From Pseudomonas svalbardensis (GTDB lineage: Bacteria > Pseudomonadota > Gammaproteobacteria > Pseudomonadales > Pseudomonadaceae), in assembly GCF_030053115.1 (NCBI RefSeq), contig NZ_CP125619.1, positions 3,793,501 through 3,857,500 on the forward strand: a stretch of 64,000 nucleotides of DNA. Reading direction: 5' to 3'. This document shows positions 1-64,000 of the stretch, in pieces. Under the pieces are notes generated by a model. It did not search any database. It was given only the letters and a program-made list of their open reading frames with translations, and was not told the origin of the DNA. The translations under genes were made by a program, and so were the position numbers. Position 1 is the stretch's first letter, and every line of letters starts with the position of its first letter.

Positions 1-1
1 A

Positions 2-232
2 GAAGAATCCGGTTACTCCCATCCACACGGCTTCGTGCGTCTCAAAACACAAGACAAAACCTGGAACGTCGTCCTGGCACCACCCTCGCGCATGGAGAAC
101 CGCGGCCTTTCCCGGGACATGCTGAGTGTGGGGAACACGGCCAGCGTGGTCGGCTATCAGAATCGAAACAAACCCGATGAAATGCGCGCCGAACGCATCA
201 CGGTCGGCGGCAAAACCACAGAGTTGAGATGA
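2..232 (+). CDS. DUF6152 family protein, C-terminal part (cut by window edge)
   Basis: The frame is open to the left edge, so the N-terminus lies outside the window. The visible 76 residues carry an NPH-like segment (SHPHGFVRL), a W-N-V-V-L strand, a P-P-S-R...R-G-L segment and a G-N-T-A-S-V-V-G-Y-Q-N-R strand. These match the small beta-rich DUF6152 proteins, which are periplasmic and of unknown function. The stop codon overlaps the start of the next gene (ATGA), so the two are translationally coupled. DUF6152 and DUF6644 genes are commonly adjacent. The assignment is from motif memory. Confidence 0.6.
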   Translation, partial: EESGYSHPHGFVRLKTQDKTWNVVLAPPSRMENRGLSRDMLSVGNTASVVGYQNRNKPDEMRAERITVGGKTTELR

Positions 233-744
233 TGCAGGCCATCGATACCAGCGCTGGTTCGGGTCCGGACAGCTGGCTGGACTGGGTGGGTGACTCGCAG
301 CTTGGCGCGGCCATGCGGGGCGACCTGTGGTTGTATCCGATGGTCGAGGTGGTTCACATCATTGGATTTGCGGTGCTTGTCGGCTCTGTGGTGATGTTCG
401 ATCTACGGGTGCTCGGGCTGTCGAAAGAGATTGCGGTAACAGCCCTGGCTCGCCACCTCCTGACCTGGTCCATCCTGGCCCTGCTGTTGATCGTGCCCGC
501 CGGGCTGATGATGTTTTCAGCCCATCCCCATGACTTCGCCTCGAATGACATTTTCATCTTGAAGCTATGCCTGATCGCCACTGCCGGGCTCAACGCTGCT
601 CTTTTCCACGTCGGGGTATACCGCTCGGTCACCCAGTGGAACACGGGCACTGCGGCGCCTGGAATCGCAAAAATCCAGGCGCTGCTTTCGATTGGGTTAT
701 GGGTCAGCGTGGTGATGTGCGGTCGGCTATTGGCGTACACCTGA
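229..744 (+). CDS. DUF6644-like inner-membrane protein
   Basis: This 171-residue protein has about four hydrophobic helices: roughly residues 37-58 (V-V-H-I-I-G-F-A-V-L-V-G), 74-92, 108-128 and 148-168. The first helix carries a histidine and the loops carry conserved basic residues, the usual appearance of DUF6644 membrane proteins. The function is unknown; the helix-borne histidines could suggest cofactor or metal binding, but that is inference. The start overlaps the stop of the upstream DUF6152 gene by 4 bp, so both products probably belong to the same envelope complex. Confidence 0.65.
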   Translation: MMQAIDTSAGSGPDSWLDWVGDSQLGAAMRGDLWLYPMVEVVHIIGFAVLVGSVVMFDLRVLGLSKEIAVTALARHLLTWSILALLLIVPAGLMMFSAHPHDFASNDIFILKLCLIATAGLNAALFHVGVYRSVTQWNTGTAAPGIAKIQALLSIGLWVSVVMCGRLLAYT

Positions 745-747
745 TCA

Positions 748-1842
748 TCAGGTATTGGTTTTCAACTTGGTCCACAGGCGAGTAGTCAACCGTGCGATGG
801 CAGCGGGAAGTTCCTCTACGGTAAACAGCTTGTCCAGCACACGTGTCGGCGGGTAAATCGCCAGGTCCTGCTTCACAGCCGGAACAACATATTCATCCGC
901 CGCAAGGTTGGGGTTGGCGTAATGGATGCTGTTGCTGATGTTGGCAATGACCTGCGGTGTCAGCAGGTAGTTCATGTAGGCGTAGCCATTCTTCTCGTGC
1001 GGCGCGCTCTTTGGCATGACCACCATGTCGAACCACAGGGTGGAACCTTCGTCAGGGATCGAATAGGCGATTTCAATGCCGTTGTTGGCTTCCTTGGCGC
1101 TGGCGGCCGCCTGCACGATGTCGCCATTGAAACCGATCACCGCGCAGACATTGCCGTTCGCCAGGTCGCTGATGTACTTGGAGGCGTGGAAATACTGGAC
1201 GTAAGGTCTGATTTTGAGCAGCGCCTGCTCGGCTTTCTTGTAATCCGCCGGCTCGTGACTATGGGACGGCAACCCCAGGTAATTCAGGGTGATCGGCAGG
1301 ATCTGCGTAGGGTTATCGATAATCGCCACGCCGCACTGGCTCAGCTTTTTAATGTTGTTCTCATCAAAAAACAGATTCCAGGAATGGGTGACATCGGTGC
1401 TGCCGAAGATCGCCTTGATCTTCTCGACGTTGTAGCCAATACCCGCCGTGCCCCACATGTACGGATAGCCGTATTGATTACCCGGATCATTGACCTCGAG
1501 TTTTTTCATCAGTGCCGGGTCAAGGTTTTTCCAGTTGGGTAACTGGCTTTTGTCGAGTTTCTGAACCGCCCCGGCTTTGATCAATCGGGACAGAAAATGG
1601 TTCGAAGGGCTCACCACGTCATAGCCGGTGTTGCCGGTCATCAGCTTGGATTCCAGCACTTCGTTACTGTCGTGAATGTCGTACGTTGCCTTGATCCCCG
1701 TTTCCTTGGTGAACGTGGTCAAGGTGTCGTCGGCGATGTAGCCGTTCCAGTTTGAAATATTGACGACTTCGTCAGCGTAAGTGGCTGCTGACAACGTCGA
1801 CAGCACGACCATCAGGGAAATGTTGTTGACGCGCATGTTCAA
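748..1842 (-). CDS. Polyamine ABC-transporter substrate-binding protein (PotF/SpuD-like)
   Basis: This 364-residue protein has a Sec signal peptide ending near T-Y-A (about residue 23). The mature protein begins with the PotD/PotF family motif V-N-I-S-N-W-N-G-Y-I and continues with G-Y-D-V-V-S-P-S-N and Y-M-W-G-T-A-G-I-G-Y-N, which line the polyamine pocket in PotF and SpuD/SpuE. It should be a periplasmic receptor for putrescine or spermidine. No permease or ATPase genes are adjacent, so it probably works with a transporter encoded elsewhere. It lies downstream of a PuuB-like amine oxidoreductase in the same orientation (46 bp gap), consistent with a polyamine uptake and oxidation unit. Confidence 0.88.
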   Translation of the reverse strand: MNMRVNNISLMVVLSTLSAATYADEVVNISNWNGYIADDTLTTFTKETGIKATYDIHDSNEVLESKLMTGNTGYDVVSPSNHFLSRLIKAGAVQKLDKSQLPNWKNLDPALMKKLEVNDPGNQYGYPYMWGTAGIGYNVEKIKAIFGSTDVTHSWNLFFDENNIKKLSQCGVAIIDNPTQILPITLNYLGLPSHSHEPADYKKAEQALLKIRPYVQYFHASKYISDLANGNVCAVIGFNGDIVQAAASAKEANNGIEIAYSIPDEGSTLWFDMVVMPKSAPHEKNGYAYMNYLLTPQVIANISNSIHYANPNLAADEYVVPAVKQDLAIYPPTRVLDKLFTVEELPAAIARLTTRLWTKLKTNT

Positions 1843-1887
1843 TCACCGTGTGTTTGATGAGTTTTTATTGTTTGATCGCCGGGTGTT

Positions 1888-3189
1888 CTAGATTTCTGTT
1901 TTGGCCCTGACCGCCTCCACGCGCATTCGAAGCATGGCACCGATATCGAGCAAGGGGCGCGGCGGCAGCCAGCCCGGCGCGGCTCTGCGCATCACTGATT
2001 CGAGGATGGGCGAGCTGTCACCCGACGCCAGTTCGGCGAGCAAGCGTCCCCAAAGGGTGCCGCGTGCGACGCCCGAACCATTGCAGCCGGCCACCGCAAA
2101 CACACCCTCGTCGACCTTGGCGAAATACGGTTGCCCGGTGCGTGAAGCGCTCAAGTGTCCGGTCCAGGTGTATTGAATGTCCTGCTCGCTCAGGAACGGG
2201 AAGCGTCGTTGCAAGCCGAGCACATGGTGTTTGCGACGGTACAAAAGCTCACTGTCGGATAAATCCCGAGATCGGTATTCCGCCGTATTGCGGATCATCA
2301 CGCGGCGGTCCGGGGTCAGTCGCACCGTGGCGCCCAGTGGCCGGGTGGACAGCACGCCCCAAGGCTCAACCGCGCCGATGGACTTGAACTCGGCGTCGCT
2401 GAGTGGTCGCGTGAGGCTGGCGCTGAGTTCCATCGGGAACGTCCCGCTGTCTTCTATTCCGGAGCGCGGGATGAACGCGTTCAGGCACACCAGGACTTGC
2501 CTGGCTTCGATGCTTCCATCGGTGCCATTGGCACGAATACGCCCTTTGCCCAAACGCTCCAGACCCGTGATATCGGTGTTCTCAAACAGGGTCACCGTGT
2601 CCGGCAGCGTATCCAGCAGGCCCTTCACGTATTTCGCGGGTTGCAGCAGTGCGTTGCCATTGCCGCACCAGATCGCGGCCTGGTAATGCGCGGTGCCCAG
2701 TTTTTTGCTCAGCGGTTCACCTTCCAGAAAGTGCGCAGAGGCGCCGACAGCGCGTAGCGTTGCCAGTTTGGCCGCGACATCGGTCAACTTGGCGGGATCG
2801 TTGACGGCGAAGTAGTAGCCCGATTCCCTGAATTCACATTCGATGCCCAGACGAGCAATGCGCTGGCGCACTTCGTCACTGGCAGCACGGGAAATCGAGG
2901 TATCGACTTCAAAACCGGCAAATCCCGGGTTGCCGATCAGCTCATCCTTGGCCGGATGTTCGTGACCCACCACGAAACCTGAATTGCGCGCCGAGGCGCC
3001 CTGTGCGGCCCGTTGTCTGTCGACAATCACGATGCGCGCCTGAGGGTGCATTTCAGCGAGTGTGTGAGCGGCGCACAGGCCGGTGATACCGGCACCGACA
3101 ATCAGCCAATCGGCTTTTTGCGTGCCTTTGAGAGCATCGCGAGCGGGTGAACTCCCCGCTTGCGCAATCCAGCCACATACATTGGTCAT
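1888..3189 (-). CDS. FAD-dependent amine oxidoreductase (PuuB / gamma-glutamylputrescine oxidase-like)
   Basis: This 433-residue DAO-family flavoprotein has the dinucleotide-binding motif A-D-W-L-I-V-G-A-G-I-T-G-L-C-A-A-H at about residues 27-43 and the A-S-A-R-N-S-G-F-V signature at about 65-73, which is typical of PuuB and related amine/amino-acid oxidases. The C-terminal half has Y-T-W-T-G-H-L and A-G-C-N-G-S-G-V-A-R-G, the second FAD contact. It is likely to oxidise a primary or secondary amine to the aldehyde. It is paired with a polyamine-binding protein downstream and a divergent LysR regulator upstream. The exact substrate cannot be read from the sequence. Confidence 0.85.
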   Translation of the reverse strand: MTNVCGWIAQAGSSPARDALKGTQKADWLIVGAGITGLCAAHTLAEMHPQARIVIVDRQRAAQGASARNSGFVVGHEHPAKDELIGNPGFAGFEVDTSISRAASDEVRQRIARLGIECEFRESGYYFAVNDPAKLTDVAAKLATLRAVGASAHFLEGEPLSKKLGTAHYQAAIWCGNGNALLQPAKYVKGLLDTLPDTVTLFENTDITGLERLGKGRIRANGTDGSIEARQVLVCLNAFIPRSGIEDSGTFPMELSASLTRPLSDAEFKSIGAVEPWGVLSTRPLGATVRLTPDRRVMIRNTAEYRSRDLSDSELLYRRKHHVLGLQRRFPFLSEQDIQYTWTGHLSASRTGQPYFAKVDEGVFAVAGCNGSGVARGTLWGRLLAELASGDSSPILESVMRRAAPGWLPPRPLLDIGAMLRMRVEAVRAKTEI

Positions 3190-3338
3190 GCATCACCTCA
3201 TCTGCCTGTCGTTCTGCAAGCACCGCACATGACGTCATCGCATGAGTATTTCCGGCTGGTGCTGGCTAGAGCTAGAATCTATAAGGCCTGTAGTGATACA
3301 ACCAACGTTATAAAATCATCGAGCTATTCAAAAAACGC

Positions 3339-4241
3339 ATGGATAAAATTCACCACGTTCCTTCTCTCCAGGCCTTGCAGGCGCTGGTCGAGGTCGCAGG
3401 CTCGGGCAGCTTCACGCACGCGGCGCAAAAGCTGTGCCTGACCCAAAGCGCAGTGAGCCGAAAAATCCAGCAGTTGGAGAGCCACTTCGACTTGCCGATG
3501 TTCGTGAGGAATAACCGCAGTGTTCGGCTGACACCGGAAGGCGAACAGGTGCTTGCGACCGCCCGAAGTATCCTGGCGCAACTGAAAACCCTTGAAGATC
3601 GGCTGACACCGCAAAAACGACCCTTTCGCATACGCATGCATGTGTCGCTGGCGGTTCGATGGTTGCTGCCAAAGTTGAGCGAGTTCTATCGAAGTCATCC
3701 GCAGGTTTCGCTGTCGATCGAAACCGTGGCCACGGAAGTGGTGGAGCCGGCCATCGACAGCGACGCCTACATCCTCTATCTGCCAGAGCCTTCCCGCGAT
3801 CCTGACTGCCTGACGTTGTTCGAGGAGGCGCTGGTGCCGGTGTGCGCCCCAGGCCTGGGTAGCACGACCCAACCGTTGGAGTCGGTGGCCGATCTCGTGC
3901 GTTTCCCGCTGTTGCATCGCTCGGCGGACAAGCATGACTGGTTCCGGTGGCTGCAAGCCAATGGCGGCCAGTCACTTGAGGACTACCGCCATATCCCCTT
4001 CAACCTCGACGAGTTGGCGCTCGATGCGGCGGCGCGAGGGCTGGGGGTCGCCATGACTGACCTGACACTGGCAGGAGAATCCCTCGAACGAGGCGTGCTC
4101 GTCGTTCCGTTCGGCCACCCCTTGAAGACCCGCGGCATTTACGCCTTGAACCTGCAACCTTCCGCCGCCGCTCATCCAGCCTGTTCGCTGATCATGCAAT
4201 GGTTTGCCCAACAGGCCGAACAGCCAGCAGGCGAAGTTTGA
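3339..4241 (+). CDS. LysR-family transcriptional regulator
   Basis: This 300-residue protein has an N-terminal winged helix-turn-helix: S-F-T-H-A-A-Q-K-L-C-L-T-Q-S-A-V-S-R-K-I at about residues 24-43, followed by the wing R-L-T-P-E-G-E-Q-V-L. A type 2 periplasmic-binding-like effector domain follows from about residue 90. In that domain the A-A-R-G-L-G-V-A-M-T-D stretch near residue 230 resembles GcvA-type LysR proteins. It is divergent from the PuuB-like gene across about 150 bp, the classic LysR arrangement, so it probably controls the oxidoreductase and the polyamine-binding protein. Confidence 0.9.
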   Translation: MDKIHHVPSLQALQALVEVAGSGSFTHAAQKLCLTQSAVSRKIQQLESHFDLPMFVRNNRSVRLTPEGEQVLATARSILAQLKTLEDRLTPQKRPFRIRMHVSLAVRWLLPKLSEFYRSHPQVSLSIETVATEVVEPAIDSDAYILYLPEPSRDPDCLTLFEEALVPVCAPGLGSTTQPLESVADLVRFPLLHRSADKHDWFRWLQANGGQSLEDYRHIPFNLDELALDAAARGLGVAMTDLTLAGESLERGVLVVPFGHPLKTRGIYALNLQPSAAAHPACSLIMQWFAQQAEQPAGEV

Positions 4242-4258
4242 CCACCCGGGATTGACCA

Positions 4259-4480
4259 CTACGTTCCGCGCCCCAACCCTTCTCTCGCATTGGCAAACGC
4301 AGCGCTCGCCTCTTGAACCAGCTTGCGCCATTCAACGCTGTTGATGAGTCCGGTGCGTTCCATCTCATCGGCAGCCTTGAGCAACTCGTCATATTGCTCT
4401 TCAGCATCCATCCGGATTTCGGGCACTTTCAGGAGCTGATACCAGGCCGCCAGGGCTTCGCTCTTTTGATCATCACTCAT
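4259..4480 (-). CDS. Small conserved hypothetical protein
   Basis: This 73-residue acidic protein starts M-S-D-D-Q-K-S-E and is predicted helical (E-E-Q-Y-D-E-L-L-K-A-A-D-E-M-E-R). It has no signal peptide and no membrane segment. An upstream in-frame ATG would add nine residues, but the chosen ATG has a GGGAG ribosome-binding site about 8 nt upstream. The protein resembles short cytoplasmic proteins common in Pseudomonas, but I do not recognise a function. It lies convergent to the LysR gene. Confidence 0.6.
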   Translation of the reverse strand: MSDDQKSEALAAWYQLLKVPEIRMDAEEQYDELLKAADEMERTGLINSVEWRKLVQEASAAFANAREGLGRGT

Positions 4481-4521
4481 GCTCAAACTCCCAAATACAG
4501 TCTTCATTTGGAAGTTTTCTT

Positions 4522-4779
4522 ATGGGTGGCGTTCCTCGCTCCCGACATACGGCAGTCAGGCATGAAGACAGTCGCACCACCGCCGCTGCCTGGCACACCA
4601 AGCCGTCCTGGTACGCAGTCTCCAGCCTCGATCAGACCATCAACCCAGACCTGGAACGCTTCCTCGCCAAACGCAAGAACGCGACCACCATCGAGCTGCC
4701 GTCGAGCCATCTGTCTTTGGTCTCCCACTCCAAAGAAATCGTTGACCTGATCCTCGAAGCCGCTGGTCGCCAATCGTAA
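4522..4779 (+). pseudogene. Alpha/beta-hydrolase remnant (C-terminal fragment)
   Basis: Only the last 60 or so residues of an alpha/beta hydrolase are present: W-H-T-K-P-S-W-Y-A-V-S-S-L-D-Q-T-I-N-P with the acid residue, then A-T-T-I-E-L-P-S-S-H-L-S-L-V with the catalytic histidine, and an H-S-K-E-I-V-D-L-I-L end. This is the C-terminal signature of hydrolases often annotated near oxidative-stress genes in Pseudomonas. The lid and nucleophile-serine portions are missing, and the first 20 residues of the frame look non-homologous. It is a 5'-truncated relic, probably not translated. Confidence 0.7.
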
Positions 4780-4908
4780 CGTCGGCGCCGTTTCGTTACA
4801 AAATTGTCATTCAACTGTGGGTCGGTTGTGCGGATCGCCTGGTTAACCTGAATTCACTGTCAGGCAACCCATCGGCAGCCAACCCGCCCCTGAACAGAGG
4901 GAATCATC

Positions 4909-5166
4909 ATGAAAATGTTAGTCCTCGGTTTTGCTGCTCTCCTCGCCACCGGTTCGGCGTTTGCCGCTACCCAGACCGCCGAACCTGTCATCCACGACAA
5001 GACCGGTTTCTTCGTCCACCTGGATATTGCCAAAGACCTGTCCAGCAATATCATCACGCAAGAATGCGGCATCGTCCCCGCGCAGCTGATTTACCTCGAC
5101 CATCAGGGTCGCAAGCACGTGCTGGATTACCAGGTCCAGGGCATGGGTTGCATTGGTGACAATTGA
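4909..5166 (+). CDS. DUF2790 domain-containing periplasmic protein
   Basis: This 85-residue protein has a clear Sec signal peptide, with cleavage after A-F-A at about residue 19. The mature part has the DUF2790 pattern: D-I-A-K-D-L-S at about 45-51, then C-G-I-V-P-A-Q-L-I-Y-L-D-H-Q-G and H-V-L-D-Y-Q-V-Q-G-M-G-C, with two cysteines that could form a disulfide. GAGGGAATCATC precedes the ATG as ribosome-binding site. DUF2790 genes in Pseudomonas often lie near metal-responsive two-component systems, and a broken sensor kinase follows directly here. The function is unknown. Confidence 0.85.
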   Translation: MKMLVLGFAALLATGSAFAATQTAEPVIHDKTGFFVHLDIAKDLSSNIITQECGIVPAQLIYLDHQGRKHVLDYQVQGMGCIGDN

Positions 5167-5240
5167 GCAGACGCCTGTACTCACAAAGGATCGGGCTACA
5201 CTGGCGCCACTGGCTGACCTCTGTAGCCCGCCGCCGCGAC

Positions 5241-5597
5241 AGGTATATCTGGGCCGAACCGATGTTGCTGCGCCGCGCCCTGGCCAACCTTTGCGCCAAC
5301 GCGATCAAATACGGCGCGCCTGACTCCGAACTGCTCATCCGCGCCACACCCGCGGCCGACGGCATCCGCCTGCAAGTGCGCAACCGCGGCCAGACCATTG
5401 CCGCCGAACACTTGCCCCGACTGTTCGAGCGCTTCTACCGCGTCGACGAATCCCGCGAACGCCGGCGCACTCCAACGGCCTGGGCCTGTCGATCGTGGCG
5501 ACGATCATGCAGCTGCACAATGGGGCTTACAGCGTTAGCAGTGCTGACGGCATCACCTGCTTCGAGCTGTTTTCCGGCGCGGCAATTGGATGAATGA
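5241..5597 (+). pseudogene. Sensor histidine kinase remnant (HATPase domain, truncated and frameshifted)
   Basis: The translation gives an HATPase domain of a heavy-metal-type sensor kinase: M-L-L-R-R-A-L-A-N-L-C-A-N-A-I-K-Y-G (N box) and R-L-F-E-R-F-Y-R-V-D-E-S-R (F box). Near 5465 the frame slips, and the G box (H-S-N-G-L-G-L-S-I-V-A-T-I-M) continues in another frame. All sensor, HAMP and dimerisation parts upstream are missing. The fragment begins right after the DUF2790 gene. It is a dead relic of a two-component system. Confidence 0.8.
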
Positions 5598-5607
5598 GGT
5601 CCCGACG

Positions 5608-5650
5608 GCATTCCCACGCGGACGGTTCGACGCCTCGACGTGGGAACGAT
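5608..5650. repeat. REP-like inverted repeat
   Basis: Arms GCATTCCCACG (5608-5618) and CGTGGGAACGAT (5639-5650) form the inverted pair typical of Pseudomonas REP sequences. The element lies between the kinase remnant and a terminator, in non-coding DNA, as expected for REPs. Confidence 0.55.
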
Positions 5651-5651
5651 C

Positions 5652-5696
5652 AAGCCCGGACGTGTACCGCGGACGTGTACCGGGCTTTTTTATTTT
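5652..5696 (+). terminator. Rho-independent terminator containing an internal direct repeat
   Basis: Stem AAGCCCGG (5652-5659) pairs with CCGGGCTT (5680-5687), followed by a T-rich tract. The loop region contains CGGACGTGTAC twice in tandem. It would stop plus-strand transcription ahead of the thiolase gene. Confidence 0.65.
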
Positions 5697-5876
5697 CTTT
5701 TCTGCGCTTTTGACCGGATCAGACGAATCAAAAAGCGACTTCAACTGAACTGGCCAAAAACGCCACCCCCCTTGAGCAGTTTTGGCATAGGCCAACATCA
5801 TCGCTGTGTCTAGACTCACCCCCATATAACAGTGCGAAAGCACACTTGAGTCCAGGACTGTTCCAGGGGAACCCGC

Positions 5877-7061
5877 ATGAACCCATCCGACATTTTTGTT
5901 ATCAGCGCCGTCCGCTCGGCCATCGGCAGCTTTGGCGGTTCGCTCAAAGATGTGCCACCTATCCAACTGGCCACTGACGTTTGCCGCGCCGCCATTGAAC
6001 GTTCGGGGCTGGCGCCTGAACACATCGGTCACGTGGTGATGGGGCATGTGATCCCGACGGAAGCACGTGACGCCTACATCTCTCGTGCCGTGGCGATGAA
6101 TGCCGGCCTGCCGAAAGAGACGCCCGCCTTCAACGTCAACCGCCTCTGCGGTTCTGGTTTGCAGGCCATTGTCAGCGCAGCACAAAGTTTGATGTTGGGA
6201 GACGCAGGCGCTGCGCTGGCGGGTGGCGTCGAGTCCATGAGCCGCGGGGCCTATCTGTTGCCGCAGGCGCGCTGGGGCGCACGCATGGGTGATATGCAAG
6301 CCATCGACTACGTGCTCGGCGCTCTGCAAGACCCGTTTGGCGGTTTCCACATGGGCATTACTGCGGAAAACATCGCCGAGCGCTATGGCATCACTCGTCA
6401 GGCTCAGGATGAGTTGGCGCTGCTCAGCCAGCAACGGGCGGCCCGGGCGATTGCTGAAGGGCGGTTTACCGACCAGATCGTGCCGATCGAAGTGGCGTCC
6501 CGCAAAGGTACCGTGACGTTTGCGACGGACGAGCATGTCCGCGCCGAGGTTAATGCCGAGCAATTGGGCAAGATGAAACCAGCCTTCAAAAAAGACGGCA
6601 GCGTCACCGCCGGCAACGCGTCGGGCCTCAATGATGGTGCCGGAGCACTGATCATGGCCACGGGGCAGATGGTTCTCGACCAAGGCCTCAAGCCCATCGC
6701 ACGACTGGTCGGTTATGCCCATGCCGGTGTGGAACCAGAGCTGATGGGGTTGGGACCGATCCCCGCCACCCGCCTGGTCCTCAAACGCGCCGGCTTGACC
6801 GTTGCCGACCTGGATGTCATTGAGTCCAACGAAGCATTCGCGGCCCAAGCGTGTGCCGTGGCGCAAGAACTGGGCTTCGACCCGGAGAAGGTCAACCCGA
6901 ACGGTTCGGGGATTTCTCTGGGCCACCCGGTGGGTGCGACCGGTGCGATTATCGCCACCAAGGCAATTCACGAACTGCACCGTGTTCAGGGTCGTTATGC
7001 CCTGGCAACCATGTGCATCGGCGGCGGCCAAGGCATCGCCGTGTTGTTCGAACGCGTCTGA
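5877..7061 (+). CDS. Acetyl-CoA acetyltransferase / thiolase
   Basis: This 394-residue cytoplasmic thiolase has the nucleophile Cys91 in N-R-L-C-G-S-G-L-Q, His350 in G-H-P-V-G-A-T-G-A and the second active-site Cys380 in C-I-G-G-G-Q-G, all at canonical positions for the biosynthetic/degradative thiolase family of 390-400 residues. It condenses two acyl-CoA molecules or cleaves a 3-ketoacyl-CoA. It stands alone, with terminators on both sides and no adjacent fad or pha genes, so the preferred chain length is uncertain. Confidence 0.93.
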   Translation: MNPSDIFVISAVRSAIGSFGGSLKDVPPIQLATDVCRAAIERSGLAPEHIGHVVMGHVIPTEARDAYISRAVAMNAGLPKETPAFNVNRLCGSGLQAIVSAAQSLMLGDAGAALAGGVESMSRGAYLLPQARWGARMGDMQAIDYVLGALQDPFGGFHMGITAENIAERYGITRQAQDELALLSQQRAARAIAEGRFTDQIVPIEVASRKGTVTFATDEHVRAEVNAEQLGKMKPAFKKDGSVTAGNASGLNDGAGALIMATGQMVLDQGLKPIARLVGYAHAGVEPELMGLGPIPATRLVLKRAGLTVADLDVIESNEAFAAQACAVAQELGFDPEKVNPNGSGISLGHPVGATGAIIATKAIHELHRVQGRYALATMCIGGGQGIAVLFERV

Positions 7062-7074
7062 TCGGCCCAAACGA

Positions 7075-7106
7075 AGACGGTGCCCATTGTGGACGCCGTC
7101 TCGTTT
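7075..7106 (+). terminator. Terminator after the thiolase gene
   Basis: AGACGG (7075-7080) pairs with CCGTCT (7096-7101), followed by CGTTTTA. It lies 13 bp after the thiolase stop codon. The T tract is short, so strength is uncertain. Confidence 0.5.
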
Positions 7107-7503
7107 TACCGCGATGGAATCTGTGCGAAATGCACTCCGATTTCAGCTCGGTGTAAGTCTCGATCACTGCGCAACCACACTCGCGCCCCATACTCGATTA
7201 CTGACCAGGCACGACCTTGCCGCAGACACCGCGGACGACCCCGTTGCAGGCCGGTCGGTATCTCGACGGGCATCATTTTTTCAGGCCCGGAGGTTCTACT
7301 AAACTACTCAGGACTACGCAGATTCAGTGAATGATTTCACAGTACTGCTAAAGTGAAAGCACGCGTCGCCACATGCTCCCAAAGCCTGTAATTTTCGAAG
7401 GTGGGTGGCTAATCACGGTGACGCCAACGCTCTCCAGCGAGGGCAGCATGAACTGAATCGCGTCATCATCGAGCGCGAGGGGCAGCAGACATGAGGTCTA
7501 AAT
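7107..7503. other. Intergenic region upstream of the EPS priming transferase
   Basis: I see no gene on the plus strand. On the minus strand, about 7352-7490 is an open frame of roughly 45 residues (including Q-F-M-L-P-S-L-E-S-V-G-V-T-V-I-S-H-P-P) that reads like protein but has no good start codon and no recognised family. The promoter of the downstream sugar-transferase gene should lie here. I could not define -35/-10 boxes with confidence. Confidence 0.4.
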
Positions 7504-8928
7504 ATGATATTTGAGCCCAACAGCACCCGTTCCGTTCTCCAGCGAAGAAGCAGTACCAGTATCGTTATTCAGGCTGGTCTCGATTGTGTTGCGGTGACCG
7601 GCGTTGCGTGGTTTTTGATCAATTATCATATCGGCTTCATAACGCAGTCCTATGTCATCCTGCTCCTGTTGCTGCTGGGGGCGTTGGCCGTTGTGTACGA
7701 CCACTATGCTATTTACCGCAGCAATGTTGTTTTTACCGTCAAAGCCTTCAAGCTTTTGAAAGCATGGACTGCAACGTTTGGCTTTCTCGTTGCCATGGCC
7801 TTTCTTACCAAGCAAAGCGAACAGTACTCGCGTTTATTGGTCGGGCAGTTATTTGTTATTGGATATTTTGCTCAGTTGCTTTTGCACCTCGCGACACGCG
7901 AGATGCAGAAGACGTTTTTGGCCCACTCGACTCAATTGGAAAACTCGCTCATCATTGGCTCGGGCGAACTGGCCAGCTATCTTCACAAGAAGATCAGCAA
8001 TAATCCCTGGCTCGGTGAGCGCATAGTCGGCTGTGTGTTGATTGGCGCGGACGATGATCGGGGAAAGGAAAGTCTGGAAGGCGCGCAACGCCTGTCGATA
8101 CTGGGCGATATCTCCGACCTTGATGAGTTAGTTGTTAAACATGCCATTCGTACCGTCTATTTCGTGACCCCACTGGGTGGCTCAGAGGTCATCCAGGATG
8201 TTTATTTAAGGCTGTTCGATAAACACATCTCTGTTAACTGGGTGCCTGACATTTTCTCGTTGCGCCTGATCAACCACAGTGTTCGCGAGATTGCCGGCAT
8301 TCCCGTGCTGACCTTGTCTGAAACTCCGCTGATGGGGATGCGTCTGTTTCTGAAGAACCTTGAAGACAAAGTCCTGGCCTTTCTCATTTTGGTTCTTGCA
8401 GCGCCAGTCCTGGTAGCCGTCGCCATTGCCATCAAGCTCGATAGCCCCGGCCCCATATTCTTTCGTCAGCAGCGCATGGGGTGGAGTGGAGAAGCTTTCC
8501 GTATCTGGAAGTTCAGAAGCATGGTCGTCCATCAGCCGGAAGACGGCGTCGTCAAGCAGGCGCAAAAGAATGACCCGCGCATGACCAGAGTTGGGGCCTT
8601 TATTCGGCGAACCAGCCTCGATGAACTACCGCAGTTGTTCAACGTTTTGATGGGGGAAATGTCTCTGGTGGGGCCTCGCCCGCACGCTATTCAACACGAT
8701 GTGCAGTACTCGCCCGATGTCTCTGGCTACTTTGCGCGTCACAACATTAAGCCGGGCATCACAGGCCTGGCTCAGGTACGTGGCTATCGTGGTGAAACGA
8801 AGGATATAGATCAGATGATCCGGCGTGTTGACTCGGACATTGAATACATTAACAACTGGTCGCTATGGCTCGATTTCGTCATTCTTGTACGAACGGTGTT
8901 TGCCTTCTCCGGCAAGCATGCCTATTAG
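7504..8928 (+). CDS. Undecaprenyl-phosphate sugar phosphotransferase (WcaJ/GumD-like), EPS priming enzyme
   Basis: This 474-residue membrane protein has four N-terminal helices (about residues 15-115), a Rossmann-like CoA-binding middle ([12 protein letters not shown] at about 150), a further helix near 285-305, and a C-terminal bacterial sugar-transferase domain. That domain carries [20 protein letters not shown] and S-L-V-G-P-R-P at about residues 340-395. It transfers a hexose-1-phosphate from a UDP-sugar to undecaprenyl phosphate, the first committed step of the polysaccharide repeat. It is convergent with the glycosyltransferase operon. The length matches the WcaJ family. Confidence 0.92.
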
Positions 8929-8972
8929 CCAGTCCTGAGTGCCTGGACGATCTCAAGGCCATCCATATGTGG

Positions 8973-9571
8973 TTATACGGGCAAAAGCCCAAAACCCATT
9001 TCGCGATATCGATTAGCGACTTCCTCGTCACCCGGACCGTCCAGCAACCCAAGATGAAGTGTCAAACTCTGGCCTTCGACCGCAAACAGAGGCGTCTCCC
9101 AAAGAAATTGCGCTGCGTCCACCTTGGGCAGTCGAACAAACAAATAGCCGTGATTGCCCAGCGTATCAACATCACCGCCACGTCTTCTCTTCCACTCAAG
9201 AAGTCCATCGTCCGGGCGTGCCAGGCAAGTGCCGATATCATAATAGTCAAAACCATTTTCTATCGGCCATTCAAGCGCCATGAACGTGGTAATCGAGTTG
9301 ATTTCACTTATCCAACTTCAACTGACTATCAACCGCTTGAGATTCAGCACCCAGTAGAACCTTTACAAATTCCCGCTGTGTTTTCCTGCCCACATAGAGA
9401 ATGTCGTGGAGGCTATCTTCCCGCAGTCTGAACCTGACAATTTCCCCGCGCCAAAAACAGGCTCGCCCAAGTATATCCCGCAGCCAGGCAGCAGCTTTCC
9501 TTAGCTCAAAACACATCGAAGGAGCCGGGAGATATAAACTTACGCATCAACTCTGCTATGTATTCTTTCAT
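8973..9571 (-). pseudogene. GNAT/FemAB-like gene, decayed copy (frameshift plus internal deletion)
   Basis: The remnant matches both ends of the intact gene at 61462-62616. The start reads M-K-E-Y-I-A-E-L-M-R-K-F-I-S-P, then a frameshift near 9516 leads into W-L-R-D-I-L-G-R-A-C-F-W and Y-V-G-R-K. The frame stops near 9304. After a second frame change E-I-N-S-I-T-T-F-M-A-L-E-W follows directly, continuing with Y-D-I-G-T-C-L-A-R-P-D-D-G-L. About 130-150 codons of the middle are missing compared with the paralogue. It is the last gene of the long minus-strand EPS operon, so the locus probably once carried a working copy. Confidence 0.85.
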
Positions 9572-9620
9572 TTGGTTATTAGCACAACTCAAGGAAGGGG
9601 TATTTGAGTTTACAAACCAT

Positions 9621-10376
9621 CTATTTTGAACACGTCACCTTTCCTTTGTCCCTGTAGATCAATGTGCGCAACAAGAACATTGGATTACCCACCACATAAC
9701 GTCTGAATAATCGCTTTGGCTCACCTATCAGCCTGAACACCCACTCACAACCGAGTCGACGCACCCATTGCGGAGCACGCGTCACCTTGCCACCGAGAAA
9801 ATCCAGGATCGCCCCTCCGCACACGACCAGACAGGGCACGCCGCTGACGGCTAACCTGGCAGCAACGGCTTCTTGCTTGGGCATGCCCATACCCAACACA
9901 ACCAGTTCCGGCTGAAACTGTCGGGCAAGGTTTATGTAAGCATCCACTGGCGCGAAACCATGGTGAGCAGAAACTACATTGACCGCAAATAGCGCTTCGC
10001 CACGCTGCACCGCATTGGCTAGAAAGGGTTCTTCTGTGCCCCAGAAAGCCACGCGCCGGCCCTTGAATGCTGCCAGTAATTTGGGGATGAAATCGGTGCC
10101 ATTCATATTTAGCCCTGGCTCCAAGCCGAGTCGACGAAACAGGATGGCCATGCCGGAGCCATCCCGTAACAACACGTCCGCAGCCAGCAGCGCGTTAAAG
10201 TAGTCGGTATTGGCTGCCACCAGATTCATGGCATGGGCATTGGCGAACCCGAGCACTGTCGTCACGTCAGGTCTGGATAACGCATCAATCAAGGCTTGCT
10301 CGTCATCAACATCGCTGACCACCCTGAGTTTCTGGGTAATCGTTTGCCAGCTGTGCTGCCAGGATAAAGCACGCAT
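9621..10376 (-). CDS. WecG/TagA/CpsF-family glycosyltransferase (GT26)
   Basis: This 251-residue cytoplasmic protein has the family hallmarks D-G-S-G-M-A-I-L-F-R-R (about 70-80), F-W-G-T-E-E-P-F (about 113), G-M-G-M-P-K-Q-E-A (about 163-171) and a C-terminal G-C-E-W-V-F-R-L-I-G-E-P-K-R-L-F-R-R-Y. It transfers a sugar (ManNAc or ManNAcA, or glucuronic acid in some relatives) to the lipid-linked acceptor. Its start overlaps the stop of the upstream GT2 gene by one base. The donor sugar cannot be inferred. Confidence 0.9.
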   Translation of the reverse strand: MRALSWQHSWQTITQKLRVVSDVDDEQALIDALSRPDVTTVLGFANAHAMNLVAANTDYFNALLAADVLLRDGSGMAILFRRLGLEPGLNMNGTDFIPKLLAAFKGRRVAFWGTEEPFLANAVQRGEALFAVNVVSAHHGFAPVDAYINLARQFQPELVVLGMGMPKQEAVAARLAVSGVPCLVVCGGAILDFLGGKVTRAPQWVRRLGCEWVFRLIGEPKRLFRRYVVGNPMFLLRTLIYRDKGKVTCSK

Positions 10377-11563
10377 TAGCTGTCATCTCGCTTCGAACGC
10401 ACCCATTCAACCTGGCGCTTAAGCAAAAATCCGAGATACAGAGGAATTTTCTTCAGCGCGTAGAACGGCGCATACAACAAGGCTGAAAAAGAAATAATCC
10501 CGCGACCAAATTGGCTCCATGCCAGCAAAATAGTGACACCCAATATTGCCACCCCGGAAGAAGCCATCAATGCTGGCGCCCAAGCTCCGGACAGCATAAA
10601 TACCAACCATGACAGACCAAATACAGCCCCCAAGGCCAACGTCAACAAGGCCAACGGAGGGACCAGCAAATCCAGCGTCATCGCCAGCAGACTCCAGTTA
10701 CGCTGGCCAATCGACTCCACCAGCAACTTTGGCGTATCCCCAAGGATTACCCCTAGATGTCCATGTTCCCAGCGCGTACGCTGGGTAGTTAAGCCTTCAT
10801 CGCTGCGCGGAAAATAACTGGTCACCAGTGCATCGGGGCAGAACAAAGGCGGCTTGCCGCTTCGGCATAAATCCAGGCCCATCTTCAAATCTTCAACGAT
10901 GTGGCCACTGGCCAAATTGATCAACGTCAGGTCCCGCCAGACGACAGCCATTCCCGTGCCCATTAGCTGACAGGGCAAACCAAGCCGGGTCCAACCCTGC
11001 GGCCGTACCCGATTCTTCACGCACCAGGCAAACTCGGCAAGCCGCACTTTCAGCCCGGAACCTGCTGGAGCACGCATTAAATTAAGTGCTTGCGCTGGCC
11101 GCCCTGAGTCGATGCAACAGATTGCCAAACGCTCAATAGAACCCTCGGCCACCTGGCAATCCGCATCGATAACAATCATGACGTCCGGCGCATCGCTCGC
11201 CAAATGACGCACCCCACAGTCCAGCGCATAACCCTTGCCCCGCTGCTGATCATTGCTGCGCTCCACCACCTCGGCACCCGCCATGCGGGCCAGCGCCGCC
11301 GTGTCGTCAGAACAGTTATCCGCCACCACCAATAGGCGATCACCCAAAAGCAACTGCGGCCGAATGCTGTTTAACGTCGCGACGATGATCGAGGATTCAT
11401 TGTGTGCCGGTATCAACACCGCCACCCGCGGTCGCGATCCTTGCGCCGACACGCGCGACCGTGCAGGCAGACAGGCCATCAGCACCTGCACAAACAGCAC
11501 CAACACCGGCAGGAGGATGAGTATCATCAGTGAGCTGAACAGCCAACCAAGTAATGTGATCAT
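10376..11563 (-). CDS. Membrane glycosyltransferase family 2
   Basis: This 395-residue protein has an N-terminal helix (about 5-30), a GT-A domain beginning V-A-V-L-I-P-A-H-N-E-S, the metal-binding D-A-D-C at about residue 133, the E-D-L-K-M-G-L acid motif and the Q-R-T-R-W signature near 250. Two or three C-terminal helices follow (about 280-375). The Q-x-x-R-W motif marks processive-type or lipid-linked GT2 enzymes. It should add a sugar to the undecaprenyl-linked repeat at the inner membrane. It overlaps the upstream GT4 gene by 4 bp. Confidence 0.9.
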   Translation of the reverse strand: MITLLGWLFSSLMILILLPVLVLFVQVLMACLPARSRVSAQGSRPRVAVLIPAHNESSIIVATLNSIRPQLLLGDRLLVVADNCSDDTAALARMAGAEVVERSNDQQRGKGYALDCGVRHLASDAPDVMIVIDADCQVAEGSIERLAICCIDSGRPAQALNLMRAPAGSGLKVRLAEFAWCVKNRVRPQGWTRLGLPCQLMGTGMAVVWRDLTLINLASGHIVEDLKMGLDLCRSGKPPLFCPDALVTSYFPRSDEGLTTQRTRWEHGHLGVILGDTPKLLVESIGQRNWSLLAMTLDLLVPPLALLTLALGAVFGLSWLVFMLSGAWAPALMASSGVAILGVTILLAWSQFGRGIISFSALLYAPFYALKKIPLYLGFLLKRQVEWVRSKRDDS

Positions 11564-12762
11564 GCTTGCGCCCTAAATAAATTAGCCAACTTGGCCGCTT
11601 CGATATCGATGTCGTGTCGCTCCAACACTCTCTGATAAGCCGCCTCGCCCATCCGCTGCAACACCTCGACAGGTTGCGCGAGGCAGTCCGCCAGTGCCGC
11701 CGCCAACTCATCCACCGCTCCAGCGGGAAACAACCAACCGTTCTCACCCTGTCGCACTAACTCGGGAATGCCCGCCACATAGCTCGTCAGTACGGGTCGG
11801 CGTAACGCCATGGCTTCCATGATGACCACCGGCAACCCCTCGGCGAAGCTCGGCAACACCAAGGCCCGCGCCGCAAGAATCTCCGCCCGCACCTGATCGC
11901 TGCTGATCCAGCCGGTAATTCGCACCCGCGCCTGCAAGCCATGCCGTGTAATAAGGGTTTCGATTTCCGCGCGCATTTCTCCATCGCCGGCCAGTACTAT
12001 CTCGAACTCCACGTCTTGTGCTGCCAGAATGCGGGCGGCCTCAAGCAACAAAAGCTGACCCTTCTGCTCACACAAACGACCTACACAAACCAACCGCGGC
12101 GTGGCTGGCACGGCAACGGCCGGGACGTCGTGAAACGCGCGCTCCAGGCCACAATGCACCACCTTTACCCTTGCCCAGTGTGCATGAGCCACCCAGCGAA
12201 ACAGCTGACTGCGCCCATAAGAACTGATAGCAGCGACAAAGGCAGCGCGCCGAACTTTCTCGCCCAAGTGAATAAACTGCGGTTTGTCGAACTCTTCCGG
12301 CCCGTGCACGGTAAAACTGTACGCCGGCCCACCGAGTACATTGGCCAGCATCACCACCTCGGTTGAGTTGGTGCCGAAATGCGCATGCACATGCTCGGCC
12401 CCAAACGCCTGCAACCAGGTCAGCACGCGACACGCCTCGGACAAATAAATCAAATGGTATGGCCAAGGGCGATCGGCACGCTGGCCCATGCGTAGCGCCA
12501 GCCACAGCGCCGAAAAAAAACGTCGCGGCTGGGCGCGCAACACCTGAAGCACAGGCACTAACAGCTCTTTGACTCCGCCCTGCAGCACATACTGGGTTTT
12601 ATCGCGTTCGGCCACGTCCTCGGCATCCACCAATTCGGCATCCCAGCCACGCAGGGCAATGCGCTGCACCACAAAACCCTGTCGCTCTAACGCCAAAATC
12701 TCGCGACGAATGAAGCTATGGCTGACTTTAGGGTATTGATTAATGAAATAAGCGATACGCAT
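11560..12762 (-). CDS. Glycosyltransferase family 4 (WcaL-like)
   Basis: This 400-residue GT-B enzyme has an N-terminal I-N-Q-Y-P-K-V-S-H-S-F-I-R-R-E-I, the characteristic opening of colanic-acid WcaL-like transferases. The C-terminal domain has G-R-L-C-E-Q-K-G-Q-L-L-L-L-E-A at about 230 and P-S-F-A-E-G-L-P-V-V-I-M-E-A-M-A at about 310, the E-x7-E nucleotide-sugar motif. H-V-H-A-H-F-G-T-N lies near residue 125. It is predicted to be a retaining, membrane-associated enzyme that extends the EPS repeat unit. Confidence 0.93.
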   Translation of the reverse strand: MRIAYFINQYPKVSHSFIRREILALERQGFVVQRIALRGWDAELVDAEDVAERDKTQYVLQGGVKELLVPVLQVLRAQPRRFFSALWLALRMGQRADRPWPYHLIYLSEACRVLTWLQAFGAEHVHAHFGTNSTEVVMLANVLGGPAYSFTVHGPEEFDKPQFIHLGEKVRRAAFVAAISSYGRSQLFRWVAHAHWARVKVVHCGLERAFHDVPAVAVPATPRLVCVGRLCEQKGQLLLLEAARILAAQDVEFEIVLAGDGEMRAEIETLITRHGLQARVRITGWISSDQVRAEILAARALVLPSFAEGLPVVIMEAMALRRPVLTSYVAGIPELVRQGENGWLFPAGAVDELAAALADCLAQPVEVLQRMGEAAYQRVLERHDIDIEAAKLANLFRAQA

Positions 12763-12837
12763 AGGAACCAGACTTAGTTGTCGTTGCGGTGGATTATTAC
12801 TGCAAGTAATCCCACAGTAGTACAGGTATCAGGAACG

Positions 12838-13773
12838 TCAACTAGCCACACGGCTGCAGCTATAACTACCTATCAACACGCTGTCTATCTTTTTAAAGGT
12901 GTCGTCCAGCAGCTCATAGCGCCTGCGATACATGGCACGTTTTTTTGAAGCAATACTGTCGAGCGGTTTCCTGGACAGCATCATGGGAATCTCAAAAAAA
13001 TCTTCGTGCTCCGATGGAGTCGCTCCATGCTCTAACCAGATCACATCATAATTTGCCGCCAGTTCCAGAGCTTTGTGAGCGCCAAAATACGGATGACGAT
13101 GGTGGCGATACCCATCCCCTACCGCATAAATTTTTTCAACACCAATATTGATGGCAATGTATTTAATAACTTCGATCAGAAAGCTTCTTGGCCGAAGGCC
13201 TTCAAAGTCTTTTGTCAGGTCCCTATAGATACTCAACGACAGTTCACTCTCGACGCCTTTATGTATCCCTTGAACGGCGCCGATAAAAATACATAACTCT
13301 GTGTCCGTGCGACACAAGGTGAAGGCTATTGATGCAATGCGCAGGTCACCCTGAAACAAGTTCAGTACCAGCTCGCCTTCACGCATAAACCATATCGGAC
13401 GATCCAGCACCAGGGAACAGCCAGCCGCAAACTCCGACAAATCACTCAGCATCAAACTGTCACTTCGCCCCAACAGCAATAGCTGCGGACAGCTTTTGGT
13501 AACCACTTCGTAATGCGAGGCCAACACACTAAGTTTATTCTTGGGGCTCCAGCTGCTACTGATGTATGGCCAATGAACAACGCCTACACAATCCCCGCCT
13601 AACTTCTCAACACCGGACTTACCCAGAGCGCTCGACATACGCCCGCAAAACAACTTTAGCTCGGACCAGTTTTTTGCGACTAAAACCAACATTTTAAATT
13701 TATTATTCAATGCCCTTAAGGAATACCCTGCGTGTAAAAAAAACAAGCTCTTTAATATCACCCAATTGTTCAT
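12838..13773 (-). CDS. VirK/YbjX family protein (DUF535)
   Basis: This 311-residue protein has the DUF535 features G-A-V-Q-G-I-H-K-G-V, Y-R-D-L-T-K-D-F-E-G-L-R-P-R-S-F-L and A-V-G-D-G-Y-R-H-H-R-H-P-Y-F-G. Family members (VirK of Shigella, YbjX of E. coli) are linked to outer-membrane integrity and peptide resistance, but their biochemistry is not settled. It is embedded between two glycosyltransferase genes of the same operon, 8 bp after the upstream gene. Base composition is lower in GC than its neighbours. A role in the export or modification of this polysaccharide is inference. Confidence 0.8.
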   Translation of the reverse strand: MNNWVILKSLFFLHAGYSLRALNNKFKMLVLVAKNWSELKLFCGRMSSALGKSGVEKLGGDCVGVVHWPYISSSWSPKNKLSVLASHYEVVTKSCPQLLLLGRSDSLMLSDLSEFAAGCSLVLDRPIWFMREGELVLNLFQGDLRIASIAFTLCRTDTELCIFIGAVQGIHKGVESELSLSIYRDLTKDFEGLRPRSFLIEVIKYIAINIGVEKIYAVGDGYRHHRHPYFGAHKALELAANYDVIWLEHGATPSEHEDFFEIPMMLSRKPLDSIASKKRAMYRRRYELLDDTFKKIDSVLIGSYSCSRVAS

Positions 13774-13780
13774 ATAAGTC

Positions 13781-14758
13781 TCACTTGTATTCGATCAACG
13801 CCGTCTTGCCGGCGCCGAATCTGTTCAGTAGAAACTTGACTTGCCCGAGCATCTCGGGAAATTTCCCCAGCACGAGAAAGAAAGCCCGCAGCCAGTTTTC
13901 GCGCCTGGATCTATCGCCCCCGCGGGCGAGGCGCACGACCTGTAATGGATAGACCAGCAGCAGAAACAGCCCAAACCATCCCAACACCAAACTCGCGATA
14001 ACAGTCGCCAGCGGGACACCCAAACCCCAGAACCAGGCACGGCGCGACTCACGCAACCAATGTTGCTCCGGTGCGGCCCCATGCAAAAATGCGCCCTCGG
14101 CAAAGGCATATCCACCGCGCAGGGTACGCTGCCACCATTGGCCGAACCGGGTCATGGTTGCATCGTGCAAGGTCATTTCCTCGCCCAGACGCCAGACCTT
14201 CCAACCATTCCCACGCAGACGCACGCACAATTCAGGCTCTTCCCCGGCAATAAGGCCCGGTCGAAACCCGGACGCTTCGGCGAAGGCGTCAGCCCGCATC
14301 AGCGCATCGCCACCACATGCCCTGGCCTCACCTACCGGCGTATCCCATTCGAAATCACACAGTAAGTTGTAAACCGAGTGCTGCGGAAAACGTTCACGGC
14401 GCCGTCCACAGACCACCGCGACGTCAGGATGTGTATCAAGAAAGGCCTGCGCCCGGGGCAGCCAACCGTCGACAACCTCACAATCACCGTCGACGAACTG
14501 CACAAAACGCATCGTCGGCAATAAGCGTTGCATGCAGGCAAATCCTTCATTGCGCGCACGTGCAGCCGTAAAGGGAATCGTCATGTCCAACTCGACCACC
14601 TCGACCCCAAGCCTCAGTGCTATCTGCACTGAACCGTCCGTTGATCCAGAGTCGACATAAACAACCTTTTCCACCGAACCGACGAGAGAAATCAGACAAC
14701 GCTCAAGCCTTAGGCCTTCGTTGCGACCGATAACAACGACACCAATCCCCATAGCCAT
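13781..14758 (-). CDS. Glycosyltransferase family 2
   Basis: This protein of about 325 residues starts M-A-M-G-I-G-V-V-V-I-G-R-N-E-G; an upstream in-frame GTG would add three residues. The GT-A domain shows Y-V-D-S-G-S-T-D-G-S at about 36-45, the D-G-D-C metal motif near 93 and G-E-E-P-E-L-C-V-R-L near 168. Two hydrophobic helices close the protein at about 245-285. It is an inverting transferase acting on the lipid-linked repeat. Gene spacing (8 bp to VirK) supports one operon. Confidence 0.88.
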   Translation of the reverse strand: MAMGIGVVVIGRNEGLRLERCLISLVGSVEKVVYVDSGSTDGSVQIALRLGVEVVELDMTIPFTAARARNEGFACMQRLLPTMRFVQFVDGDCEVVDGWLPRAQAFLDTHPDVAVVCGRRRERFPQHSVYNLLCDFEWDTPVGEARACGGDALMRADAFAEASGFRPGLIAGEEPELCVRLRGNGWKVWRLGEEMTLHDATMTRFGQWWQRTLRGGYAFAEGAFLHGAAPEQHWLRESRRAWFWGLGVPLATVIASLVLGWFGLFLLLVYPLQVVRLARGGDRSRRENWLRAFFLVLGKFPEMLGQVKFLLNRFGAGKTALIEYK

Positions 14759-14801
14759 GGCGGTCACTCAGCGACGCAATTGAAGTAATCCATCGGGTGG
14801 T

Positions 14802-15326
14802 TCATGAGAACTCCCTCGCTTCTGCGTACTGCCTTTTCTTGATTGTCGCAGGCACGCCCACTGCCACCGAGTCGTCCGGTACATCGGTCAGCACCACGGC
14901 ATTGGCACCAATCACGACATTGTTACCAATGCGGATATTGCCCAGCACTTTGGCCCCTGCACCGATATCAACATTGTTACCCATCACCGGCGCAATCGGC
15001 TCATTCACATTCTTTAGCCCCACGACGACGCCATTGCGAATACGGCAATCATCGCCGAACTGCGCATAGCCACTGATCACGATTCCGCCGAAATGATCGA
15101 TGACGAAGTTGCGCCCGACCACCACCTCACACGGCAGCTCGATACCCGTGACGATCTGCACCAGTTTGAAGAGCACTTTGTATACAAAGGAGAGCAGCTT
15201 GCGTAACGGCGCCGGGCGAACACCGTAGCGCCAGCGCCCAAAGCGATAAACCACCATCACCCAAAACCCCTGAGCCCCCCAATCTCCGGCGTATGCACGC
15301 AAGTCCGCACGTATGTTTTCGAACAT
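14802..15326 (-). CDS. Serine O-acetyltransferase-like hexapeptide acyltransferase
   Basis: This 174-residue protein has a left-handed beta-helix: repeated [LIV]-G-x-x-x-x units such as N-N-V-D-I-G-A-G-A-K-V-L-G-N-I-R-I-G. It begins F-E-N-I-R-A-D-L-R-A-Y, as in CysE-like acetyltransferases of polysaccharide loci. It lacks the long N-terminal domain of true CysE, so an O-acetyltransferase acting on a sugar is more likely than cysteine synthesis. It lies between two GT2 genes in the EPS operon. Confidence 0.85.
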   Translation of the reverse strand: MFENIRADLRAYAGDWGAQGFWVMVVYRFGRWRYGVRPAPLRKLLSFVYKVLFKLVQIVTGIELPCEVVVGRNFVIDHFGGIVISGYAQFGDDCRIRNGVVVGLKNVNEPIAPVMGNNVDIGAGAKVLGNIRIGNNVVIGANAVVLTDVPDDSVAVGVPATIKKRQYAEAREFS

Positions 15327-15334
15327 AAATGGCT

Positions 15335-16291
15335 CTACCGTGTTGGTTGGCTAGCGAATTTGGTATCACGCAGCAACGCCCAGGTCACACGAGTGTGCTG
15401 CCAACACGTCCCTAAAGCGGCCCGACCGCGGCCTTTCAATAGCGCCTTGAGCGCCAAAATCAAATCACCCAGACTCACCAGTAGCATATGTGAGGCCAAA
15501 CCAGGCAGACCGTGGTGCTTGCGGAAGTACAAAAGCTCACTTTCGATTTGTAACGTGGGTAGCTGGCGACTAGCCGCATTGAGTGTGTCAACAGACTTGG
15601 CACTTTCACCGCCGATATGCACCACCGTGGTATGCGGATAATAAACCACCTTCCAGCCTGCCTGTTTAACGCGTTTGCAGTGATCTATCTCTTCGAAGTA
15701 AAGAAAGTAGCGAGGATCGAACAAGCCAACCTGGTCGATGACTTCACGGCGAATCAGGTAATAGCACCCGGGCACCCAATCGCACTCACGCACCGAAGCA
15801 TGATCCCAAGCCATATCATCGACCCTCTTCACCACAGGGAAAAAGCGTTCAAGCCCTGTACGCGAGAGAAAGACATTCAACGGCGTTGGAAAATAGCGAC
15901 AGGAGGGCTGTAAATCTCCCTCTCGTCCAACCAACCGAACGCCGAGGACACCGCAATCAGGATGAGTCTCCATGTAGTCGAGGGTCTTGCTCAGGGTATC
16001 CGCAGCAACGAAGGCATCGGTATTGAGGAGCAACGCATACTTGCCCTGCAGGTGTTCAACCAATTGATTATTGGCACGCCCAAAGCCAACATTATTTTCA
16101 TTGGCCAGTTGCAATGCCTCTGGACAAATAGTTGCCAGACGCTCCAGCGAATTATCGACAGAGGCATTATCCACTACTAAATAGCGCGTGCGATCCACAC
16201 TATTTGACTGGCGCAACGCATTAAACATCGGTTGCAACAGAGCCGCCGTATTGTAATTAACTACCAACACATCAAGGGGAGCGCTAACCAT
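15335..16291 (-). CDS. Glycosyltransferase family 2 (rhamnosyltransferase-like)
   Basis: This protein of about 318 residues has V-L-V-V-N-Y-N-T at the N-terminus, V-V-D-N-A-S-V-D-N-S at about 40-49, N-N-V-G-F-G-R-A-N-N at about 68-77 and N-T-D-A near 93. The later W-V-P-G-C-Y-Y-L-I-R-R and F-L-Y-F-E-E-I-D-H-C-K-R segments are typical of WbbL/RfbF-type rhamnosyltransferases. The ATG at 16291 was chosen over an upstream TTG because a GAG-type ribosome-binding site precedes it. It overlaps the upstream acyltransferase stop by 8 bp. Confidence 0.9.
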   Translation of the reverse strand: MVSAPLDVLVVNYNTAALLQPMFNALRQSNSVDRTRYLVVDNASVDNSLERLATICPEALQLANENNVGFGRANNQLVEHLQGKYALLLNTDAFVAADTLSKTLDYMETHPDCGVLGVRLVGREGDLQPSCRYFPTPLNVFLSRTGLERFFPVVKRVDDMAWDHASVRECDWVPGCYYLIRREVIDQVGLFDPRYFLYFEEIDHCKRVKQAGWKVVYYPHTTVVHIGGESAKSVDTLNAASRQLPTLQIESELLYFRKHHGLPGLASHMLLVSLGDLILALKALLKGRGRAALGTCWQHTRVTWALLRDTKFASQPTR

Positions 16292-16901
16292 TGGGCTGCT
16301 CGCCAAAGAAATGTTGCACTCTCATTCTTTTAAGCTTCGGTTCAAGTTCCGGATCGAATTCACCGCTGCGTTGCCTGATGAGGTCAATCCACGGGTAAGC
16401 GGCGCAACGTTCTTCAACTTTCGTTAACAGCTCTTCCAGCGTACAAATAACCTTGGCTGGATTACCCCCAACCACCACCCCAGGCGGAACATCTTTCACC
16501 ACTACTGCACCGGCTGCAACAACTGAATCCGGCCCAATAGTCACACGTGGCATGATGATTGCGCCATAACCGATAAAACAATTATCACGTATATCAATAG
16601 GGCCGACAGAGTCAAGTTTTGTTCCAAAGCGTACATCGAGTAAGCCGACTATGCCATCGTGGCCGAACAGTGTGCAATCAGATAAAGCTATATTATTTCC
16701 GAGTCGTACTAGCGTAGGGTCAGGTATGTTGCACCCAAGATTGATCCATACGTTTTTACCGACGGAGTGCAGAGATCCCCATCGAGCCAGGTGTTTAGCC
16801 CATTCATACCCGTCGGGTTTACAGAATTTTTTATAGAGCGAGGTTCCACGCCCCGTTGTTTTGGCAATATGAGCAATAGTACGCTTTAGTAGACCAATCA
16901 T
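16284..16901 (-). CDS. Hexapeptide-repeat acyltransferase (LacA/CysE-like)
   Basis: This 205-residue protein has a left-handed beta-helix core: V-R-L-G-N-N-I-A-L-S-D, C-F-I-G-Y-G-A-I-I-M-P-R-V-T-I-G and V-V-A-A-G-A-V-V-V-K-D-V-P-P-G, ending with the family motif V-V-G-G-N-P-A-K-V-I. It probably O-acetylates a sugar of the repeat unit. It is the second acyltransferase of the operon, so the polymer is probably modified at more than one site. Confidence 0.87.
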   Translation of the reverse strand: MIGLLKRTIAHIAKTTGRGTSLYKKFCKPDGYEWAKHLARWGSLHSVGKNVWINLGCNIPDPTLVRLGNNIALSDCTLFGHDGIVGLLDVRFGTKLDSVGPIDIRDNCFIGYGAIIMPRVTIGPDSVVAAGAVVVKDVPPGVVVGGNPAKVICTLEELLTKVEERCAAYPWIDLIRQRSGEFDPELEPKLKRMRVQHFFGEQPNG

Positions 16902-17034
16902 CCTGTCAGCCTCAATAATTCAGCGATATACATCTGTGCCAAGGTTAGATACACCCTGATTCTTCATTACCACTACCCTAAGAGCAGACGCTTCCCTAAA
17001 ATCAAACACTCAAATAATCCACACATGCTACCCC

Positions 17035-18504
17035 TCAGGAATACCTGCCCACCCCGGGCCCCATCTGATGGTTAAGATAATCTGCCAGCCTTAGAGCAAG
17101 TTGCAAAAGAGGCATCGTGGGGTTACAGGCACCGCCTGTAGCGAAAACACTGCTGCCCGCAACGTAAAGATTCTCGATACCAAACACTTTGCAGTTCTCG
17201 TCGACCACGCCAAACTCAGGCGAAGTCGCCATCCGCGTGGTCCCCATATGATGAGCATGGGGATTGAGCTTCAGTGGCAAATCAACGTCATACACACATT
17301 CCTCCAACTTGACGAAGCCCAGCCCTGTGTCGGCAAAACACTTTGCCACTTCGAGCCCTATGGACTTGACGGTTTCCCTGTCTGCAGGAGTTAGCTCCCA
17401 ATGAATCTTGACCTTCCTCATCCCTAACGCATCTCGCTCGTCGAGCAATGAAATGCAGCTATTGGGGTTGGGAAACTGCTCGATCAGCGTGCCGAGCACC
17501 CCATCTCCAGGGCAATCGAACTTGGCAATAAATTCAACCTTGCGCTCCGCACCCACTTCGCAAACGAGGTTCTCGAAAAAGCTCTTGATGGCAGCCATTC
17601 GCCCATAGGATTTCACTTCAGCTACGAGCGTGGCCGTCACATTCCCTTTACCTGACTTGTGCTCCATCACGAATGCATCGGTCGTGAAGTACTCCTTCCG
17701 AGCATCTGTACCCTGCCCGTCTTTCAGGATGAAGTTTCCCATTTCCACGTTCAGGTGCTCCATGAAGCATCTACCGACGAAACCATCCTTGCTTACGATA
17801 CCGCCAGCTGCCAGGGACTCGCTGTTGAGCAGGTGCCTGGCATTCTCGATCGCGCCTGTCGCCAGAATGAATTGTTTTGCCGTGACTCGCTCTCGATGCA
17901 ACTCGTAGTCCGAGACGATTATCGTTGCTATGCGGCCGGTCTTGCTGTCGAACTCAAGATCGACGCAATTGCAATGGATGAAGACATCCAGTCCCTCGGT
18001 CTCATTAAGTTCCTTGGCATATTTTTGTGCAAATCGCGTCGGCGGGCTTAGTAGAAAACGATCAGCGTCAAAGTCGGTGCCGTCCAAAGTCGCATTGATA
18101 GCCTTAAATCCGGAGTGCGGCGGAAGATCGACAATATCCATGGCCGCCGACAGATTACGCTCGATCTCGGAAAACGCGATGGGCCAGCCGGGCACGGGCA
18201 CCGGCGGGCCTACGGTAAAGTCCGACTTTTCGAATGGACGGCATCGCCCGGCCCAGTGATTGGAGGTCCCGCCAAGAAAGCGCAGGCGTGTTTCCTGAGC
18301 GTAGACGTCAAGGCCTGACGATGAGACTTTGTAGAGGTTCTGCGAGGCCGACGAATACTCGTGCCCGCCGCCCTCGACAAGCACCACACGCCGACCATTA
18401 CCGGCTAAACGCAAGGCCAGCGTAATGCCGGCCGGCCCACCACCTATGATGCAGACGTCATAGTGGTCGCGGAGTTCTTTCTGCGATTGGTAGTCTTTGA
18501 TCAT
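17035..18504 (-). CDS. GMC-family oxidoreductase
   Basis: This 489-residue flavoprotein has V-C-I-I-G-G-G-P-A-G-I-T-L-A-L-R-L at the N-terminus for FAD binding, and the GMC C-terminal domain with H-A-H-H-M-G-T-T-R-M followed by V-A-G-S-S-V-F-A-T-G-G-A-C-N-P-T, which hold the usual catalytic pair. It oxidises an alcohol or sugar hydroxyl. The start at 18504 (M-I-K-D-Y-Q) overlaps the stop of a small Tat-signal gene by 4 bp (ATGA). This enzyme has no signal peptide of its own, so export by hitchhiking is possible. A glucose/choline-dehydrogenase-like reaction on an EPS sugar is inference. Confidence 0.9.
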   Translation of the reverse strand: MIKDYQSQKELRDHYDVCIIGGGPAGITLALRLAGNGRRVVLVEGGGHEYSSASQNLYKVSSSGLDVYAQETRLRFLGGTSNHWAGRCRPFEKSDFTVGPPVPVPGWPIAFSEIERNLSAAMDIVDLPPHSGFKAINATLDGTDFDADRFLLSPPTRFAQKYAKELNETEGLDVFIHCNCVDLEFDSKTGRIATIIVSDYELHRERVTAKQFILATGAIENARHLLNSESLAAGGIVSKDGFVGRCFMEHLNVEMGNFILKDGQGTDARKEYFTTDAFVMEHKSGKGNVTATLVAEVKSYGRMAAIKSFFENLVCEVGAERKVEFIAKFDCPGDGVLGTLIEQFPNPNSCISLLDERDALGMRKVKIHWELTPADRETVKSIGLEVAKCFADTGLGFVKLEECVYDVDLPLKLNPHAHHMGTTRMATSPEFGVVDENCKVFGIENLYVAGSSVFATGGACNPTMPLLQLALRLADYLNHQMGPGVGRYS

Positions 18505-18695
18505 GCTTGTGTTTGCCGAAAATGCTGGGCGGGCAGCACCCATCCGTTGATAACAACAAACTCGGATTTAGCAGCAGAAGGCCGGGCAACGGCTTTGAAA
18601 AATCCGAACATGAGCCCTCCAATACTCAACAGAGCAGAGGCCTTGAGGAAGCCTCTGCGCCCCATCACAGAGGTATTCAAATCAGTTTCTCTCAT
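18501..18695 (-). CDS. Small twin-arginine signal protein, putative partner of the GMC oxidoreductase
   Basis: This 64-residue protein begins with a short polar lead, then M-G-R-R-G-F-L-K (a twin-arginine motif close to S/T-R-R-x-F-L-K), a hydrophobic stretch A-S-A-L-L-S-I-G-G-L-M-F-G-F-F, and a tail with I-N-G-W-V-L-P-A-Q-H-F. Its stop codon overlaps the GMC start, so the two are co-translated. Small Tat-bearing subunits that escort a leaderless flavoprotein are known in gluconate and fructose dehydrogenases. Here the protein is much shorter than those subunits, so the role is inference. It could instead be a small membrane anchor. Confidence 0.7.
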   Translation of the reverse strand: MRETDLNTSVMGRRGFLKASALLSIGGLMFGFFKAVARPSAAKSEFVVINGWVLPAQHFRQTQA

Positions 18696-18835
18696 GATTC
18701 AAAGCTCCACGACATCGAGATTGCGTTGGAAATTTCAACTACACATCAAGGCCACATTTTTTTGGCAACCGCCATCAACACCTCAATGGCGACGCTGTGC
18801 CACAGCTTTGGAAACATCAAGAGAAATAGATCAAA

Positions 18836-20212
18836 TCAAAGCCATCTAGCAAGATCCGTCACTAACTTCCCGAACAAAGCCCCCACCGCCAGCATTGGCA
18901 GCACTACCAGTTCACGCTTGAGACTGAACAGCCCCAGACGACAATTGACATAAAAAACCAGGATAAGCGTAGGAAACGTGTACAGGGCAGCGCCCCAAAT
19001 CGCATATTTGACCCCACCAATCGCCAGTAGCAGAGGCAGCAGCACCCACAACGAGACCACGCGAATAATGTTATCCATGGCCTGGTACTTGGTGAGTCCC
19101 AAGGCAATCCAGACCTGATTCGCCAGCATGTAGCGCATTGTGAAAAAAGAGAGTGAAAGAATGGCCATCATGTTGCCAGCCTGAGCGTAACGCTCATCGT
19201 ACAAGATGCTGATGAGCAGTGGACTGCCGGTCAGGAACAGTCCACAGAGAAACAGGAAGGCAAGATCGATCATCAATTTCAAGCGGTAGTACAAAGCGTG
19301 GAGCCTTACGGTGTCATTAGTTCTTGAGGCCTCACTGAAGGCCGGCAAGGCAACGGCACCGGCTATCTTTTGCATCGCAAGCTGAACAGCTCCCAAAATC
19401 AGCACGGCAATGGAGTAAACGCCCAGTTCGCTGGTCGTCATGCTGCCGCCGAACCAGATACGATCACCGTACATGGCCAATACGCCCACTGCCGACGACA
19501 ACAGTATCCAACGGCCGAAGCCGACTAATTCATCGAGCGCAGAACGCTCCCACTGTAGACGGTTAGAAGGGCCCTCAAACCAGAAATGCCCCAGCAGCGT
19601 GCTGACCATCGATTGGACCAGACCTGCAATCACCAGCGACCAGATGGACCTGGTGAAGTAACCGATGCCCAGCATGACCAACAGCCCGACGACCTGAGAC
19701 GCAAACTCGCTGAGTACCACTTTCTTTTGCTGGAAAGCGCGCACTGCCAGGTCGATTTTGGTCGACTGAAAACCAACGATGATTGCCGAGAAACCGGTCA
19801 CGGCCAACACCAGCGGCAACTCGGGTGCAGCGTAGGTGGAATTGGTCGACCACAGATTGAGGGTCTGTGCATACCAGGCGAGGGCCGCGAGGAGAAGTGT
19901 CAAAGCAAAAAGGATAAAGCCACGCACGATCTGCACGGTCCAGATGGTATTGAGAAATACCGGATCGTCGCCACGCGGGCTCTGGATGATGTTCTGGCGC
20001 AAGCCGACATCGGAAAGCATGTGCAGAATCAGCGAAACGGTGATGGCGATCATCATGATGCCGAACATCTCCGGCATCAGCAGACGGGCCATTATCAGGT
20101 TGCCGCCCAAGCGAAAGGCTTGAGACGTAACCAGCGCCCCCAGATTCCATGCCCCGGCAGAGATCGCTCGCTTACGAAGGCCCAACGATGGCGACAAATC
20201 AACTAACGACAT
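18836..20212 (-). CDS. Polysaccharide flippase (Wzx-type, MOP superfamily)
   Basis: This 458-residue integral membrane protein has about 12-14 hydrophobic helices spread over its length. The N-terminus (G-A-W-N-L-G-A-L-V-T-S-Q-A-F-R-L-G-G-N-L-I-M-A-R-L-L) is typical of the polysaccharide transport/PST family. It should move the undecaprenyl-linked repeat unit to the periplasmic face. It is the first gene of the long minus-strand operon and diverges from the polymerase/ligase gene, so a bidirectional promoter probably lies between 20213 and 20307. Confidence 0.9.
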   Translation of the reverse strand: MSLVDLSPSLGLRKRAISAGAWNLGALVTSQAFRLGGNLIMARLLMPEMFGIMMIAITVSLILHMLSDVGLRQNIIQSPRGDDPVFLNTIWTVQIVRGFILFALTLLLAALAWYAQTLNLWSTNSTYAAPELPLVLAVTGFSAIIVGFQSTKIDLAVRAFQQKKVVLSEFASQVVGLLVMLGIGYFTRSIWSLVIAGLVQSMVSTLLGHFWFEGPSNRLQWERSALDELVGFGRWILLSSAVGVLAMYGDRIWFGGSMTTSELGVYSIAVLILGAVQLAMQKIAGAVALPAFSEASRTNDTVRLHALYYRLKLMIDLAFLFLCGLFLTGSPLLISILYDERYAQAGNMMAILSLSFFTMRYMLANQVWIALGLTKYQAMDNIIRVVSLWVLLPLLLAIGGVKYAIWGAALYTFPTLILVFYVNCRLGLFSLKRELVVLPMLAVGALFGKLVTDLARWL

Positions 20213-20307
20213 AACATCATCCCCGGACTCAACGGCTCAAAAGGAACTATAGTCGCGTTTGGCCATTCCACTAGCCGTCGCTCATCAATCAATAAGTCCA
20301 ATCATCC

Positions 20308-21831
20308 ATGCCTGAGCACTTCCGAGCGTTAATCGTCATTCTGGTCCTTACTGGCATCGTATTTGCCATGGCACGTCGACCAGCAGCAGACCTGATTCCC
20401 GACCGTAATTTCACTCGTCGGCGCAATCTGTGGTTCATATTGACGCTTCTGGCATTTGTGTCGCACAGCTTCTGGGTGTACGCGGGCATTGCCGCGATCG
20501 TTTTGACCTTCGCACAAAATCGCGAACGCAATCCCGTGGCGCTATTTTTCCTTCTGCTGTTTCTCATCCCGCCGGCCACGGCGGAGATTCCGGGCTTCGG
20601 CCTGATCAACTATTTTTTTGCCCTTAGCCATATTCGTGTGCTGGCACTGTGTGTGTTGCTTCCGGTTTTTTTCGCTCTGCGCAAGCGCGCCGACACGGTC
20701 CCTTTCGGGCGCACCTGGCCTGACAAACTGTTAGCCGCCTACCTCCTGCTGACGAGTCTGCTTTTCCTCCGCGAAACCACCGTCACCGACACCTTGCGCC
20801 AAATGCTCTACCTGTTCATCGAAGTTTTTTTGCCTTACTACGTTGCCAGCCGGGCGCTGAAGAACCTCAGCGACTTCAAGGACGCTCTGTTCGGTTTTGT
20901 ACTCGCCGCCATGGTGCTGTCGCTTATAGGTCTCTTCGAATATGCCAAGCACTGGCAGCTGTACAGCGCGGTTGTCTACGCCATGGGCATGCAATGGGAT
21001 CCCGGCTACTTGAGCCGTGGTGGCTCATTGCGCGCCAGCGCCACTACCGGCCAGGCCATTGCGCTGGGCTTCGTCATCAGCGTGGCCATCGGCTTTTACC
21101 TGTACTTGCAGGAGGAGGTACGTAGCAAATTGCAGCGCAGCCTCGGCGCACTGTTGCTCGCCGGTGGTCTGTACGCGCCGCTGTCGCGTGGCCCCTGGAT
21201 CGGTGCAGCCGTCATGATCGTCGTGTTCATCGGCACTGGCCGTAAAGCGATCAGACGCCTGATGCTGCTGGCCGCCGCCGGGGTGCTCGCCCTTCCCTTG
21301 CTGGCCGTCGTGCCGGGCGGGCAAAAAGTGCTCGATCTGCTACCGTTTATCGGCACGGTGGAAGTCGAAAATATCACCTACCGGCAGCGCTTGATTGATA
21401 ACGCCGTGATCGTTATCCAGCGCAACCCCTGGCTGGGTTCTTTCAATTTCCGCAGCACACCGGAAATGCAGTCCATGATTCAGGGCCAGGGGATCATCGA
21501 TATCGTGAACACCTATATCGGCATAGCGCTGTCGTTCGGTTTGGTTGGTTTGACGCTTTTCGTGGTTTTTTTCGTCAGTGTTCTGCAGGGCATTCGCAAG
21601 GGGATGCGTTCGTTCCCCAACGAAGACGATGAGGCACGCCGACTCGGACGTGCACTTCTGGCGACACTGGCCGGGATCCTGATCACCATCGTTACCGTTA
21701 GCAGTATCACGGTGATCCCCGTGGTGTATTGGTCGGTGGCTGGACTGGGCGTGGCCTACGCTCAGATGGCACGCAGGCTCAAGCACACCTCGACGGCCGT
21801 CACGGCGAGTGCCCATCTCCAACTCAGGTAG
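20308..21831 (+). CDS. O-antigen ligase / Wzy-type polymerase family membrane protein
   Basis: This 507-residue protein has about ten to twelve membrane helices and one larger periplasmic loop near residues 340-410 (Y-R-Q-R-L-I-D-N-A...R-N-P-W-L-G-S-F). The L-S-R-G-P-W-I-G motif near 293 is the conserved S-R-G/S segment of the O-antigen ligase/WaaL-Wzy superfamily. In a Wzx/Wzy EPS locus it should polymerise repeat units at the periplasmic face. Six bases separate it from the secreted hydrolase gene downstream, so both are probably one transcript. Confidence 0.85.
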   Translation: MPEHFRALIVILVLTGIVFAMARRPAADLIPDRNFTRRRNLWFILTLLAFVSHSFWVYAGIAAIVLTFAQNRERNPVALFFLLLFLIPPATAEIPGFGLINYFFALSHIRVLALCVLLPVFFALRKRADTVPFGRTWPDKLLAAYLLLTSLLFLRETTVTDTLRQMLYLFIEVFLPYYVASRALKNLSDFKDALFGFVLAAMVLSLIGLFEYAKHWQLYSAVVYAMGMQWDPGYLSRGGSLRASATTGQAIALGFVISVAIGFYLYLQEEVRSKLQRSLGALLLAGGLYAPLSRGPWIGAAVMIVVFIGTGRKAIRRLMLLAAAGVLALPLLAVVPGGQKVLDLLPFIGTVEVENITYRQRLIDNAVIVIQRNPWLGSFNFRSTPEMQSMIQGQGIIDIVNTYIGIALSFGLVGLTLFVVFFVSVLQGIRKGMRSFPNEDDEARRLGRALLATLAGILITIVTVSSITVIPVVYWSVAGLGVAYAQMARRLKHTSTAVTASAHLQLR

Positions 21832-21836
21832 AACCC

Positions 21837-24455
21837 ATGATCCAGTTGTTGCGCCGCCCCCAGATACTGCTCCTGCTGTTGTTTGCTATTTGGCCGTTGC
21901 GTACCTGGGCGTCGGACTGGGTCGTCAGTGTGGATGAGCGCAACGGCCTGCCAACGCTGATGCGTGGCGGAAGTCCGGTAGTTGCTACGACATTCTCGTT
22001 CTTCGGGCGCAACTGGGAATGGACGTATTTGCACACTGAATTCAAGGTAAACACCCCTTATCGATACTCCCTTGCTGGTAAAAACAAAGCGCTGGATTTC
22101 GACTTGACTGCGCAGATTCAGAAGCAAAACGAGCAAAAGCTGATCTGGAACTTTGCCCTGGATGCACACAGCGGGAAGTCTGGCGTTTCAGGTGGTGGCA
22201 TCGTCTTCGAATTCGACCCCGCTCTTTTCGCTGGAGAAATGGGCGAGCCCACTTTGCTACCCGACAACCGCGGCTGGTCCTGGGGCAATGCACAAGGTCG
22301 ACGCATCGAAATGCGCTTCGAGCCCGCACTGGCGGGTGTGTACTTTGAACCGGGCAGCAAATCCGAGATCCGCGCTTTTTTCTACAAGGACACAATCAAA
22401 ACTGGTCGTCAGGATTTCACAGCCACCTTGAGCGTTTCGGGCGATGTAGCGGTCGGCCCGACCACTACCGAGCGCTTCGGGCTGTCGGACCCAAAGAGCT
22501 GGCCGACTGACAAGCTCGACAGGAAAACCTCGCCGGTCGACCTGTCCTTTCTCAACGCTCAGGAAAAACCTGCAGGCAAGCGCGGCTTCATCAAAGCCTC
22601 CGGCGAGCAATTGCTGTTTGCCGACAACACTGCGGCGCGTTTCTGGGGCACCAACCTTTCGGCCTACACACTGTTTCTCACGCCAGACGATGCAATCAAG
22701 CAGCAGGCCAAACGCCTGTCGGCACTGGGCTTCAATCTTGTACGACTGCACCACCATGACTCGCCATGGGTCTTCCCGAACATCTTTGGCGACGGTAGGG
22801 TCACGCGCAGCACCCAGCAACTTAGCCCGGAATCGCTGAAAAAAATCGACTGGTGGATCAAGTGCCTGAAAGACGAAGGCATTTATGTGTGGCTCGATCT
22901 GCACGTCCAGCGAGTCTTTACTGAAAACGACAACATTTATGGCTTCGATGAATTGCCAAAAGAAGAGCAAAATTTTACCTATCTCAAGGGCTATTCCTAT
23001 GTGAATCTCACCATTCAGAAAGCCATGAAGCGCTTTACCGAAGCCTACCTGACCCATGTAAACAGCTATACCGGTCTCGCCTACAAAGACGACCCGGCGA
23101 TTGCCGCCGTACTGATTACCAACGAAAACGACGTCACCAACCACTTTGGCAACGCCCTGTTGCCAGACAAGAATTTGCCGAAGCACAACCGCGTCTACAT
23201 GGCGGAGGCCGAGGCTTTTGCCAAACAGCACAATCTGTCTGCAAACCAGACCTGGCGCTCCTGGGAGCCAGGCCCCTCCAAGCTGTTCCTTAACGATCTG
23301 GAGCGACGTTTCAACGTCGACATGATTCAACACCTGCGTGGAATAGGCGTGAGGGTCCCCATCGCCACGACCAGTAGCTGGGGCCGCAATGGTCTGAACT
23401 CCCTGCCGGCCCTTACTGCCGGCGACGTAATCGACGTCCATAGCTACGGGGGCTCGGGACAGATAGAGAAAAACCCGCTCTACAGCGACGGCATAGTGAA
23501 TTGGATTGCCGCCGGCCAGGTCGCCGGCAAACCCCTGACCGTCACCGAGTGGAACAATGAGCCCTTCCCGACACCAGACCGTCACTCGCTGCCACTCTAT
23601 ATCGCCGGCACCGCCAGACACCAAGGCTGGGATGCACTGATGCAATATGCCTACAGCCAGGAACCACTGGGGGGCGAAGGAATGAGTGCCAACAACTGGC
23701 ACGCCTATAACGACCCTGCAATGCTGGCCACCCTGCCCGCCGCCGCCTTGCTTTATCGCCGTGCAGACGTTCGCGAAGCAACAACGACCTACGTCTTCGC
23801 GCCGACGCCAGGCACCCTGTTCAACCAAATAATTACACCGGCCAACTCTGCTCTACTGCGCACAGCCATGGAGAAAGGCAAGCTGGAAATCGCGATGCCA
23901 CAGACGCCGGAATTGCCTTGGTTGCAGCGGAGCGTTATCCCAAGCAATGCACAGGAATTTCATGACCCTGACCAGTCGCTACTGGACGCCAATGCCAGCG
24001 AGTCCACGACCGACACGGGTGAGCTAAAGCGCAATTGGAAACAAGGTGTCTACACCATCAATACGCCGCGCACCCAGGCCGCTACCGGCTGGATCGGCGG
24101 CGAGTCGATCAGCCTTGGCAACATTCAGGTTCAAGTGAAGACCGCCAACGCCAGTGTGGTAGTGCAAAGTCTGGACGACGCACCTTTGGGCCGATCACAG
24201 GATTTACTGATTTCGTTAGGCACCCGTGCCATCCCCCAAGACGGCGACAAAATACCTTTTTACGTTGAGCCCCTCGAGGGCACGCTAACCATCCAGGCGC
24301 CGCAAGGCTTGACACTGTTTACCCACGGCATTCTGGGGCAAATGAAGAAGCTGCCCGCGACCTACCTTGATGGGCGCTATACAATCAAGTTCGACAGCTT
24401 GCAGGCGTCGAATTGGTTGTTTTTGAAAAAAGGCGTCACGCAAGCACAACCTTAG
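21837..24455 (+). CDS. Secreted clan GH-A glycoside hydrolase (cellulase-like) of the EPS locus
   Basis: This 872-residue protein has a signal peptide ending T-W-A at about residue 25. An N-terminal beta-rich domain (about 30-260) precedes a TIM-barrel-like catalytic domain. In that domain F-W-G-T-N-L-S, N-L-V-R-L-H-H-H-D-S-P-W, I-T-N-E-N-D (candidate acid/base Glu) and V-T-E-W-N-N-E-P (candidate nucleophile Glu) occur in clan GH-A order. A C-terminal beta domain follows. It probably trims or cleaves the polysaccharide in the periplasm. The start at 21837 was chosen because the upstream extension runs inside the preceding gene and lacks signal character. Confidence 0.82.
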   Translation: MIQLLRRPQILLLLLFAIWPLRTWASDWVVSVDERNGLPTLMRGGSPVVATTFSFFGRNWEWTYLHTEFKVNTPYRYSLAGKNKALDFDLTAQIQKQNEQKLIWNFALDAHSGKSGVSGGGIVFEFDPALFAGEMGEPTLLPDNRGWSWGNAQGRRIEMRFEPALAGVYFEPGSKSEIRAFFYKDTIKTGRQDFTATLSVSGDVAVGPTTTERFGLSDPKSWPTDKLDRKTSPVDLSFLNAQEKPAGKRGFIKASGEQLLFADNTAARFWGTNLSAYTLFLTPDDAIKQQAKRLSALGFNLVRLHHHDSPWVFPNIFGDGRVTRSTQQLSPESLKKIDWWIKCLKDEGIYVWLDLHVQRVFTENDNIYGFDELPKEEQNFTYLKGYSYVNLTIQKAMKRFTEAYLTHVNSYTGLAYKDDPAIAAVLITNENDVTNHFGNALLPDKNLPKHNRVYMAEAEAFAKQHNLSANQTWRSWEPGPSKLFLNDLERRFNVDMIQHLRGIGVRVPIATTSSWGRNGLNSLPALTAGDVIDVHSYGGSGQIEKNPLYSDGIVNWIAAGQVAGKPLTVTEWNNEPFPTPDRHSLPLYIAGTARHQGWDALMQYAYSQEPLGGEGMSANNWHAYNDPAMLATLPAAALLYRRADVREATTTYVFAPTPGTLFNQIITPANSALLRTAMEKGKLEIAMPQTPELPWLQRSVIPSNAQEFHDPDQSLLDANASESTTDTGELKRNWKQGVYTINTPRTQAATGWIGGESISLGNIQVQVKTANASVVVQSLDDAPLGRSQDLLISLGTRAIPQDGDKIPFYVEPLEGTLTIQAPQGLTLFTHGILGQMKKLPATYLDGRYTIKFDSLQASNWLFLKKGVTQAQP

Positions 24456-24482
24456 ACGACGCGCAGCCGACCTCAACCTGAT

Positions 24483-24508
24483 GGAACAACGCCTTGCGGT
24501 GTTGTTCC
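24483..24508. terminator. Hairpin between convergent genes
   Basis: GGAACAACGCC (24483-24493) pairs with GGTGTTGTTCC (24498-24508), one wobble pair and a 4-nt loop. It lies between the convergent hydrolase and phosphoethanolamine-transferase genes and could serve both strands. No long T tract is present. Confidence 0.45.
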
Positions 24509-24519
24509 GCGCGGGCTAT

Positions 24520-26166
24520 TTATTGGGCGTCAAAATCAAACGATGGAACATAGCCTGCGCCGAGCAGATGTGGACATTTCGACGATACAAAATCATCACT
24601 TAATAAATCATCCGAACTTTTATACTTATTCGTGAGAACCCCTGTGATATTTAAAAGAGTATGTGGCAAGGAGGATATGCTGATTTTCTGACTTTCTCTT
24701 TCCTTCAACTTTAAAAGCTTGAGCGATTGCTGGCTTGAAACATTATCGGACGCCCAGATAAATGCCGAAACCGGGAGATCATATTTATTGCCAATTCCAT
24801 GACCCAAGAGCCCTCGACTGTCATCCATCATGTTTTCACCATGATCCGATGAATAAAACAAGACAGATGGTTTTTTGCTTGACTTCAATTGATCAATAAT
24901 TGCGCTTAATAACCAGTCCGTATATAAAATACTATTATCATATTCTGCGGTAATCTTGTCTTTGAAGCTGCCTGTTGACGGCTTGAATTTATCGAATTGT
25001 TCCGGGTATCGGCGTGAATACTCGAAATGACTACCCTTGACATGAATAAATATGGCTTTCTTTTCTGTCTCGCTTTTATTTAGTATTTTTTCATATTCTG
25101 AAATCAATGCTCCATCATAGCTTCTCTCAAAATATTGACGGTATTGTGCCTCTGCGGCTATTTGTGGAATTATTCCGCCAAAACTATCAACCTCCTGTAC
25201 AGACAACCAATAGGTCATGTACCCGGCTGCGCGATATATACCCACCAATGATTTTGTTGACGCAATGGCGTCCCAATCCGATATAGGCTCCAGGCTCAGC
25301 ATTGAAGGAACCGCGAACGAAGTATAGGGGGCTGTCGTGCAGATCTGATTAAACTTGAAAAGCCCCTCCTGCTTACTAAGATTCGGGGTTGTTTCCTTGT
25401 TATAACCGTAGAGGGACCAGTTGTGCGGCCGTGATGACTCACCGATCACAAAAACAATGGTTTCTATATTTGATTGATTCGACAGGCTGGTTATTTTTAC
25501 ATCAGATTCCCGACGGCGCTTGATAAGCTCCTCCGTCCCCAAATACAAGTTTGCAGTAAGGGCAATTTGCGACAAATAACCTACTGGTGTGCTTTGATCT
25601 TTTGCAAGGAGATCCATGACTGCAGATTTCCCGAAAGAATTAAGTTTGACGGTTTTATAAAAGTACGCCCCATACCCCACTAGCAAGGCACTAACAACCA
25701 AAACAAAAATACCTTTGTTTTTATATAATTCGCGCTTATGCAGACCTATTAACCCAGCCCCATAGCAAAATATGAAAACCACCAAAACGATACTGATGGG
25801 CTGCCAATAGGTCGGTAGAAATTCGCTGGCTTCCTGATAGTTTGTCATGCCAATAAATATATAGGCAGCTGTTAATCTCGAGTTGAAATTCAAAACCAAA
25901 AAGAGATCAATAGCTGCTACCAAATAGAACGGCAACAGAATAATGTGAACCTTGAATTGATTAGATGCAATAAATCTAATTGCCAACAGCCACAACACCG
26001 ACATGCCAAGGGTGTAAAAGACCAATAAATCAATTTTAGAGTACTGATGGTTTGTTAGCGTTCTAACAATCAACGGTGATAGCAGAAATGACCATAATAC
26101 AAAATTTGGCCATTCTGCTTTAAATATTTTTGATGAGTAATCGATAATTTTGGCAGAGTTTTTCAT
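24520..26166 (-). CDS. Phosphoethanolamine transferase (EptA/OpgE-like sulfatase-fold)
   Basis: This 548-residue protein has five N-terminal membrane helices (about 20-180) and a periplasmic alkaline-phosphatase-fold domain. V-I-G-E-S-S-R-P-H-N-W-S-L-Y-G-Y supplies a metal-binding Glu, T-T-A-P-Y-T-S-F-A-V-P-S holds the candidate nucleophile Thr, and S-S-D-H-G-E-N and G-H-G-I-G-N hold metal ligands. It would transfer phosphoethanolamine to lipid A, a glucan or the EPS. The gene is markedly AT-rich compared with its neighbours and faces against them, suggesting separate acquisition. An ATG at 26196 would add ten residues but sits only 1-2 nt from the AGGAGG motif. Confidence 0.85.
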   Translation of the reverse strand: MKNSAKIIDYSSKIFKAEWPNFVLWSFLLSPLIVRTLTNHQYSKIDLLVFYTLGMSVLWLLAIRFIASNQFKVHIILLPFYLVAAIDLFLVLNFNSRLTAAYIFIGMTNYQEASEFLPTYWQPISIVLVVFIFCYGAGLIGLHKRELYKNKGIFVLVVSALLVGYGAYFYKTVKLNSFGKSAVMDLLAKDQSTPVGYLSQIALTANLYLGTEELIKRRRESDVKITSLSNQSNIETIVFVIGESSRPHNWSLYGYNKETTPNLSKQEGLFKFNQICTTAPYTSFAVPSMLSLEPISDWDAIASTKSLVGIYRAAGYMTYWLSVQEVDSFGGIIPQIAAEAQYRQYFERSYDGALISEYEKILNKSETEKKAIFIHVKGSHFEYSRRYPEQFDKFKPSTGSFKDKITAEYDNSILYTDWLLSAIIDQLKSSKKPSVLFYSSDHGENMMDDSRGLLGHGIGNKYDLPVSAFIWASDNVSSQQSLKLLKLKERESQKISISSLPHTLLNITGVLTNKYKSSDDLLSDDFVSSKCPHLLGAGYVPSFDFDAQ

Positions 26167-26410
26167 TTGATAATTATTCTCGTAGGTAACCCGCATTCCT
26201 CCTCAGAGGGTAGCTTCAATTGGCGCGCTCGCTGTATCTTGTTCGAAGTATTCTCTCCTTTGGCGTTCCAAACGTAGCGAGTCTCGGCTATTGCCAGCAA
26301 GCTTGTAGCGAAAAATCCAACTTGACCTTTAATGTAATGGTCAGACGGATCGCACTGACGTTTCATTCGGTGCTTGCACAGCAATAGTGCCCAGGAAATC
26401 GGAGATCAGG

Positions 26411-27388
26411 ATGAAATTTTTGGTGGTGGGTGGCGCGGGCTATATCGGCTCGCACATGGTGAAGCAGCTACTGAGTGCAGGTCACGATCTTGTGGTGGCA
26501 GACAATTTCTCAACGGGTTATCGCAGCGCGTTGAGGGGCGGGACGTTGGTCGAACTGGACATAGCCGATGAACAGGCGCTGCAGGCCCTGTTTGCGGGAC
26601 ACCACTTCGATGCCGTGTTCCACTTCGCCTCCTTTATACAGGTGGGCGAATCCGTCGCTGAACCTGCCAAGTACTATCAGAACAACTTCGCTGCCACCCT
26701 GACGCTGCTCCAGGCGATGGTTTGCGCCGGGGTTAAAAACTTCATTTTTTCCTCGACCGCCGCCGTCTATGGTGACCCGGTGTATGTACCGATCGACGAG
26801 GAGCATCCCAAGGTCGCGATCAGCCCTTATGGTCGCAGCAAGTGGATGGTGGAGCAGATGCTTGAAGATTTCGACCGCGCCTATGGGCTGAAATCGGTCT
26901 GCCTGCGCTACTTCAACGCCGCCGGAGCAGATCCTGAAGGACAGTTAGGTGAACGCCATGAACCGGAAACTCACCTGCTGCCCCTGATCCTGCAAGCCGC
27001 CTCCGGACGGCGCGCAACCATCACCGTCTATGGCCGTGATTACGACACGCCTGACGGCACTTGCATTCGCGACTACGTCCACGTTGTCGACCTCGTTGCC
27101 GCTCACGCGCTTGCGGTGGATTATCTGCTGGCAGGGGGTGCAAGCACGGCGTTCAACCTCGGTAACGGTCAAGGTTTCTCAGTACAGCAAGTGATAGATA
27201 CCGCGCGCTACGTGACCGGCCAGGATATCTCTGTCAGCGAAGCGCCACGTCGCGCGGGCGATCCACCACGCCTTGTGGCCGATCCCCGCAGGGCCAACAC
27301 ATTACTTGGCTGGCAAGCGCAATTTGGCTCACTTGAACAGATAGTGGCGCACGCCTGGAGCTGGGAGCAGAAGTATCCTTGGCACTGA
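26411..27388 (+). CDS. galE: UDP-glucose 4-epimerase
   Basis: This 325-residue SDR-extended enzyme has the NAD-binding V-G-G-A-G-Y-I-G-S-H at the start, S-S-T-A-A-V-Y-G-D-P, the catalytic Y-G-R-S-K and R-Y-F-N-A-A-G-A-D-P, all GalE hallmarks. It interconverts UDP-glucose and UDP-galactose, supplying the EPS precursor. The start at 26411 follows a GGAG motif at 6 nt; the longer frame start has none. It stands alone on the plus strand between the two minus-strand EPS blocks. Confidence 0.95.
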   Translation: MKFLVVGGAGYIGSHMVKQLLSAGHDLVVADNFSTGYRSALRGGTLVELDIADEQALQALFAGHHFDAVFHFASFIQVGESVAEPAKYYQNNFAATLTLLQAMVCAGVKNFIFSSTAAVYGDPVYVPIDEEHPKVAISPYGRSKWMVEQMLEDFDRAYGLKSVCLRYFNAAGADPEGQLGERHEPETHLLPLILQAASGRRATITVYGRDYDTPDGTCIRDYVHVVDLVAAHALAVDYLLAGGASTAFNLGNGQGFSVQQVIDTARYVTGQDISVSEAPRRAGDPPRLVADPRRANTLLGWQAQFGSLEQIVAHAWSWEQKYPWH

Positions 27389-27390
27389 GC

Positions 27391-27415
27391 GTCGGCGCTA
27401 GCCAATAGCGCCGAC
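27391..27415. terminator. Hairpin between galE and the tyrosine-kinase gene
   Basis: A perfect 10-bp stem, GTCGGCGCTA (27391-27400) with TAGCGCCGAC (27406-27415), and a 5-nt loop. It lies between convergent stop codons, so it probably terminates one or both transcripts. No clear T tract. Confidence 0.5.
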
Positions 27416-27432
27416 CTCCTGCGGGTGATGCT

Positions 27433-28221
27433 CTAGTAGTAAGAGCGGTTTTCGGGCTCGGCTTTGTTCAACACCGTGCCAATCAGATTGGCTGTCCCAA
27501 GATGATGCAGACTTTCCTCGATCTCTTTCTTGCTGTTCAATCCATTAGCGACAACGAGCAGGACGCAGTCGAACCTGGGCAAGACGTTAATCACATCATC
27601 GGAACTCAACAACGGCGGCAAGTCGAAAATCACGATGCGTGAGTTGTAGCGCTCGCGCAGATCAGCAATCAAATGGCTCACTGCAGGCGATGACAACACC
27701 TCGGTGGAAAGAGGAATCGGCTCACGCGTCGGCAGGACCACAAAGCGCGGCAAGGTCGGATTGACCAGTACTTCTTGCAGTTCAGCTTCATCTGCCAACA
27801 ATTCATTAAGCGATTGATCCATCGGCAGACCCAGATACTCACCCACCTTCGGACGACGCAAGTCGAAGTCCACCAGCAACGCCGTCTTGGTCGTGTGATG
27901 CGCGATACTCATCGCCAGGTTTATAGCCAACACCGTCTTGCCTGCCCCCGGAGTCGGCGAGGTGATGGCGAGCGTGCGCCAGCCATTTTCTTCCATGATT
28001 TTCAGCACTTGTGTACGCAGTAGGTCGAATGCCCCGCCCATATTCGAATTTTTGTTGTAAGCCACAATGCGGTTGCGCTCAAGGTGATCTGGTCGCAAAG
28101 GTACAACCTTGGTTTGCACATAACTGAGTGCATTCAGACCTGTGGACTGCGCGGTCGGTGTCATGGCTTTTGACGAGGTCTGTTGCTCGGCGTTTTCGGT
28201 ATCGAGATTGATTATTTCCAT
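27433..28221 (-). CDS. CpsD/CapB-type bacterial tyrosine kinase (EPS control)
   Basis: This 262-residue cytoplasmic BY-kinase has Walker A T-P-G-A-G-K-T at about 88-94, Walker A' L-L-V-D-F-D-L-R-R-P-K at about 114-124 and Walker B I-V-I-F-D-L-P-P-L. The C-terminus ends E-N-R-S-Y-Y, a short tyrosine cluster for autophosphorylation. It pairs with the separate Wzc-like membrane protein encoded 11 bp upstream (the split activator-kinase arrangement) and controls chain length and export through phosphorylation cycles. Confidence 0.9.
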   Translation of the reverse strand: MEIINLDTENAEQQTSSKAMTPTAQSTGLNALSYVQTKVVPLRPDHLERNRIVAYNKNSNMGGAFDLLRTQVLKIMEENGWRTLAITSPTPGAGKTVLAINLAMSIAHHTTKTALLVDFDLRRPKVGEYLGLPMDQSLNELLADEAELQEVLVNPTLPRFVVLPTREPIPLSTEVLSSPAVSHLIADLRERYNSRIVIFDLPPLLSSDDVINVLPRFDCVLLVVANGLNSKKEIEESLHHLGTANLIGTVLNKAEPENRSYY

Positions 28222-28232
28222 GGCTATATTCC

Positions 28233-29792
28233 TTATGCAAACCGGCCCAGAGCTTTAAACATCAGAAGATCCAGAGGCATGTAGAGGAAGTGCAGGAGCA
28301 CCAGAAAGATCGCGATTATCACGACTCCACAGACGATCAATAGCGTTCGCCACTTCCTGCGACGTGCCAGTTCAGCCTTGGTATGAATGTAGGGAATGGA
28401 AACCAATACGCGTCTACCCAGCACGCTGGCCAAGGCCTGGGCACCGCGCACACGCTGACTCATCATCTCGAGGAGCATCACCAGCGCGCCAGCACCCGCC
28501 GGGGCAAGCAAGAAACCCATGGCAACCACTTTCTTACGGTTCGGCCGTACCGGCTTCTCGGGCATCAGCGGTGACTCCAGAAGAACAAAACGCTCGGCTT
28601 TGTTTTCCTGCTCTAGGCTTTCGGAAATTTTCGCACCCATTTCCTTCGTGCGAATCTCCTCATATTTTTTACGAGCGTTATCATGGTCACGCATCACCGT
28701 GACCAAGCCGCGTTCGACTTGCGGCGTCTCAATAATTTGTGCCTCGAATTCAGCTATTTTTCCGAGTATTTGCTGCTTTTGATCGGCCAGCGACTTGATA
28801 CGTGCTTCTGCTGCGGAGATCCGCGCCTGGGCCTTGGCAACGTCCAGATTGACCGAAGCCGCTGCACCAGCACCTTTGCCAGCCTCAAGTGCAGCAATTT
28901 TGCGTTTGACGGCACGCACGTCGGGGTGGGCTTGCGTATACAGCGACTGCAACCGGGTGTACTCCGCTTTGAGGCTAGCCAGATCCTGTGGTTTATCAAC
29001 TGCCGCACCGGGTGCTCCAGGCTTGGTCGCTAGCCCGGCATTCGCGGCGGAAAGCTCCAACTCATTGAAGCGCAACTCCTCACGGGCAGTTTTGTAGTCA
29101 CGGTCGACCTCTTTAAGCTCGGTTTCGGCGCGCGTCAACATATTCATGCGCAGTTCCTGATGCTCGGGCAGCGCGTTGCTGTGTGCCTGCTTGAAGTCCG
29201 CCAACCGGTTCTCCAGGGCTTCCAGTTCCACCCTGAGCTTGTCCGCCTCCTGCGTCAGGAACTCTGTCGTTTCACTGGCGCGTTGGGTGCGCTGCTTGAT
29301 GTTTTCATCCAGAAACAGCGTCACCAGCTCCTTGGCAACTTTGTTCGCAATCTCTGGCTGCCTGTGCTCAAAGGAAAGACGGAAAGCAATCGTCACCTCT
29401 CCGCGCCCCTTAACGACAGCACTGACCAGGGAGACCGCAATCGCATTGCGCATTTCTTCGATCTTCTCGGTAACGCTCAGTTGCCGACTTTGCGAAGCAA
29501 AAAGATTGTATTTGTCGATGATCCCTTCCAGATGCTCACGGGTCATCACGCGCTGGCGAATGACTTCGATGCGCTCATCGGCAAAGGTATTGTTGTTGGC
29601 CGCCACCAGGTCTGGCGAAATCTGTTGAGACTCCACCAGAATCGTGCCGGATGACTCATAGGTCGGCGGGAGAGAGATCGCTACCGCTATGCACACGCCG
29701 AGTATGACCACGAAACTCACGATCAACAGCAGGGCGTGGTGCTTGATGATAGCTAGGTAGTCGTTGAACGACATTTCGTATTCAGAGGCCAT
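28233..29792 (-). CDS. Wzz/Wzc-like (GumC family) polysaccharide co-polymerase
   Basis: This protein of about 519 residues has a first membrane helix at about 20-42, a long periplasmic coiled coil (about 190-400, rich in E, A, L, K heptads) and a proline-rich P-E-K-P-V-R-P-N-R-K-K just before the second helix near 425-445. A third helix lies near the C-terminus. This matches GumC/Wzz proteins, with the extra C-terminal helix seen in some family members. It lacks its own kinase domain, which is encoded next door. It sets chain length and links the polymerase to the outer-membrane exporter. ATG at 29792 was chosen over a GTG at 29801. Confidence 0.9.
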   Translation of the reverse strand: MASEYEMSFNDYLAIIKHHALLLIVSFVVILGVCIAVAISLPPTYESSGTILVESQQISPDLVAANNNTFADERIEVIRQRVMTREHLEGIIDKYNLFASQSRQLSVTEKIEEMRNAIAVSLVSAVVKGRGEVTIAFRLSFEHRQPEIANKVAKELVTLFLDENIKQRTQRASETTEFLTQEADKLRVELEALENRLADFKQAHSNALPEHQELRMNMLTRAETELKEVDRDYKTAREELRFNELELSAANAGLATKPGAPGAAVDKPQDLASLKAEYTRLQSLYTQAHPDVRAVKRKIAALEAGKGAGAAASVNLDVAKAQARISAAEARIKSLADQKQQILGKIAEFEAQIIETPQVERGLVTVMRDHDNARKKYEEIRTKEMGAKISESLEQENKAERFVLLESPLMPEKPVRPNRKKVVAMGFLLAPAGAGALVMLLEMMSQRVRGAQALASVLGRRVLVSIPYIHTKAELARRRKWRTLLIVCGVVIIAIFLVLLHFLYMPLDLLMFKALGRFA

Positions 29793-29812
29793 ATTTCTCA
29801 CACAGCTGAATG

Positions 29813-30952
29813 TCAGAGACCGGGATAACTATAAGTCAACGTCAGCCCGACGACGTTTGCAGTGGCATCCGGCAAGCCATCTTGCTGGCGTTGTTTGTAT
29901 GTGTAGGATAGGCGTGCAATCCAAAAAGGCGAGATTTCTTGGCTAAACCAGGCACTGTAATTTTGCAGGGTATTCGGCGTCCGGCCTTTGGCGTCTTGCC
30001 AGGAGACATCGAAACCGGTGCGTCGGGTCTCGTCGACGGCATAGCTCCATGTCCCCCTCAGGGCATCAACCTCGACGAAACCACCGTCCCCGCTGGCGAG
30101 AGTGCTACGACTGGCGTCGATGCTGGTATCAATACGCTCACCGGCATATTGCAACATTAAACCGCCCTGGCCTTTGGGGCCGCTACCGGTGCCGGAGACT
30201 TGGTTGAGACCCGCGTAGGCCGTCCCCTTAAGCCGCTCGGAGAATTGGACATTCAAGCCGACCGTGGGGGTGTAGCTGTTCGAGGAAGCCACCGCAGACC
30301 CCTCCTCCGGCTCATAGCGCCTCACGCCAAAACGGGTGAACAGCTCGACCTGCTCACTCCATGCATAGTTCCAGCTGAAGCGGGTCGCCAGCTCGTCATA
30401 GTCGGTCAGTGAATCAACATCGTAAGTGACATGAGTGTAGTCAGTCTCGTTAACCAGGGTACTTCGCTCGCTGAGAGCGGTGCTCCAGTTGCCGCTCACC
30501 AAATACATCTTTTGCGTGCCATCGGAGGCCACTACGCCGGTTTCCTGAACCACCGTGGAAAGCGTAGAGTTTTCTTCATACCTCGCCGTGAGTCCAAAAG
30601 CACCCGTTTCGGTCTCGCGCTGCCACCCTAACCTTAATCTGGGATCTTCACGGTCCGAAACGATCGACGTATCCGACGAACGCACGATATTTACCCCGAG
30701 ACCGAACTGGAACTCATCCCGTCCGGAAGTACCCACGAGGCTGTAATCAGGGGCGATGATGGTACGGGTCACCCCCTTCTCATCACTCGTGAGCAGCAGT
30801 GGGTTGCTGTCGTACTCGACCGTCGAAGGCACTGCTATGGCTGATTGCCAAGTAGCAGCATAGGTCATGTCTGAACACGACAATGCCAGGATTGCCGTCG
30901 CAACCCCGGTCGTTCGAAATCCAAGCAAGATAATCCTTAGTGCCTCGCGCAA
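29813..30952 (-). CDS. Outer-membrane beta-barrel protein of the EPS export operon
   Basis: This protein of about 379 residues has a signal-like N-terminus ending near T-Y-A-A. The remainder is alternating amphipathic strands (for example L-S-Y-T-Y-K-Q-R-Q-Q and V-G-L-T-L-T-Y-S-Y), ending in an aromatic-containing strand as outer-membrane barrels do. Similar barrels accompany EPS/exosortase loci, where they are thought to aid export. The start is uncertain: the first codon is TTG, two bases after the upstream stop, and an internal start is possible. Confidence 0.75.
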   Translation of the reverse strand: MREALRIILLGFRTTGVATAILALSCSDMTYAATWQSAIAVPSTVEYDSNPLLLTSDEKGVTRTIIAPDYSLVGTSGRDEFQFGLGVNIVRSSDTSIVSDREDPRLRLGWQRETETGAFGLTARYEENSTLSTVVQETGVVASDGTQKMYLVSGNWSTALSERSTLVNETDYTHVTYDVDSLTDYDELATRFSWNYAWSEQVELFTRFGVRRYEPEEGSAVASSNSYTPTVGLNVQFSERLKGTAYAGLNQVSGTGSGPKGQGGLMLQYAGERIDTSIDASRSTLASGDGGFVEVDALRGTWSYAVDETRRTGFDVSWQDAKGRTPNTLQNYSAWFSQEISPFWIARLSYTYKQRQQDGLPDATANVVGLTLTYSYPGL

Positions 30953-30954
30953 GG

Positions 30955-31512
30955 CTAAGGCACGACCAGCGTATCGCCGGCTTTAAGTAGAAAATTGGTG
31001 GACATGTCATCCCCCGACATCAACTTGCTGTAGTTGACGCGCAGGATCTCTTGTCTAGCCCCATTGAGTCGCACGACCTTAATGTCGTCCTTATCGGCGA
31101 ATTTGTCGAGCCCGCCCGCCATGCTAATTACCTGCAGCACTGACGTTTGACCTGACATATGCACGGTGCCGGGTTTCAGCACTTTGCCCTGAACGTAGAC
31201 GAGATTACCTTCGGTGCCGGTGACGACAACGCTCACCTGCGGATCAGGTATGAAAGCCTCAAGCTTGACAGCGATTAGCTTCGCGACAGCGGTGGCATCA
31301 AGCCCCGCAACAATGACTTGCCCTGCCAGCGGGAAAGTAATGCTGCCATCGGGAAGTACGCGTACATCCTGTTTGAGCTTGTCTTCGCCCCACACGGAAA
31401 CAGAAAGGTTATCTCCCGGACTCAGCCGGTAAGTCGGATCGTTTTCGACGGCATTGGAAATGCTGGGCCAAACAGCCAGCGCGCAGAGCACAGGTATCAA
31501 TGAACGGAACAT
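30955..31512 (-). CDS. Polysaccharide export protein (Wza-like)
   Basis: This 185-residue protein has a signal peptide M-F-R-S-L-I-P...S-N-A, then the Poly_export domain Y-R-L-S-P-G-D-N-L-S-V-S-V-W-G (about 28-42) and L-P-D-G-S-I-T-F-P-L-A-G. A SLBB domain follows (V-Y-V-Q-G-K-V-L-K-P-G and A-G-G-L-D-K-F-A). No lipobox cysteine is visible at the cleavage site, and the protein is shorter than classic Wza (about 380 residues), so the separate barrel gene downstream may complete the channel. The ATG at 31512 follows GGAGG by 7 nt. First gene of the operon. Confidence 0.9.
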   Translation of the reverse strand: MFRSLIPVLCALAVWPSISNAVENDPTYRLSPGDNLSVSVWGEDKLKQDVRVLPDGSITFPLAGQVIVAGLDATAVAKLIAVKLEAFIPDPQVSVVVTGTEGNLVYVQGKVLKPGTVHMSGQTSVLQVISMAGGLDKFADKDDIKVVRLNGARQEILRVNYSKLMSGDDMSTNFLLKAGDTLVVP

Positions 31513-31974
31513 CGGGATCCCTCCGTCTAAGTAGCCATGCAAGGAGTCTAGAACAAAAAAACCTAGTCAAATCACTCTAGCCTATTTCACGCCAAAGAAA
31601 TGCCTAAACAGCATTCCCCTTGAGCGTCTGGGCGGTCAATTTCGCCAATGCAACACACCCGAAACCGGAACGTTAGTACAAAACAGCAGAATCGTGTTAT
31701 TTAACAACAGCTTGGAGCAAGCAATCCACCCGCAATGTATTTCGCGCCAATATTATCTACACCATGCCCGCTTGAACCGGCTCAACTGCGACACTGTCAG
31801 CCTGACGATGACTACGTTTGTCAGTGCAACTAACTGATATCAGCAATTACAAACCAAGCATCATTGCAAGACCGGTATTATCCGCAAAAACAATACATAA
31901 AGTCGTGTGCCCAGCCAGCCACTAGAGTGACCATCTAAACAGCCCTTATTGCCGAAAACGTTAACAACCACCAC
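31513..31974. other. Long leader/intergenic region upstream of the EPS export operon
   Basis: 462 bp with no coding potential that I can defend on either strand. It is relatively AT-rich. It must hold the promoter of the minus-strand export operon and the 3' end of the CTERM-protein transcript. I found no convincing sigma-54 or sigma-70 boxes and no terminator-like hairpin. Confidence 0.4.
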
Positions 31975-32472
31975 CTATATCTTCCGTCGGTTGGCGACCA
32001 CAATAAAACCAAACAACGCGGAAGAAAATAACCATGCTGCCGCAGAAAGCGGTACTGCATTGGGTTGGTTGATATCAGATACCCCCACCAGACTTTTATC
32101 CTGGAGAGATGAATCAATCTTGAAGTTCTTATTGTCAACCGCCGCCATTAATCCGTCACGCGAAGAAGAATTGACGGATACATCCACGCCCGAGTCTGCG
32201 TGATGAATGACACTGTTAACTTTCGCAGAATGGGCATCATCGACGTAAATATCAGTGATCAATGAAGGCAAGCCAAGGCCCTTTCCAAAAGTAAGCAGTG
32301 CGCCACCCGCGTGCTCTTTGAGAGCAGTACAAAGTTGAGGCCCTAACTCCTCGCACGCGCTGCTTACGCGACTAATTTCATAGGCCAAACTGGTCGCTTG
32401 AGCACTAGCAACGGCTGCACCATTCAGGATCACAGACAACAACACGAATTTAATGACAAGTGTTGAGCGCAT
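31975..32472 (-). CDS. Secreted protein with VPxxA-CTERM-like sorting tail
   Basis: This 165-residue protein has a signal peptide (about 1-25, ending A-S-A) and a polar, Ser/Asp/Asn-rich middle with two cysteines (C-E-E-L-G-P-Q-L-C). The C-terminus reads V-P-L-S-A-A-A-W-L-F-S-S-A-L-F-G-F then R-R-K-I: a short V-P-L-x-A motif, a hydrophobic helix and a basic tail. That is the tripartite architecture of VPLPA/PEP-CTERM proteins processed by exosortases. It lies just upstream of the Wza-like gene on the same strand. No exosortase gene is visible in the window. The family of the middle domain is not recognised. Confidence 0.75.
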   Translation of the reverse strand: MRSTLVIKFVLLSVILNGAAVASAQATSLAYEISRVSSACEELGPQLCTALKEHAGGALLTFGKGLGLPSLITDIYVDDAHSAKVNSVIHHADSGVDVSVNSSSRDGLMAAVDNKNFKIDSSLQDKSLVGVSDINQPNAVPLSAAAWLFSSALFGFIVVANRRKI

Positions 32473-33023
32473 AACACCGCCTCCTTGCGTAGGGGGTTAT
32501 TCTTTTGTCGGTTGAAGGAATCTTTATCGGCTAAATTGAGCCTATAAGCACATCGCCATTACGTCAATAGCTCGTCACAATAATAAATCGAAATTTTATC
32601 TTAGGGAGGGTGGCGTCAAAATAACGCCACGACAAGCACGTCAGTCCAGTGAATTCTATCCATGTGAAATAGCATCACGCATGGGCGCTAGCCCGCACCA
32701 GGACACTGGCACACGACCCGTCGCAGCGCCTTGCACCGGGTCACGAAGCACCTTCGCAATGGCATGGGCTCGACCGCCGACGACGCCTGTAACGGCGGGT
32801 TTGTCGGCAACTTTCTGAAAGTACCCGGCGGCTGAGAGTTTTTGACGCATGAAGACAGCATGGCAGGTAAAGATTCCCCGTGCATTCTCAGCCCTGGAAC
32901 ACTGTAGAAGTCTCGGCGCTGCGCCAGGGAACCATGCTCAACCTCCCTGGCACCCGCGCCGTGCAGATCAATGCAATGCGCGTAAAAGGCATCGCGATTG
33001 AAGACAGGATGAATGACTGACCA
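32473..33023. other. Region without a confident gene; possible coding remnant
   Basis: A 7-bp inverted repeat GTGGCGT/ACGCCAC (32610-32616 and 32624-32630) lies about 140 bp upstream of the CTERM gene and could be an operator. Between about 32860 and 33020 on the plus strand an open stretch ends V-E-V-S-A-L-R-Q-G-T-M-L-N-L then R-M-N-D-stop. It reads like the tail of a real protein but I do not recognise it. A 64-residue minus-strand frame (32656-32850) also has no recognisable family. Confidence 0.35.
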
Positions 33024-33677
33024 TTACTTCGGTTGCGCCACCGTACGCAAATAGGGTTTCACCGTCTTGAAGCCATCCGGGTACTTCTTCCTTGCGTCGT
33101 CGTCGGATACCGACGTAGGAATAATCACGTCCTCACCCGGACGCCAGTTCACCGGCGTGGCAACCGTGTGCTTGGCGTTTAACTGAATAGCATCGAGCAG
33201 CCGTAACACTTCATCGAAGTTGCGCCCGGCACTCATGGGGTAGACCAGCATCGCCTTGATCTTTTTATCCGGGCCGACAATGAATACTGAACGCACCGTG
33301 GCGTTGTCCACGGCAGTACGAGCGCCGCCACTGGCGTTCGGGTGAATCATGTCGTAGAGCTTGGCAACCACCAGATTCTCGTCGCCGATCATGGGGTAGT
33401 TGACCGCATGGCCCTGGGTTTCTTCGATGTCTTTGGCCCAGGTCTGATGGTTACCGACCGGGTCGACGCTGAGACCGACAATCTTGGTGTTGCGTTTGTC
33501 GAACTCCGGCTTGAGCCCGGCCATGTAACCGAGTTCAGTAGTGCAGACCGGGGTGAAGTCCTTCGGATGTGAGAACAGGATGGCCCACTTGTCGCCAATC
33601 CATTCGTGAAAATGGAGCGTGCCTTCGGTGGTTTCGGCGGTGAAATCCGGTGCTTCGTCGCCAATACGAATGGTCAT
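33024..33677 (-). CDS. 1-Cys peroxiredoxin (Prx6 family)
   Basis: This 217-residue protein has F-S-H-P-K-D-F-T-P-V-C-T-T-E-L-G with the peroxidatic Cys in the P-x3-T/S-x2-C pattern, and the long C-terminal Prx6 extension (V-N-W-R-P-G-E-D-V-I-I-P). It reduces hydrogen peroxide and organic hydroperoxides in the cytoplasm. The start at 33677 follows GGAG by 7 nt; the longer frame adds 64 residues with no family similarity. It stands alone. Confidence 0.95.
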   Translation of the reverse strand: MTIRIGDEAPDFTAETTEGTLHFHEWIGDKWAILFSHPKDFTPVCTTELGYMAGLKPEFDKRNTKIVGLSVDPVGNHQTWAKDIEETQGHAVNYPMIGDENLVVAKLYDMIHPNASGGARTAVDNATVRSVFIVGPDKKIKAMLVYPMSAGRNFDEVLRLLDAIQLNAKHTVATPVNWRPGEDVIIPTSVSDDDARKKYPDGFKTVKPYLRTVAQPK

Positions 33678-34199
33678 GTGCGTTCTCCTCGCTGTGAAGG
33701 GTAGGGAAACTCTCGGAACGACCCAGTATAGGAGACCTTGAAGACTTCGCTTTGCACCCCGCCGAAGGGCTGGCGCCAGCGGTAAATACCCGGCCCCATC
33801 GGAGCTCTCCGCCCGGCGCCCAATTAACTGAGCACCTATCTGGTGTGTCTTCTCGAACGGGTGCTGCACGCCGATTTACGAGACAAAACTTCATCCCGAA
33901 ATGCTGCCTATACTGCAATCCGGGGTCGATAGAGAAAACGGAGGCCAAGCATTCAGCCTGTCAGGTTGAGGTCATGGAAGTTGACGCCGAGCCGTCAGGA
34001 AATGCAGAAAGTGGCCCTACTCTGACGCTGCGCAAGTGAACCGCCGGACGCCTGGTTGATGAGGTGTACTTCAATCGGACACAACCCAGAAGACGTAAGG
34101 GATTGCCTCCTGTCGGCAGTGCTTACGTACGATTTTTTCCGAAATCTGCGGGTTCCCCAATCCAACTGCCCCTGATTGTCTGCGCTAAGGACCTGACAG
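33678..34199. other. Intergenic region between peroxiredoxin and GT25 genes
   Basis: 522 bp. The part next to 33677 should carry the peroxiredoxin promoter. The plus-strand frame from 33752 to 34039 has no recognisable family and no ribosome-binding site. I see no RNA gene or repeat. Confidence 0.3.
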
Positions 34200-34916
34200 A
34201 TGAATGTGATCGAATATTTTGATCGAGTAAGAATCATCAATATCTCGTCAAGAAAGGATCGCCGTTTAGAAACAGTAGAAGAATTCGCTCGCAACGGCTT
34301 TCACATTGATGATGAAAAAATAGGCTTTTTTGAGGCTGTTACGCCCAGTGAGGGAAATGGCTTCCCGAGCGTCGGGGTCAGAGGCTGCTTTTTGAGTCAT
34401 CTGGGGGTGCTGGAAGAGGCTATGCGCCTGAATTTGAAAAATATCTTGATCATGGAGGACGACATACAGTTTTCCAGACATATTTCTCAATATGGAAGAG
34501 AGGCGATCGAGTCTCTGGAAGGTATGGAGTGGGACATCGTCTATTTTGGGCATCCGTTTGAAGAAAATTCAAACTTGCCCGCTTGGAAAGCAGTCGACCG
34601 GCCAATACATTTGGCCCATTTCTATGCTGTAAACGGAAAATGCGTTGGGAAGTTGAGGGATTTTTTATTCCAGGTTCTGGAGCGGCCACCGGGACATCCT
34701 GACGGAGGTCCGATGCATTATGACGCTGCGCTCAATACGCTTATTCATAAGAATAAAGAAATTCTGGCTTACTATTTCACCTGGAATTGCGGCTATCAAA
34801 GGCCCTCGCGGACGGACCTGCATGAGCTCTCCATCTTTGACAGGGTGCCTCTCCTGCGGCCGGTAATGGGTATGCTCAGGAGGTTAAAGGCAAAAAACCT
34901 GAGAAGAACTCGATAG
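34200..34916 (+). CDS. Glycosyltransferase family 25 (LPS-type)
   Basis: This 238-residue protein has R-I-I-N-I-S-S-R-K-D-R-R at the start, G-C-F-L-S-H-L-G-V-L-E-E-A near 62-74, I-L-I-M-E-D-D-I near 81-88 (acidic motif) and a conserved H-Y-D-A-A-L-N-T-L near 175. These match GT25 galactosyl/glucosyl transferases of lipooligosaccharide or glycan synthesis. The gene is lower in GC than its neighbours and isolated, so it may have been gained separately. Confidence 0.85.
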   Translation: MNVIEYFDRVRIINISSRKDRRLETVEEFARNGFHIDDEKIGFFEAVTPSEGNGFPSVGVRGCFLSHLGVLEEAMRLNLKNILIMEDDIQFSRHISQYGREAIESLEGMEWDIVYFGHPFEENSNLPAWKAVDRPIHLAHFYAVNGKCVGKLRDFLFQVLERPPGHPDGGPMHYDAALNTLIHKNKEILAYYFTWNCGYQRPSRTDLHELSIFDRVPLLRPVMGMLRRLKAKNLRRTR

Positions 34917-35017
34917 TTTTCTCTCTTTAGGGAAGGTCTGAAGTACCCAATGCCTGACGTAACCAGCCAGGCACGGCGCAGGAGCCGTGTCCGGGTGATT
35001 GTGGCGGACCGCCCTCC

Positions 35018-35353
35018 TCATTTGCGCGCCAACTTGTACCGGACGCACTCCTCATAAAAGCTCTCGCGCAGGGCTGCGGGCTTCATCCGCGAATGACTGT
35101 CATAGGTCTGCTCGGTAATGCCCATCGCCATCATGTGCATCCACGACTTGCTGAACTTGTAGGTATGTAACTTCTGCCGCGCTGCATACAGTGAAACCCC
35201 GGACAGCTTGAGTTCCTGGGCTCTCGCCGCGGTACCTGCGCCCCAGCTGCAAAGGTAACGATCATTCGATGCCAGTTCTTTGGCCTGAACTGAGGCGTCA
35301 ACGCTCGCCAAGCCTAACGAAATCAGCGCAACCATCACATTCCGCATTTGCAT
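35018..35353 (-). CDS. Hypothetical secreted protein
   Basis: This 111-residue protein has a signal peptide (about 1-24, ending V-Q-A) and two cysteines, C-S-W-G-A-G and E-C-V-R-Y. The rest is rich in basic and aromatic residues. No family recognised. Several ATGs occur in the first 20 residues of the open frame (35395, 35353, 35347); 35353 gives a standard signal peptide and follows GGGAT. Confidence 0.55.
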   Translation of the reverse strand: MQMRNVMVALISLGLASVDASVQAKELASNDRYLCSWGAGTAARAQELKLSGVSLYAARQKLHTYKFSKSWMHMMAMGITEQTYDSHSRMKPAALRESFYEECVRYKLARK

Positions 35354-35531
35354 TCGATCCCAACTAACTGAAAATAAATTGATTTTGGTCAACATCTTCA
35401 GACTTCGGGGCCAGCAAAATGCCTTAAGTGCGCTATAGCTTGTTTTCTCAGTGTTTTACGGACGTTTTTTGCGGCATTTCAATCCTTTGCTATAGCTAAC
35501 ACTCTCTCCCGCCAACGAATGAGGCAACGGA

Positions 35532-36935
35532 ATGTCAGTCGCAAAGAAAATGACAGTGGGGCAACTGACGATGTTGACAGCCGTCAACATGTTGGGCTCC
35601 GGCATTGTGCTGCTCCCCACAAAACTTGCCGAAGTCGGCGGTATTTCCATCCTTTCCTGGCTGATCACGGCCACCGGCTCCCTGGCTCTGGCCTATGCCT
35701 TTGCGCGCTGCGGGATGCTCAGTCGAAAGACCGGGGGCATGGGCGGCTATGCCGAATACACTTTCGGCAAGGCGGGCAACTACATCACGAACTACACCTA
35801 TGGCCTCTCGCTGTTGATTGCCAACGTGGCGATCAGTATTACGGCGGTCGGCTATATCCAGGAGCTGTTCCATGTTGAATTGGGTTCACTGCAAGTGGGT
35901 CTGGCGACCATCGCTCTGTTGTGGATCACCACTTTCGCCAACTTCGGCGGCGCGCGGATTACCGGCCGGATCGGTGCGATTACGGTTTGGGGGGTGATTG
36001 CGCCGGTGGTGCTGGTGTCCACCATTGGCTGGTACTGGTTCGACAGCAGTGTCTACGCCGCCGGCTGGAACCCCCACAACATGGGCTGGTTCGAAGCCGC
36101 AGGTGCATCGGTGGCGATCACCTTATGGGCGTTCCTCGGCCTGGAGTCGGCGTGCGCCAACACCGATGCCGTGGAAAATCCGGAGAGGAACGTACCGATT
36201 GCGGTGCTCGGCGGCACCCTCGGCGCGGCGGTGATCTACATCGTCTCCACCAACGTCATCGCCGGTATCGTCGATAACCCTGAACTGGCCTCCTCCACTG
36301 CACCGTTCGGGCTGGTCTTTGCCAAGATGTTCACCCCTCTGGTCGGCGACATTGTGATGGCCGCGATGGTGCTGGCGTGCATCGGTTCGCTGCTGGGCTG
36401 GCAATTCACTATCGCTCAGGTCTACAAAAGCTCCGCGGACACCGGTTATTTCCTGTCGATCTTTGCCAAGTCCAACAAGGCCGGAACACCCATTGCCGGC
36501 ATGCTAGTGCTGCTGGCAGTGCAGACGGCGCTGGCTTTTCTCACCATCAGCCCTGACCTGAGCAAGCAGTTCGACACACTCGTCAACCTCGCGGTGGTCA
36601 CCAACCTGGTGCCCTATATCCTCTCCATGGCCGCGTTGATGACCATTCAAAAGGTCTCCAACGTTCCGGCGGGCACGGCGCTGATAACCAACATCATTGC
36701 GTGGGTCGCAGCGGCTTACAGCTACCTGGCGCTGTACAGTTCGGGCGCGCAGGCACTGATGCTCGGCGGCGTGGCGACCATCTTCGGATACACGCTGTTT
36801 GGCTTCGTCAACAACCGCCTGATCCGCCTCGAAGCGCTCAATAACAGCGTACCGACACAGACCGTCAGCGCTCAGCACATCACGGGCAAGCCGGTGCCGG
36901 TCAATAACTTGCAAGCAGTCAGAGTGGAGGCTTAA
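35532..36935 (+). CDS. APC-family basic amino-acid/diamine antiporter (CadB/PotE-like)
   Basis: This 467-residue protein has 12 membrane helices. It starts with T-V-G-Q-L-T-M-L-T-A-V-N-M-L-G-S-G-I-V-L-L-P, the PotE/CadB signature of the first helix. It is followed 2 bp later by a lysine/ornithine decarboxylase gene. The order antiporter then decarboxylase is that of cadBA and of PA1819-PA1818 in P. aeruginosa. It should swap internal cadaverine or putrescine for external lysine or ornithine and so consume protons. Confidence 0.9.
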   Translation: MSVAKKMTVGQLTMLTAVNMLGSGIVLLPTKLAEVGGISILSWLITATGSLALAYAFARCGMLSRKTGGMGGYAEYTFGKAGNYITNYTYGLSLLIANVAISITAVGYIQELFHVELGSLQVGLATIALLWITTFANFGGARITGRIGAITVWGVIAPVVLVSTIGWYWFDSSVYAAGWNPHNMGWFEAAGASVAITLWAFLGLESACANTDAVENPERNVPIAVLGGTLGAAVIYIVSTNVIAGIVDNPELASSTAPFGLVFAKMFTPLVGDIVMAAMVLACIGSLLGWQFTIAQVYKSSADTGYFLSIFAKSNKAGTPIAGMLVLLAVQTALAFLTISPDLSKQFDTLVNLAVVTNLVPYILSMAALMTIQKVSNVPAGTALITNIIAWVAAAYSYLALYSSGAQALMLGGVATIFGYTLFGFVNNRLIRLEALNNSVPTQTVSAQHITGKPVPVNNLQAVRVEA

Positions 36936-36937
36936 TC

Positions 36938-39223
36938 ATGACGGAACATAGACATTCGCTCGGAATGCTCACGCTGTTGGTCAGCAGCCCACCGGACAAA
37001 CGCACCGTCTTTGGCCGCGCCCTGCACCAGTTGATCAACGATGTGGAAGAACGCGCCGTCAGGGTGCTGGCGTCGGAAACCTTGAGCGACGCCACGTCGA
37101 TCCTGTGTTCGGACCCGGCCATTCAATGCGTGCTGCTCAGCTGGGAAATGGATAAAAGCGAAGGCCACGAGGAATGCATCAAATTGCTGGTCAGCCTGCG
37201 TGAGCGCAACACGCGGGTGCCGGTGTTTTTGATCAGCGATCGCAGCACCGCGTCGAGCATTCCATTGGTGGTCATGCAGCACGCCGACGACTTCATCTGG
37301 TTGCCCGAGGACACCAGCCGCTTCCTCAGCGGACGCATCCTGGCGGCCATCGAGCGTTATCGCCAAGCCGCACTCCCTCCCATGTTCGGTGCGCTGGTGA
37401 AGTTTGCCCGGACTTATGAGTACTCGTGGCACACCCCCGGCCATGCCGGTGGCACGGCGTTTCTAAAGAGTACGGCGGGGCGCGCCTTCTACGAGTTTTT
37501 TGGCGAGAACCTGCTGCGTTCCGACCTGTCGATTTCGGTCGGTGAACTCGGTTCGCTGCTCGATCACAGCGGCCCCATCGGCCAGGGCGAGCGTTACGCC
37601 GCCAAAGTGTTCGGGGCCCACCGCACCTACTACGTCACCAACGGCTCGTCGATGTCCAACCGCGTCATCCTCATGGCCAGCGTCACGCGCAATCAGATCG
37701 CCCTGTGCGACCGCAACTGCCACAAGTCCGCCGAGCATGCGATGACCCTGTCCGGTGCGATTCCGACCTATCTGGTGCCGACCCGCAACCGCTACGGCAT
37801 CATCGGCCCGATCCTGCCGCAAACCCTGAGCAGCGACGGCGTGAAAGCCGCTATCGCCAGCAACCCGCTGGTCAAGCAAGGCATCGACCCGACACCCGTC
37901 CACGCCATCATCACCAACTCCACCTACGACGGCCTGACTTACAACGTCACCCGAGTCGAAGAGTTGCTGGGGCAAAGCGTCGATCGTCTGCATTTCGATG
38001 AAGCCTGGTACGGTTATGCTCGTTTCAACCCGCTGTACCGCGAGCGCCACGCCATGCACGGCAGCCCGGACGATCACGACGACTCGAAGCCGACCGTGTT
38101 CGCCACCCAGTCGACCCACAAGTTGCTGGCCGCACTCTCCCAGGCCTCGATGATTCACGTGCGTAACGGCCGCAACCCGATCGAACACGGGCGCTTCAAC
38201 GAGTCGTACATGATGCACGCCTCGACTTCACCGAACTACGCGATCATGGCTTCGTGCGACGTCAGCTCGGCGATGATGGAAGCGCCCAGTGGGCAAATCC
38301 TCACCACCGAATCGATCGAAGAAGCCATCAGTTTCCGCCAGGTCGTCTCGCGCATGCACAACGAGATGCTGAGCAAGGATGACTGGTTCTTTACCTGCTG
38401 GCAGCCGCCGACCGTGCAGGTTGGCGCGGCCACCGTGCCGTTCCATGAAGTCGACCCGGTGCTGTTGAAAACCGAGCCGAACTGCTGGGTACTGCATCCC
38501 AACGCGGTATGGCACGGCTTCGGTGACATCGAAGAAGGCTACTGCATGCTCGACCCGATCAAGGTCTCGGTGCTCAGCCCCGGCATGGGCGACGACGGCA
38601 ACCTGCTCGACTCGGGCATCCCGGCCTGTGTGCTCACAGCCTACCTGGGACGTCAGGGCATCGTGGTCGAGAAAACCACCGACTTCACCATCCTTTTCCT
38701 GTTCTCCATCGGCATCACCAAAGGCAAATGGGGCACCTTGCTCAATGCCCTGCTCGACTTCAAACGTGACTATGACGACAACGTCGAACTGGAACTGTGC
38801 CTGCCGGACCTGCTGGCCGCCAACCAGACTCGTTACGCCGGCATGGGCCTCAAGGACCTGGCCGACGAAATCTTCGCCGCCATGAAGAAACACAAAACCA
38901 CCGCCAACATGGCCCAGGCGTTCGGCACTCTGCCGCAAGCCGAATTCAGCCCGGTGGAGGCCTACGAAAAACTGGTCAGAAACGACATCGAACGGGTGAC
39001 ACTCGAAGAAGCGGCCGGGCGCATCGCCGCGACCGGGATCGTGCCCTACCCTCCCGGCATTCCACTGTTAATGCCGGGCGAAAACGCCGGGCCTGCGGAC
39101 GGGCCGTTGCTGGCCTATCTCAAGGCACTGGAAGCCTTCGACAAATCCTTCCCGGGTTTCACCCATGACACCCATGGGATCGAAAGTGAGGGCGGAGTTT
39201 ATCGCTTGCTGGTGTTGAAATGA
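36938..39223 (+). CDS. ldcA: Lysine/ornithine/arginine decarboxylase (probably LdcA)
   Basis: This 761-residue PLP enzyme has an N-terminal wing domain (response-regulator-like, about 10-145), then Y-E-Y-S-W-H-T-P-G-H-A-G-G-T-A-F, and the Schiff-base Lys395 in Q-S-T-H-K-L-L-A-A-L-S-Q. The C-terminal fold-III domain ends near 761, matching the family length of 710-760. The coupling with a CadB/PotE antiporter supports an acid-resistance or lysine-catabolism role, as for LdcA of P. aeruginosa. Substrate preference (lysine over ornithine) is inferred from gene order and from memory of PA1818. Confidence 0.88.
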   Translation: MTEHRHSLGMLTLLVSSPPDKRTVFGRALHQLINDVEERAVRVLASETLSDATSILCSDPAIQCVLLSWEMDKSEGHEECIKLLVSLRERNTRVPVFLISDRSTASSIPLVVMQHADDFIWLPEDTSRFLSGRILAAIERYRQAALPPMFGALVKFARTYEYSWHTPGHAGGTAFLKSTAGRAFYEFFGENLLRSDLSISVGELGSLLDHSGPIGQGERYAAKVFGAHRTYYVTNGSSMSNRVILMASVTRNQIALCDRNCHKSAEHAMTLSGAIPTYLVPTRNRYGIIGPILPQTLSSDGVKAAIASNPLVKQGIDPTPVHAIITNSTYDGLTYNVTRVEELLGQSVDRLHFDEAWYGYARFNPLYRERHAMHGSPDDHDDSKPTVFATQSTHKLLAALSQASMIHVRNGRNPIEHGRFNESYMMHASTSPNYAIMASCDVSSAMMEAPSGQILTTESIEEAISFRQVVSRMHNEMLSKDDWFFTCWQPPTVQVGAATVPFHEVDPVLLKTEPNCWVLHPNAVWHGFGDIEEGYCMLDPIKVSVLSPGMGDDGNLLDSGIPACVLTAYLGRQGIVVEKTTDFTILFLFSIGITKGKWGTLLNALLDFKRDYDDNVELELCLPDLLAANQTRYAGMGLKDLADEIFAAMKKHKTTANMAQAFGTLPQAEFSPVEAYEKLVRNDIERVTLEEAAGRIAATGIVPYPPGIPLLMPGENAGPADGPLLAYLKALEAFDKSFPGFTHDTHGIESEGGVYRLLVLK

Positions 39224-39250
39224 GCTAGCACCTCTAGGTGCTGCGAAGTA

Positions 39251-39283
39251 AAAAACGGGCGCCCTAAGGGCGCCCGTTTTATG
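39251..39283 (+). terminator. Rho-independent terminator after ldcA
   Basis: The near-perfect palindrome AAAACGGGCGCC...GGCGCCCGTTTT with a short loop ends in TTTTA, 28 bp after the ldcA stop. It is symmetric and A-tract-flanked, so it can work on both strands. Confidence 0.85.
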
Positions 39284-39343
39284 TGTCTTCTCCTGAGCGA
39301 TTAACCCGTCGGGTTCAAACCCTCACATTGCGTCCCGGCAACG

Positions 39344-39721
39344 ATGATCGCTGGCTGGTTTCCCAATCCTGGACTAGCCCGACGGGCGCATCGGACGCTG
39401 GCGGACGACCGCGCCAAACAGCTGTTCGGCGCCGATTACGCCAATTTCCAGCCGCACTCTGGCAGCCAGGCCAACGCTGCGGTCTATCTGGCGTTGCTGC
39501 AAGCCGGCGACACCGTTCTGGGCATGAGCCTGGCCCACGGCGGTCACCTGACCCACGGCGCCAAAGTGTTCGTCTGGTTCGCCGAACAAGGTACGCGGAT
39601 GGGCTTCAAGAACGTTGCCTCCGGTCCTCTGGTGCGCTCGTCCTACCATGCGGACCAACAAGTTCAGCGGGCAACGAACACTGTGGATTCCCTCCTTACT
39701 GCTGGATTCGCCCCCCTTTGA
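39344..39721 (+). pseudogene. In-frame fusion scar: glyA (SHMT) fragment joined to lipA fragment
   Basis: In one 125-codon frame, [12 protein letters not shown] then [12 protein letters not shown] and [13 protein letters not shown] match the early part of serine hydroxymethyltransferase (about residues 70-125 of GlyA). Immediately after, [29 protein letters not shown] matches the C-terminal end of lipoyl synthase. Neither enzyme could be functional. This looks like a deletion that joined two nearby genes, perhaps of a glycine-cleavage cluster. Confidence 0.7.
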
Positions 39722-39726
39722 AAGCC

Positions 39727-39945
39727 TCACGCCGTGCGTTGCGTTCGCGCACGCCGGTACAGCGCCATGCCGCCATGCTCCGAACCGGTGACCGTCACAG
39801 CCTTGATCAACGGATGATCGACCAAGGCTTCGCCGATTGTGTTGCCGCTGCCACGTACCATCGAGAAAACACCCTCTGGCAGTCCGTTCTCTTGCACCGC
39901 CTTGCGGATGATTCGCGCCTGAATTTCTGATGCGCCTGGATGAGC
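39727..39945 (-). pseudogene. Alpha-ketoglutarate semialdehyde dehydrogenase fragment, inverted segment
   Basis: The minus strand reads H-P-G-A-S-E-I-Q-A-R-I-I-R-K, then G-L-P-E-G-V-F-S-M-V-R-G-S-G-N-T-I-G-E-A-L and V-T-V-T-G-S-E-H-G-G-M-A-L-Y-R-R-A-R. This is the central NADP-binding part of an aldehyde dehydrogenase of the KGSADH type. The piece that should follow it in the gene is on the opposite strand immediately to the right, so this segment has been flipped in place. Confidence 0.75.
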
Positions 39946-40133
39946 AACGCCCCGACCCCATTCCCGTATTCACCGAGATGACCAGCGTCAACCCCACGTT
40001 CATCCTGCCCTATGCGCTGGCCGCACGCGGAGCGCAAATCGGCGATGGCTTTGTCGAGCGCATGCTGGTCAATGTGGGGCAAGCCTGCCTCAGCAACGTC
40101 GGACAGTCGCTTCACCTCGTAGACGGCCAATAA
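39930..40133 (+). pseudogene. Alpha-ketoglutarate semialdehyde dehydrogenase fragment, plus-strand part
   Basis: The plus strand reads R-P-D-P-I-P-V-F-T-E-M-T-S-V-N-P-T-F-I-L-P-Y-A-L-A-A-R-G then Q-I-G-D-G-F-V, the part of the aldehyde dehydrogenase that precedes the catalytic cysteine. A later G-Q-A-C may be a degraded remnant of the catalytic Cys region (usual motif G-Q-F-C-T-N-P-G). The rest of the gene is absent. Confidence 0.7.
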
Positions 40134-40214
40134 AAGCCATCCTTGAAGCAGTCTTTGCCAACCCGCCCGATGACGCCCGCTCGTTGAGCGGGACCGCCGG
40201 TCAAGTCCGCGGAC

Positions 40215-40595
40215 TCAGCCCTTGGCCGCCATCGCGGTGACTTCCACGCGCATGCCTTCGACCGCCAGGGAGGCGACGCCAACGGCAGCCCGAACCGGCC
40301 AGGGTTTGGCGAAGAAGCGCTGGTAGACCTCGTTGAAGGCGGCGCGGTCGGCCATGTCGGTGAGGTAGATGGTCAGATGCAGGACCCGGTCCATGGAACT
40401 TCCGGCGTGCTCCAGAGCAACCTTGAGCGCCTGCAGCGTGCATTCGCTTTGCAGGGCGATGTCGCCCAATTCCAGACTGCCGTCGGCGCGGGTGGGGATC
40501 TGAGTGGAGACCAGTAGGCCGCCGAAACCGGCGACATCCGAGGAGATGGATTGCGGATCGGGGTCGGGGAGAAAGGTGAGATCGTGGTTTGCCAT
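40215..40595 (-). CDS. RidA/YjgF family enamine/imine deaminase
   Basis: This 126-residue protein has the RidA pattern: G-F-G-G-L-L-V-S-T-Q-I-P near 23-34, then V-L-H-L-T-I-Y-L-T-D-M and P-V-R-A-A-V-G-V-A-S-L with the conserved substrate Arg, and V-E-V-T-A-M-A at the end with the conserved Glu. It hydrolyses reactive enamines formed by PLP enzymes. It is a single gene facing the remnant region. Confidence 0.9.
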   Translation of the reverse strand: MANHDLTFLPDPDPQSISSDVAGFGGLLVSTQIPTRADGSLELGDIALQSECTLQALKVALEHAGSSMDRVLHLTIYLTDMADRAAFNEVYQRFFAKPWPVRAAVGVASLAVEGMRVEVTAMAAKG

Positions 40596-40716
40596 GGGTG
40601 TCTCTTGCTTGAGGGGGTAAAGGGGCCGTCGAGTATATAGCGGCTGGAAAACTCAGTGTGGAACGCCCAGTTTGGCAAGGCCCTGCTGACAGAAAAAACT
40701 ACAATCCAGGGAAAGG

Positions 40717-41175
40717 TCATTCCAGCAGCGAGACCAGGCGCGGCTCAATTGAGGTCTCAAACACCTCAAGCAGAGCCAGCGTCACCGGCAGCCTGAAGCG
40801 CCGGCGTCCCGCGCTGCCGGGATTGAGGTAGAGCTGTTCGCCGCGCCATTCTATGCGGGGCTTGTGCGAATGGCCGGTGATCACCAGCTTTATGCCTGCA
40901 TCAAGCACGGCTGGGACATCGGCACTGTCATGTACCAGCAAGGTTTGCCATCCGTTCAGGTCGAAACATAAGCAGTCGGCGAGATTTGCTGCCCAAGGGG
41001 CGTCCAGATCATTGTTCCCGCGGACCACGTGCAGCGGGGCTATTGACGCCAGTTGATCGAGGATTTCGGGATTGCCGATGTCGCCCGCATGAATAATCCG
41101 TTCACAACCCTGCAGTGCAGCAAGGGCTTCGGCGCGGAGCAAGCCATGGGTATCGGAAATCACGCCCACTTTCAT
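40717..41175 (-). CDS. YfcE-type metallophosphoesterase
   Basis: This 152-residue protein has all five metal motifs: V-I-S-D-T-H-G, H-A-G-D-I-G, R-G-N-N-D, L-V-H-D-S and T-G-H-S-H. It is the small YfcE/MJ0936 phosphodiesterase type with two metal ions, cytoplasmic, physiological substrate unknown. The ATG at 41175 (M-K-V-G-V) was chosen because the family begins there; the longer frame adds 11 residues. It lies 33 bp downstream of the GFA gene. Confidence 0.9.
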   Translation of the reverse strand: MKVGVISDTHGLLRAEALAALQGCERIIHAGDIGNPEILDQLASIAPLHVVRGNNDLDAPWAANLADCLCFDLNGWQTLLVHDSADVPAVLDAGIKLVITGHSHKPRIEWRGEQLYLNPGSAGRRRFRLPVTLALLEVFETSIEPRLVSLLE

Positions 41176-41208
41176 ACAACGCTCCAGACCCGGTTCACGC
41201 ATCGGCAC

Positions 41209-41601
41209 CTACTCCTCAAAGCGACTCGTGGCGTCACGGTCGCGCTCGTATCGTCTCGTGAGTGGAAACGGCGGTAACCAGGACTCGCGACGCACAATCC
41301 AGCTTTCGTAGGTTGGCATCAGTTGGTCTGGGGCATCCAGGGACCCCAGGTTCACTTCGATTTCGTCGTCGGTGCGCGCAAAAACGGACGAGCCGCAGCG
41401 GGGACAGAAAAACCGCCCGGCGTAGTCGCGTGTTTCGCCTTCGATCGTCACCGCACGCTGAGGGAATATCGCGGAAGCGTGAAAAAGCGCCCCATGATGC
41501 TTGCGGCAGTCGAGACAGTGACAAAGGCCGACCCTATAAGGGAGTCCCGACGCCTCAATTCGGACGTTGCCGCACAGGCAACCACCCGTGAATCGCTCCA
41601 T
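41209..41601 (-). CDS. GFA family protein (CENP-V/GFA zinc domain)
   Basis: This 130-residue protein has the zinc ligands in C-L-C-G near 8-11, C-H-C-L-D-C-R near 27-33 and F-C-P-R-C-G-S-S-V-F near 69-78, the layout of glutathione-dependent formaldehyde-activating (GFA) domains. Most such proteins have unproven activity, so a formaldehyde role is not certain. Start ATG at 41601. Confidence 0.9.
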   Translation of the reverse strand: MERFTGGCLCGNVRIEASGLPYRVGLCHCLDCRKHHGALFHASAIFPQRAVTIEGETRDYAGRFFCPRCGSSVFARTDDEIEVNLGSLDAPDQLMPTYESWIVRRESWLPPFPLTRRYERDRDATSRFEE

Positions 41602-41648
41602 GCTGCGTATCCTCTAAAATCAAGCGGTCGGAATGTGATCCCCCCGAC

Positions 41649-42206
41649 TCAAGGCGCATTGACCAGAACATAAGTCACATCGCTGCCCTGATACTGCGGT
41701 TGATACCAGGTTGAACCGCACTGCATGTAAGCCGTGTTGTACTGGATGACTTGCACGCAACTGGGGGGCAATTGCGCTGGCGTGAAGATGGACCCGACCA
41801 CTGCGGCTGTCACCGCGACCGTTGCGGTGACGGCCGCCGCCGCGGCGATCGGATGGTAGTGATCGTCGTAGCCATAGCGACCATTCCCGTCTACGTCGAT
41901 GTCCACGTCGCGACTGTTGTCGATGTTGACGTTACGGCTGCTGTTGTTGACGTTGGTTCGGTTGCCGACCGTGTTTCCGTCATTGACCCGATTGCCCGCG
42001 TTGACGTTGGTAGCGCGTTGCGCGGTATTGCCGGTGTTGACGCGCTGAGCCCTTTGGGCCGAGGGCGGCGGCGCACGATTGACCGATGCCCTGGCGTGCC
42101 CTTGGGCGCGCTGGGGTCGGGCATCCACATAAGTGACCAGGCTCAGCGTCAGTACCGAGGTGGTTACGAGCGATAACAACAGGCTCCACGACATCGTCCT
42201 GCTCAT
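41649..42206 (-). CDS. Secreted Asn/Arg-rich low-complexity protein
   Basis: This 185-residue protein starts M-S-R-T-M after GGGGAATGAC. It has a signal peptide ending V-D-A near residue 30, then about 60 residues dominated by short N-x-G-N-x/R-N-V-N units and D-V-D-I-D-V-D-G, an Ala/Val-rich hydrophobic stretch near 120-145 and a C-terminal region with two cysteines. This looks like a structural or adhesive envelope protein. It follows the DUF2092 gene with a 1-bp gap, so they are co-transcribed. Family unknown. Confidence 0.75.
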   Translation of the reverse strand: MSRTMSWSLLLSLVTTSVLTLSLVTYVDARPQRAQGHARASVNRAPPPSAQRAQRVNTGNTAQRATNVNAGNRVNDGNTVGNRTNVNNSSRNVNIDNSRDVDIDVDGNGRYGYDDHYHPIAAAAAVTATVAVTAAVVGSIFTPAQLPPSCVQVIQYNTAYMQCGSTWYQPQYQGSDVTYVLVNAP

Positions 42207-42207
42207 G

Positions 42208-42978
42208 TCATTCCCCTCCCTGATCACGGGCTTTCTTCAAAGGAATCGCCACATCGCCCTTACCCGGGGCAAAGGTGAAGATCGAGTCCTTGATGCCCGG
42301 CTTCAGGTTCCAGCGATACACCGCGCTGTATTCCGGAAAACCCGGTTCATCGGTGGTAGTGATCACCAGTTTGCACGGCAACGGCTTGTCGGATCGGGTG
42401 ATCCACAACTGCCAGTCAACGCCCTCCTGCCGAAATGCCAGGTGATCACACAGTTGCCCCTTGATCGTCGACGGGCCGACGTACAGCGCCTCTTTCAGCG
42501 CATCGATCTGTGCCTGATCGCTGCCAAACAGAAACAGGTCCTCCATGGGCACCTGAATCCCGTAATGGTTTTCTATCAAGTGCAGCGTATCGGAGACTTC
42601 AGGCGGCGCATCCACGGTGGTGTAGTACTTGAGAAACGGTGAATACTGGGTCAGCTTCTTGCCGTTGTAGAAGAACTCTCGCGTTCGAACATCGCCTTCC
42701 GTCTTGGCATACATCCGATCGTGACCCACCACTTTCAAGACAGTAGAGGCTTCGGTCTTGATCTTCTGGCCGGACTCCAGAACGGTATCCCGGGACACTT
42801 CGGCGTCGACCTGAAACGTCGGCAGACTGCGTAGGTAGTTGCCCATATCGATGAGTTTATCGACGACTTGCGGGTTAATCGTCGGGGTGGCGTCCGGTGT
42901 TGACGGATCGTCGGCGCGAGCGCCCGGGGCCAGTGCAAGGGTGAACAACAGGCAGAAAGCACTCGCGTTGACTTTCAT
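42208..42978 (-). CDS. DUF2092 domain-containing periplasmic protein
   Basis: This 256-residue protein has a signal peptide ending A-R-A near residue 22. The mature part has F-Q-V-D-A-E-V-S-R-D-T-V near 56, F-F-Y-N-G-K-K-L-T-Q-Y-S-P near 103 and P-C-K-L-V-I-T-T-T-D near 205, as expected for the LolA-like beta-sheet DUF2092 proteins. Function unknown. The next gene downstream encodes an Asn-rich secreted protein, so both may serve the same envelope structure. Confidence 0.85.
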   Translation of the reverse strand: MKVNASAFCLLFTLALAPGARADDPSTPDATPTINPQVVDKLIDMGNYLRSLPTFQVDAEVSRDTVLESGQKIKTEASTVLKVVGHDRMYAKTEGDVRTREFFYNGKKLTQYSPFLKYYTTVDAPPEVSDTLHLIENHYGIQVPMEDLFLFGSDQAQIDALKEALYVGPSTIKGQLCDHLAFRQEGVDWQLWITRSDKPLPCKLVITTTDEPGFPEYSAVYRWNLKPGIKDSIFTFAPGKGDVAIPLKKARDQGGE

Positions 42979-43095
42979 TGATCCCGCTCCTGGGCCTGTG
43001 CACGACTCTTAAGCCTAGACCCGGCGTGTCTCGTTCGCCAGAAGGGCAAAAACCCTATGGGCAAACCGGATTGGAGCACTCTATGATTGAACCCC

Positions 43096-43497
43096 ATGAC
43101 CACCACGCCTCCGATCCGCCAACCCTGCCCGCCCGGCGCCTGCGACTGCGGGCGTGACCCGCTGCTGGAAACACCGGGGGCGGACGTGCGTATCCTGTTT
43201 CTGACCCGTTCGGAAGAAAAGCGCCTGGTTGAACGCCTGGAAAACCTCCAGAGTCTGAGTGATCTGGAACGCCTGCAACAGCGAATGTACGAGCAGTTGG
43301 GCATCCGCGTGGACATCGTCCCCAGTTTCAACGAAGTACGTACCATGCGCGGTATCGGTATTAACCTCAGCGAACAACCGGGGCTATGCCGCAAAACCCG
43401 TCAGTCGATCCCGGCCGCGATTCGTCGCTCACTGGAGAAACGCCCGGAGATTGCCTACGAGCTGCTCAACGCCAACGACCTGTTGCGCGATGCGTGA
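43096..43497 (+). CDS. Conserved hypothetical protein with a Cys-rich N-terminus
   Basis: This 133-residue protein starts M-T-T-T-P-P-I-R-Q-P-C-P-P-G-A-C-D-C-G, where three cysteines in a short span suggest metal or Fe-S binding. The rest is helical (E-E-K-R-L-V-E-R-L-E-N-L...L-E-R-L-Q-Q-R-M-Y-E-Q-L), with one further Cys near residue 98. Similar proteins exist across Pseudomonas but I know of no assigned function. An upstream TTG could add three residues. Confidence 0.7.
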   Translation: MTTTPPIRQPCPPGACDCGRDPLLETPGADVRILFLTRSEEKRLVERLENLQSLSDLERLQQRMYEQLGIRVDIVPSFNEVRTMRGIGINLSEQPGLCRKTRQSIPAAIRRSLEKRPEIAYELLNANDLLRDA

Positions 43498-43727
43498 AAT
43501 CAGCCCCCATGAACCTCGTCCTCGAAGCACCTGCAAAATTCGTTGCCATGCAACGAAACAGGATCAGCGGTCATACGCAGAGTCTGGCCTGCTGCTATGC
43601 CTTCTCATGGGCGCAATGCTTTCAAGCCAGTCAAGGATGAAGCTGGACACTCAAGCGTGACCGTGGTCCCGGCACCCGCCAGGTGCGCGAAGAGCAACAG
43701 GTGCCAATCCGTAGCAGGAGGTGGCAA

Positions 43728-44009
43728 ATGTTATTCATAGTCAGTTGGTCTATCAGTTCGGCAAATCGTAACAGCGCGATCGAGCGTTTCCTCAAGACTG
43801 GGGGTGCTCCACCCGCTGGCGTCAAGATGCTGGGACGCTGGCACGCCGTCGGTGGTGCAGCCGGTTTTGGCGTGGCAGAGGCCAGTGATCCGGAAGCCAT
43901 TCAGAAGTGGGTGCTGGAATGGAGCGACCTCATGACCATGGAGGTCCAGGCGGCACTGACCGATGAACAGATAGCGCCGCTGCTGGCGGGCGCTGTCCGC
44001 AAGCAATAG
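43728..44009 (+). CDS. DUF3303 family protein
   Basis: This 93-residue cytoplasmic protein begins M-L-F-I-V-S-W-S-I-S and contains R-F-L-K-T-G-G-A-P-P-A-G-V-K-M-L-G-R-W-H near 24-43, plus E-W-S-D-L near 69. This matches the DUF3303 ferredoxin-like fold. The ATG at 43728 has AGGAGG at 7 nt; the longer frame start has none. Function unknown. Confidence 0.85.
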   Translation: MLFIVSWSISSANRNSAIERFLKTGGAPPAGVKMLGRWHAVGGAAGFGVAEASDPEAIQKWVLEWSDLMTMEVQAALTDEQIAPLLAGAVRKQ

Positions 44010-44016
44010 TCGTTGG

Positions 44017-44039
44017 GGCGGCGAGCCGGGCTCGCCGCC
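44017..44039 (+). terminator. Strong GC hairpin after the DUF3303 gene
   Basis: A perfect 11-bp stem GGCGGCGAGCC/GGCTCGCCGCC with one unpaired base, 7 bp after the stop codon. No T tract follows, so it may be a transcript-stabilising hairpin rather than a true terminator. Confidence 0.45.
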
Positions 44040-44156
44040 TCATGCCCTCCCCGCACGAACTTTTACTGAGCCCATGGGCGAATTCTGGCGCATTGCGGCC
44101 GGCCACCTATGCTCTGAACGAGGTCACCGACATAAATCCATGGAGCACACACCACA

Positions 44157-44831
44157 ATGAACCTGTCCCGAAAACTGTTTATTGGCGCTGCGCTGGCCAG
44201 CCTGCTGCTCGGCGGTTGCACCTCGAAAGTCACCGAGCGTGAGCAGTATTCCGGTTTCCTTTCCAACTACAACAACCTGCAGCAGGTCACCACCACCAGC
44301 GGCGAAACAGCCATGCGCTGGGTGAGCCCGTCCTGGAATCCAGAAGCCTACAACACCGTAGCCTTCAACAAGCTGGAGCTCTACCCGGCGCCCAAGCCCA
44401 CTGAGCGGGTGAACCAGCAAACCCTGGACGAGTTGCAGAGCTACATGACCAGCAAGGCCAAAGGCGTGCTGGGCCAGAAATATCGGGTGGTGACGAGCGA
44501 AAAATCAGCGCCGGCCGGTTCTAAGACATTGATCATGCGCGCGGCGATCACCGGGGTGAGTGCCGAAACCGAAGGCATGAAGTGGTATGAAGTGGTGCCG
44601 ATTGCCGCCGTCGTGGGGGGTGTTTCCGCTGCCAGTGGTCATCGCGATCAGGACACCACACTGTTCATCGAAGCCGAGCTTGTCGACGCCAGCAACAACC
44701 AGACCGTGGCCAAAGTGGTGCGCAAAGTCTTCGGCACCACACTGGAAAACGCCAGCCAGAAGATCACCACCAAGGATTTCAAAGTGGCGATCGACAAGCT
44801 GACCAGTGACTTGCAGGCATTTATCAAATAG
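44157..44831 (+). CDS. DUF3313-like lipoprotein
   Basis: This 224-residue protein has a lipoprotein signal peptide with the lipobox L-L-L-G-G-C near residue 21. The mature part has E-Q-Y-S-G-F-L-S-N-Y-N-N-L and Y-N-T-V-A-F-N-K-L-E-L-Y-P near 63-75, consistent with DUF3313. A short G-rich hydrophobic stretch (V-V-P-I-A-A-V-V-G-G-V-S-A-A) lies near 150. It is expected to be anchored in the outer membrane, function unknown. The gene stands alone. Confidence 0.82.
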   Translation: MNLSRKLFIGAALASLLLGGCTSKVTEREQYSGFLSNYNNLQQVTTTSGETAMRWVSPSWNPEAYNTVAFNKLELYPAPKPTERVNQQTLDELQSYMTSKAKGVLGQKYRVVTSEKSAPAGSKTLIMRAAITGVSAETEGMKWYEVVPIAAVVGGVSAASGHRDQDTTLFIEAELVDASNNQTVAKVVRKVFGTTLENASQKITTKDFKVAIDKLTSDLQAFIK

Positions 44832-44846
44832 TCCGATTGCTTTTTG

Positions 44847-44912
44847 TAGGAGCACGGCTTGCCGGCGATGGCGTTCTCAAGGGCGCTATCGCCGGCAAGC
44901 CGTGCTCCTACA
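44847..44912. repeat. REPIN-like palindrome between lipoprotein and ligD
   Basis: Arms GTAGGAGCACGGCTTGCCGG... (from 44847) and its near-perfect reverse complement ending CCGTGCTCCTAC (to 44912) with a 10-nt centre. The GTAGGAGC...GCTCCTAC ends are typical of a widespread Pseudomonas REP family. It lies between convergent genes and may also act as a terminator. Confidence 0.8.
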
Positions 44913-44924
44913 AGGGTGTGCAGG

Positions 44925-47516
44925 CTATTTTTTCATCCCTACCCGCCGCCGCATCTCGGCGGTGATCGACTGCCGGGTTTTCTTCAGGTCCTTCCAAGGC
45001 TCATCACCGACCTCGGCCAGGCGTTCATGCACCGTGTGCACGTTCCACTGATTGCCACCCTTGAGCTCGCCTACCTCCTCGCGAAAGATCGGCACCGACA
45101 CCGGCAGCCCTTCTCGGGTGCGCACGGCGTAGGCGCAGATGGTCGTCGCGCCGAGACCGTTGCGCAGGTAATCGATGAAGATCCGCCCTACCCGGTTCTT
45201 CGGGCCCGACACGGCGGAAAAACGCTCCGGCAGCAACTTGGCCATGTGGCTGACAATCGCATGGCTGAAGTCTTTCACCTCATCCCAGCCCAGCTTGCGG
45301 GTCAGTGGCACCACCAGGTGAATCCCTTTGCCGCCGCTGGTCTTGAGGAACGCCTTGAGCCCCAGTTCATCGAGTACCGACAGGGTCAGTTGAGTCGCCT
45401 CGACCATGCTTTTCCAGGGCAGCGCCGGGTCCGGGTCGAGGTCGAGGACGAAGCGGTCGGGTTTGTCGAGGTTGTCCGAGGTGGCGTTCCAGGTGTGCAG
45501 CTCGACGGTGCTCATCTGCACGGCGCCGATCAGGGCTTCGGCGTTGTTGATGATCATCACCGGTTGGCCGGTGAGTGCCTTGTCCAGCGCGGTGATCCCC
45601 GGAATGGCCAGGCGCTCGGCGTTCTTCTGGAAAAACAGTTCTCCGGCAATGCCGTCCGGGGCGCGCACCAGCGCCACGGGTCGGTCCTTGAGCTCGGGCA
45701 AAATCCATTCGGCGACGCTGGCGTAGTACTCGGCCAGTTGCACTTTGGTGGTGCCGCTGCTGGCGTCGATCACCCGATCCGGGTGAGTGATGCGGACCTT
45801 GCCCTCGCCCAGGCCGATTTGTGAGGGCGCGGGCGCGGCTTTCTTTTTGGCAGGGGTGGAAGGTTTTTCGACAGTGGTTTTTTTCGCGGCTGAAGTCTTC
45901 ACGGCTTTCGGACGCTCCTCGGTAATGTCTTCGGCAGGTTTGTCGTCACGCAGGCCATGGAACACCGCATGACGGACTGAACCTTCCTTGGTCATTTCGG
46001 CATAGGCGACCTCAGCCAGCAGCGTGGGCTTGAGCCAGTGCACACCCTTGGCGTCAAAACCGCTCGGCGGATTGACCACCGAAATCTTTTTGCTTTGCAA
46101 CGGTTTGAGTTGCCCGTAGATGCGCTTGAGCGTCGTCTCGTTGAATCCGGTGCCGACCTTGCCCGCGTAACGCAACTCACCGCTGTCGCGGTCATGCAAC
46201 CCCAGCAGCAAGGCACCGAAGGCATTGCGCGAGCCTTTCGGGTCGGTGAAACCGACGACCACAAATTCCTGCCGATGCTTGCACTTGAGCTTGATCCAGT
46301 CGCTGCTGCGCCGCGACACGTAAGGCGAGCCCAGACGCTTGCCGATCAGCCCTTCCATCTGCATTTGGCAGGCGCTGTTGAGCAAGGCTTCCGGTTCTTC
46401 GCTAAAGGCATCGGAGAAGCGCAGCAGCGGGTCTTGATTGGGGTTGAGCACGGTCGACAGCGCCACCCTTCGCCCCTCGACAGGCACCTCGCGCAGGTCC
46501 ACGCCGTTGAGGTAAGGCATGTCGAACAAGTAGTAGACGATGTTGCCGCTGCGGCCCGAGTCGAAGGCGTTTTGCAAGGCCTGGAAGTCCGGCACACCTT
46601 GCTCGTCGGCGACCACCATTTCACCGTCGAGCCAGGCGGATTCGAGGCGTAGCGCCGCCAACGCCTCGGCTTGTCTGGGCAGTTTGTGGGTCCAGTCGTG
46701 GCCGTTGCGGGTGAACAGTTTGACCTCGTCGTGGTCGATGCGCGCCATGATCCGATAGCCATCGAACTTGATCTCATAGCTCCACTCGCCGCCCGGTGCC
46801 TTTTCGACCAACGTCGCTAGTTCCGGTTTGAGCAGCTCCGGCATTTTGGCTTTGCGGGCACCCGTCAATGGCGCCGACTTTTCCTTGCGCGCCGGGGTGG
46901 CGGGTTTTTTGACGGGTTTGGGTTTGGCAGCGGTCTTCGGCTTTTTGGCCACGGTGGTCCGGTCACTGAGCACGCTATCGGGTTCGGCGGCAACCACGTC
47001 GTAATCGCTCTCGGGTTTCGCCGCGCCGTCCTGATGCTTGATCAGAAACCATTGCTCCTGCTTGCCCGGCATGTGCGTGCGCACCAGGTTCCACAGGCCG
47101 CCGAGCTTCTCGCCTTTCAGCTCGAATTTAAGCTTGCCCTTGGCGTACGCCTTGGCCGGATCGTCCTGAGGAATCCACACCCCCCGGTCCCAGACAATCA
47201 CCTCGCCGGCGCCGTAATGCCCTTCGGGAATACTGCCCTCGAAGGTGGCGTAATCAATCGGATGGTCCTCGACGTGGACCGCCAGGCGCTTGACCTTGGG
47301 GTCCAGTGACGGGCCTTTGGGCACCGCCCAGCTTTTCAGTGCACCATCGAGTTCCAGGCGAAAGTCGTAATGCAGGCGCGAGGCGTCGTGCTTCTGGATG
47401 CAGAACTGCAAGGCATGGTCTTTCGCGTTTTTTTTGCCCGAACGTTTACCGGCGGCCGGTTCAGAGGTCGCCGAGAAATCGCGCATGCGATTGTAATCGT
47501 CCAGGCTCCTGCTCAT
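44925..47516 (-). CDS. ligD: ATP-dependent DNA ligase LigD (NHEJ)
   Basis: This 863-residue protein has three domains: 3'-phosphoesterase at about 38-165 (H-Y-D-F-R-L-E-L-D-G, and P-E-G-H-Y-G-A-G), ligase at about 225-520 with the AMP lysine in K250-F-D-G, and primase/polymerase at about 570-860 with L-D-L-D-P-D-P (Asp692, Asp694). Basic Lys/Pro/Ala-rich linkers separate them. It repairs double-strand breaks with Ku. No ku gene is in the window. The start overlaps the methyltransferase stop by 4 bp (ATGA). Confidence 0.95.
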   Translation of the reverse strand: MSRSLDDYNRMRDFSATSEPAAGKRSGKKNAKDHALQFCIQKHDASRLHYDFRLELDGALKSWAVPKGPSLDPKVKRLAVHVEDHPIDYATFEGSIPEGHYGAGEVIVWDRGVWIPQDDPAKAYAKGKLKFELKGEKLGGLWNLVRTHMPGKQEQWFLIKHQDGAAKPESDYDVVAAEPDSVLSDRTTVAKKPKTAAKPKPVKKPATPARKEKSAPLTGARKAKMPELLKPELATLVEKAPGGEWSYEIKFDGYRIMARIDHDEVKLFTRNGHDWTHKLPRQAEALAALRLESAWLDGEMVVADEQGVPDFQALQNAFDSGRSGNIVYYLFDMPYLNGVDLREVPVEGRRVALSTVLNPNQDPLLRFSDAFSEEPEALLNSACQMQMEGLIGKRLGSPYVSRRSSDWIKLKCKHRQEFVVVGFTDPKGSRNAFGALLLGLHDRDSGELRYAGKVGTGFNETTLKRIYGQLKPLQSKKISVVNPPSGFDAKGVHWLKPTLLAEVAYAEMTKEGSVRHAVFHGLRDDKPAEDITEERPKAVKTSAAKKTTVEKPSTPAKKKAAPAPSQIGLGEGKVRITHPDRVIDASSGTTKVQLAEYYASVAEWILPELKDRPVALVRAPDGIAGELFFQKNAERLAIPGITALDKALTGQPVMIINNAEALIGAVQMSTVELHTWNATSDNLDKPDRFVLDLDPDPALPWKSMVEATQLTLSVLDELGLKAFLKTSGGKGIHLVVPLTRKLGWDEVKDFSHAIVSHMAKLLPERFSAVSGPKNRVGRIFIDYLRNGLGATTICAYAVRTREGLPVSVPIFREEVGELKGGNQWNVHTVHERLAEVGDEPWKDLKKTRQSITAEMRRRVGMKK

Positions 47517-48505
47517 GGCGCACCGGCTGACGTAACGCTGCCCCCGATGCCTGGACCGATACGCGTGACGATCAATGCGACGACGGCAATTCGTTCCACC
47601 CGCTGATAGCCAGGGGTCAACAGTTCTTCACCGAACACATCGGGGTCGAGTTCGTGGTAGGTCCAGCCGAACATCGGCGATTCCAGACGCGGCGTCACCG
47701 CATCCAGAAACGGGTCGCGGCCATCGATCATCGCCACGCCGGTGTACAGCACCAGGGACCCACCGGGGGCCAACCGATACAAGGCTTGCTCGACAATGCG
47801 CAACGACAATTGCGCGCCAAGCGCGCCGCCGCCATGCCGGTAAGCACGCTCGGCCGGGTCGGCCATGTAAGGCGGATTGGCGACGATCAAGTCGAAGTGG
47901 CCGTCGACGTCCTGCAGCACATCGCTGGCCTCGATGCTGACGTTAGCCACCTCGGCGAGCGCGGTATTGACTGCCGTCATGCGTAACGCCAAAGGGTTGA
48001 TGTCGACGGCCAGCACTTCGGCCTCACGGCGGGCGCGGGCAATCACAATCGCTCCGACGCCAGCGCCGCAACCAATGTCCACGGCGCGCCTGATCGGCGC
48101 GAAGCTCTGTTGCAGATGAGCGTGAATCAGTTGTGCAAAACGATAAGTGTCGGGACCGAAGAACACCGCGTCAGCGGCATCAGTGGGGTAACCCGAATGC
48201 ACGAACAACAGGTCATCGAGGCTTGACCAGCGCACACGACTTTTCAGTCGACCATTGCATTCCTCGAGGACGCCTGCCTGTTGCAACTGCCGCTGCTCAT
48301 CCACCGACAACAGACCGGGCTCAAACGGCCGCGACCAACCAAATACTTCGCGCAGGGTCCGGGCGCTTTGTCCGAAGACACGGTCGTTGACCCGCTGATG
48401 GGTCAGCGGCGTTGGTGTGATGAAACGATAACCGTCGGCCTGCAAGCGGCGCCCCAGTTGCAGTAAGGCCAGATCGGCGGCGCTAAGGTGTTCTTCCTGA
48501 TTCAT
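47513..48505 (-). CDS. Class I SAM-dependent methyltransferase (PrmC/RlmG-like)
   Basis: This 330-residue protein has V-D-I-G-C-G-A-G-V-G-A-I-V-I-A (motif I) at about 143-157, V-D-I-N-P-L-A-L-R-M, and the N-P-P-Y catalytic motif in D-L-I-V-A-N-P-P-Y-M-A. N-P-P-Y marks N-methyltransferases of Gln or nucleobases. It is not clear which substrate is used. It lies 10 bp downstream of the redox-enzyme gene and overlaps ligD, so three genes form one operon. Confidence 0.85.
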   Translation of the reverse strand: MNQEEHLSAADLALLQLGRRLQADGYRFITPTPLTHQRVNDRVFGQSARTLREVFGWSRPFEPGLLSVDEQRQLQQAGVLEECNGRLKSRVRWSSLDDLLFVHSGYPTDAADAVFFGPDTYRFAQLIHAHLQQSFAPIRRAVDIGCGAGVGAIVIARARREAEVLAVDINPLALRMTAVNTALAEVANVSIEASDVLQDVDGHFDLIVANPPYMADPAERAYRHGGGALGAQLSLRIVEQALYRLAPGGSLVLYTGVAMIDGRDPFLDAVTPRLESPMFGWTYHELDPDVFGEELLTPGYQRVERIAVVALIVTRIGPGIGGSVTSAGAP

Positions 48506-48515
48506 GAAAGGCTCC

Positions 48516-49901
48516 CTATCGAAAACCGGATTTGAGTTCGATGAACCGTCGCGTGGCCATCAGGCCAGCGGGGTGGGCGTGCCGATGGGCGGACAACCAC
48601 GGAATCAAGACCTGCATTTGCTCGTCGGCGGCAAGCCCTTTAAGTGTAGCGTGCAGGCTTTGGACATCCGGGTCATTGACGGACACTGGCGGTTCGGTCG
48701 CGGCACTGCTACCGCGTCGAACCGCGGCCGGCGCTCGCACAGGTCGCCAGTCCCCGGCAATCCAGTCGTGCAGCAGTTGTTTTTCGTAGGGGCTGAACAC
48801 CCCGAACATGGCCGCGCCGTCGCCATCGACCAATTGCCAGAAACGGCTGGCTTGCGGGTCCTGGTGACGCTTGATCCAGCCCTTGTTTTCCAGGGCGCTG
48901 AGGAAGCCTGGCAACTGCTCCGGCGACGACAGCCATTGATTGACGGTCTTGCCTTCAAACCGGCAGTAGTCGGAATGCATGTGCTGACCAAACGGGCGCT
49001 TGCGTTCAAGCATGTTCAGCAACTCGCCGTACAGGGCGAACGACTCGATGATCGCGCGACTGCCCTGCCCCAGATCGTTGAGCCGATAACCCAACGCAAC
49101 CCTGCGCAGAAAGTCTTCACGGTCGCCTTCCACCGGCAACAATTGCAGCACCGATTGCACGGCCTTTTGCGCGTGGCCGGTGCTGGCATTGTCGATGGTC
49201 ACGTGCAGGGTGAAGTAATACGGATCGATGCCCAGCTCGCTGAGTTCATAGGCGCTGATCAGCAAGTGCAGCGGCAGTTGTTCATAACCGAGGTTGTAGC
49301 CGATCACTTCCGGCAAAAAATCGTCGCTGCAATAACCCAGCGCCAATTGCACCGCGCCTTGCAGGTAACGCTGGTCCGGGATGAACGTGTTGTCCAGCAA
49401 GCCATGTTCGGCGAGTAGCTTGCGGTAAATCACCACATGATTTTGCGCCGGATTGCCGTCGCCCAATTCTTCCAGATAGGTGCAAATCAGCCCTTCGAAA
49501 CGCGGGTCATGCCAGTGCCGCAGCAGCCCATACAGCCACGCGCCGTCCACCAGTTTGGTCGGGGCAACGGCTTGCAGGAAAAACAACGCGTGCGCCTTGT
49601 TAGTGAAGAACTGCCGTGGCCCGCCGTCCTTGCGCTGTTGCAGGTAGTCGGCGTATTGGCGTGCCACGTCGGTGCAGTGCTGTTCGACAAAGGTTGGCAG
49701 TGCCGACAGGTCTCGCGGCATGTCCTCATGCAGGTCCGTTGCTTGCGCAAGTTGAGCCTTGAGGAAGGTTTTGCCGAGTGCGCGCTGGTGTTCGATATCG
49801 TCGCTCAGCAATAACTGTTCGTAGATAGGTTTTATGCTGCCGACGGTCAGGATCGCGCGTTCGTGAGCCGGCGGGGATTCAAGTCGTGTCAGGGCAGTCA
49901 T
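48516..49901 (-). CDS. Iron-containing redox enzyme family protein (heme-oxygenase-like fold)
   Basis: This 461-residue mostly helical protein has L-G-D-G-N-P-A-Q-N-H near 147-156 and E-L-S-E-L-G-I-D-P-Y-Y-F-T-L-H-V-T-I-D-N-A-S-T-G-H near 220-245. These acidic residues and histidines are typical of the heme-oxygenase-like diiron proteins (HDO family). The substrate is unknown; some relatives act on amino acids or fatty acids. The ATG at 49901 starts M-T-A-L-T-R-L. It is the first gene of the operon with the methyltransferase and ligD. Confidence 0.75.
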   Translation of the reverse strand: MTALTRLESPPAHERAILTVGSIKPIYEQLLLSDDIEHQRALGKTFLKAQLAQATDLHEDMPRDLSALPTFVEQHCTDVARQYADYLQQRKDGGPRQFFTNKAHALFFLQAVAPTKLVDGAWLYGLLRHWHDPRFEGLICTYLEELGDGNPAQNHVVIYRKLLAEHGLLDNTFIPDQRYLQGAVQLALGYCSDDFLPEVIGYNLGYEQLPLHLLISAYELSELGIDPYYFTLHVTIDNASTGHAQKAVQSVLQLLPVEGDREDFLRRVALGYRLNDLGQGSRAIIESFALYGELLNMLERKRPFGQHMHSDYCRFEGKTVNQWLSSPEQLPGFLSALENKGWIKRHQDPQASRFWQLVDGDGAAMFGVFSPYEKQLLHDWIAGDWRPVRAPAAVRRGSSAATEPPVSVNDPDVQSLHATLKGLAADEQMQVLIPWLSAHRHAHPAGLMATRRFIELKSGFR

Positions 49902-50095
49902 GGGGTCTTCTCTCGGTCTGAGGCCAGTGGCAGGACGCTGTATCAGCACGTCTCTACATCAGCAGAGCGACACCCCCGGAAGAAAATTCCATCGGCGTTG
50001 AAATCCCCCGGACAGACGGGCAAGTGGCGCGGCACCTGGCGCCAGATCAAGTGAATATACTCAGCGAGTGTGGACACACCCTCCGGAGAGCAATC

Positions 50096-50539
50096 ATGCG
50101 AACGGTTCATGTCATCGAGCCCGAAAAAACCCCCGACACGGTCAATGTCGTGGGTGAGGCCATCACCATTCTCGCGGGCGGGGATCTGAGCAAACCTTTT
50201 GAAATGCATATCCAGGAAGGCGTGCAAGGCGGCGGGCCACCCCCGCACTTTCATCCTTGGGACGAAGCGTTCTACGTCATTGACGGGCAGGTGGAAGTGA
50301 CGGTTGCGGGCAAATCCACCACCGTTTCGCCTGGGGGATATGTGCATATTCCTGGTGGGACTGTTCATGCCTACAAGAACATCAGCGCGACGGCGAAGAT
50401 GATCGGTGTGGTGTCTGATCCGCTCGGTGGTCAGTTCTTTGCCGCGGTGGATCAGCTCAAAGTGCCGCAGGATTTGCCGCGGATACTGGCAATCGCCGAG
50501 AGCTTCGGCGTTACGTTTCTGGTGCCGAAAAACGCCTGA
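50096..50539 (+). CDS. Cupin domain protein
   Basis: This 147-residue protein has the cupin motif 1 G-G-G-P-P-P-H-F-H-P-W-D-E-A-F-Y-V-I-D-G and motif 2 P-G-G-Y-V-H-I-P-G-G-T-V-H-A-Y-K-N, with a His-His-Glu-His metal set. ATG at 50096 follows GGAG by 7 nt; the longer frame adds 24 residues. Function unknown. It is convergent with the DUF533-like gene. Confidence 0.85.
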   Translation: MRTVHVIEPEKTPDTVNVVGEAITILAGGDLSKPFEMHIQEGVQGGGPPPHFHPWDEAFYVIDGQVEVTVAGKSTTVSPGGYVHIPGGTVHAYKNISATAKMIGVVSDPLGGQFFAAVDQLKVPQDLPRILAIAESFGVTFLVPKNA

Positions 50540-50579
50540 AACCCGGTAGAGGCCAGGCTGTTTTTGCATGGAACGATCA

Positions 50580-51305
50580 TCAGGCCATGCCACCTTTGGC
50601 CTGTTGTTCCAGATGCACTTGCAGCTCCGGATCGATGTTCAGCGCCGCAGCCAGTTCATCCAGATAGCTACGTTCGGCGTCTTGCTGATCGTCCACCAGC
50701 ATCACACTGGCCATGTACATCTCCGCCGCCATTCCGGAATCCGTGGCCGACTGCGCCACATCGGCGGCGTCCAGGGGCCGTGCGACTTCGTCATCCAGCC
50801 ATTGCTGGAGCTCTGGGTCATCCGTGTGGCGGCCGATTTCGGTGCTGATCATCTGCTTCTCGGCGTCATCAATCCGGCCATCGGCCTTCGCCGCCGCAAT
50901 CAATGCACGAAGGATCGCATGGCTGTGGTCCTCGACTTCCGGGCCGGACAACAGGTCGACAGTGCGCGGTGCCTGTTGCGGCGCCGAGGCCTGGCTCCGT
51001 TGCCAGGCTTGATAGGCCTGGAATGCCATCATTCCGAGCGAAGCCAGTGCCGCGTAGTTGGTGCCGCCACCCGAACGGGTCTGGGGCGAACCGCCCATGG
51101 TTGAGCCACCGCCCTGCAGACCACCGAGCAAACCACCCAGGCCACCGCCCCCGGCGCTTGAACCGGCACCACCGCCCAACAGGCCACCGAGCAATCCGCC
51201 GAGACCGCCGAGGCCGCCTTGGGCCGACGCACCACCGCCACCCTGTTGCGACATTGAGCCTTGGCCGGCCCTTAGTAACTTTTCGAGCAAATCGCTGGTG
51301 TTCAT
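50580..51305 (-). CDS. DUF533/TerB-like protein with Gly-rich N-terminus
   Basis: This 241-residue protein has the first helix M-N-T-S-D-L-L-E-K-L-L-R-A-G, then about 60 residues of G-G-L-G-G-L-L-G-G-L-L-G-G-G-type repeats, a Q/S-rich linker, and a C-terminal TerB-like helical domain (I-L-R-A-L-I-A-A-A-K-A-D-G-R-I-D-D-A-E near 133-151). This is the arrangement of YebE/DUF533 proteins. The Gly-rich repeat is low-complexity and may be length-variable. Function unknown. Confidence 0.85.
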   Translation of the reverse strand: MNTSDLLEKLLRAGQGSMSQQGGGGASAQGGLGGLGGLLGGLLGGGAGSSAGGGGLGGLLGGLQGGGSTMGGSPQTRSGGGTNYAALASLGMMAFQAYQAWQRSQASAPQQAPRTVDLLSGPEVEDHSHAILRALIAAAKADGRIDDAEKQMISTEIGRHTDDPELQQWLDDEVARPLDAADVAQSATDSGMAAEMYMASVMLVDDQQDAERSYLDELAAALNIDPELQVHLEQQAKGGMA

Positions 51306-51823
51306 GACGATGTCCTCATCGGTTGGAGTGATCCAGTCAGGCAACGATAGTCCTCGCCGGCAAATGCGCCACCACCGTTTGGCTGACGTGAACCCCTTAT
51401 CGCCCTTGACCCTGATGACCATCGGCTGCAAGTGTTCTACCCTCGCTAACCCGATGACCATCGGATCAACGAACACATGGACCGCCAAGCGTACGAGGAC
51501 GAAGGCTGTCGTCGCGGTTGCCGCTCGGCGGTGCTCTATGCCCTCAGTTTCCTGTTCATGAGCAAGGCGCTGTGAATGAGCCTGTCTGAACCCGATCAAT
51601 CCGTCGATCACTGCGCTTGAGTAAAGCGTATCGCCCTGCGCCGATGTTTCATTTAATACCCCCGGATTTATCCGCGGTATTTTTTTGCGGCCCAGCTAAG
51701 ATTTACAGATGGTGAACCTTATCCCCGGATATCCGGTCGATACATGCAACCTGACTTGGTTTGCCGACACCCCCAATTGAAGGGGTGATAACAGGCTTGC
51801 TTCACTTTCTGGAGAACGCCCCC
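51306..51823. other. Intergenic region upstream of pcs, with a possible micro-ORF
   Basis: 518 bp. A 32-codon plus-strand frame at 51477-51575 (M-D-R-Q-A-Y-E-D-E-G-C-R-R-G-C-R, then a hydrophobic L-Y-A-L-S-F-L-F-M) could encode a tiny membrane protein but lacks a ribosome-binding site, so I do not call it. The promoters of the DUF533-like gene and of pcs must lie here. Nothing else is recognised. Confidence 0.35.
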
Positions 51824-52543
51824 GTGATATCGACCCTACACATCGCCAGGCTCAAAGCATGGGGTGCCCATGGTTTTACCGCCACCGGCGTGGTCACTGC
51901 CTTCCTCGCGACCCTCGCCCTGCTGGAAAACCAGGCCACAAACTGCCTGCTGTGGCTGGGCGTCGCCCTGATCGTCGATGGGCTGGATGGTGCGTTGGCA
52001 CGCAAGGTCAATGTCCAGTCGGTACTGCCAAGTTTCGATGGCTCGATCCTCGATCTGGTCATCGACTACCTGACGTACGTGTTTATCCCCGCGCTGTTCA
52101 TTTATCGTTACATCCCCTTGCCGGACTACACGCTGCTGCTGTCCGTGTCGCTGATTCTGGTCTCGTCGCTGTTTTGCTTCTGCAACGTCAACATGAAGAG
52201 CAAGGACAACTACTTCCAGGGCTTCCCCGCCGCCTGGAACGTGGTCGCCCTGTGCCTGTACATCATCGCCCCGTCGCCGTGGATCACTTTTCTCACCATC
52301 ATCGGCCTGGCGCTGTTGACCGTGACCCGGATGAAGTTCCTCCACCCGTTCCGCGTGCGCAAGTTCATGCCGATCAATATCGCGGTGACGGCCATCTGGC
52401 TGCTGTGCAGCTTGTCGCTGGTGGTCAACCATCCGGTGATCAACCCGCTGGTGATGGGGCTTTGGCTGCTGATGTCGGCTTACTTCCTGGGGATCTGCAT
52501 CTGGCGCACGGCGCTGGAGTGGTTCGACAACTCGCGGGGGTAA
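51824..52543 (+). CDS. pcs: Phosphatidylcholine synthase
   Basis: This 239-residue membrane protein starts with GTG (GGAG 9 nt upstream). It has about seven helices and the CDP-alcohol motif in D-G-L-D-G-A-L-A-R followed by the F-D-G-S-I-L-D-L-V-I-D stretch, which matches the D-G-x2-A-R-x8-G-x3-D-x3-D pattern once the family's spacing variation is allowed for. The length fits bacterial Pcs (about 235-240). It joins choline to CDP-diacylglycerol at the inner membrane. Isolated gene, as in P. aeruginosa. Confidence 0.88.
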   Translation: MISTLHIARLKAWGAHGFTATGVVTAFLATLALLENQATNCLLWLGVALIVDGLDGALARKVNVQSVLPSFDGSILDLVIDYLTYVFIPALFIYRYIPLPDYTLLLSVSLILVSSLFCFCNVNMKSKDNYFQGFPAAWNVVALCLYIIAPSPWITFLTIIGLALLTVTRMKFLHPFRVRKFMPINIAVTAIWLLCSLSLVVNHPVINPLVMGLWLLMSAYFLGICIWRTALEWFDNSRG

Positions 52544-52620
52544 AGGACTGTAGAGCGTGGCCGACTTCTCCCGCGCACTGCAGAAGTAGGCCATACAGGC
52601 TTGAGGGGAACACTTCGACC

Positions 52621-53007
52621 ATGCCCATCCATATCGTGCGCCTCGGTTCACCGCGTGCTGCCAATGAAGGCCTGCGCCTGGGCACGGTACGTCGCCCGCC
52701 GCGTGGTGTGCCGAAAGCCGAGTTTGCCAGTCGGGATTTTTATGATGTGTGGCAGCCGCTGTTGTCTCCCAGTGCAGAGTTGGTCGCAGAAGCCAAAGCC
52801 GCGGAAGACGCCAAGGCGTGGGAAGCCTTCAAGCGCAAGTTCAAGACTGAAATGAACCACCCGGCGCCCAGCCAATTGCTCGATTTGTTGGCGGCGTTGT
52901 CCCATCAAACGTCACTGGCCATTGGCTGTTATTGCGAAGATGAAGCGCATTGCCATCGGTCGGTATTGCGAGAGTTGTTAGAGGAGCGTGGTGCGCAGCT
53001 CAAATAG
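52621..53007 (+). CDS. DUF488 family protein
   Basis: This 128-residue protein has I-V-R-L-G-S-P-R at the start, then Y-D-V-W-Q-P-L-L-S-P, and near the end C-Y-C-E-D-E-A-H-C-H-R-S, the conserved cysteine-and-His motif of DUF488. Cytoplasmic, function unknown. The ATG at 52621 has GAGGGGA at 9 nt. A much longer reading frame in the same phase runs through pcs but is not translated. Confidence 0.9.
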   Translation: MPIHIVRLGSPRAANEGLRLGTVRRPPRGVPKAEFASRDFYDVWQPLLSPSAELVAEAKAAEDAKAWEAFKRKFKTEMNHPAPSQLLDLLAALSHQTSLAIGCYCEDEAHCHRSVLRELLEERGAQLK

Positions 53008-53063
53008 TCGCTCAAGATCGAGCTAACGGATTTCGGTAAGGACACAAGGATTGGGGTCTTCAA

Positions 53064-53114
53064 ATGAATAACCAGATTCGACTCGCTACCCCTGACGATT
53101 CGACCATTTCATGA
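53064..53114 (+). pseudogene. GNAT acetyltransferase start fragment
   Basis: The frame M-N-N-Q-I-R-L-A-T-P-D-D-S-T-I-S-stop has the typical N-terminus of a GNAT protein (I-R-L-A-T-P-D-D) and a ribosome-binding site-like GGGG before the ATG, but it ends after 16 codons. Only the beginning of the gene remains before an unrelated fragment takes over. Confidence 0.5.
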
Positions 53115-53398
53115 CGATTGAAGACGAGGATGCCGTCAACGCCATGCGCATGCTGGCGCGGGGCAGTGATCGGGACGTTCCGCTGGTGGCCGGTGAATCG
53201 GCGGTGGCCGGGCTCGCGGGGTTGATCCAGTTGCTCAAGTCGCCCCACCTGGCCGCTGAAGTGGGCATTGATGAGTGCTCACGGATTCTGCTCATCAACA
53301 CCGAAGGCGCCACCGCTCCTGCCGTTTACAGCGAACTGGTGGGAGAGACGGTTCAATCGGTGCTGGAACGCCAGCAACTCTGGCTGCAACGAAAATAA
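53111..53398 (+). pseudogene. Diaminopropionate ammonia-lyase-like C-terminal fragment
   Basis: The frame reads M-T-I-E-D-E-D-A-V-N-A-M-R-M-L-A-R-G and P-L-V-A-G-E-S-A-V-A-G-L-A-G-L, then I-N-T-E-G-A-T-A-P-A-V-Y. These are hallmarks of the C-terminal third of DpaL-type PLP enzymes. The PLP lysine and first two thirds are missing. It overlaps the end of the GNAT start fragment by 4 bp, marking a deletion junction. It could still be translated, but the product would be inactive. Confidence 0.75.
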
Positions 53399-53466
53399 GG
53401 TGTGGCAGGAGGTTATCAACTTGTCAGTAGAATGGGCTGCCATTCAAAACAGGTAGGAGTCGATCG

Positions 53467-54234
53467 ATGCGCATCGCCTTGCTGTCAGACATCCACTTGT
53501 CCGTCAACGCGTTACCTTTTCCCGATGTGGACGCCGATATTGTCGTCCTCGCGGGAGACATCTCCCGACCGGCTACGGCCATTGAGTGGGCCAAATCGTG
53601 CCCTGTTCCGATCGTGTACGTGGCAGGGAATCACGAGTTTTATGGCAGCGACTTGATCGCTACCTACCAGCACCTGAACAGGTTGTCGGAAGGTACACAG
53701 ATCCACGTATTGGAACGTTCGGAGTATCTCCACAACGGCGTGCGGTTTTTGGGTTGCACCCTGTGGTCTGACTATCGACTTTTCGATTCTGCAGAGGATC
53801 GGGCACAGGGTATTGATCTGGCTACGAAGCTCATGCGGGACTTCACCCACATAAAAATCTCGCCAGATTTTCCAGATCTGTTCAGCCCGGCAGTTTCCCA
53901 ACTGATTTTTTTACAGACCGTCGCCTGGCTGGAAGACTGCTTCACCCGCGACAGAACCACTCCCACGGTAGTGGTTTCCCATTTTGCACCGACACGGTTG
54001 AGCATAAGCCCGCTGTTTGAGAATTCGCCGATTAACGCGAGTTTTGTTTCAGACCTCGAAGACCGGATCAAGCTATGGCAGCCGGCACTTTGGCTGCATG
54101 GCCATACCCATGGGAGCTTTGACTACCAGGTGGGCAAAACTCGCGTCATTTGCAACGCCCGGGGCTATGCAAAAAATGGCATTAATGAAAATCCGGATTT
54201 TAATGGCTCATACGTGATTGACCTGGATATCTGA
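53467..54234 (+). CDS. Metallophosphoesterase (calcineurin-like)
   Basis: This 255-residue cytoplasmic protein has L-L-S-D-I-H-L at the start, then V-L-A-G-D-I-S-R, V-A-G-N-H-E-F-Y-G, V-S-H-F-A-P-T and L-H-G-H-T-H-G, all five metal-binding blocks. It is larger than YfcE and matches general calcineurin-like phosphoesterases. Substrate unknown. Its end overlaps the convergent PhaG-like gene by 27 bp. Confidence 0.88.
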   Translation: MRIALLSDIHLSVNALPFPDVDADIVVLAGDISRPATAIEWAKSCPVPIVYVAGNHEFYGSDLIATYQHLNRLSEGTQIHVLERSEYLHNGVRFLGCTLWSDYRLFDSAEDRAQGIDLATKLMRDFTHIKISPDFPDLFSPAVSQLIFLQTVAWLEDCFTRDRTTPTVVVSHFAPTRLSISPLFENSPINASFVSDLEDRIKLWQPALWLHGHTHGSFDYQVGKTRVICNARGYAKNGINENPDFNGSYVIDLDI

Positions 54235-55083
54235 GGCAACACGGCCCTGCCTCCCGGAAGCTGGGTCCAGAAAACCGAGCAAGGCCTGCCGGGTGTCATG
54301 CCAGGCCGCCGGATGTTCCATATCGAGGAAGTGCCCGGCGTTCTTGATTGTATGGAACCGGGACTGAGTCGCATGATCGGCGAACAGCCGGGCATCTTCG
54401 ACCGAGGTGTACTCATCCCATTCGCCGTTGACAAACAGCAGCGGTATTTCGATGGCAGCGGCACAGGCGACATAGCAATGGGTGTCTTGGGTCAGCACCT
54501 CATTGACGTGGAAATGCATCTGCCTGTACTCGTGTTCGTCCAGGCTGCTGACATGGCGGTCATTAAAGCGTCTGAACAGCGATGGCAGGTGCTTGCCTAT
54601 TGTGCTGTTGATCAAGCGACCGACATTGAGGCGGTCGCAAGCCTGGAGATGGTTCAGGCCGCTCTCCAGGTAATCGCGCATCGGCGTATTGATTCGCGCT
54701 GCGAATGAATTGATCACCGCCTTCTCGATTCGTCGCGGCCGCTGGGCAAGCGCCAGCAAGGTAGCCGCACCGCCCCAGGAAAAGGACAGCACGTGGTGCG
54801 CACCAAAGTGTTCGATTAAATCCAGCAGTATCGCGGCCTCGTCTTCCTTTCGGATCGGTTGGCCGTGGAGGTTGTGTTGCTTCGACTGACCGGCGTAGGG
54901 CTGGTCGTAGAGAACCACATTGAATCGTGGCTGCAGGTAACGCACCGTTTGGGCAAAAGATGCGGTCGTTGCCAGTGAGCCGTTGACCAGAATGATTGTC
55001 TTGTCAGCGGCAGTGTTGAGATAGTGCTCGGTATAAACCTTGTACTTCCCGCAGATCTCGACGATGGCGGTTTTCGGCATCAT
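54208..55083 (-). CDS. phaG: PhaG/RhlA-family 3-hydroxyacyl-ACP acyltransferase
   Basis: This 291-residue alpha/beta hydrolase closely follows the PhaG pattern: I-I-L-V-N-G-S-L-A-T-T-A-S-F-A-Q-T-V-R near 30-48, D-Q-P-Y-A-G-Q-S-K near 60-68, Ser102 in S-F-S-W-G-G, Asp223 in N-G-E-W-D-E-Y-T and His251 in N-A-G-H-F-L-D-M-E. PhaG moves 3-hydroxydecanoyl groups from ACP for PHA synthesis; RhlA makes rhamnolipid precursors. PhaG is the nearer match from memory, but a paralogue of different specificity is possible. Confidence 0.8.
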   Translation of the reverse strand: MMPKTAIVEICGKYKVYTEHYLNTAADKTIILVNGSLATTASFAQTVRYLQPRFNVVLYDQPYAGQSKQHNLHGQPIRKEDEAAILLDLIEHFGAHHVLSFSWGGAATLLALAQRPRRIEKAVINSFAARINTPMRDYLESGLNHLQACDRLNVGRLINSTIGKHLPSLFRRFNDRHVSSLDEHEYRQMHFHVNEVLTQDTHCYVACAAAIEIPLLFVNGEWDEYTSVEDARLFADHATQSRFHTIKNAGHFLDMEHPAAWHDTRQALLGFLDPASGRQGRVASDIQVNHV

Positions 55084-55618
55084 GACATTTACTTCCTTGA
55101 ACCCATTGGACTAAGCGCACAGCGTGAGGGATTCCCACAGGGCCCTATCGCAGACAGCAGAACACGTGGACCTGACAGCGAAGTGCCAGGCCAATACATT
55201 AATAACTCAGGGTGATTTTCAAGCGTCAACGCATAGGCCTCCTCGGGCTTAATCTGGCAACACGGACAAGCAACAACGGCGCGAGGGTGCTCGGATGGTT
55301 ACCGTGACCGATTAGTCACTGACTGACCATGTGTTCAGAGTTAAGCAGGGATTTCCTCGTCTGCAAGAACGCAGACGAGTTATTGCGTCGAAGACGGCGT
55401 GATGGTCGAACGATGTCACCCAAGACGAGGCGACGCGCGAAAGCTCCGCGGGCGGCCCCCGAGTTATCGGTCCCGTCGAAATACTTGGCTATTGGCCCAG
55501 GCCTTGCCTTGGCATCTTTTGCAGTACCTGGCCATCTTTGCGGAATTTCGAGTGTTTATGCCTGATGCTTAGTAGACGACCGCTGCTGCTGATGCAGACC
55601 GCAAGCCTGGTGACGATC
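55084..55618. other. Intergenic region upstream of the PhaG-like gene
   Basis: 535 bp. It should carry the promoter of the minus-strand PhaG-like gene. Short frames on both strands are low in coding character. No repeat, RNA or terminator recognised. Confidence 0.3.
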
Positions 55619-55861
55619 ATGGAATTTATGCAGGACCTGAACAGGGTGTTGAGGTCAGCTACTGAAACGCTGAAAAAACGGGGCATCAACGACGCTTGTA
55701 TTATTGCCGCTTCATACCCGAAAACGTTCACCTATTGCCGAGAAGGATCGTCAACGCTCTGGAAGTATCAGGCTTTGGATCTGGAACAACAGGCGGCGAT
55801 CCTGAATGGCGAAAAGCGGCACCTGATTGGTTTGCGATATACGTACCGGGCATCTATTTGA
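55619..55861 (+). CDS. Hypothetical protein
   Basis: This 80-residue protein starts M-E-F-M-Q-D-L-N-R-V-L-R-S and contains K-K-R-G-I-N-D-A-C-I-I-A-A-S-Y-P-K-T-F-T-Y. It looks like an ordinary folded cytoplasmic protein. A GGTGA motif lies 5 nt upstream of the ATG. No family recognised. Its last 8 bp overlap the end of the convergent AraC-type gene. Confidence 0.5.
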   Translation: MEFMQDLNRVLRSATETLKKRGINDACIIAASYPKTFTYCREGSSTLWKYQALDLEQQAAILNGEKRHLIGLRYTYRASI

Positions 55862-56837
55862 CGAGTCGCGTTTCCTTGGAAGGCCTGTATCCGAAGTACG
55901 AGCTATAGCACTTGCTGAAGTGGCTGGGCGATACAAAGCCACACGCAACCAACACGTCCACCTGGGACAGCTCCGTGTGCTGGAGCAGTCGACGCGCTTC
56001 GGTAATTCGCAACTCCATGTAATACCGTTGCGGCGTTGTGCCCAGTTGCTCCTTGAACAATCGCTCGAGTTGTCGACGCGAACGGCCGGCGTAAACCGCC
56101 AACTGTTCCAACTCCAGAGGCTCTTCGAGGTTGGCATCCATCAGCTTCACCACCTCGCGTAATGGCGCACTCACGCAGACATTCTCAGTCGGTTTTATCC
56201 GCCGATAACGCGATTCCTCGAAAGCCAGGATGTCCTCGATACCCTCGACGAGGGCTTTGTCGTGCAGTCCTTTGATCCAGTCCAGCGCCATGTGGAATGC
56301 CCCCGAGGGACTGGAAGCCGTGAGCCGGTCTCGATCGATGACGTAGGGCTCACTGGTGACATGCGTCGCCTTGGAGATTTCCGCGAGTGCGGGTCGATGT
56401 TCGGGATGAATCGCGCAACGATATCCGTCAAGCAAGCCTGCCCTTCCCAGGAACCATGCGCCGTTCCACAACCCGGCCAGACTGACACCTTGGTCCGATG
56501 CAGCCCTCAATAGGGAGATGAGTTCATCCGTCGCTTTGAGTTCTGTCCTGTAACCGCCACAAATGACCAGAAGGTCCAGGTCCTGGATCTTTGAGCCATC
56601 GAAACGGGCATCTGGCCGAATGACCAGGCCCAGGTCACTGATGACTTCCTCATCGGTCAAGCCGAACGTTCGGGAAGAGAACAACCCGGGTCGTAGAAGA
56701 TTCGCGGTGACAATCGTATCCAGTGCTTGCGTGAATGCGGGCAGCGAGAAATGCTCAAGCAACAGAAATCCTGCCCGAACCATTTGAGTTTTCTCGTTGG
56801 GGTTCTCATTCAGATAGCGGAGATTTTTCCCCTTCAT
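55854..56837 (-). CDS. GlxA-type AraC transcriptional regulator
   Basis: This protein of about 327 residues has an N-terminal DJ-1/PfpI-like domain (F-L-L-L-E-H-F-S-L-P-A-F, L-L-V-I-C-G-G-Y near 95, A-G-L-W-N-G-A-W-F-L-G near 125) without the catalytic cysteine, and a C-terminal AraC HTH pair (L-A-V-Y-A-G-R-S-R-R-Q-L-E-R-L-F-K and V-A-C-G-F-V-S-P-S-H-F-S-K-C-Y). The start is placed at M-K-G-K-N; M-V-R-A-G (56783) is an alternative. Such proteins control amine, choline or amino-acid use. It points the same way as the ParD-like/map pair upstream. Confidence 0.85.
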   Translation of the reverse strand: MKGKNLRYLNENPNEKTQMVRAGFLLLEHFSLPAFTQALDTIVTANLLRPGLFSSRTFGLTDEEVISDLGLVIRPDARFDGSKIQDLDLLVICGGYRTELKATDELISLLRAASDQGVSLAGLWNGAWFLGRAGLLDGYRCAIHPEHRPALAEISKATHVTSEPYVIDRDRLTASSPSGAFHMALDWIKGLHDKALVEGIEDILAFEESRYRRIKPTENVCVSAPLREVVKLMDANLEEPLELEQLAVYAGRSRRQLERLFKEQLGTTPQRYYMELRITEARRLLQHTELSQVDVLVACGFVSPSHFSKCYSSYFGYRPSKETRLVK

Positions 56838-57024
56838 GCCTCCGCTAAATTGGCGTCGCTCGATCAATGTTCGACCTACTCGGTTACGTAACCCAACCTG
56901 TCGTTGGGTGCGTTGATAAACCTCAATGCTAACTGTAGAAGTTTCAAAACCACTAGCGCCATTTTGCGATTGATCAGGCCAGCTGAAAGCCGTGACGTAG
57001 CTTTGCGTCACTCGCAAGTTGCGC

Positions 57025-57816
57025 CTATACGATGGCGGGATACCCATCGACACTATCGGGCCAACGGGTCAGAACCTCGTAGCCGTCATCAGTGACTGCG
57101 ACCATATGCTCCCACTGAGCCGAGAGTGAGTGGTCCTTGGTGACCACGGTCCAGCCATCAGCCAGCGTTTTCACATGGCGTTTGCCAGCGTTCAACATGG
57201 GTTCAATGGTGAAGATCATGCCGGTTTTCAGTTTCAGGCCCTGGCCTGGGTAGCCGTAGTGAAGGATCTGCGGCTCATCGTGATAAATCTTGCCGATGCC
57301 GTGACCGCAGTATTCGCGCACGACGCTGCACCCGTCTCTTTCGGCCACCGTCTGAATGGCATGGCCAATGTCACCCAGGGTAGCGCCGGGGCGGACGACG
57401 CGAATACCGGCACACATCGCTTCATAGGTCGTCTTTGCCAGGCGTCGGGCATCCGGGCCGGGCTCACCCACGAAGTACATGCGGCTGGTGTCGCCGTACC
57501 AACCCTCCTTGATAACGGCAATGTCAATATTGACGATGTCGCCATCCTTTAGTGGCGTGGCCGAAGGAATGCCATGGCAGACCACCTGGTTGACCGATGT
57601 ACACACGGTTTTCGGGAAACCGTGATAGCCGACATTGCCCGGAATCGCTTTCTGCACGTTGACAATGTAGTCGTGACAGAGCTGATCAAGTTCGTCGGTG
57701 GTGACCCCCGCTTTGACATGCGGAGCAATCATGGCCAGCACCTCGGCGGCCAGCGTGCCCGCAGCACGAGACATGGCTATTTCTGCCGGCGTATTGAGCG
57801 TGACATTGGCCTTCAT
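57025..57816 (-). CDS. map: Type I methionine aminopeptidase
   Basis: This 263-residue enzyme carries the metal ligands in D-G-D-I-V-N-I-D-I-A, then G-D-T-S-R-M-Y-F, G-H-G-I-G-K-I-Y-H-D-E-P, F-T-I-E-P-M-L and H-M-V-A-V-T-D-D-G. It removes N-terminal methionine. The main map copy normally lies next to rpsB, so this is probably a second copy. It starts 4 bp inside the ParD-like gene (ATGA overlap) and is translationally coupled to it. Confidence 0.92.
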   Translation of the reverse strand: MKANVTLNTPAEIAMSRAAGTLAAEVLAMIAPHVKAGVTTDELDQLCHDYIVNVQKAIPGNVGYHGFPKTVCTSVNQVVCHGIPSATPLKDGDIVNIDIAVIKEGWYGDTSRMYFVGEPGPDARRLAKTTYEAMCAGIRVVRPGATLGDIGHAIQTVAERDGCSVVREYCGHGIGKIYHDEPQILHYGYPGQGLKLKTGMIFTIEPMLNAGKRHVKTLADGWTVVTKDHSLSAQWEHMVAVTDDGYEVLTRWPDSVDGYPAIV

Positions 57817-58079
57817 TGCTTGGCTCCTGATGCTGCATCAACCTGCGCGCTTTGAGAAAAATCGGCGAGTTCGCACAGCTGTTTTACATCGAGGCCACCA
57901 GCCAGTTCGGCACGAATCAGCAAGCGGCAGATGTCGCTGTGGTCCAGGTTGGGATGTAACTCCACAAGCATCCCGATGCGCATCCAGTGCTCGGCTTGGG
58001 CGTTGATCGAGCGACTCAACGCATCGCTGGCGACGCGCAGATTCTCGTGCATGGCTTCTGAAATTTTTACGATACCCAC
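57813..58079 (-). CDS. ParD-like family protein
   Basis: This 88-residue protein (GTG start, M-G-I-V-K-I-S-E-A-M-H) has the V-K-I-S-E-x-M-H-E-N-L-R-V-A-S pattern followed by S-R-S-I-N-A-Q-A-E-H-W-M-R-I-G-M, as in ParD-like proteins with a ribbon-helix-helix N-terminus. No ParE toxin gene is next to it; the coupled neighbour is map. The usual name is by similarity only. It may be an autoregulator of the pair. Confidence 0.75.
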   Translation of the reverse strand: MGIVKISEAMHENLRVASDALSRSINAQAEHWMRIGMLVELHPNLDHSDICRLLIRAELAGGLDVKQLCELADFSQSAQVDAASGAKQ

Positions 58080-58388
58080 TGTCAAATCCAATATGAAATG
58101 CATATGGAACGTATATTAGTCGGTAGTCGTGTGAAAATGCAATTTTACGATTTGTAGTCACGCCTGAAGCACGCGACAGCCTAAAAAGTCGCTGGGCGAC
58201 TTGAAGTCCGACTTCAATAGCTGAGGGAATGAAGTGCTGAGCAATCATCGTTTGTACCCCTACTTGATGATGCTCAGAATTCGTGGCGCAGACGTTAGCC
58301 GTTGTTCTTCCAATTGATCGAGTCAGTACCTGCCAGAAAGAGCGCGATTCACCCTTTCACACCGCACCATTCGACTCAGGAGATAACA
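58080..58388. other. Divergent promoter region
   Basis: 309 bp between the ParD-like gene (minus) and the TPP-enzyme gene (plus). It should hold both promoters. AT-rich near 58100-58150. I could not identify specific boxes. Confidence 0.4.
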
Positions 58389-60068
58389 ATGAATAAAACC
58401 ATTTCTCGTCGTAGCGGAGGTCAGATATTGGTGGATGCCTTGCGCATCCATGGCGTCAAAAGAGCTTTTTGTGTTCCTGGAGAAAGCTACCTCGCGGTTC
58501 TCGATGCATTGCATGACGTGCAAGAAGAAATCGATCTGGTGGTGTGCCGCCAGGAAGGTGGAGCGGCCTATATGGCAGAAGCCTACGGCAAGCTCACTGG
58601 AGAGCCAGGCATCTGCTTCGTGACTCGAGGCCCGGGTGCAACGAACGCCTCGGTTGGCGTTCACACTGCGTTCCAGGATTCATCACCGATGATTCTGTTC
58701 ATTGGTCAGGTCGCTCGCGATCAGCAGTATCGCGAAGCCTTTCAGGAAGTTGATTTTCGCCAGATGTTTGGCCCCTTGGCGAAATGGGTCGTGCAAATAG
58801 ACGACACCCGCAGAATTCCCGAACTGATCAGCCAGGCGTTCCACCGAGCGGTCAATGGAAGGCCAGGGCCTGTAGTGGTCGCACTGCCGGAAGACATCCT
58901 GACTGAAATGGCGGAAGTCAGTGATGCCGGGCCTTTCAAACGCGTATTGATGACCCCGGCAGCCGAGCAAATGGCCGCCATGCAGCAACTGCTTGAGCGA
59001 TCAGAGTGTCCATTGATGGTGCTGGGTGGCAGCGGTTGGGACACCGCGTCAGTGCACGACATCCGGCTTTTTGCTGAACAGCAAAACATCCCGGTTGCCG
59101 CCTCCTTTCGCTGCCAGGACCTGTTCGACAATCGACACCCGAACTATGTCGGCGATCTTGGTTTCGCCGCATCAGCGCAACTGTCCTCAGCGGTAAAAAA
59201 CGCCGATCTGCTGCTGGTCGTGGGCTCCAGAATGGGTGAGGTTTCAACGGGCGGATATGCTGCCTTGGACATCCCGGTACCGCAGCAAACCTTGATCCAT
59301 ATTCACCAAGGCATCGAGGAACTGGGGCGGGTTTACCAACCTGCGTTAGCGATCAACAGCAGCATGTCGACCTTTGCCAAATCAGCCGCAAAGCTTCCAG
59401 CGGTGACCAGCCAAATAAAGAGTGAATGGACACGCACCCTCAACAAAAACTACCGCGAAAATCTGCAACACTCGCCCTCCCCAGGCGACGTCCAGATGGC
59501 CGAGATCTTTGAGTGGTTGAATCGCAGACTTCCGGATGACGCGATCCTGACCAATGGCGCTGGAAACTATGCCGTCTGGCTTCAACGTTTCTATCAGTTC
59601 CGCCAATACCGCACCCAGTTAGGCCCTACCAATGGCTCCATGGGCTACGGCGTTCCTGCTGCTGTGGCCGCCAAACTGACTTACCCGGACCGAGTGGTGG
59701 TTTCGTTTTCAGGAGATGGCTGCTTCTTGATGAACGGTCAGGAGATAGCGACGGCCGCGCAATATGGGGCCAATGTGATTTTCGTTGTGATCAACAACGG
59801 AATGTACGGAACCATCAGAATGCACCAGGAACGCAATTACCCTGGACGCGTGTCAGGCACTGAATTGCGCAACCCGGATTTCGCCGCACTGGCCCAAGCC
59901 TATGGACTGCATGGCGAGGTGGTAACAGCCACGTCCGACTTTGCGCCAGCGTTTGAACGCTGCCTTGAAATGTCCCGGCCATCGTTGATTGAGGTCAGAG
60001 TCGACCCTGAAGCATTGACCCCTCGACTTAGCCTGACTCAGATCAGAGAACAATCAAGCAACAAGTGA
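58389..60068 (+). CDS. Thiamine pyrophosphate enzyme (acetolactate-synthase-like)
   Basis: This 559-residue protein has the N-terminal domain with R-Q-E-G-G-A-A-Y-M-A-E-A-Y (catalytic Glu), the P-G-A-T-N-A loop, a central domain, and the C-terminal TPP motif G-D-G-C-F-L-M-N-G-Q-E...N-N-G-M-Y-G-T. The length fits acetolactate synthase, benzoylformate decarboxylase and relatives. No small subunit or ilvC/ilvN is next to it, so it is probably not a branched-chain enzyme; oxalyl-CoA, glyoxylate or aldehyde chemistry are all possible. The start has AGGAGA at 6 nt. Confidence 0.88.
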   Translation: MNKTISRRSGGQILVDALRIHGVKRAFCVPGESYLAVLDALHDVQEEIDLVVCRQEGGAAYMAEAYGKLTGEPGICFVTRGPGATNASVGVHTAFQDSSPMILFIGQVARDQQYREAFQEVDFRQMFGPLAKWVVQIDDTRRIPELISQAFHRAVNGRPGPVVVALPEDILTEMAEVSDAGPFKRVLMTPAAEQMAAMQQLLERSECPLMVLGGSGWDTASVHDIRLFAEQQNIPVAASFRCQDLFDNRHPNYVGDLGFAASAQLSSAVKNADLLLVVGSRMGEVSTGGYAALDIPVPQQTLIHIHQGIEELGRVYQPALAINSSMSTFAKSAAKLPAVTSQIKSEWTRTLNKNYRENLQHSPSPGDVQMAEIFEWLNRRLPDDAILTNGAGNYAVWLQRFYQFRQYRTQLGPTNGSMGYGVPAAVAAKLTYPDRVVVSFSGDGCFLMNGQEIATAAQYGANVIFVVINNGMYGTIRMHQERNYPGRVSGTELRNPDFAALAQAYGLHGEVVTATSDFAPAFERCLEMSRPSLIEVRVDPEALTPRLSLTQIREQSSNK

Positions 60069-60088
60069 GCGGGAATTTCTTCTGTTTT

Positions 60089-60125
60089 GGGCGCCCGGTT
60101 CACGCTGTAAAAGGCGCCTTTTTTT
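60089..60125 (+). terminator. Rho-independent terminator after the TPP gene
   Basis: GGCGCC (60090-60095) pairs with GGCGCC (60113-60118) followed by a 7-T tract. It lies 21 bp after the stop codon. Confidence 0.75.
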
Positions 60126-60268
60126 AGTTCTTCCCTCGCACGTAATGATTCGCCTGCCTGCTACTGAATTGACAACGGTGCGTTACCACCCAGCGAAAAC
60201 CCATGGATTGCTGCTTGTGACTCGTGAGTTCATCGACCTGCCCCATCAGGGGGAGGCGCCATCACCCA

Positions 60269-61387
60269 TCAGGATGGGAGCAAGTCCAGTGTGCGCTCAA
60301 CCTCTTGAATGTCGATTTTGAAGCCATCGCCCTCTGGCGTTCCGACCACAAAGCCAAAATTCTGGTTGTCGCGATCCGTCAGGTACTTGAAGTAGCTGAC
60401 GAAACGGTTCGGTGGCTGCAGTACCAGCAACGAACCACCCTGCGGCAGTACATTGACACCATGGACAAGCTGGCTCCCTTCGACCCCCACCACGGTTCGC
60501 GCCCCGGCACACGTCGCCACTATGGTCGGGACATCGGTTTTCAAAGGATCGACTATGCGAAACCCTCTGCTCTTGCGCAGATGTTCAGCGAGCTCCATTT
60601 CATTGCGCAAAAAACGCAAGTCACCGTCGCCACCCCGGAGAATGAACACGCCAGGGTGAGTGTCATAGCTCACGTGCGACAGTAGCTTTTCACCCATGGC
60701 ACGGAAACGTAAATGCCTGCTTTGATTGTTGCTCACATCGTCGAACAGCACGAGCTCACGAAAAAACGCACTGTGCAAGCGAAGCGGCTTCATATCAAAC
60801 CAGTCCTCATAGGCGGGGGCCTGGGTAAATAGAGGAAACCTGGCGGATGGCGCTGTGGTTACCGGGACGCCTTCGTCGCACGCCAATGAATAGGTCGGGC
60901 AGTCTTCCATCAACCATGTACCAAACCATGTATTCCCATTTTGCGTGCAGTAGGCGGCACCGCGCTCGATCTCGTTTTCCACGAGAATTCGCGGAAACAA
61001 ACCAGGCTTGAGAGACAACCAGTGACTTGCCTTGTTCTTGTAGAGCGCTCCATCGATCAGCCAGACATCCTTGAGCAGGTAGCCACGTGTCGGGCCTTGT
61101 ACTACGTCGCCCAGCCCTTCCATTGTGCGAGCGGGATGCTCGAAAGGATAAAAGCGCTTCGCCTCCCATCCTGTCACACGGTCCATTTGATTGGGCAGGA
61201 AGAAAGCCGGCGGAGAATGCGATATCCCACCCGGAGCAACATCCCAGCTTTTCACCGCCAGGCTTTTCAAGTTGATCTCCGCCTTTCGTGCGAGTCTTTT
61301 TCTTGCCATATACCTGTAGGCGGCAAGGGTCCATTTTTTCCGACTGCCAGTGGTCGAAGTGCTTATTTGCGAGACATCGCTTTCCAT
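60269..61387 (-). CDS. Glycosyltransferase family 61 protein (DUF563-like)
   Basis: This 372-residue protein has the GT61 pattern: D-V-W-L-I-D-G-A-L-Y near 105, F-G-T-W-L-M-E-D-C-P near 153, F-I-L-R-G-G-D near 250 (the R-x-G-D segment) and G-V-E-G-S-Q-L-V-H near 308. The family includes plant xylosyltransferases and bacterial EPS enzymes. It is paired with a GNAT/FemAB-like gene 74 bp upstream on the same strand. Confidence 0.85.
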   Translation of the reverse strand: MESDVSQISTSTTGSRKKWTLAAYRYMARKRLARKAEINLKSLAVKSWDVAPGGISHSPPAFFLPNQMDRVTGWEAKRFYPFEHPARTMEGLGDVVQGPTRGYLLKDVWLIDGALYKNKASHWLSLKPGLFPRILVENEIERGAAYCTQNGNTWFGTWLMEDCPTYSLACDEGVPVTTAPSARFPLFTQAPAYEDWFDMKPLRLHSAFFRELVLFDDVSNNQSRHLRFRAMGEKLLSHVSYDTHPGVFILRGGDGDLRFLRNEMELAEHLRKSRGFRIVDPLKTDVPTIVATCAGARTVVGVEGSQLVHGVNVLPQGGSLLVLQPPNRFVSYFKYLTDRDNQNFGFVVGTPEGDGFKIDIQEVERTLDLLPS

Positions 61388-61461
61388 GAAGAGTCCTCCC
61401 TGCGGGACAGGGTCAATAGCCAGACGCGAAGCGCTCTGTTTATTTCAGTCGTGGAAATTGC

Positions 61462-62616
61462 TCAGCTGGATGCAATCCTTTTCATAATGGGTGGGGTCTG
61501 CAAACTGGCGTAGCGACTACGCAAGGTTTCGAGAAACTGTTCGCCCGAGCTCTTGGCGCAATAAAGATAAATTTTGTGCAGCCCGCCAAATACCATTTCA
61601 TGATAACGGCTGGCGACCTCCTCATCGCTTGGTCCGTCCGGCAAGCCAAGGTGAAGGGTCAATTCCTTTCCTTCGACAGCGAACAGCGGCGTGTCCCAGA
61701 GGAATTTGGCTGTCCCTGTCTTGGGCAGCCGGACAAACATATAAGCGTGATTTCCCAGGGAATCAATATCACCGCCGCGCCTTCTTTTCCATTTCAGAAG
61801 TCCGTCATCTGGCCGTGCCAGGCAAAGACCGATGTCGTAATAATCGAAGCCATTGTCTATCGCCCATTCAAGTGCCATGAAGGTGGTAATCGAGTTCACT
61901 TCACGCAGTCTTTTGGCATCTGAAAAAATCGCCTCGGTATATCCGAAACGTAGCGTGCTCCAGTAGCGTTTTCCGCCCCGGGTTATTACGCAGCCAAGGT
62001 GGCATGCAACAACCTCGTCCTCCAGCATGATCAGGTCGAGCCGACCGACAGTCCTGGCGATCCTGAAAACCTCCTGCGTGGCAAATTGCGCGGCGTGGAT
62101 GCCTTGCCTTGCCGTGGCATAAGGTCGAAGCATTTCCTTGTCTGCCTTTTCAATGTCTTCATCCAACAGCGTCTGGACCATTCGGTAGCGCGGTCGGTTC
62201 TTGCGTATATTTCGACGCAATTCGCTGTCGTATTTTGTAGTGATCTCCTCGATGGATCGCCCCAGCGGTACGACGGCGCTCAGATACAAGGGTACAGACA
62301 AGGCCCCTGAGGTCGGCATTTCACTGACCACTACCACATGATTCGACGCGCCAGATTCCGGTTCGCTGTCGACCATAGGGGAATCACCTTGGGACTTTCC
62401 CCTTATGAGAAGCTTGGCCATCTCCCGCTTCTTTTTCCTTCCGATATAGAGGATTTCGTAAGGACTTTCGTTCTGCACTCTGAACCTGGCAATCTCCCAG
62501 CGCCAGAAACACGCACGTCCAAGAATGTCTCGCAACCAGTTTGAAGCGTTTCTTATCTCATACCGCATTGAAGGAGATATAAGTTTCCTGACAACTGCCG
62601 CCAAGTTCTCTTTCAT
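61462..62616 (-). CDS. GNAT/FemAB-like acyltransferase, intact paralogue
   Basis: This 384-residue protein has A-S-N-W-L-R-D-I-L-G-R-A-C-F-W near the start, Y-D-S-E-L-R-R-N-I-R-K-N-R-P-R in the middle and Y-T-E-A-I-F-S-D-A-K-R-L-R-E-V-N-S-I-T-T-F-M-A near 240, then Y-D-I-G-L-C-L-A-R-P-D-D-G-L. The fold resembles the GNAT/FemAB-type (Acetyltransf_6) proteins that serve polysaccharide systems. The start at M-K-E-N matches the M-K-E-Y start of the broken paralogue. The acyl donor and target are unknown. Confidence 0.75.
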   Translation of the reverse strand: MKENLAAVVRKLISPSMRYEIRNASNWLRDILGRACFWRWEIARFRVQNESPYEILYIGRKKKREMAKLLIRGKSQGDSPMVDSEPESGASNHVVVVSEMPTSGALSVPLYLSAVVPLGRSIEEITTKYDSELRRNIRKNRPRYRMVQTLLDEDIEKADKEMLRPYATARQGIHAAQFATQEVFRIARTVGRLDLIMLEDEVVACHLGCVITRGGKRYWSTLRFGYTEAIFSDAKRLREVNSITTFMALEWAIDNGFDYYDIGLCLARPDDGLLKWKRRRGGDIDSLGNHAYMFVRLPKTGTAKFLWDTPLFAVEGKELTLHLGLPDGPSDEEVASRYHEMVFGGLHKIYLYCAKSSGEQFLETLRSRYASLQTPPIMKRIASS

Positions 62617-62939
62617 TTCTTCGTCATCCTTTGAGCTTTCTTTTGGGTAGATCAGAAAAAGATCAAGGCGGAACTTCAAGGGGCGTGCTTAAACCTTGAT
62701 ATAAAAGACATATTTGATGAGGAACGTTCTCACGTTCAGTGACTAGTAAAGATCAAGGTAGCGACTTTGCAAGCGACATGGGGTGTCGCCAGTCGTCTAT
62801 TTCATGACGCCAATTTTTCTTCCAGACCCGGTAGAAGCGCCGTCAGTATGGCGTTGTCGATCGCCCCCCCCCGATCCCGGCCGTCGAGGAGTGGAAGCGC
62901 CCTGTTAACTGACGTGGAGTGTCACCCCCAAAATCGTCC
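62617..62939. other. Intergenic region with no clear feature
   Basis: 323 bp between two minus-strand genes. It should hold the promoter of the GNAT/GT61 pair. No RNA or repeat is seen. A run of Cs (CCCCCCCC near 62865) is notable but simple. Confidence 0.3.
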
Positions 62940-63170
62940 TTAGTCAGCGCCCGAAGTATTTAACGGAGCGACTACGTCAGTGCTTGAAGCAGAGACATTA
63001 AGAAAGGCATTCCAGATCTCGTAAGCATCGTGATGCCGTTTGGTCGCCTCTTCCCATTCTGGTCCTGAAACACATCTGGAAGAGACCAGCGTCATCATGC
63101 CCATCGTTGCGGCGTCCAGCTCGATCAGGAAAGCGTGAGACTGGATCCTGAAATCTTCGACCGATGGCAT
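62940..63170 (-). CDS. Small hypothetical protein
   Basis: This 76-residue protein starts M-P-S-V-E-D-F-R-I-Q-S-H-A-F-L-I-E-L-D-A and contains W-E-E-A-T-K-R-H-H-D-A-Y-E-I-W. It is helical, with no signal peptide. GGGGGAA lies 6-9 nt upstream of the ATG. Not recognised, but codon use and RBS support a gene. Confidence 0.6.
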   Translation of the reverse strand: MPSVEDFRIQSHAFLIELDAATMGMMTLVSSRCVSGPEWEEATKRHHDAYEIWNAFLNVSASSTDVVAPLNTSGAD

Positions 63171-63365
63171 TACGTGTTCCCCCGGCGGATTACACCGCTG
63201 TTAAGGAGCGACTGCTCCTCGGACGGTGGAGTACCGCCCGGAGGGAAAATTCAGCGAGTCTGACCGCCGGTACGTTTCATTGCCCTAGCTGATCGACGCC
63301 GACAAAAAATCTCGAACTCAAGCCATTGCATTGAATCCAATGTCAGGTCAATGGAGGTCAGTGAT

Positions 63366-63566
63366 ATGAACAGCGATAACAGTGTCAACGACGTCAAATC
63401 AAATGCAACGTCAAACGCCGAAAGAGATCTTGAGGACAGGGACCCTGACGCCAAAGGTGTCGATCAGACCAATACGCCCCCTTCAACTCGAACCAAGGAG
63501 CAGGAAGCTGAGGAGCTCAGTCGGAAAATAGCTGAGATAGAACGGAAAGTGGCGGACGGTAACTAG
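63366..63566 (+). CDS. Small acidic hypothetical protein
   Basis: This 66-residue hydrophilic protein (M-N-S-D-N-S-V-N-D) has an Asp/Glu/Arg-rich, probably disordered first half and a helical end (E-E-L-S-R-K-I-A-E-I-E-R-K). The ATG has GGAGG at 8 nt. Tandem hairpins follow its stop, so it is probably expressed. No family recognised. Confidence 0.6.
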   Translation: MNSDNSVNDVKSNATSNAERDLEDRDPDAKGVDQTNTPPSTRTKEQEAEELSRKIAEIERKVADGN

Positions 63567-63574
63567 CCAGATGC

Positions 63575-63637
63575 TTGACGCTGGCTGGCGTCAAAAGCGG
63601 CCATAGACGGGGGTCGAGTTGGCCGCTTTTTAATCTT
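63575..63637 (+). terminator. Tandem hairpins ending in a T tract
   Basis: A first hairpin TTGACGC...GCGTCAA (about 63576-63594) is followed by AAAAGCGGCC (63593-63602) pairing with GGCCGCTTTT (63621-63630) and a further T. The second is a good intrinsic terminator for the small gene upstream. Confidence 0.75.
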
Positions 63638-63679
63638 GTTGGGCGCGTAACCGTTGCAAGTGTCGGTGATGTTTTGACG

Positions 63680-64000
63680 TCAACTCATCCAGTTTCCACC
63701 GTCGACGTTGTAGGTCTGAGCTACCACGTATTCACTCTCGGACGACGCGAGGAATATGGCCATTCCCGTCAGGTCATCAGCAGTCCCCATCCGTCCGAAA
63801 GGCACCTCTTGACCCACGAGCCTTTTCTTTTCGCCCAATGGCCGATTCTCGTATTGAGCGAACATCGCATCGACGCCATCCCAGTGCTCGCCGTCTACCA
63901 CGCCTGGCGCGATGGCGTTCACATTGATCCCATGCTTGATCAGATCCAGACCTGCTGATTGTGTAAGGCTGATCACTGCCGCTTTCGTCGCGCAATACAC
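63680..64000 (-). CDS. SDR dehydrogenase, C-terminal part (sorbitol/iditol dehydrogenase-like), cut by window edge
   Basis: The visible 106 residues begin inside the catalytic Y-C-A-T-K-A-A-V (Y-x3-K) and continue with H-G-I-N-V-N-A-I-A-P-G-V-V-D-G-E-H-W, ending Y-N-V-D-G-G-N-W-M-S. This matches the polyol dehydrogenases (PolS-like, L-iditol/sorbitol) of Pseudomonas mannitol/sorbitol operons. The N-terminus lies to the right of the window. The downstream T-rich hairpins at 63575-63637 face it. Confidence 0.88.
   Translation of the reverse strand: MYCATKAAVISLTQSAGLDLIKHGINVNAIAPGVVDGEHWDGVDAMFAQYENRPLGEKKRLVGQEVPFGRMGTADDLTGMAIFLASSESEYVVAQTYNVDGGNWMS

Follow-up and report, generated by a model that had tools for sequence, protein, structure and literature searches.

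An EppA-like gene in an EPS cluster

The gene examined here lies on the minus strand of a 64,000-nucleotide stretch of the Pseudomonas svalbardensis genome (hereafter the window); the genome itself is a single contig of 6.36 Mb. The features of the gene are as follows.

31975..32472, minus strand: eppA-like gene, a 165-aa open reading frame with an ATG start, matched by NF046088 with 55.3 bits in two stretches
32480..32485, minus strand: AGGAGG ribosome-binding site, read from the sequence, 7 nt upstream of the eppA-like ATG
32395..32472, minus strand: predicted signal peptide, residues 1–26, assigned by eye and aligned to NF046088 positions 1–23 as a separate match
32056..32394, minus strand: middle, residues 27–139, a presumed decayed cargo (pN/pS 0.636 in 17 named long forms; pLDDT mostly <50)
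31978..32055, minus strand: tail, residues 140–165, with VPLSA at 32041–32055, a helix and R-R-K at 31981–31989

The C-terminus reads V140-P-L-S-A, then a hydrophobic helix, then R162-R-K-I165 and the stop; in the AlphaFold2 model the helix spans residues 142–163. The protein has the features of an exosortase substrate, namely the motif, the hydrophobic helix, the basic end and an N-terminal signal peptide, the last identified by eye. The initial annotation had read this three-part architecture from the window and had placed the gene in an EPS export neighbourhood, and both readings were borne out. Homologues from named organisms belong to Pseudomonas. Two Pantoea-named records (L155 and L158) bear the Pseudomonas operon and a short EppA; the name of L158 is probably wrong.

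The surrounding cluster contains the following genes.

30955..31542, minus strand: outer-membrane export protein (OPX); TIGR03027 129.7 bits (cut-off of 180 not reached), PF02563
29813..30952, minus strand: outer-membrane beta-barrel-type operon protein; weak TIGR03016 and TIGR03014 matches, conserved family A1
28233..29801, minus strand: chain-length determinant (PCP); TIGR03007 239 bits (cut-off of 278.85 not reached)
27433..28221, minus strand: tyrosine autokinase; TIGR03018 151.6 bits (cut-off of 230.65 not reached)
26387..27388, plus strand: UDP-glucose 4-epimerase GalE; TIGR01179 438.6 bits, above cut-off
20308..21831, plus strand: Wzy_C (polymerase/ligase-type) membrane protein; PF04932 41 bits, above cut-off
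18836..20212, minus strand: flippase (Wzx type); PF13440 136.4 bits
9621..10376, minus strand: WecG-type glycosyltransferase; PF03808; its P. fluvialis counterpart borders an xrtD-prsT-ATPase block apparently lost here
7504..8928, plus strand: undecaprenyl-phosphate glucose phosphotransferase; TIGR03023 470.6 bits, above cut-off; adjoins a probable xrtD relic

For the export genes of the window, the XrtA-system models TIGR03027, TIGR03007 and TIGR03018 scored best, all under their cut-offs.

Several other genes lie in or near the cluster. A 908-codon frame at 21729–24455 has a GH5 cellulase domain (27 bits, barely above the cut-off) and is retained beside the export operon in 23 of 26 loci. 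Between it and galE, inside the cluster, is a phosphoethanolamine-transferase-like gene (24520–26196), seen in 5 of the 26 loci within the stretch examined. A DUF535 protein is encoded among the glycosyltransferase genes (12838–13773) and occupies the same place in most of the relatives' clusters seen. The frame at 35018–35395 encodes a secreted-looking protein of 125 aa that has no match in NCBIfam or Pfam.

One tail and no exosortase in the genome

The curated EppA model NF046088, which has 58 positions, aligned to the window protein in two separate stretches: model positions 1–23 with the signal peptide and positions 25–58 with the tail, covering the last 33 residues. The total of 55.3 bits does not reach the curated cut-off of 90. 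As expected for an EppA gene, the window gene adjoins EPS export genes.

A search of the whole genome with the exosortase model PF09721 gave no matches, which extends to the genome the initial annotation's statement that the window encodes no exosortase; the same model found two exosortases in P. fluvialis, scoring 237.5 and 233.4 bits. PrsT and the exosortase-associated ATPase had no match within the window. A second copy of the tail had been proposed as something to count across the genome, and no convincing one was found with NF046088, TIGR02595 or TIGR03370. At E ≤ 10, NF046088 matched both ends of the eppA-like gene and one 581-codon frame (14.5 bits), and TIGR02595 matched five other places, the best with 18.2 bits. 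This last place is above the 16-bit cut-off and was rejected because the region has no such protein end. TIGR03370 had no match in the genome at E ≤ 0.1. The window tail was not among the matches of TIGR03370 or TIGR02595 and reached neither cut-off.

Tail, operon and exosortase across Pseudomonas

Among 149 genomes of the genus, NF046088 matched in 26, once per genome; 17 of these matches are the 58-aa form, above the NF046088 cut-off, and nine are the long form. The chain-length determinant of the operon was found in exactly the same 26 genomes. PF09721 matched in three of the 149 genomes and in none of the 26 with tail and operon. The three (G013, G054 and G148; loci L034–L036 and L089–L091) are without the eppA-linked EPS operon and have an exosortase beside a single large protein whose end resembles PEP-CTERM, a separate pair of one enzyme and one substrate.

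We also collected 74 named loci by means of the operon's outer-membrane protein. The eppA gene lies just upstream of the export genes in 67 of them (49 short forms and 18 long forms, the latter including P. fluvialis), and in the remaining seven genomes it is present elsewhere. An exosortase search in 50 of the 74 named genomes found 49 without the enzyme and P. fluvialis with two.

A related cluster with XrtD

For 15 of 19 proteins from the window cluster, the same cluster in P. fluvialis has a counterpart at 47–80% identity. The EppA-like protein is 34% identical and one glycosyltransferase 31%; no DUF535 or phosphoethanolamine-transferase gene was found in P. fluvialis in this comparison. 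The P. fluvialis EppA-like protein has 224 or 232 aa depending on the start, and its C-terminal end, VPLPAAAWLFASALFGFVLMANRRKV, contains a VPLPA motif. TIGR03370 gave it 28.8 bits in a six-frame search, which reaches the cut-off of 25.35, and 24.5 bits, just under that cut-off, in another search.

Beyond the WecG gene, P. fluvialis encodes XrtD (TIGR04152, 559.7 bits; cut-off 400), PrsT (299.9 bits; cut-off 312.2) and the exosortase-associated ATPase (306.9 bits; cut-off 324.5), the last two both just under their cut-offs. The second exosortase match of P. fluvialis (237.5 bits, L207, G902:C1:613342-614142) lies on a different contig from the EPS cluster. In a more distant genome, G831, XrtD (539.3 bits) and PrsT (288.8 bits) were found, with the ATPase detected by tblastn at the contig end. 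Next to this block are the same export genes, together with an EppA-like gene.

A FastTree tree was built from the chain-length determinant, the kinase and the outer-membrane protein of 27 taxa, including 25 of the 26 Pseudomonas (G079 was left out as its operon is outside its examined stretch). P. fluvialis and G831 were split from the remaining taxa with a support of 0.999, and the long forms made up one group (1.0) separate from the short ones (1.0). The simplest account is a single loss of the xrtD block and a single shortening. The reverse history, in which xrtD, prsT and the ATPase gene were gained later in P. fluvialis and were never present in other Pseudomonas, would agree with P. fluvialis being the sole Pseudomonas examined that has the block in this cluster. 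We consider it very improbable, as the outgroup G831 has the same block beside its EppA-like gene and export genes, and relics of xrtD, described below, are found inside the exosortase-less clade and share the orientation of intact xrtD relative to WecG.

Relics of xrtD and probably of a second PEP-CTERM gene

The XrtD, PrsT and ATPase sequences of P. fluvialis were searched against the window and 99 Pseudomonas loci. Two probable relics lie in the window.

7309..7488, plus strand: probable xrtD relic (end of an EpsI-type protein) with an internal stop; aligns to XrtD residues 376–440, p ~0.045
31657..31931, minus strand: probably what is left of the second PEP-CTERM gene that P. fluvialis has at the same position; score 56, clear block 31839–31931

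With the default search at E ≤ 1, a single fragment was found outside the four comparison genomes. This fragment, in G079, corresponds to XrtD residues 487–515 (69% over 29 residues, E 5e-7); it meets a stop one residue later, as XrtD does, and the sugar-transferase gene begins 56 nt beyond. A further 20 stretches yielded SPHAPKACIFEGGWLIT in G135, aligned with XrtD 397–413 (E 0.037) at the same place. The xrtD fragments have the orientation relative to WecG of the intact P. fluvialis gene. The relic of the window is borderline when taken alone, with 4 of 150 random windows scoring as high, and window positions 7309–7503 share 188 of 194 aligned bases with the clear relic of G135.

The relic sites of nine genomes were then compared with random windows from the same pieces. 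With P. fluvialis XrtD as the query, none of 150 random windows scored as high as the sites of G079, G135 and G107, 4 did so for the window, 8 for G129, 20 for G128, 26 for G046, 45 for G058 (where the best alignment fell elsewhere in XrtD) and 46 for G137. With G831 XrtD as the query, G135 alone stood out of the nine sites (0 random windows); L200, a second and distant exosortase, was left out as a query. A joint column-shuffle test over the nine genomes gave 462 versus 279.8 (sd 13.3) for the shuffles (0/300), and 281 versus 218.5 (sd 10.8) when the two best genomes were removed (0/300), to be read beside a reversed-XrtD control that was also somewhat high (4/300, and 1/300 minus the two best). 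A PrsT control was not high (185/300 both times).

The second relic lies in the 432 nt that separate eppA from the OPX gene (31543–31974). Its score of 56 compares with a null maximum of 44 (0/200; 0/100 in the window). It was clear in 3 of 18 long-form gaps, namely those of the window, L095 (1/100) and L099 (2/100), and not in the other 15; none of 49 short-form gaps scored 45 or higher.

Constraint has moved from the motif to the helix

We compared conservation along the tail in the long forms (98 tails, being 102 hits less P0055, which has a different end, and three proteins of at least 200 aa), the short forms and the P. fluvialis-like proteins (less P0147 and P0149, which are under 199 aa). 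In all 98 long tails, A144, W147, L148, S151, A152, L153, G155, F156 and R-R-K are present. The motif proline P141 is found in 82/98, with serine instead in 16/98, and the second proline of the motif is kept in 35/98. The short forms have the motif proline in 48/49 and the second proline in 0/49; A, W, A, V, G, F, V, A and N in the helix stretch occur in 49/49, and R or K is third from the end in 42/49. The 49 P. fluvialis-like proteins show the reverse pattern: VPLPA is nearly invariant (each proline in 48) and the inner helix half is variable. According to the initial annotation, the resemblance to an exosortase substrate would be chance if close homologues were without the motif or the basic end; with the basic end in 98/98 and the motif proline in 82/98 long forms, the resemblance held.

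The shift is also seen in the fewest changes needed in the motif and in the inner helix half. This count additionally omitted L147, whose marker was not read, the short pieces P0098 and P0100, and P0133 and P0146, whose tails are a few residues out of register (P0146 has VPLPG). The ratio of motif to inner-helix changes was 2:59 for the P. fluvialis-like proteins (n = 47, with the exosortase checked in P. fluvialis alone), 28:34 for the long orphans (n = 96), 24:14 for the short forms (n = 48) and 8:13 for the named long forms (n = 17). Against the P. fluvialis-like set, the Fisher p values were 2.6e-8, 3.5e-11 and 1.8e-4, respectively. A conserved single face of the helix was not significant (p 0.15–0.26).

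Among the 17 named long forms, pN/pS was 0.518 for the signal peptide, 0.636 for the middle and 0.132 for the tail; for the short forms it was 0.141 for the signal peptide, 0.240 for the linker and 0.179 for the tail. Within the tail, the motif gave 0.286 (long) and 0.308 (short), and the helix with the basic end 0.094 (long) and 0.148 (short). Because the tail is conserved in 98 homologues and has a pN/pS of 0.132 versus 0.636 for the middle, its exosortase-type form is more than chance. In AlphaFold2 models the P. fluvialis protein has a beta-rich cargo predicted with good confidence (mean pLDDT 82.4); the window protein has a mean pLDDT of 51.8, with a mostly unstructured middle and the tail helix alone well scored. 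The conservation of the tail, the pN/pS values and the predicted folds therefore indicate that the cargo was let go and the tail kept, and that constraint shifted from the cleavage site to the helix.

These values bear on two other explanations. The eppA-like gene might be a functionless leftover that has merely not been lost yet, given that the middle of the long form is almost unconstrained (pN/pS 0.636) and that the neighbourhood holds remnants of xrtD and probably of a second substrate gene. This is unlikely: eppA is present in 26/26 and 74/74 genomes with the operon, the tail (0.132 long, 0.179 short) and its helix (0.094 and 0.148) have low pN/pS values, and the gene is intact although its former neighbours have decayed. 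We give an equally low probability to an unrecognised membrane enzyme, encoded elsewhere, that took over from XrtD and continues to cut the protein, or transfer it, at the tail. The strong purifying selection on the tail and the motif proline still found in 82/98 long and 48/49 short forms would fit such an enzyme, and the partner survey covered the stretches around the cluster. However, the motif is otherwise loose (second proline in 35/98 long and 0/49 short forms), motif changes relative to the helix are far commoner than in the P. fluvialis-like proteins, and a peptide of about 10 residues would be all that remained of the 58-aa form after cutting. There is also a single tail per genome, and no uncharacterised multi-pass protein is constant within 10 kb of the eppA-like gene.

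The initial annotation had regarded this gene as the best lead in the window to an unrecognised sorting system. That suggestion fares poorly, with one tail per genome, no constant uncharacterised multi-pass protein within 10 kb, a motif that has loosened (proline to serine in 16/98) beside a helix that has tightened, and a former enzyme identifiable as XrtD.

A sorting signal that probably became a membrane anchor

The window gene probably encodes an EppA-like protein that is an orphaned XrtD substrate, its uncut tail serving as a permanent inner-membrane anchor near the export machine. Its origin as an orphaned XrtD substrate is strongly supported, and its present function as a membrane anchor is what we infer. 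The initial annotation had offered a plain membrane anchor as the second of two options, and this is the one supported, as a prediction.

The ancestral cluster would have had XrtD, PrsT and the ATPase, as P. fluvialis and G831 suggest, with XrtD presumably cutting the EppA-like protein at VPLPA. The tree and the relics suggest that the xrtD-prsT-ATPase block disappeared, most simply in a single event, from the ancestor of the exosortase-less Pseudomonas. The enzyme-less forms have a looser motif, a tighter helix and a fast-evolving middle, for which loss of the enzyme would be the cause. Proteins of the P. putida group have no cargo and consist of 58 aa of signal peptide and tail, the direction of this change being suggested by the tree. 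After removal of the signal peptide, EppA is predicted to be a single-pass protein with its N-terminus in the periplasm and R-R-K in the cytoplasm, and its helix would contact one of the membrane parts of the EPS export machinery. A further step, which we regard as an evenly balanced possibility, is that a sorting tag became a gene: selection would have moved from motif to helix, the cargo would have been shed, and the 58-aa tag would now be a membrane subunit or regulator of EPS export.

Relation to known systems

The curated EppA family (NF046088) aligns with both the signal peptide and the tail of the window protein, whose gene likewise heads the same export operon, but the family is the 58-aa form and the window protein is 107 aa longer between the ends. 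The VPLPA-CTERM/XrtD system (TIGR03370, TIGR04152) has the same three-part tail and an EPS cluster, and the P. fluvialis counterpart lies beside XrtD. In contrast, the window is without an exosortase, its tail is unmatched by TIGR03370, the second proline is serine and there is one tail per genome. PepA, the flocculation-associated PEP-CTERM protein (NF033554), is linked to EPS by name and gives a weak tail match of 16.5 bits, far below the cut-off of 80.

The PEP-CTERM/EpsH system, for which cutting of the tail was proposed, also combines a three-part tail with EPS genes (PMC1569441). The same paper gives Chlorobium tepidum as having two tails and no EpsH, and treats this as a sign of a degenerate system (PMC1569441), whereas a whole clade has kept the tail here under a changed constraint. 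In P. putida KT2440, FleQ binds upstream of PP_3126, and PP_3126–3128 are export proteins, according to two reports (PMC6120874, PMC12814882). From the gene descriptions, PP_3126–3128 and the eppA-linked operon may be the same. We found no paper on the EppA protein or its origin in the open-access literature.

The descent proposed here offers an explanation for the curated EppA family and shows a possible fate of a C-terminal sorting signal after its enzyme is lost. The label ‘VPLPA-CTERM’, which some such proteins bear in public records, need not imply sorting. P. fluvialis and the other Pseudomonas are a natural pair, with and without the enzyme, for the exosortase dependence of an EPS-linked protein.
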